IMG/VR virus record: IMGVR_UViG_3300042868_009857
Span: 1 to 20,970 of that record
Length of the DNA stretch: 20,970 nt
Direction: 5' to 3' (one strand)
Origin: a virus
A program made the translations under genes and the position numbers. Below the pieces are notes generated by a model. That model worked only from the letters and a program-made list of their open reading frames with translations, was not told the DNA's origin and did not search any database. The number at the start of each line of letters is the position of its first letter. The first letter of the stretch is position 1. This document shows, piece by piece, positions 1 to 20,970 of this stretch.

Positions 1-187
1 AATCTAAAGTCAAAACATTACCCGAAACTGTACCGTTCAAAGTTGAATCAATCGGAGTGTAAATAATATTCCCTGTAGTTGTATTAATAACCCCTAAAAT
101 ACGATTCAATTCAATCGTTCCATAATCAGTAAACGTAATTGTTTTAGATGTTTTATCGAAATTATAATTGTCTATTTTTATTTTCAT
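1..187 (-). CDS. Partial phage tail or structural protein (N-terminal 62 residues)
   Basis: This gene begins at an ATG at 187 and runs off the left edge, so only the N-terminus is visible. It starts MKIKIDNYNFDKTSKTITFT and continues with a short beta-rich stretch. The first A of its ATG is the last base of the upstream TAA (TAATG), which suggests translational coupling to the collagen-like gene. The opening, with alternating polar and hydrophobic residues followed by a 'TITFTDYGTIEL' segment, resembles the start of small structural proteins found at the distal end of tail clusters in Bacteroidota phages; this is from memory and not a search. The function is unknown, but a tail-tip or fibre-associated role is the natural inference from position. 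Confidence 0.7.
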   Translation of the reverse strand, partial: MKIKIDNYNFDKTSKTITFTDYGTIELNRILGVINTTTGNIIYTPIDSTLNGTVSGNVLTLD

Positions 188-828
188 TATCCTAATATTA
201 ATGTATTAATGAATGTTCTATTTTTATTATCGTTGTTCCATTGGCTTTGAGTTCCTACGTAACCTTCTTGAACTGCTATTTCATAAGCTGAAAGTCCGTT
301 AGTTCCATTTGTGCCGTTAGTTCCATTTATACCCGCAACACCTTGATTTCCTGTATCACCCTTATCACCCTTATCTCCTTTATCACCTTTTAAGCCTTGA
401 ATACCTTGGTCTCCTTTGTCACCTTTTGCAATTTGCGCCAAAATAACATCTTCAACTATTTCATCTTCAATAATATCATAAGTCAATATGGCTTGAATTA
501 AATTTGAAGTGGAATTATTTGAAAACTTATTTTGTGTATTTAAAATACTTAAGTAAAAAATATTGTTTGATTTTTTAACGCCTAAATCAGAGAAATCAAA
601 TGCCATTGAAAGCTTTAGCTTACCGTTCATTCTCATTGTTTTTTCACTTGATAATTTAAGTAAAAAAATATTTTCTGTTTCAGTTTCTAAAAATTGATTC
701 TTTGAATATGTAGCTAATGGCAATGAGTCGGAGTACAAACAAAAATCTTGCAACTGCGCCATTTTTTCCAATGGAACAACAATTGAAAGTGTCAAAGAAT
801 CTCCTTGTTGTATTTGTATTTCACTCAT
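187..828 (-). CDS. Collagen-like tail fibre protein
   Basis: The protein has 213 residues from the ATG at 828; an in-frame TTG six bases upstream is a less likely start. Residues 1-135 form a beta-rich domain, probably the part that joins the fibre to the tail. Residues 136-178 are 14 uninterrupted Gly-X-Y triplets, first GDK/GDT-rich and then GTN repeats. A C-terminal segment follows with an AYEIAVQEGYVGTQSQW motif. Related motifs often follow collagen-like repeats in phage fibre and bacterial surface proteins. Collagen-like segments form trimeric triple helices in phage fibres, so a trimeric fibre or receptor-binding part is inferred. The collagen segment contains no proline. The last residues (FINTLILG) resemble the end of the neighbouring 860-1303 product. 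It is coupled to the downstream gene through TAATG. Confidence 0.85.
   Translation of the reverse strand: MSEIQIQQGDSLTLSIVVPLEKMAQLQDFCLYSDSLPLATYSKNQFLETETENIFLLKLSSEKTMRMNGKLKLSMAFDFSDLGVKKSNNIFYLSILNTQNKFSNNSTSNLIQAILTYDIIEDEIVEDVILAQIAKGDKGDQGIQGLKGDKGDKGDKGDTGNQGVAGINGTNGTNGTNGLSAYEIAVQEGYVGTQSQWNNDNKNRTFINTLILG
295..423 (-). repeat. Gly-X-Y triplet repeat within the collagen-like gene
   Basis: This 129-base segment encodes 14 Gly-X-Y triplets and a final Gly. At the DNA level it is built from near-identical 9-base units, seen on the plus strand as runs of 'cccttatca'-type and 'ttagttcca/tttgtgccg'-type repeats. Such repeats can gain or lose units by slippage, which would change fibre length. 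Confidence 0.85.
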
Positions 829-859
829 TTGCAATATTTTTTGTAAAAGTAATTTAAAA

Positions 860-1303
860 TCATAAAATTAATGAATTAATGTATGAAATATTTAAAAATG
901 TTTGGTCTAAATTATCCAACTGTGATTTATACTCATTATTAAAGTCATTTGTAGATAATCCGTATAATGTCAATGAAGACGAACCTCCACCACCACTTAC
1001 AACAACTTCACTTCCAGCAACCGACCATTTAACTGTTCCAGTTCCAACGGTATGAACCTTAAATCTGTAAAACGCCCAATCAACAGAATCCAAAACAATA
1101 GGAGTGATAGGACTAACACCAACATAACCACTTAAATCAAAATAGTTTAAATTATCGTTTGAATATTGAAGCGTGACTAATCCTGTAACCGTTCCAATAG
1201 GCTGTAAACTCGTTTTACCGTTCCATTTAGCTGTGAAATTCCCACCAACATTCGATAATGAGTTTAGTGTTAAATCTGTTGTTATAAGCGTATTTTGTGG
1301 CAT
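860..1303 (-). CDS. Tail-tip or fibre-associated structural protein
   Basis: The product has 147 residues and starts at an ATG that overlaps the upstream stop as TAATG. It is beta-rich, with a glycine/serine linker (GGGGSSS) near residue 106. After the linker comes a C-terminal segment with a LSTNDFNNEYKSQLDNLD motif, similar to the 'TTNDF..yKtKLdgi' helices that often precede fibre ends in phage tail proteins. It ends in YINSLIL, closely matching the end of the adjacent collagen-like protein in both residues and DNA. I do not recognise a named family. Its place between a 280-residue structural gene and the fibre gene suggests a small distal tail component. Confidence 0.65.
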   Translation of the reverse strand: MPQNTLITTDLTLNSLSNVGGNFTAKWNGKTSLQPIGTVTGLVTLQYSNDNLNYFDLSGYVGVSPITPIVLDSVDWAFYRFKVHTVGTGTVKWSVAGSEVVVSGGGGSSSLTLYGLSTNDFNNEYKSQLDNLDQTFLNISYINSLIL

Positions 1304-2145
1304 TATTTAGTAAATTTAGAACGTTTATTTTTGAATTTATCTTCTACTTTTACAGTGATACTAGCTTTCGGATGATTATAAGTAGCTTTCGGACTTTCTG
1401 CAACAATTACAGCCGTGTTTAAATATTGATTATGATTGAAAGCATTGTAATCGTTTACATACATTTCATTTTCATTCAATAGATGCTGTTCACGTAATTT
1501 ATTTACAATACACTCACTTTCTGTTTGACACGTTAATTCGTATTCAACAATTGATTCTCTAAATGATTTGCGAGTTTCACGGTTATTATAAACTAAGTTT
1601 TCAACTAACATTCCATCTTGTGAATTCCCAAACCAACCATTGAAACAAAGTGAATCTTTTATTTTAGTATCTTTGAAATTAATATTTTCAAACGTTTGGA
1701 ATGAATCGAAAATACTTGTAATCATAACCTTGTGGTTCAATCGCTGTAAATCGTAGTTGAATAAATTGTAATTACCCCAAATAAACGAATCTTCAATTCC
1801 TGAAATTAAGAAATCAATTCTTATTTGATAACATCCAATTCCGTATAAGTCAATGATATTTGACCAGTCTACAGTTGTGTAAAGTGCATCTTCATCGTTT
1901 ACGAATGGTAAAGCGGTCAAAATAACCTCAACATCGTTCGGTCTAACTAAAACAAAACTAACCTCCTGAGCATCCTTAATCCATGCACTTGTGTACATTT
2001 TCTTTTCAGGGTCGTTTGTTTCACTTCCAAATACATCAAACTTACAGTAACACTCATCCGCACCTCTATTTTGGCGTGTGTACATTGAAGGCAATTTTAC
2101 AACCTTAACAACATCTTTTACTCGTTCTTCAAGTGCGTAAGCCAT
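1303..2145 (-). CDS. Phage structural protein of the tail-tip cluster
   Basis: The 280-residue product starts at an ATG one base after the upstream stop. It has no signal peptide or membrane segment and looks like a mixed alpha/beta fold. Cysteines sit at 32, 34, 105, 167, 206 and 212. The stretch from about 187 to 245 (NNRETRKSFRESIVEYELTC, then NEMYVNDYNAFNHNQYLN) follows a pattern I associate with structural proteins of Bacteroidota phages: a charged segment leading to 'eyev.l..', then a small domain ending in 'e.yi.DYN..NH..Y'. It lies between a 130-residue protein and the fibre proteins, so a role in the baseplate or fibre attachment is likely. No enzyme motif is visible. Confidence 0.65.
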   Translation of the reverse strand: MAYALEERVKDVVKVVKLPSMYTRQNRGADECYCKFDVFGSETNDPEKKMYTSAWIKDAQEVSFVLVRPNDVEVILTALPFVNDEDALYTTVDWSNIIDLYGIGCYQIRIDFLISGIEDSFIWGNYNLFNYDLQRLNHKVMITSIFDSFQTFENINFKDTKIKDSLCFNGWFGNSQDGMLVENLVYNNRETRKSFRESIVEYELTCQTESECIVNKLREQHLLNENEMYVNDYNAFNHNQYLNTAVIVAESPKATYNHPKASITVKVEDKFKNKRSKFTK

Positions 2146-2146
2146 G

Positions 2147-2539
2147 TTAAACTACTTTTTCTAAACCACTAGCTGTTAAATCCCAATAACGTATATTTTG
2201 AATACGATTTGGACTAAAAGGAATTTTATTAACACGGTCGATCTCTAAAATGATATTATCATCTGCATTTTCTAAAATATCTATAACATTTGCACCGCCC
2301 AAAGCAGGAATTGTTAAACCGACACGTCTGTATAATATTGGAAAAGACATAATTTGTTTTCTATTGCCGTTTACATCTAATGAATATTCATGTAATGTAA
2401 ATTGATAAACGTCAACTTCTCCGTTTTCAGTATTTACTTTTGTTGCACCCCATTCATTTGGGTCAATCTCAAAATATACTATATCTGAAATTTTTAATTG
2501 TGCATTAATTAATTGCGGTTGTATTGTTCTTACTGCCAT
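2147..2539 (-). CDS. Small tail-cluster protein of unknown function
   Basis: The 130-residue protein starts MAVRTIQPQLINAQLKISDI and is predicted to be mostly beta-strand with no membrane segment or cysteine. It sits between a probable tail fibre gene and the 280-residue structural gene, with one base separating it from the latter. Length, composition and position suit a small tail-tip or fibre-connector component. I do not recognise a family, and the role is inferred from context alone. Confidence 0.6.
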   Translation of the reverse strand: MAVRTIQPQLINAQLKISDIVYFEIDPNEWGATKVNTENGEVDVYQFTLHEYSLDVNGNRKQIMSFPILYRRVGLTIPALGGANVIDILENADDNIILEIDRVNKIPFSPNRIQNIRYWDLTASGLEKVV

Positions 2540-2555
2540 TTTATGTTTTATTTAA

Positions 2556-3380
2556 TTATACTATTTTTAATGTTCCTGAATCATTCCAAACTGTTCCGCT
2601 TGCAAGTCCAGCACTCGAAGTTGGTATTCCAGTCAGTTTCATTAATCCTAATGAAAGTTTAAACATTCCATCATTCTTGTCAATGCTTACAATTTCCGTA
2701 TCAACTAAACCGCCTCCAATCATACCACGTATTGAGCCATCACTAGACTTATGTCCGAACTTCCACTTTCTACCCGTGTTTGTATCAATTTGAGTAAAAT
2801 ACGACTCACTATTGTCGTTGTTAATTTCGATTGAATCACTCGCAAATGTACCAAACGCACGAAGTTCCGCAAAGTTCCAGCCGAAAGTCCAATCCCCTGA
2901 ACCACTTTTAAATATACGTACTGCATTTGCAGAACTGTTTTTATTAATACCCTGAGTTGATGCACCAAAATAAATTGGTGTTGTAGCTTCCATTGTAACA
3001 GCACCATAGAAACGAGATGAGTTATCGCCAAACATTTTCATAGTAACTCCGTTATCAGAGTTAAAAGCGTGTGTTTCGTCACTTATTAAACTACCGTAAC
3101 CATTGAAATTTAAAGAAGCTAAACCAATTGTCGGAGCGATAAACGTTTCGAATGTGAAATCTTTAAATTTCGCCATTGTCATACGGTTTGAATCTCCATC
3201 ATGTGAACGATTGCCCGTTAAAGTTAGATTTGCGTTTGCAAAGTTTTTACCACCTACATTATCAGGTTTAATTTTCTTTGAATCCCATGTTGTACCGTTG
3301 AAAGATGCAATATACATCCAATCACTAGCGCTTGTTGTTGTTGCTTCTAACGCTAAAGCACTTACTTTACTATCAGCCAT
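2556..3380 (-). CDS. Tail fibre or receptor-binding-like protein
   Basis: The 274-residue protein begins MADSKVSALALEATTTSASD, then WMYIASFNG and a KKI segment. This 'KvSALa..a......D...i....g...KKi' opening is common at the N-terminus of tail fibre proteins, where it attaches to the tail. The long middle is rich in Gly, Asn, Ser and Thr with repeated aromatic beta-strands (FYGAVTMEATTPIYFG, for example), as in beta-helical or prism fibre shafts. The end, LASGTVWNDSGTLKIV, matches the 'lpsGtvw.d.gtlkiv' ending I know from phage fibre proteins. Its ATG directly abuts the stop of the 761-residue gene. A role in host recognition is likely but not shown. Confidence 0.75.
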   Translation of the reverse strand: MADSKVSALALEATTTSASDWMYIASFNGTTWDSKKIKPDNVGGKNFANANLTLTGNRSHDGDSNRMTMAKFKDFTFETFIAPTIGLASLNFNGYGSLISDETHAFNSDNGVTMKMFGDNSSRFYGAVTMEATTPIYFGASTQGINKNSSANAVRIFKSGSGDWTFGWNFAELRAFGTFASDSIEINNDNSESYFTQIDTNTGRKWKFGHKSSDGSIRGMIGGGLVDTEIVSIDKNDGMFKLSLGLMKLTGIPTSSAGLASGTVWNDSGTLKIV

Positions 3381-5666
3381 TTATTCTAAAATTAATTTAT
3401 TATTATCTTCTTGAAGTAACAAGAAATCATCTTCTTGTAATATAAATTCACTTACACCAGCTGGATTTAATGCAATAAACGCTCCAACACTTACATTTTT
3501 TGACAAATCTAGTTTATTACAATCAATATAACAACTAACTTGTACAGAATTACTTGCTAAAAGTGTAACTGTAGCTAAATCGCCTGTAATTGGTTGTAAT
3601 GGATTATTAACATCGAAATCCGTTGGAACCTTAGTTGAAATTAAAAAACGTGGGTTTGATTCCTCGGGTTCAATTGTAATTGTTCCATACATATCAATTC
3701 CATCCAATGTAAAAATATCAGTCCATTTTGCACGAATTTCCATTATCTCACCATCGATAAATGAAGTCACTTGTGTTCCGTCTAATAAATGATAACTTAA
3801 TTCATGGTTAATGAATGGCGAATCTTCATAAGTTCTAATCGTAATAGGATTTGAAAAACTAAACGTTTTATCGTTGTCTGTAATCGCTTGTGTAGTTATC
3901 TGAATATTCCACCCGCTTAAATCATCGTATGTGAACCAATCTTGACCTTTAAATGGGAAGAAATCAGCATTAACACCGCTTTGAATATTCCAATATTGCC
4001 ATTTTAATAAGAACGGATAATACAAACGCACACCGTATTCCGAAATAGTATCAACTAAAGCATCATCATTGATTAAAAAAGCCTGTTTTTTTGCGCTTGT
4101 TGTAGGTAAATTATTACTAACACCTAGCTGTAAGTCGATCAATTGCTTACCACTAAAAACTGGTGTAGCTGATAAATCGAAACTAGCTTCTTCTAACGTG
4201 AATCTTTCACCCGTTGCGCTTTTATACGCTTCAATGAATACTTTTACTTCTTTGTAGAAAATTGATTTATCAAACACAAAATTTAATAAATACCCTAAAT
4301 CGTCCTCTGTTATTCGTGTTATTCCGCTGAAAAAATTATCCGTTACGGGTGTAGTTTGGTTTTCATCGTGTCTTAAGAATTGGCAAATATCTCCAAGTTC
4401 CAAGTCACCCCATACATTAACGGCTTTATTCATTTGACCATCAAAAATGGTGTGATTTACATTACCCGCTTTAAACCAAATTATCATACGTCTGTCTCCG
4501 TCAGGTCGAGACTCAATAAAATTAGTAAATGCTGTATTTGGATTGAAAATAACTTGGTATTCTGTTTGTGTTGGTGAAATAACACTAATAACACCAGTTG
4601 TTAATGTGTAATTTGCTCCAGTTGGGTTTGTCTTTGATGAATATACCGTGCTTGTAAAAGGGACAAAACTTTCTGAAAGCATACATAAATTACTTTGACT
4701 TTCGTACTTATTATGGTTGTAGCTATCATCTAAAGGAACGTAAACAGCGCCTATTTGTATTTCAGTTGCGCTTGTTTCAACAGTAAATCGAACATTCGTA
4801 CTTTGGTCGTAATTTAAACCACCGTTTACGCTTAAAATATTTACTCCTTGCAATACTGAATCAACAACTCCTACATTATAAGCTTCGTCTAAATATCCTG
4901 TGTTTGCACTAAGTGAATAATTAACGGATGAAACACCGAACGGCTCACTTGGCGTTACTCTCGCTTCAAGTTTTAAAAAATGCCTATAACAAGACGAGCC
5001 AAGAAATGAATTAGGGTCAAACAAACCACTTTGATGCGTTCCAATTTCGAGAGTGTAGTATCTTTTTCCACCGTCAATAGAATCGTAAGTTAAGTTTCCA
5101 AATGTTTCAAATTGTCCTGATAATTTACCAACTCCATAAGCGTTTATTGTAGTTGTTAAAGGTGCTGAATTTAAACCGTCAAAACGTAAAATAGTATTTT
5201 GTCCATCAATCAATGATTCAGAACTGCCAACAACTCCATTTTGAACATGATTAGATAAAGCATCCAATTGGTCGTAAATCGAAGTTGATACAACCTCAAT
5301 CTTATTAACTGAATCAAATGTCTGTCCATTTGTAAGCCCACTAGGCAAACTAGATAATTCAATGACACCGCCAACAATATTGCTAACAGTTGCCGAAGTT
5401 GTGCCTGAGATTGATCCTGAAATATCGTATACGTTTACATTAACAGTTTGACCAACTCGGAATCCTGAATCAAACCATGAACCAGAATATAACTGTAATT
5501 GGTTAGGACTTAAACCAACAACAACCAACTGCGAGTTACTAGAAATTAACTGAATCGACAACTCGATATTAAAACGACAAATAACTTGGTCAAGCAAATT
5601 CGCTTGATAAAACGTTAAAACGTTCCCAAAAATATCTTCGTATTCACTACTTAGTACTCGTATCAT
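3381..5666 (-). CDS. Large tail-tip or baseplate structural protein
   Basis: The 761-residue protein overlaps the end of the preceding 65-residue gene by 20 bases. It is almost entirely beta-rich, with many Ser/Thr/Asn residues, no membrane segment and no recognisable catalytic motif. It ends with a repeated acidic pattern (EFILQEDDFLLLQEDNNKLI), which I recall at the C-termini of structural proteins in Bacteroidota phages. Its position two genes after the hub-like protein and before the fibre genes suits a central tail-tip or baseplate component that carries the fibres. An adhesin-like role is also possible. Confidence 0.7.
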   Translation of the reverse strand: MIRVLSSEYEDIFGNVLTFYQANLLDQVICRFNIELSIQLISSNSQLVVVGLSPNQLQLYSGSWFDSGFRVGQTVNVNVYDISGSISGTTSATVSNIVGGVIELSSLPSGLTNGQTFDSVNKIEVVSTSIYDQLDALSNHVQNGVVGSSESLIDGQNTILRFDGLNSAPLTTTINAYGVGKLSGQFETFGNLTYDSIDGGKRYYTLEIGTHQSGLFDPNSFLGSSCYRHFLKLEARVTPSEPFGVSSVNYSLSANTGYLDEAYNVGVVDSVLQGVNILSVNGGLNYDQSTNVRFTVETSATEIQIGAVYVPLDDSYNHNKYESQSNLCMLSESFVPFTSTVYSSKTNPTGANYTLTTGVISVISPTQTEYQVIFNPNTAFTNFIESRPDGDRRMIIWFKAGNVNHTIFDGQMNKAVNVWGDLELGDICQFLRHDENQTTPVTDNFFSGITRITEDDLGYLLNFVFDKSIFYKEVKVFIEAYKSATGERFTLEEASFDLSATPVFSGKQLIDLQLGVSNNLPTTSAKKQAFLINDDALVDTISEYGVRLYYPFLLKWQYWNIQSGVNADFFPFKGQDWFTYDDLSGWNIQITTQAITDNDKTFSFSNPITIRTYEDSPFINHELSYHLLDGTQVTSFIDGEIMEIRAKWTDIFTLDGIDMYGTITIEPEESNPRFLISTKVPTDFDVNNPLQPITGDLATVTLLASNSVQVSCYIDCNKLDLSKNVSVGAFIALNPAGVSEFILQEDDFLLLQEDNNKLILE

Positions 5667-5844
5667 TTGCCATTTGTGTTGCTTGTTTCAAATTGTCAAG
5701 CTGTTGATATAACGCTTCTTTACTTCTTTGAAAATCAGGATTGCTCAATATATCTTTATCAGTAATGTTAGTTACTTTGTGTTGAACGGTTTGCAAACCC
5801 TCTAACAATTGATTGCTAAGTTGTTCTAATTGTTTGAAATCCAT
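5647..5844 (-). CDS. Small coiled-coil tail protein
   Basis: This 65-residue product starts MDFKQLEQLSNQLLEGLQTV and is highly helical and Gln-rich, with heptad-like spacing of Leu and Val. It lies four bases after the 578-residue gene and overlaps the next gene by 20 bases, so it is translated as part of the tail operon. No family is recognised. A small structural or assembly helper for the neighbouring large tail proteins is the most likely role. Confidence 0.65.
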   Translation of the reverse strand: MDFKQLEQLSNQLLEGLQTVQHKVTNITDKDILSNPDFQRSKEALYQQLDNLKQATQMANDTSTK

Positions 5845-5848
5845 GGTG

Positions 5849-7585
5849 CTAATTTATTAATTTTTTTTGTAAATTGAACGCCCAATTACTAGGTTCTTTG
5901 AAAGTTATTTTTGCAAGGTTCTTGTCATCCAAGTATTCAACCCTTAACAACTCGCAGTTTTGCCCGTTAATTGGTGCATAATTACTGTATTGCAAAGAAA
6001 AGAATTGTTCGTCTGAAATATTACAATCGGAAGCTTCTAAAACTTTAAAACAGTTGTTCCCAATGAAATCAATGTCATGAAATAACGTTTCAATTTCACG
6101 CGCTCCGATTAAATCTTTGTAATTCGCTGGCTGTTTTCTTACTTTGCCATCACCAACTAAAAATAACAGTTTCGTCTTTGTGAAAAATTGTTCACTAATC
6201 TGCAAAACTCCAATCCTATCATTTATGTTTTGAACTAAGTTTGACGAACCGCCCAAAGTATTTATGACTGTATCAATAAATCCAAATAAATCTTGTAATC
6301 TATTCTCAATCCAATTCAAATTCATTTTACGACTGCCTAATGCAAAAGGAATCATCACTTCGTTAAATCCTTTGATTGAAACTAAATCTTTGTTTAATAC
6401 AACAATCGGTTCAGTTGAATCTTCACAATCATTAACATCAAAATCATTGAATGTATGAATATCGTTAGGGTCAGTCAAAAGCTTAACATATTGACGTTTG
6501 TACATTTCGTTTGTATTCAATTGGTAGCCATTTCTTCGAGTGCCTTGTATTGATAAAGCTGTTGTTATTCCAGAAGTGAATGTATTAAATACAAAGTCTC
6601 TTCGTTCAATTCTTACAATCTTATTACCACTTGTTGCATCTTGGTAAACTAGCATTTTAGCATTGTAAGTAGTCAAAACGCTTTCAATTGCTTCTCCAAG
6701 TGTTCTAATAGTGTCACTCTTTGTTGGGTGTGTTGTATTAAAAGCGAAGTTTAAATCATTTTCAAGTATATCAAATATGTTTTCCTTTTCCTTAATCAAG
6801 GGAACGGGAAGAACATAGTCAAAACGTCTACTATCTAATAACGTACTTTGTAATTCATATCCTAAATACTGGCATCCTAATCGAATTAAATCACGCAATG
6901 AATTAGCGTAGTAATAACGAATTTTAGGTAAAATTAATTCTCGCAACTGTTGAGCGAGTTTAATTATTGCAATAATCAAAGCGACTGTGTAAGCAATTTG
7001 TGCAACTAGTTTAGCAATAGCACCAATTAAATGCGCTGGTGAAGGGTCAACAGCTTGTACAAACTCCTGAACCATGAACACGGTATCTTTAATCGCTGTA
7101 TAAAGCGCATCACTCATCACATACAAAGTAATTGAAAGCGAAAGACCTTGTTCAAGTTGGTTGTTTTTAATTATTACATAAGGCGTTTGTACAGCAGTAG
7201 AACTAAAAGCAACCCCATTTGATGCCAAATTCTCGAAAGTAAGTCCATCAGCTTGTGTTTTAAATATTTCATTACTATATCTTCTTTTTACCTTGCATTT
7301 GTATTGAAGCGCTCCAAACTCATCCTCTTCAATAGTCATTCCATCAACAAAATCAACGAAGTAATTAAGAACTTGACCGTTTGTTAACTCAAAGTCGTAC
7401 GGTATTCCCTCCTGAGCGCCTATTGTATTTAAATGATTGTCGATTATTTCAAGTGCTTCATTTACAAATGTAATTGTATCAACATTCACAGCAACAAGTG
7501 TCATAGGGTCACCGTAATCAATAACAAGACCAATATTAGTGTAATCCTTTGGAGTTATTTCCTGACCGTTTAAAATATGCTTCAT
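5849..7585 (-). CDS. Baseplate hub or distal tail-like protein with an internal hydrophobic helix
   Basis: The 578-residue protein directly follows the tape measure, with ATGA overlap of stop and start. In siphophages this slot normally holds distal tail or hub proteins. Residues 1-180 form a mixed alpha/beta domain. A strongly hydrophobic helix at about 184-210 (AHLIGAIAKLVAQIAYTVAL, then IIAIIKLA) is long enough to span a membrane. The C-terminal two-thirds is a large domain resembling hub-type tail proteins in general character only. The hydrophobic helix might insert into the host membrane during DNA delivery; this is inference. No peptidase or lysozyme motif is seen. Confidence 0.7.
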   Translation of the reverse strand: MKHILNGQEITPKDYTNIGLVIDYGDPMTLVAVNVDTITFVNEALEIIDNHLNTIGAQEGIPYDFELTNGQVLNYFVDFVDGMTIEEDEFGALQYKCKVKRRYSNEIFKTQADGLTFENLASNGVAFSSTAVQTPYVIIKNNQLEQGLSLSITLYVMSDALYTAIKDTVFMVQEFVQAVDPSPAHLIGAIAKLVAQIAYTVALIIAIIKLAQQLRELILPKIRYYYANSLRDLIRLGCQYLGYELQSTLLDSRRFDYVLPVPLIKEKENIFDILENDLNFAFNTTHPTKSDTIRTLGEAIESVLTTYNAKMLVYQDATSGNKIVRIERRDFVFNTFTSGITTALSIQGTRRNGYQLNTNEMYKRQYVKLLTDPNDIHTFNDFDVNDCEDSTEPIVVLNKDLVSIKGFNEVMIPFALGSRKMNLNWIENRLQDLFGFIDTVINTLGGSSNLVQNINDRIGVLQISEQFFTKTKLLFLVGDGKVRKQPANYKDLIGAREIETLFHDIDFIGNNCFKVLEASDCNISDEQFFSLQYSNYAPINGQNCELLRVEYLDDKNLAKITFKEPSNWAFNLQKKLIN

Positions 7586-10500
7586 AAATTACGTTTAAAA
7601 ATGTGACGAGTTTTAATTAAATCAGCGCCTTTCTTTTCAGTTGATACGATTTGAAATAACGTATTTGAAATACTTTCCCCGTGCATTGTGAACTCGGTTT
7701 TATTTTTCATTACATTTTTCAAGTCCTGAACCTCTTTTATCAATCTTTCATCTGCAGTACTATTTTGAATAAATACAGGTGCTTTGTTTGATGTTTTAGA
7801 TTTTACATAAGTATCAACTATTTCATCAGTCGTGGCGCTTGGATTTACACTCATCACTTTATTAGTTAAATCACCATTGAAAACCATTTCAGAACCATCT
7901 ACACGAACAATATGACCATCTTTACCACTTAATTGTGGCGCTCCTAGTTCTTCACCTATTGTTCTTTTTGTTCCTTTAAAGAATCCAGTTAACGATTGAG
8001 CCAAGAATTTAATTCCTTTAACTTGTAAGAACGCTTTACTTCCAGCGACTGGCAAAGTGTCACCAGCTTGTAAATATTGCTCTGTAGCGTTGTATAATAG
8101 CTTAATTTCTTCGATTTGTTGTTGTATACGTTGCTCTTTTTGTTTTTGCTGTATCTTTTCGTTTGTGATTCGGTTCTGTTCTGCTAAACTTTCATTCGCT
8201 TGTATAGTTCCGTTGTTTGCTTGTTGTCTTAAATCATCTGCTAACTTTTCGCTCGCTGAAATTTCTCTATCGATTAACTTTTCACGTTCTTCACTCGCTT
8301 TTTTCCATTGGTCAAGACCTTCGTTAATCATGTTTTTACGGAACTCAGCCATGCGTTTCAATCTTTCCTCTTCAGATTTCTCGTCTTTTGCTCTAATATT
8401 GGATAACTCCTCATTTACTTTTTTAGCTTGATTAATTTGGTCATCAATTAAATCATCGTTTACATCGTTTATTTTATCGTTTTTAGCTTCTTCGTTTTTA
8501 ATTATAGCATCGTTTGATTCTGATAAAATAATCTGTTTTTTCTTACTGTAAATTTTATCTTTATCAATGTTTGCATCGTTAATATCATCTAGTTTCTTTT
8601 GTCGTTCCTTGCCTAAGTAAAATACTTGTGAATTATATTTATTCTCAATATCAATTTTTTCCTCAGTAGTTAATTTTTCTTGTGATAATAATTCAGCTTT
8701 TTGTTTGTCTAATTCCGCTAAAATAGATGCCGTTTCTTTTTCTACAGCTTCAATTCTCAATCTTTTTTCTTCTTCAAACTCTTGTTTTAAAACTCCTAGC
8801 TTATAATTTCTATTCATTTCAATCCCACGCTTTCTTAACTCAAATTCATAGTTGATATTATCATCAATAAAATCAGTATTTAATTGTTCGCCTTTTTGAA
8901 TTGCATCTTTTTGTTCTTGAATTAATTTATCTCTATTTTTTAGAACTTTATCAATTTCTTGTTCGTTTGCTGTAGATGCTAATGTAAAATCAAGGTCTGC
9001 TAATTCTTTCATAGCATCCACGTGTTCTTTTAATTTATCTATCTGCTCTAGTTGAACATTTAAATCTTCCCAAGCTTTCGTTTGATTTTCAATTGAACCT
9101 GTAGTTTTATCAATTGTTATTCCTGACTTCTTAAGCAACTTTTCTAGTGATTCCTCAGTTTTTATTTCTACACCTACTACCCTAGCATATTCTGCTCTAG
9201 CATCTCGTATCTTAGCTACTAATTCAGGGTAATTTTGTTCTATAGTTGGGTCAAATTGAATCATTTGGTCAATATTCATCTTTCTATATTCACCAGTCAA
9301 TCCATTTAATTTGTTTTGATTTTCAATTTCTTCTTTTAGGAACTCGTTTTTTATTTTTCCGTTTTCTTTTAATTTATCATTTAACTCCCTATAAGCTTTA
9401 AATTCCTTTTTTAATAATCTTTCTCTGTATTCTTCATTTAATTTTAAACTAAGTTGTTTTTTTGATACGGCAATATAATTATTAATAGCTTCATTTATCG
9501 ATAATTGAAATAGCAATTCGTTTTTCATGTTTTTAAGATGAAATCCGTATTTTGTATTTAATTCATTTAGTATTTTAGTCCTGTCTGTAGAGGATTTATT
9601 TAACTGTTTTAACCTAGTTAATAGATTAATAACTTGATTTGTTTCTTTTGCTAAACTACCAGCATATTCATTATTTTGCTCATTTAAAAACTTTTGGTGT
9701 TTTCTCATTTTTTCTAATTCAGCATTTTGTTTTTCAGTACCGCTAAGCCATTCAATAACTTTAGCGCCGTAAACAGTTAGCAATGTAACACCAATACTTA
9801 ATAAAGATTGAAAAGAAAATATAGCACTACCAACCTGAGAAAAAACGCTTTTTGTAGCTTGTCCGCTTGCTTTTAATTCAACATTGGCTTGTTTAATTTT
9901 TTGTATCTCATCGAAAAACATGGGTAAGTTATTCGATATTGCCATGAATCCAGTTTGAAAACTATTTGCAAACGCTGGCATTTCACGTGCTAATTGAGTA
10001 ACTGAAAATCCTAAACCATCAAACGCTTTTTTATAGTTTCCTACATCCATGTTGTGTTTTCCGTAGGCTTGTTGTTGTTTTGCTAATTCAGCACGAACCG
10101 CTGTTAAAGAGGCTAAATAACGTTTTCCAGTTTTTTCGTTTTCGATTTGAGCAGGAGTCAACTTATTGTAAGCCATTTCAATAAGTTTCATTTTAGCGTT
10201 TAACGCATCTAATGAACCTTTTTCAGCATTACGAAGTTGTGCAATAGCTTTTGTCTGTGCGTTTGCTTGACGTTGCTTTTCGTTTAACTGTGATTGTTCA
10301 ACATATAGTTTTTTAATTGAACTTGCTTTTTGTTGATTTACTTGGACTTCTTTTTTACCTAATAATACACTAGCAGAAGCGACTTCATTCGATAACTTAG
10401 CATGAATTACTTTATCCTTCTCTAATCGAGTAGTTGTAACTACTTGTTTCTGTAAATCTTTATTTAAAGCGATAACTTGATTAATACCACCAATTGTTTT

Positions 10501-10665
10501 TCCATCAACTGTATTCATCAACGCTTTACTGTGTTCTGCAAACTTTACAATTTGAGCATCAACAAGCTGTATTTTTTCACTTGCTTTTTCGGCACTTTGT
10601 GTAATTGCTCCAAATATATCCGCTTCTGAAACGTCAGATTGTCTATAAACTCTATTCTTTGCCAT
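7582..10665 (-). CDS. Tail tape measure protein
   Basis: This is the longest gene (1027 residues). It runs along the inside of the tail tube and fixes its length; at about 0.15 nm per residue the tail would be near 150 nm. Long charged coiled coils cover about 30-200 and 310-870. A hydrophobic segment lies at about 280-300 (AIFSFQSLLSIGVTLLTVYG). Residues 222-254 include a motif (LAREMPAFANSFQTGFMAIS followed by NNLPMF) that I recognise from tape measures of Bacteroidota phages. Near the C-terminus, GFFKGTKRTIG and then DGHIVRVDGSEMVF match the usual tape-measure ending. Its start overlaps the preceding gene by 14 bases, and its stop overlaps the hub gene as ATGA. Confidence 0.93.
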   Translation of the reverse strand: MAKNRVYRQSDVSEADIFGAITQSAEKASEKIQLVDAQIVKFAEHSKALMNTVDGKTIGGINQVIALNKDLQKQVVTTTRLEKDKVIHAKLSNEVASASVLLGKKEVQVNQQKASSIKKLYVEQSQLNEKQRQANAQTKAIAQLRNAEKGSLDALNAKMKLIEMAYNKLTPAQIENEKTGKRYLASLTAVRAELAKQQQAYGKHNMDVGNYKKAFDGLGFSVTQLAREMPAFANSFQTGFMAISNNLPMFFDEIQKIKQANVELKASGQATKSVFSQVGSAIFSFQSLLSIGVTLLTVYGAKVIEWLSGTEKQNAELEKMRKHQKFLNEQNNEYAGSLAKETNQVINLLTRLKQLNKSSTDRTKILNELNTKYGFHLKNMKNELLFQLSINEAINNYIAVSKKQLSLKLNEEYRERLLKKEFKAYRELNDKLKENGKIKNEFLKEEIENQNKLNGLTGEYRKMNIDQMIQFDPTIEQNYPELVAKIRDARAEYARVVGVEIKTEESLEKLLKKSGITIDKTTGSIENQTKAWEDLNVQLEQIDKLKEHVDAMKELADLDFTLASTANEQEIDKVLKNRDKLIQEQKDAIQKGEQLNTDFIDDNINYEFELRKRGIEMNRNYKLGVLKQEFEEEKRLRIEAVEKETASILAELDKQKAELLSQEKLTTEEKIDIENKYNSQVFYLGKERQKKLDDINDANIDKDKIYSKKKQIILSESNDAIIKNEEAKNDKINDVNDDLIDDQINQAKKVNEELSNIRAKDEKSEEERLKRMAEFRKNMINEGLDQWKKASEEREKLIDREISASEKLADDLRQQANNGTIQANESLAEQNRITNEKIQQKQKEQRIQQQIEEIKLLYNATEQYLQAGDTLPVAGSKAFLQVKGIKFLAQSLTGFFKGTKRTIGEELGAPQLSGKDGHIVRVDGSEMVFNGDLTNKVMSVNPSATTDEIVDTYVKSKTSNKAPVFIQNSTADERLIKEVQDLKNVMKNKTEFTMHGESISNTLFQIVSTEKKGADLIKTRHIFKRNL

Positions 10666-11110
10666 TTTTCATGCTTTTTATTAGTAGGAAATATTGTAAT
10701 GTTGTAATTTCAAACGCCTTTATTCTGTAGCCTTCTATTTTAGAAAGTGTATTTAATGAATTATGAATCGAGTGTTTGTCGTCAACTCCAAAACTAGTTT
10801 TCATATTATCGATTTTACGCTGTATCTCATTTAATTCATTCAATAAATAACGTTCTCTGTTGTCTAGGTAAAAAATCGCTTTCTCGTTGTATAAACTAAT
10901 TAAATCCAAATACTCTTGATACTCATCTGAAACACCTATTTTTTTTAAGTAGTCATTAAAAACAAGTTCCCAAGCGATTTGGTCATTTTCCTTGTTTCCT
11001 TTGTTGTTATCGAGTCTCAAAGCACAAAGTATAGGATTATCTGATTTATTTGCTTTAATCCATCTATCTAGTGGCAAATCGTCAATCTCCGTGTAATACC
11101 CTTCCAACAT
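10652..11110 (-). CDS. Putative tail assembly protein upstream of the tape measure
   Basis: From the ATG at 11110 the product has 152 residues; a TTG two codons upstream (11116) is possible but less likely. It is helical and charged, with a short acidic N-terminus (MLEGYYTEIDDLPLDRWIKA). It overlaps the upstream gene by 29 bases and the tape measure start by 14 bases. The slot just before the tape measure usually holds tail assembly chaperones, so that role is inferred. No sequence match is recognised and no frameshift signal was noted here. The helix-rich, small and soluble character agrees with a chaperone. Confidence 0.6.
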   Translation of the reverse strand: MLEGYYTEIDDLPLDRWIKANKSDNPILCALRLDNNKGNKENDQIAWELVFNDYLKKIGVSDEYQEYLDLISLYNEKAIFYLDNRERYLLNELNEIQRKIDNMKTSFGVDDKHSIHNSLNTLSKIEGYRIKAFEITTLQYFLLIKSMKNGKE

Positions 11111-11504
11111 AATCAATGTATTTATTTATTATTTTTTCTCCGAACCAATCAAAAGTATTTTCATCAAGTCCAATTATTCCTTCTCCGTACTTCTCGAATA
11201 GATTATCTTTTCCTTTATCACCATCGCCATCAATAAAAAAGTAATCATTCATAACACCAATGTAAATAGACTCATAAAATTCGCCTGTATCTTTTAAAGT
11301 GTAATGAGTACCAGCAACTTTTTGACGATTTAACTTTTCTGTAAAAGGTGAATAAGTACCGATAATCTTTCCTTGGTCGTTCGTTCCTTCTTTGAATAAT
11401 CTATCTTTAACTTTTCGGATTATTTCAATCTGTAAATCCTTATTGTCGCGCATTGCATAAACCCACGCACTCGCATTATTTAGCATCTTAGCACGTTCTA
11501 ACAT
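11082..11504 (-). CDS. Putative tail or head-tail completion protein
   Basis: The most likely start is the ATG at 11504 (140 residues), with GTG at 11531 as an alternative. A longer reading from a TTG at 11552 is not credible, because that codon overlaps the promoter -7 element and would lie upstream of the transcript start. The protein has a central pattern of a YSP turn, a basic stretch and then YTLKDTGEFYESIYIGV. This resembles small virion-assembly proteins of phages in which a 'LkdTGeFy.S' strand follows a basic loop, as in tail completion or neck proteins. It is the first gene of the tail operon that carries the tape measure. Confidence 0.65.
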   Translation of the reverse strand: MLERAKMLNNASAWVYAMRDNKDLQIEIIRKVKDRLFKEGTNDQGKIIGTYSPFTEKLNRQKVAGTHYTLKDTGEFYESIYIGVMNDYFFIDGDGDKGKDNLFEKYGEGIIGLDENTFDWFGEKIINKYIDYVGRVLHGD

Positions 11505-11549
11505 TAAATAAACTTCATGTTGAACTTTCACAAAACAATTGATTTTAAG

Positions 11550-11579
11550 CAAATTTAAACTATTTTTTTCTTATTACAA
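11550..11579 (-). promoter_or_regulatory. Promoter for the tail operon
   Basis: On the minus strand, TTG (11577-11579) is followed after 19 bases by TAAATTTG (11550-11557). This matches the Flavobacterium pattern of TTG, 17-23 bases, then TAnnTTTG. It lies directly upstream of the 11082-11504 gene and would start transcripts near 11543. It is one of the best promoter matches in the window and explains how tail genes continue after the terminator at 11724-11753. Confidence 0.7.
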
Positions 11580-11618
11580 CCGCTTAAACGAAAAATTCAC
11601 CGTTCAACACAATTAGTT

Positions 11619-11649
11619 TTGTTTGTATTGGATTTAAAAAGTACTTTTG
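11619..11649 (+). promoter_or_regulatory. Candidate plus-strand promoter facing the terminator
   Basis: On the plus strand, TTG (11619-11621) is followed after 20 bases by TACTTTTG (11642-11649), matching the flavobacterial consensus. It points right, away from the tail operon, into a gap with no convincing plus-strand gene. A transcript would start near 11655 and reach the bidirectional terminator at 11724-11753 after about 100 nucleotides. It could make a small RNA or be a chance match in AT-rich DNA. Confidence 0.35.
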
Positions 11650-11723
11650 AATTATCATAAGTGGTAAGTCATTAGGTAAGCTCGAAACAGCATAATAGAT
11701 TTAATAGTGATTTTTAAGCATGA

Positions 11724-11753
11724 AAAAGCCCTCGATTAATTTCAAGGGCTTTT
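11724..11753 (-). terminator. Rho-independent terminator after the head and major tail operon
   Basis: AAAAGCCCT (11724-11732) and AGGGCTTTT (11745-11753) form a perfect 9-bp stem with a 12-base loop. On the minus strand the stem is followed by a T run, as expected of an intrinsic terminator. It lies 3 bases after the 49-residue gene and ends the transcript carrying capsid and major tail genes. The hairpin is nearly symmetric, with four T residues on the plus side, so it may also stop transcripts from the left. Confidence 0.85.
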
Positions 11754-11756
11754 CTG

Positions 11757-11906
11757 TTATTTCTTCTTTTTTGGGTTTGCTTTATCATAAGCAAGTTTCA
11801 CTATTTCTTTTGGAATGTTTGAAAGTAATTCGTAACACTCGGTTAACTTTAATCCTTCCATCGATTCTAAATTAATCGAAAAACGCCCATGTTTAAACCA
11901 ACTCAT
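11757..11906 (-). CDS. Small 49-residue protein after the major tail protein
   Basis: This gene is too short for most gene finders. Its ATG overlaps the major tail protein stop as TAATG, so it is probably translated by coupling. The product starts MSWFKHGRFSINLESMEGLK, is mostly helical and ends in four lysines. The lysine run is encoded by AAAAAAG (11772 to 11766), read A-AAA-AAG, the strongest type of -1 slippery sequence. The slot between major tail protein and tape measure is where tail assembly chaperones with -1 frameshifts lie in many siphophages. A small chaperone is therefore a reasonable guess, though no family is recognised and 49 residues is short for one. Confidence 0.6.
   Translation of the reverse strand: MSWFKHGRFSINLESMEGLKLTECYELLSNIPKEIVKLAYDKANPKKKK
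11766..11772 (-). promoter_or_regulatory. Possible -1 ribosomal frameshift site (A-AAA-AAG)
   Basis: In the frame of the 49-residue gene, the heptamer reads A AAA AAG, the dnaX-type slippery sequence. A -1 shift would replace the last two lysines with 21 residues (EEITEKPLKLIEGFFMLKNH, then Y), ending at 11701 and giving a 68-residue protein. The terminator hairpin starts 12 bases downstream of the heptamer, a little further than usual for a stimulating structure. The full extension needs transcripts that read through that terminator. Confidence 0.3.
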
Positions 11907-12835
11907 TAAGGTACGATTAACTCAACTTTACCTGTGTAGTAAGTAGAAAGTGCCAAAGACAATTCTAATACATCTGCAGATGTTTGAGTAGGATAAACGA
12001 TATTATATTGTCCGTCAACAGTCAAACTTTCTGTTACAGATGTGATTGTAACTGTAGTCGAATCTGTTAAGTTTTTTAATACAAAGTTCGCACCAATCAA
12101 ACCAACAACATCAAAGTTCGGGTGTAATCCCATAGCGAAATCAGTACGTAAACCAACAGTTGCAGTAGTTGTAGTAACAGAGCCAACTTGAACTAAGTTA
12201 ACATCAGTTAATTGTCTCATGTTCAAGAAATCTACATTGATTTCGTTTCCATCGATAACATACAAATTCTCTTGTCTCATCAAATTGTCAAAGTCAACAG
12301 CAAACATAATTTTGTTAGTCGTTGTTGCATTTTTGAACATCATTTTAGGGTCAAGCGAACCGTTGTTAACTAATAACGGACGAACTAAAGTAGTTGAGTC
12401 AGGAATTGTAGTTAACACCAATTGATTTGAACGTGTTACTAAGAACATCGCCCAATTAGTGCAACGTAAAGCTTTCAATTTCTTTAATACGGCTGGAACT
12501 GCATCTTTGTCGCGAATCTCAGCAGTAAAAGACCAAATACCTTCACGAACGAAAGACTTTGTTCCGTCTGTAGCTTCGTCAAATACTGAATCAGCAATTG
12601 GGGCATCAGCACCATAGAAACGTGGTAATTTCACCCAGCGTAAAGAAGGGTCAGCGTTTGTGATTAAACCCGTAAGCGTTGAAGCTGTGAAAGGGTCTGT
12701 TAAATCGATTTCATTGTACGCCCCCGCATTTGTGAAAGTAGGTACAATAATCGCTCCTACAATGTCATCGATTTGCACAACGCAATTCGCACGACCAAAG
12801 TTGGGAGTTCCTTTTTGACAACATAGTGTACTCAT
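11906..12835 (-). CDS. Major tail (tube) protein
   Basis: The 309-residue protein starts MSTLCCQKGTPNFGRANCVV and is beta-rich without membrane segments. Position supports the call: it follows connector and joining genes and precedes the tail assembly genes and tape measure. Residues 1-210 look like a tube-forming domain. Residues from about 215 (VQVGSVTTTTATVGLRTDFA) to the end form a Thr/Val-rich strand region that could be a separate decorating domain of Ig-like type; this is uncertain. Tube proteins assemble around the tape measure in hexameric rings. Start and stop are firm, and the downstream 49-residue gene is coupled through TAATG. No strong sequence motif is recognised, so the call leans on context. 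Confidence 0.7.
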   Translation of the reverse strand: MSTLCCQKGTPNFGRANCVVQIDDIVGAIIVPTFTNAGAYNEIDLTDPFTASTLTGLITNADPSLRWVKLPRFYGADAPIADSVFDEATDGTKSFVREGIWSFTAEIRDKDAVPAVLKKLKALRCTNWAMFLVTRSNQLVLTTIPDSTTLVRPLLVNNGSLDPKMMFKNATTTNKIMFAVDFDNLMRQENLYVIDGNEINVDFLNMRQLTDVNLVQVGSVTTTTATVGLRTDFAMGLHPNFDVVGLIGANFVLKNLTDSTTVTITSVTESLTVDGQYNIVYPTQTSADVLELSLALSTYYTGKVELIVP

Positions 12836-12858
12836 TTTATTTAAATTTTAATTTTTTT

Positions 12859-13602
12859 CTAACAACATTCGACACCTTTGTAAACAGATAATGTTGGTCG
12901 AATTTCAACACCTCCTAAATTTGCATCTAGTATTCTTTCGTAATTAGTCTCACCATTTTTAGAATTTTCATTCGCAAATATTGAGAACGTAGTACGATTA
13001 GAGCTAGAAGACCTTTCTACTTTGTAACTTGAATCAACTGTATCTAAAAACGAATCAGATAATGAAAGCATAGGTTTCACGCCTTGTTTTCTTATCTGAA
13101 AGTTTTCATCTGAGTTACCATTTTCATTTACTAGTGAATCACCAGTTAAATCAATGTAATCTAAAAAGAACAACCTTAAACTAGCTTCTGAATCAAATGG
13201 ACTAAATTGCTCGTTAACACTTTCGTTAATCGATTCATAAAGCCAAATTAAAGGCAAGCCAGTATTTAAGTCAAATTGAATAGATTTCAACCACTCAATG
13301 TTAGCCGTGTATTTAGTACCATGAACGAACGTTGGACGTATAATTGTACCAACATCATGTTTCTTAATTACCGCTAATGGATTAGGAATATTTACAACAA
13401 CTTCATTAGTTAAATAGTTAATGCTAATCACTTGAAATTCATAAGAACCAATTGTTATAATACGCCCAACTTTTAACCACTTAATCGAACACAATACAAG
13501 CGTATAAGTTGTAACATTCGAAACAACAGATTTAACTTTGACTGTATTATCAATTAATGGTAACAGTTCGTAACGTAAAACATCAACTATATCCTTACTC
13601 AT
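12859..13602 (-). CDS. Head-tail joining or tail terminator-like protein
   Basis: The 247-residue protein overlaps the stop of the connector gene as ATGA. It begins with a helix (MSKDIVDVLRYELLPLIDNT), followed by an OB-like strand region (about 30-90) and a longer region with SESINES-type acidic and serine-rich segments. Two cysteines end the protein (ECC). Lying between the connector and the major tail protein, it fits a neck, tail completion or tail terminator component that seals the head-tail joint. No family is recognised with confidence; the call is from gene order. Confidence 0.6.
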   Translation of the reverse strand: MSKDIVDVLRYELLPLIDNTVKVKSVVSNVTTYTLVLCSIKWLKVGRIITIGSYEFQVISINYLTNEVVVNIPNPLAVIKKHDVGTIIRPTFVHGTKYTANIEWLKSIQFDLNTGLPLIWLYESINESVNEQFSPFDSEASLRLFFLDYIDLTGDSLVNENGNSDENFQIRKQGVKPMLSLSDSFLDTVDSSYKVERSSSSNRTTFSIFANENSKNGETNYERILDANLGGVEIRPTLSVYKGVECC

Positions 13603-14108
13603 ATCGAATAGTTAATTAGTATTTTTTGACCTTTGAAAGTTGGATAATCTTCGAAATGCTCATAGATGTACTGTTGAATACATTTAACCCATTTTACTGA
13701 ATCATTGTATCGATTGTAAATCTCTGAAATATTCGTTGTACTTGTTCCTGTTTCAACTTTAACTTGAATTACTCCGTTTGTTTGTGAAGGTTGTAATCGA
13801 GCCTCTGTAACAGCGCTCCAATAAATAAACCCTAACAAAATATTCTTTAATCCTTTAGACTCAAATAACTGTTCATTACAAGTAGAATTAAAAGCAAGTT
13901 CATTAAAGATAGTCTGAAATTCGGGAGACGTTGGTACGCCCCCCGTTAAATCAGCAATCAATAAATCACCAAGTTCAACACCTAGAATCTTATAAATGTA
14001 ACTTTTCTCGTACAAATCAATAACATTATCAATAGTACTCACGTTATGCGGGTTCTTCGCTAACAAGTAACGACCTGTGAAATCTGCAACATTTACAATT
14101 AATCCCAT
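13599..14108 (-). CDS. Head-tail connector (adaptor) protein
   Basis: This 169-residue protein is mainly helical. It has the pattern YEKSYIYKILGVELGDLLIA early on, followed by a region with FIYWSAVTEARLQPS and an amphipathic C-terminal helix. A 'yE..yL..lLG..l' helix followed by a membrane-like 'fiYf' helix is typical of connector proteins that bind below the portal in Bacteroidota phages, as I recall them. It sits after the capsid and 55-residue genes, exactly where a gp6-type adaptor is expected. It would form a ring joining the portal to the neck. Confidence 0.75.
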   Translation of the reverse strand: MGLIVNVADFTGRYLLAKNPHNVSTIDNVIDLYEKSYIYKILGVELGDLLIADLTGGVPTSPEFQTIFNELAFNSTCNEQLFESKGLKNILLGFIYWSAVTEARLQPSQTNGVIQVKVETGTSTTNISEIYNRYNDSVKWVKCIQQYIYEHFEDYPTFKGQKILINYSI

Positions 14109-14110
14109 TG

Positions 14111-14278
14111 TTAATCTTCTTTTGGTTCTTTATCACTTTCTTTTTTTGAAATAACTAATTTTACAGCTTTATTCTTAACACAAGCATCAGCAGTTGTATT
14201 ATTCATTTTAAGCTTATCTCCTTTTGAGTAATTACCAAACTTTTCGATAATAACCTCTACTTCTACTATATTACTCAT
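14111..14278 (-). CDS. Small 55-residue head gene product
   Basis: A short ORF from ATG 14278 to TAA 14111 lies between the capsid gene (ending at 14290) and the connector (starting at 14108). The product starts MSNIVEVEVIIEKFGNYSKG, then has DKLKMNNTTADACVKNKAVK and a charged Lys/Glu tail. The pattern 'y.kGD.l.....tA...v..g.A' is common in small proteins found just after capsid genes in many tailed phages. There such proteins fill the gap between capsid and connector genes and may be head completion or decoration factors. Coding potential is supported by its full occupancy of the gap and its tight spacing. Confidence 0.7.
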   Translation of the reverse strand: MSNIVEVEVIIEKFGNYSKGDKLKMNNTTADACVKNKAVKLVISKKESDKEPKED

Positions 14279-14289
14279 AATGTTAAAAA

Positions 14290-15573
14290 TTAAGGTGCTG
14301 TAATAGCTGTTTTAATAGTTGCGATATTATCGTAAATAAACGCTTGCTCGTCTAATTTCTTAACGAAAGCATGGAAACGAGACTCACCTACCATTGTAAA
14401 TTGATTAGTAATGAATTGGTCATTAATCCAACCTAATTTTACCGTATAAGAAACATAGTTAGTAGCGTTATATTTGCTCATATCAGCTACAAATATTTTT
14501 CCCGAAGGAATATCCATAAAAGGAATAATTGTAACGCCACCAATAACAACTTGATTAAACAAAGAAGCCGAAGGATATAACGGCAATCCGTTTGCATCTT
14601 TTGCAGAAACTAAGTTAATAAAGAAATCATTTGGTGAAATCATGACTAAACTAGGCATGTATGGAATTTCATCTACAAAGTTGTGAGTTGTGTAAATGTC
14701 AGTAATACAAGCATTAACAACGTCCATAAAGTTTGGAGTTACAACAGAGTTTGCTAATGCTCCAGCTGAGAATAAACGACCATAAACAGTAGCACCTTTT
14801 GGATTTGGTGCTGTTCCGTTACCAAATAAAATTCCGTTTTGACGTTTTAAATCATGTTTAGCGCGTAAATAATTATTAGCTATCGAACGTAAATTAGGAA
14901 TATCTTGAACAGATTCAGTTGTTAAAACCATGTGAGCCGCTACCTTAACTGGTTGAGCGTAACGAGTTTCAAATTTTAAATCAATTTGAGGTTTTGTTCC
15001 TTTTTCAGCTACAAATGAATAATCACCATCTTTTGGTAAGGATTCAGTGTAAGCATACACAGCTTGTGTAGTTGGAATTGTATTGATTAATCCATCTACA
15101 ATAGAACCTCTTAAGTTCACATTTGAAGGTGGAGCAATTTGAACGCCTGTTAAAGCTGGTGCTGGACTTGGTAAAGTTGCACTTGCTGTAGAGACTGCAT
15201 CAACAGCTTTAATTTCAAATTCAATGTGACCTGAACCAGCTGAATGAATTTCTTTAATTTTAGATTCGTTTTCTTGAATCCAATTGTTTACTTTAGTTTC
15301 AATAGTTTCAATACCAAAACTAGAACCTTTAACCTCTAAAACAGATTTCATTCTTAGACCAAATAATTCTTGCTCTTTAATGATTTCCTTTAAAGTGTTT
15401 TGTAAGCTTTCAACATCTTCTTTAGATGCGTTGTTTTTGTTAGCTTCTGCGATTTGTTTTTCAATTTCTTCTTTTCGCAAATTAGCTTCGTGTTCTGACT
15501 TTTGAGTACAGTACGTTTGGTACTCTGTAGCACTCATTTTGTCAATCTCTTCTTGTGTTTTTTCTACAAACAT
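14290..15573 (-). CDS. Major capsid protein (HK97 fold)
   Basis: The 427-residue protein starts MFVEKTQEEIDKMSATEYQT. Residues 12-75 form a charged coiled coil, as in the scaffold-like delta domain of HK97-type capsid precursors. A flexible region around 110-140 (Ser, Ala, Pro-rich) is where the prohead protease would be expected to cut. The C-terminal part carries hallmarks of the fold: an E-loop region near YSFVAEKGTKPQIDLKFETR, then YAQPVKVAAHMVLTTESVQD, and a spine-helix segment with LRAKHDLKRQNGILFGNG. It follows the protease gene by 16 bases and precedes the connector genes. This is one of the clearest calls in the window. Confidence 0.93.
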   Translation of the reverse strand: MFVEKTQEEIDKMSATEYQTYCTQKSEHEANLRKEEIEKQIAEANKNNASKEDVESLQNTLKEIIKEQELFGLRMKSVLEVKGSSFGIETIETKVNNWIQENESKIKEIHSAGSGHIEFEIKAVDAVSTASATLPSPAPALTGVQIAPPSNVNLRGSIVDGLINTIPTTQAVYAYTESLPKDGDYSFVAEKGTKPQIDLKFETRYAQPVKVAAHMVLTTESVQDIPNLRSIANNYLRAKHDLKRQNGILFGNGTAPNPKGATVYGRLFSAGALANSVVTPNFMDVVNACITDIYTTHNFVDEIPYMPSLVMISPNDFFINLVSAKDANGLPLYPSASLFNQVVIGGVTIIPFMDIPSGKIFVADMSKYNATNYVSYTVKLGWINDQFITNQFTMVGESRFHAFVKKLDEQAFIYDNIATIKTAITAP

Positions 15574-15589
15574 TTTAATAAATTTTTAG

Positions 15590-16423
15590 TTAATAATGTA
15601 ACCTTCTTCTTTTTTGAGTGTCGTTTGACGGCTCTTGTTTATCGTTTTCCTGAGTGTCTTTCAACGGCTCATTCTTACTTTCTAGTGTTGGTGTAGCGTA
15701 ATTACTACCCATTACAACAGCGCTACCTTCACGGACTTTCGCCTCTAGCACCGCCCAAAAATATCCTTTTGAATCTGCAATTTCTTTATTTACAGCCAAT
15801 GGATAATATTTTTCCCACGCTTCATATTCTTCTGCTGTTGCCCATTCTTTGTTTCCAACGCAAAAAAGAATTTTTGTATAATTCATTCCAACTGAATGAT
15901 TACGAACATACCCTTTTTTGTACTGTTCAAACATGAATTTATTACGTTCAACTGAAATAGGAGCATCGAAAATTAAAGCTTGTGTTTTACCTTCAAAATT
16001 GAAACCTAAATCAGTCCAATTCATGTTTTTAGTATAGACTTTCATTCCGTCTTTTTCGGAACAAGAAATAATACTATCGAATGACATTTTATGTTCTTGA
16101 AGTAAAGGTAAATATTTAGTTTCTTTCAATGATTTATTCCAAATTCCATCCACGTGCATATCCATGTGAGAATCAATCAAATTAGTAGTGTTAATAACTA
16201 ACTTACGTTGGATTAAATTATCAGTATCTTTTGATTCAGCTTTAAATACTTCATTGTACTGATCACTTTTTTCTGTAGAAACTTTTGAAACTGAATCGTG
16301 GTGGAAATTAATTTCATCAGAGAATTTCAAAGCCGACTTTTTTTGATGTTCAATCGCTTTCTTATTTTCCTGAATGAATTTTATTTCATCACGGGGATTA
16401 TCAAACGTTGGTATTTCAATCAT
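15590..16423 (-). CDS. Prohead maturation protease (HK97 type)
   Basis: The 277-residue protein cleaves the capsid precursor during head maturation. An unusual N-terminal part of about 70 charged residues precedes the protease fold. Key positions are DSHMDMHVDGIW (84-95), LLQEH with probable catalytic His111, and the HSVGM segment with probable catalytic Ser177. REGS (231-234) is followed by SN.ATP, like the 'EvS.V..paNp.A' region that holds the third catalytic residue. The C-terminus has a 12-residue tandem repeat (EPLKDTQ, then EPSNDTQ) before a basic RRR end. It starts by ATGA overlap with a 30-residue ORF and lies just before the capsid gene. Confidence 0.85.
   Translation of the reverse strand: MIEIPTFDNPRDEIKFIQENKKAIEHQKKSALKFSDEINFHHDSVSKVSTEKSDQYNEVFKAESKDTDNLIQRKLVINTTNLIDSHMDMHVDGIWNKSLKETKYLPLLQEHKMSFDSIISCSEKDGMKVYTKNMNWTDLGFNFEGKTQALIFDAPISVERNKFMFEQYKKGYVRNHSVGMNYTKILFCVGNKEWATAEEYEAWEKYYPLAVNKEIADSKGYFWAVLEAKVREGSAVVMGSNYATPTLESKNEPLKDTQENDKQEPSNDTQKRRRLHY
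15615..15670 (-). repeat. Short tandem repeat at the protease C-terminus
   Basis: Two copies of a 20-base sequence (15615-15634 and 15651-15670) match at 17 of 20 bases and lie 36 bases apart. They encode EPLKDTQ and EPSNDTQ. The repeat is in frame (12 codons), so gain or loss of a unit would only lengthen or shorten the C-terminal tail. Confidence 0.7.
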
Positions 16424-16512
16424 TTCTTAACGATTTTAGTCGATTTAACAATTTTATTCTTTGCGTTTTTAACCGCTTCAATTTCCGCTTGTGTAGGTTT
16501 TTGTCCTTCCAT
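16420..16512 (-). CDS. Short 30-residue ORF before the protease
   Basis: A minus-strand ORF from ATG 16512 to TGA 16420 encodes MEGQKPTQAEIEAVKNAKNK and then IVKSTKIVKK, a basic helical peptide. Its stop overlaps the protease start as ATGA, the same junction used elsewhere in the cluster, which suggests translation and coupling. It is the first reading frame after the candidate promoter at 16538-16569. It could be a small protein or a leader that feeds ribosomes to the protease start. No family is recognised. Confidence 0.5.
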   Translation of the reverse strand: MEGQKPTQAEIEAVKNAKNKIVKSTKIVKK

Positions 16513-16537
16513 AATGCAAATTTACCATTTATCAAGG

Positions 16538-16569
16538 CAAATATAAACTTTTTTCTATAAATTTGACAA
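16538..16569 (-). promoter_or_regulatory. Promoter for the head and major tail operon
   Basis: On the minus strand, TTG (16567-16569) is followed after 21 bases by TATATTTG (16538-16545), matching the flavobacterial consensus. Transcription would begin near 16531, about 19 bases before the 30-residue ORF, and cover protease, capsid and tail genes down to the terminator at 11724-11753. It overlaps the plus-strand signal for the portal gene. Confidence 0.6.
16558..16565 (+). promoter_or_regulatory. Candidate -7 element for the portal gene
   Basis: TAAATTTG on the plus strand fits the TAnnTTTG element and lies 18 bases before the portal ATG at 16583, giving a leader of about 12 bases. No TTG is found at the usual distance upstream, so this promoter would be weaker or need an activator. 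Some plus-strand promoter is expected, since all genes to the left are on the other strand. Confidence 0.4.
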
Positions 16570-16582
16570 AATATTGAAAATT

Positions 16583-17815
16583 ATGGGATTAATTCAAATG
16601 GGTAACTTTAGATTTCAATGGGGAGGTCAAGGAAACGATAGATTTACAAGAACACCAAATAATTGGGTAAATCGATTGTTTGGAAGTAATAACGATAAAG
16701 AACAATGGATTACAGTTGTAGGTAAAGAAGCGGAGATTTATAACACTACCGCAGAGGTAAAAATAGTTTTTGACCGTTTCGCCTCAATGTTTTCAAACGG
16801 AATTTATCAGGAACTTGATGCAAAAGGTGAAGTAGTTGAAAATTCTGAAATCGTTAAACGTTTATTAAATCCAAATGTTTTGTTGAATGGCAAATCTTTT
16901 ATGCAAGAATGTGCTTTGCATTACTTAATTTTCGGTAATCGCATAACATACACAAATTACGGTTCTTCACTATCAGAAGTTCCAACAGCTTTATGGAATT
17001 TACCAGCAGATAGAATTAAGATGATTTTAACGGGGTTAATCTATGAGCAAATAGACATTGACGGAATTATCAAAGAATATTATTTAGACTACGATAATAA
17101 TGGAACAGAACAACGTAAAACTTGGCAACCTAGCGAAATAATCCACCATAAGAACATAGACCCGTTAAACCCCCTAAAAGGTAAATCTGTTCTTGAATCG
17201 CTTCACATGGATATTTCAAACATAAGAGCTTCGAAAGGTTTTCAAAATGTTTTGTTAACTAAAAAGGGTGCATTAGGATTTATATCGAATGGTTCAAAAG
17301 ATATGGCTGGGAATATTCCTTTAGGTTCTGAGGATAGATTAGCACTTGAAAAACAATTTGCAGAAACTCATGGACAATTTGACGGACAAAGTGCAATTGC
17401 AATAACTGCGTATGATACTAAATGGAATCCAACAAGTTTTCCTGTTAAAGATATGATGACTTTCGAAACTATTTCGGAAGGAATGAAACGCATTATTGAT
17501 TCAGTACAATTGAATGATAATATTTTTAGTAAAGAAAAATCTAAGGTTCAAGCTAACTTACAAGAAGGTTTAAAGATGGCTTATCAAGATGCTATAATTC
17601 CATTTGCTAATGATTACTGTAATAATTTTAGTGAACGATTAAGGTTAAAAGAAGGTCATAAAATAGCTTTAAATTACGAGCATATTTCAGCACTTCAAAA
17701 AGACGATAAAACAGAAAACGAAGTAAAGGAAATCAAAGCGAGAGCGGTAAAAGCCTATACAGATGCTGGATTTACACCTGAAAAAGCATTAGAACTTGTT
17801 GAAGAAACTGTTTAA
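16583..17815 (+). CDS. Portal protein (HK97 family), inverted relative to its neighbours
   Basis: The 410-residue protein forms the dodecameric ring at one capsid vertex through which DNA is packaged and ejected. The first ATG, at 16583, is chosen; a TTG at 16574 is a less likely start. Features of this portal family include a ring-contact region with SFMQECALHYLIFGNRITY (105-123), then the HHKNIDPLNPLKGKSVLESL segment (188-207), and a C-terminal helical region (320-400). Gene order places it where portals normally lie, between large terminase and protease, but it is on the plus strand while all neighbours are on the minus strand. Its TAA stop overlaps the large terminase stop within TTAA at 17812-17815. 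Confidence 0.9.
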   Translation: MGLIQMGNFRFQWGGQGNDRFTRTPNNWVNRLFGSNNDKEQWITVVGKEAEIYNTTAEVKIVFDRFASMFSNGIYQELDAKGEVVENSEIVKRLLNPNVLLNGKSFMQECALHYLIFGNRITYTNYGSSLSEVPTALWNLPADRIKMILTGLIYEQIDIDGIIKEYYLDYDNNGTEQRKTWQPSEIIHHKNIDPLNPLKGKSVLESLHMDISNIRASKGFQNVLLTKKGALGFISNGSKDMAGNIPLGSEDRLALEKQFAETHGQFDGQSAIAITAYDTKWNPTSFPVKDMMTFETISEGMKRIIDSVQLNDNIFSKEKSKVQANLQEGLKMAYQDAIIPFANDYCNNFSERLRLKEGHKIALNYEHISALQKDDKTENEVKEIKARAVKAYTDAGFTPEKALELVEETV

Positions 17816-19185
17816 ACTAATTTAATATATCCTTCTGCTCTTAGTCTGTTTGCCAAATAACGGCAACAATCCATCGTATGATTATCTTTATCAATTGGAG
17901 TTTCTAAAATTATTCCGTATCGGTCTATATCCCATTCATAGTTTTCTAATTCATATTCAATATTTTCTGAATTATCAGTATAAAATACTTGAACATTATC
18001 TAGTAAATCGATTCCTTCAATAATTTTACCCTTCATGGCTGGTTTTGCTTGTTCGTAACCACAACGACGTAACATTGCAATCTTTTCAAGTCTATTGTAA
18101 TCACAATCTATTACTGCTTTTTTAGGTATTTTAATTCTTTCGAATAACCATTGAACAATTCCAATTCCTTCCGTATCAGAACCTAATTTTACGGATTCAT
18201 CACTACTCATTCTTTCGCGCCATTGATTTTCTGAAAGGTAATTATACTCATGGAAATAAACAGCACCGTCATAGAATTTAGCACCAACAACCGCCCAAGG
18301 GTCAGATTTTCCCCAGTCACAAGCGAAGTATTCTTTTGAGTGTAATTTTAGATAAAATTCTGTTCTACATTTTTCCCAATCAGTAAACACTCTATTTGGT
18401 TTTTCAGCTTTTAAACCTAGACCATATACGCACCATTTGAATTCGTTTGCACTTGTTTTAGTTTCGTTTTGAATACATCGAATAGCTTCCTTGATATGTT
18501 TGTTTTCGAAATTAAGTTTGTTTTCTTCGAAGTTGTAAGCTTTTAATTCATATTCACTTATTAGTTTATTCTTTACTAAATAAGACCACTTTAACGGTTG
18601 GTATGAAAGTATTTTATTTCGCTGTTCCTCAGGGCAAAAAGGATTATCTTTAAATGTTGAATCAATTACAATCGTCCTTTCGTCTTTTATTATATCTTCT
18701 ACCCAGTGACCTTTTTTAGGGTTGTAATCAATGAAAACAAAATCACTTGTACGCTGGTCAATTTGGTCAAATGTATCTTTTGAAATCTTGTAAGGCTCGT
18801 TAAACCATGCTAAATCCTGAGTTAAACCATGAACTGTTTCTTCATCATCAGTTCCATGAATTTCAACAGTTGAATCAGTTGTGTAAGTGAAAATAGATTC
18901 AGTTTTATTAAAGTCTTGATTTACTTTGTAAAGATTTTCACGCTTCAATGTTTTAAGCATATCATTCAAAACAGTCTTTTTGCAATCTGTTTTAGTGTCG
19001 CGCCAAATAGTACAACGTTTATTGCTTTTAGAACGTGAATACAGGTCATAAACCTGAATTAATGAAATAGTCTTTGATGAACGAGAAGAACCACGATTTA
19101 CGATATATCTAAATTTGTTTTTACCGTCCTCAGTTTTTTCGTTAATCGCATTCCAATTCTTTTCAAAAACTATTGTAGCGTTCAT
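17812..19185 (-). CDS. Terminase large subunit (packaging ATPase and nuclease)
   Basis: The 457-residue motor protein drives DNA into the prohead and cuts it into genome lengths. The ATPase domain has a Walker A-like RGSSRSSKT (31-39) and a Walker B-like DLAWFNEP with likely catalytic Glu130. The C-terminal nuclease domain has the three expected acidic sites: DWGKSDPWAVV (Asp290), KAVIDCDYNRLE (Asp360) and HTMDCCRYL (Asp439). Length is normal for this family. Its start overlaps the small terminase stop as TAATG, and its end converges with the portal gene, sharing TTAA for both stops. Confidence 0.95.
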   Translation of the reverse strand: MNATIVFEKNWNAINEKTEDGKNKFRYIVNRGSSRSSKTISLIQVYDLYSRSKSNKRCTIWRDTKTDCKKTVLNDMLKTLKRENLYKVNQDFNKTESIFTYTTDSTVEIHGTDDEETVHGLTQDLAWFNEPYKISKDTFDQIDQRTSDFVFIDYNPKKGHWVEDIIKDERTIVIDSTFKDNPFCPEEQRNKILSYQPLKWSYLVKNKLISEYELKAYNFEENKLNFENKHIKEAIRCIQNETKTSANEFKWCVYGLGLKAEKPNRVFTDWEKCRTEFYLKLHSKEYFACDWGKSDPWAVVGAKFYDGAVYFHEYNYLSENQWRERMSSDESVKLGSDTEGIGIVQWLFERIKIPKKAVIDCDYNRLEKIAMLRRCGYEQAKPAMKGKIIEGIDLLDNVQVFYTDNSENIEYELENYEWDIDRYGIILETPIDKDNHTMDCCRYLANRLRAEGYIKLV

Positions 19186-19637
19186 TAATCTTCTTCTATT
19201 GGTCTGATTATTTTAACCGTCAATTCGGTTGGTACAGAATTTATTTTTTGATTTAAACTTGTAAGGTCAATTTTATCCCCGTACTTCTTAGGTTTTAATT
19301 TTGATGCAATCCATTTACGCGCTTCAACTCGAAGTTTAGAACGGTTTACCCATTCTGTGTTTTCAACTTCTATTTCCTGTTCACCTTTATGAATTATTTT
19401 AGTGTCATTACTAGAATCATCTGCAATCTCAATTATTTGGTCAGCTAAGAAATCAGCTTGATTTTCTCGCGCGCACGTGTATTTGTAACGTAGTTCACCT
19501 TCTTCATCTTCTCTAATCCATCTATGAAAACTATTAGATGTTGTTCCATGCTTTTTACAGATATGAACTAAGCCTATTGAAGATACTGAAATCTCATCGC
19601 AAATTTTATCGAATAATTCTTGTGAAAACGCACCCAT
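19185..19637 (-). CDS. Terminase small subunit
   Basis: The 150-residue protein recognises phage DNA and passes it to the large subunit. An N-terminal helix-turn-helix region (about 5-43, with SSIGLVHICKKHGTTSNSFH) would bind DNA. The central helices (ADFLADQIIEIADDSSND) and the later RSKLRVEARKWIASKLKPKK, followed by YGDK, closely fit the small terminases of the Sf6 type. It is coupled to the large subunit by TAATG and follows a 25-residue hydrophobic ORF by seven bases. Confidence 0.9.
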   Translation of the reverse strand: MGAFSQELFDKICDEISVSSIGLVHICKKHGTTSNSFHRWIREDEEGELRYKYTCARENQADFLADQIIEIADDSSNDTKIIHKGEQEIEVENTEWVNRSKLRVEARKWIASKLKPKKYGDKIDLTSLNQKINSVPTELTVKIIRPIEED

Positions 19638-19644
19638 ACCAAAA

Positions 19645-19722
19645 TCAATTAGTTAACACAACGACTGCAACGATTGAGCCGACAATTACTACTACTGCTA
19701 CTGCAACTAAGAAAGCTATCAT
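19645..19722 (-). CDS. Tiny hydrophobic membrane peptide (25 residues)
   Basis: A minus-strand ORF from ATG 19722 to TGA 19645 encodes MIAFLVAVAVVVIVGSIVAV followed by VVLTN. Nearly all of it is one membrane-spanning helix rich in Val, Ala and Ile. It is the first ORF after the candidate promoter at 19744-19770 and ends seven bases before the small terminase start, so it sits like a leader gene of the packaging operon. Possible roles include a holin-like or other small membrane peptide, or a translated leader. The DNA has short GTTGCAGT and GTA repeats, so a chance ORF cannot be excluded. Confidence 0.45.
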   Translation of the reverse strand: MIAFLVAVAVVVIVGSIVAVVVLTN

Positions 19723-19743
19723 AATTTTAATTTTTAGTTTTAC

Positions 19744-19770
19744 CAAAAGTACAAAAAATAAATGAAACAA
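19744..19770 (-). promoter_or_regulatory. Candidate promoter for the terminase operon
   Basis: On the minus strand, TTG (19768-19770) and TACTTTTG (19744-19751) are separated by 16 bases, slightly short for the flavobacterial pattern. It lies 22 bases before the 25-residue ORF and would transcribe that ORF and both terminase genes. No terminator separates it from the upstream gene at 19777, so readthrough into this operon is also possible. Confidence 0.45.
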
Positions 19771-19776
19771 AAAAAG

Positions 19777-20022
19777 TCAAATTATTGTATCAAACATTGA
19801 TAATAAAAATCGCTCAACATTTGTTTTGTTGAAATTCATTTTAGGTGTAAAGCTTATTAACTCAGTGTCTCCAAAAGTTATTATAGTGTGTTCATTAATC
19901 TTGTTATTAAATCCGATAGTTCTAAATCTTCTACAACAGGCTCGTATAAGATGTTTGTATTTTTCAGATTTGGAGTCGTAAACATTGTAGAATACGACTC
20001 CTTTTTTATAGCTACCTAGCAT
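19777..20022 (-). CDS. Small protein of unknown function
   Basis: The 81-residue product begins MLGSYKKGVVFYNVYDSKSE and overlaps the end of the upstream gene by seven bases (ATGCTAG), so the two form a coupled pair. It is basic in the middle (HLIRACCRRFRTIGF) with a CC pair, and has no membrane segment. No family is recognised. The pair lies between an unknown gene and the packaging operon, where small regulatory or host-takeover genes are often found. Confidence 0.65.
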   Translation of the reverse strand: MLGSYKKGVVFYNVYDSKSEKYKHLIRACCRRFRTIGFNNKINEHTIITFGDTELISFTPKMNFNKTNVERFLLSMFDTII

Positions 20023-20285
20023 ATTTCAGTTCTAAAAAGATTACCGAAATCTACAAAATCAGATGTTCTCGCGACCCCTTTAGGGTGAACAGGCTCACCA
20101 AACCTAGATGTTAATCCAAATTCTGAAAAGAATTTTAAAGCTTTAGAAACGTTTTCAGGAGTATTCCTAACAGCAACAATAACTCCCAATCCGTTTTGCT
20201 TGCATGATAAAACATTAACACCGCTAAGTTTTAAAAACTTTTTGATGTTTTTTGCGTTCGTTTGTAATGTTTTAATTGCTTTCAT
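20016..20285 (-). CDS. Small protein of unknown function
   Basis: The 89-residue product begins MKAIKTLQTNAKNIKKFLKL and has a basic N-terminal helix followed by a compact region (GVIVAVRNTPENVSKALKFF) of alternating strand and helix. Its end overlaps the next gene by seven bases. A TATATTTG element lies 23 bases upstream. It has two cysteines and no membrane segment. No family is recognised; the small mixed fold could bind nucleic acid or protein, but nothing in the sequence decides this. Confidence 0.65.
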   Translation of the reverse strand: MKAIKTLQTNAKNIKKFLKLSGVNVLSCKQNGLGVIVAVRNTPENVSKALKFFSEFGLTSRFGEPVHPKGVARTSDFVDFGNLFRTEIC

Positions 20286-20307
20286 ATCCTTTGTTTTTAA
20301 TTATATT

Positions 20308-20315
20308 CAAATATA
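20308..20315 (-). promoter_or_regulatory. Candidate -7 element for the small gene pair
   Basis: TATATTTG on the minus strand fits the TAnnTTTG element and lies 23 bases before the ATG at 20285. No TTG occurs at the usual distance upstream. The gap up to 20385 holds no other convincing signal. The gene pair must start its own transcript here or depend on readthrough of the terminator at 20386-20407. Confidence 0.4.
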
Positions 20316-20385
20316 GGGTTAAAAACGTTTGAATTACTTAAATTGTGATGAGTGGTTTTAAAATAAGATGAAGGGTAAAACAAAA

Positions 20386-20407
20386 AAAGCACCGATTAAA
20401 GTGCTTT
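20386..20407 (-). terminator. Rho-independent terminator after the 175-residue gene
   Basis: AAAGCAC (20386-20392) and GTGCTTT (20401-20407) form a 7-bp stem with an 8-base loop. On the minus strand the stem is followed by seven T residues in all, typical of an intrinsic terminator. It lies nine bases past the stop of the gene at 20417-20944. Confidence 0.85.
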
Positions 20408-20416
20408 CGTAATTGG

Positions 20417-20944
20417 TTATTTATTAAACCAGTTATTCCATTGATTTAGCGTTATTTTCTGCATTTTGTCGGAGTTAGCTTCCCAACCACGAATAGAAAT
20501 CCAATCATAACCATTAAAACTTCTCCAACCTGAAAAACCGTATTTTGAGTAAATAAAATCAATTCTTGTATTAATTTTTTTTAAATACCACTTCTTAAAC
20601 TTCGGCAACAGTTCCGAGTCTTTTTCTTCGACTATATCGACGTACCAAAATTCGGGGGCTTTTTTCTCAGATTCTTTAATTTTACCATTAATCGGGTCTT
20701 TTGGCTGTTTTAGTTTGAAGAAATTAATTAATTCATCAGAAGTTATAGCAAAATGCATTCCACCATCTTTTGATTTTAGATAAAATTCTGATTCAATCCA
20801 ATTAGTATGGTTAAAATCTATACGTTTAATTATAAATTCATCACCAACTTTACACATTCCCCTACTCAGTTTAGACTCTACAATAGTATCATTTTTTTCG
20901 TTTTTATAAAAATGTTCTACAATCGCTCTTACTTCTTTTTCCAT
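20417..20944 (-). CDS. Protein of unknown function (175 residues)
   Basis: The protein starts MEKEVRAIVEHFYKNEKNDT and is soluble, charged and rich in aromatic residues. A middle segment (FWYVDIVEEKDSELLPKFKK, then WYLKKIN) and a C-terminal Trp-rich stretch (GYDWISIRGWEANS, then LNQWNNWFNK) stand out. It has a single cysteine, no membrane segment and no clear catalytic motif. It is a separate unit closed by a strong terminator, and its upstream region lies at the window edge. No family is recognised; it could be an accessory or host-interaction gene next to the packaging genes. Confidence 0.7.
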   Translation of the reverse strand: MEKEVRAIVEHFYKNEKNDTIVESKLSRGMCKVGDEFIIKRIDFNHTNWIESEFYLKSKDGGMHFAITSDELINFFKLKQPKDPINGKIKESEKKAPEFWYVDIVEEKDSELLPKFKKWYLKKINTRIDFIYSKYGFSGWRSFNGYDWISIRGWEANSDKMQKITLNQWNNWFNK

Positions 20945-20970
20945 TCGTTTTAAATTATCGGTTCAACTTC

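Follow-up and report, generated by a model that had tools for sequence, protein, structure and literature searches.

Few gene orders in tailed phages are as conserved as that of the packaging and head genes, which is usually attributed to co-expression. The locus described here raises the question of how a portal gene came to be turned around within such a cluster and how it could be expressed there. The window (the whole stretch of DNA that was analyzed, a metagenomic virus record of 20,970 bases) carries its portal gene at 16583 to 17815 on the plus strand, between the terminase genes (17812 to 19637) and the protease and capsid genes (14290 to 16423), which are on the minus strand, as are all remaining head, packaging, and tail genes. 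The portal is the sole plus-strand gene of this set, and the sign of the GC skew reverses across it alone. The gene map thereby upholds the preliminary description, according to which the portal occupies its usual slot and only its orientation has changed. The gene encodes 410 amino acids from an ATG at 16583, and an in-frame TTG at 16574 extends the plus-strand ORF to 16574 to 17815. Both profile and fold firmly place the product in the HK97-type portal family (PF04860). It matched Pfam Phage_portal PF04860 (E 5e-25, exceeding the curated cutoff) and a PHROG portal family (E 2e-18), and its AlphaFold model (pLDDT 79) resembled the GTA and HK97 portals both by Foldseek (E 1e-11 to 1e-13) and in a structural comparison (VIA Z 22 to 25).

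At its downstream end the portal converges with the gene for the terminase large subunit (TerL; 17812 to 19185, minus), which is followed on the map by that for the small subunit (TerS; 19185 to 19637, minus), both recognized by PHROG and Pfam. The bases TTAA at 17812 to 17815 belong to both the portal and the TerL stop codon, a tail-to-tail overlap. On the other side lie, all on the minus strand, a small lysine-rich ORF of 30 amino acids (MEGQKPTQAEIEAVKNAKNKIVKSTKIVKK; 16420 to 16512), the capsid maturation protease (15590 to 16423), whose start overlaps the stop of the small ORF as ATGA, and the major capsid (major head) protein (14290 to 15573; PHROG and Pfam). The family libraries gave no match for the protease. 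Its structural model best matched the T4 gp21 protease (Z 9.7) and then exclusively herpesvirus capsid proteases to rank 22, and residues H111 and S177 are invariant across 38 relatives; the fold and the conserved His/Ser pair point to a capsid assembly protease of the HK97/T4 gp21/herpesvirus type with predicted catalysis. Elsewhere in the window, a predicted tail-region protein (187 to 834, minus) contains collagen-like GxxGxxG repeats, and a search of the window against Rfam returned zero matches.

The inverted portal had been put forward as a novelty of a single phage, a claim that falls given that all close relatives share it. The portal query retrieved 12 viral contigs with portals 63 to 100% identical, each opposite to its neighbors wherever neighbors were present, and when alignments of all three proteins (portal, protease, and TerL) served as queries in wider searches, the total reached 156 loci. 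In a profile census of 92 nonredundant portals of at least 300 amino acids, 46 were opposite to the adjoining TerL and/or protease and 44 were in line with them, the remainder being one mixed locus (L068) and one without recognized neighbors (L029). Portal and TerL were on opposite strands in every TerL-bearing inverted locus, the window included. In the mixed locus (L068, 3632 to 7807), a terminase-like pair on the minus strand diverges from a plus-strand group of portal, protease, and capsid genes, which is a distinct rearrangement. The window comes from a metagenomic virus record, for which an assembly or binning artifact might be suspected; however, the same junctions recur in independent contigs from many datasets and across deep divergence, and we give this explanation practically no credence. 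The 46 inverted portals derive from more than 50 metagenome dataset numbers (counted by contig name), and these independent contigs exclude the assembly error for which the preliminary description had allowed. The inverted portal is thus confirmed as a trait of a clade, neither a one-off nor an assembly mistake.

This clade is apparently large and uncultured. All of the isolates examined (from Flavobacterium, Polaribacter, Cellulophaga, Tenacibaculum, and Leeuwenhoekiella) are collinear, and none of 50,697 phage records held a portal with more than about 31% identity to the six inverted portals used as queries. Given that no relative was confirmed in the bacterial genome contigs scanned, we could only infer the hosts, most plausibly Bacteroidota, from the promoter type and the related isolates. 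The open-access papers searched contained no earlier report of an inverted portal, nor of the pattern at the level of a clade.

Were the portal segment an active inversion switch, with portal expression toggled by its orientation, its ends would be a place to look for inverted repeats. In agreement with the preliminary description, which saw no obvious ones, comparison of the two ends gave short AT-rich partial matches and nothing convincing, and no close relatives show both orientations; an invertible (phase-variable) segment was rejected on both counts. Three loci (L128, L130, and L135) do carry fragments of portal and protease in differing orientations, as a switch might produce, but their genes are broken and all come from datasets 3300020043 to 3300020045, so that chimeras are the likelier origin and a switch is very improbable. 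In L135 (3342 to 5317) the protease N terminus is fused to the portal C terminus, in L130 (8426 to 9868) part of the portal and protease is inverted, and in L128 (1509 to 5369) the portal is in separate parts on either side of the terminase, and two capsid genes diverge from one another. A different kind of disruption affects TerL, into which an intein-like sequence is inserted in frame in L015 (7220 to 9382) and L135 (916 to 3204), with a second HNH-endonuclease-like ORF overlapping the interrupted gene in both; the TerL ORFs of L052, L116, and L117 are also long.

The portal trees, from which the three scrambled contigs were excluded as probable chimeras, point to a single origin. In a 58-row maximum-likelihood tree that included isolates, the inverted portals formed one clade with 100/99 support, nested in collinear lineages, and orientation changed exactly once in 100% of the bootstrap trees; a 92-row quick tree gave the same single clade with a support of 90. 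Several independent flips are ruled out by this single change. On the protease tree built for these loci, that orientation label required 13 changes, at least 9 of which were forced by well-supported branches, and on the TerL tree it required 3, which indicates that orientation belongs to the portal lineage and that the neighbors have been exchanged around the portal. Among the closest relatives, portals 88 to 92% identical adjoin TerL genes of two unrelated families through one and the same 4-base junction, the TTAA overlap being identical in L003 and L006 despite the unrelated TerL there. In L003, identity begins within the opening codons of the small ORF, spans the gap, and extends into the portal; the boundary of the exchange lies inside this ORF. 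Orientation, single origin, and persistence amid the exchange of neighbors together show, at the level of sequence comparison, a single and ancient inversion that has been inherited since. The view in the preliminary description that no recent recombinase-driven flip had occurred holds in the light of this one ancient change. Over the head region (window 11906 to 19185), gene-by-gene identity to L001, L002, L004, and L007 is very uneven, with the capsid protein at 28 to 98%, the protease at 54 to 95%, and TerL at 97% or unrelated, beside genes at 90% or above, a strong single-gene mosaicism.

The small ORF helps to delimit what was turned around. Collinear relatives have a small lysine-rich ORF in the interval from portal to protease, and in most of them its stop overlaps the start of the protease (ATGA). 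The inverted relatives retain it, still attached to the protease, so that nothing but the portal and sequence upstream of it was turned around. In the window and its relatives, this ORF in almost every case has (I)VKK as its final residues and a stop codon that overlaps the ATG of the protease. Bacteroidota lack Shine-Dalgarno sites, and the A-rich end of the small ORF may for this reason also serve as start context for the protease gene.

The portal and the head genes diverge from a short gap, which contains predicted promoter elements in both directions. TAnnTTTG is the consensus of the flavobacterial -7 box (PMC9723704, PMC6847099), and the consensus position for predicted starts was taken from PMC6847099. 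In the window, a predicted portal-promoter -7 box (TAAATTTG; 16558 to 16565, plus) would direct a start at 16570 with a leader of 13 nt, and a predicted head-operon -7 box (TATATTTG; 16538 to 16545, minus) would direct a start at 16533 with a leader of 21 nt, the two boxes being 12 bp apart. At the level of these predicted boxes, the two divergent promoter elements are close enough to overlap. A TTG at -33 of the predicted head-operon promoter (16567 to 16569, minus) is 21 bp from its -7 box, and a second TAAATTTG on the head side (16517 to 16524, minus) is too near the ATG to be the main box. The window held 2 full -33/-7 sites versus 1.1 expected, a count that is weak evidence alone. A sigma-70 promoter scan of the window gave fewer matches than shuffled sequence, and that model is unsuited to Bacteroidota.

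The gaps of inverted loci contained TAnnTTTG toward the portal in 27 of 29 clusters (L079 and L117 being the two without it), toward the head genes in 26 (three being without it), and in both directions in 25; under tighter clustering, the pair was present in 15/15 clusters at 50% identity and 5/5 at 40%. In collinear loci, 13 of 25 clusters had a box upstream of the portal, and 4 of 24 had one upstream of the protease. Across 45 inverted loci, the two directions yielded 44 and 46 sites, compared to shuffle means of 10.6 and 7.2; as the rows are related, neither these counts nor the cluster counts are independent. The distance from box to ATG was mostly 15 to 31 bp, and the distances between boxes clustered at 11 to 13, 21 to 23, 31, and 42 to 44 bp, close to helix turns with a period near 10.3 bp; none of 20,000 jittered sets was equally regular. 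The -33 element, which is generally weak in flavobacteria (PMC6847099), was weak or absent, especially on the portal side, where 1 cluster had a TTG versus 5 on the head side. We considered a stronger head-side -33 element as a sign of dosage and did not retain it, as the trend was not significant (Fisher 0.10). The gaps of L061 and L121 contain a direct repeat, TTATGTTAAATAG, in two copies 34 to 35 bp apart, and that of L139 contains its reverse, 57 bp apart; common to these distant members, it is a candidate operator for a phage regulator. The gaps of the window group showed no clear direct repeat as a common operator.

We put at about three in four the probability that a single ancient inversion of the portal alone has left it as a self-contained unit fired from a bidirectional late promoter that also serves the head operon. 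The portal was inverted once, by itself, in the ancestor from which a large clade of tailed Bacteroidota phages descends, and it has remained inverted. The short gap between the portal and the small ORF and protease would act as the late promoter, with two overlapping TAnnTTTG promoters firing outward, one toward the portal and the other toward the small ORF, protease, capsid, and tail genes. Given overlapping sites, the polymerases would exclude each other, which would result in common timing and a ring-to-capsid ratio that could be tuned separately through the relative strength of the two promoter sides. Promoter and portal together would form a cassette that remains functional when terminase, protease, or capsid is replaced by recombination. 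Against this reading stand the weak -33 element, the clusters that lack one of the boxes, and the possibility that transcription running on from the terminase supplies the head genes as well. The preliminary description proposed that inversion separates portal expression in dosage or timing; a predicted transcript of its own favors the separation, and separate dosage is possible, but separate timing is unlikely because the portal box lies so near the head-operon box in the same gap. More tentative, and on balance doubtful, is a stronger form of this proposal for the whole uncultured clade, in which two mutually exclusive, helix-phased promoters would set the ring-to-capsid ratio, each initiation choosing the ring gene or the head operon, and the promoter-portal cassette would work beside unrelated terminases.

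It is a serious possibility, somewhat short of even, that the flip was a neutral accident, kept as workable once both sides had a promoter and conferring no benefit in dosage or modularity. The collinear relatives are about equally numerous and diverse, and the boxes were perhaps needed merely because the flip cut the operon. An accident is harder to reconcile with the lack of any reversal within the clade over deep divergence and with the recurrence of helix-phased box spacing in distant members, although neither observation proves a benefit. The convergent end of the gene suggests another role, antisense control, whereby portal and terminase messages would collide tail to tail and limit each other. 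In 16 of 26 clusters their ORFs touch or overlap, and no terminator-like site was found near 17815, the downstream end of the portal; however, the two genes are 57 to 3,093 bp apart in the other 10 clusters and tight packing is usual for phage genes, which makes this role unlikely.

The clade broke a conserved gene order once and has retained that break through the exchange of neighboring genes, and the collinear relatives provide a ready contrast set. With this set one can test whether the portal, of which each head has one ring of 12, requires dosage control of its own, and whether carrying its own promoter lets a gene move more freely from phage to phage. The inverted portal also marks, in an easily recognized way, a clade that has no isolate in the collection searched.

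Several known systems resemble parts of this arrangement. The Polaribacter phages Freya and Danklef (Forsetiviridae), Flavobacterium Muminvirus, and Leeuwenhoekiella Arctus have the same gene order with homologous portal, protease, and terminase, and Freya/Danklef and Muminvirus also have the small-ORF slot between portal and protease. They differ in that the HK97-type head cluster is all on one strand, and identity between their portals and the inverted portals used as queries stays below about 31%. In bidirectional promoters of Escherichia coli (PMC12825309) and Salmonella (PMC10268837), as predicted here, the divergent starts lie near enough for one polymerase to shut out the other, a competition that in E. 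coli matters at high activity only (PMC12825309). Those starts are mostly 10 to 23 bp apart with pseudosymmetric -10 boxes, whereas the window has predicted starts about 37 bp apart, two separate TAnnTTTG boxes, and predicted activity. Among the arrangements checked, the nearest known precedent is the pair of divergent PQ/ONM late operons of P2 (NC_001895). There transcription of Q, which encodes the portal, runs away from O (scaffold/protease) and N (capsid), as the window portal is from its head genes, and one activator site lies between the PQ and ONMLXY starts. The P2 starts are 111 bp apart compared to the roughly 37 bp predicted here, and its proteins and hosts differ from those of the window phage. 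Given that Q shares an operon with the large terminase gene P, whereas the window portal stands alone and converges with its terminase, the window represents a variant of divergent portal/head late operons rather than a member of the P2 type.
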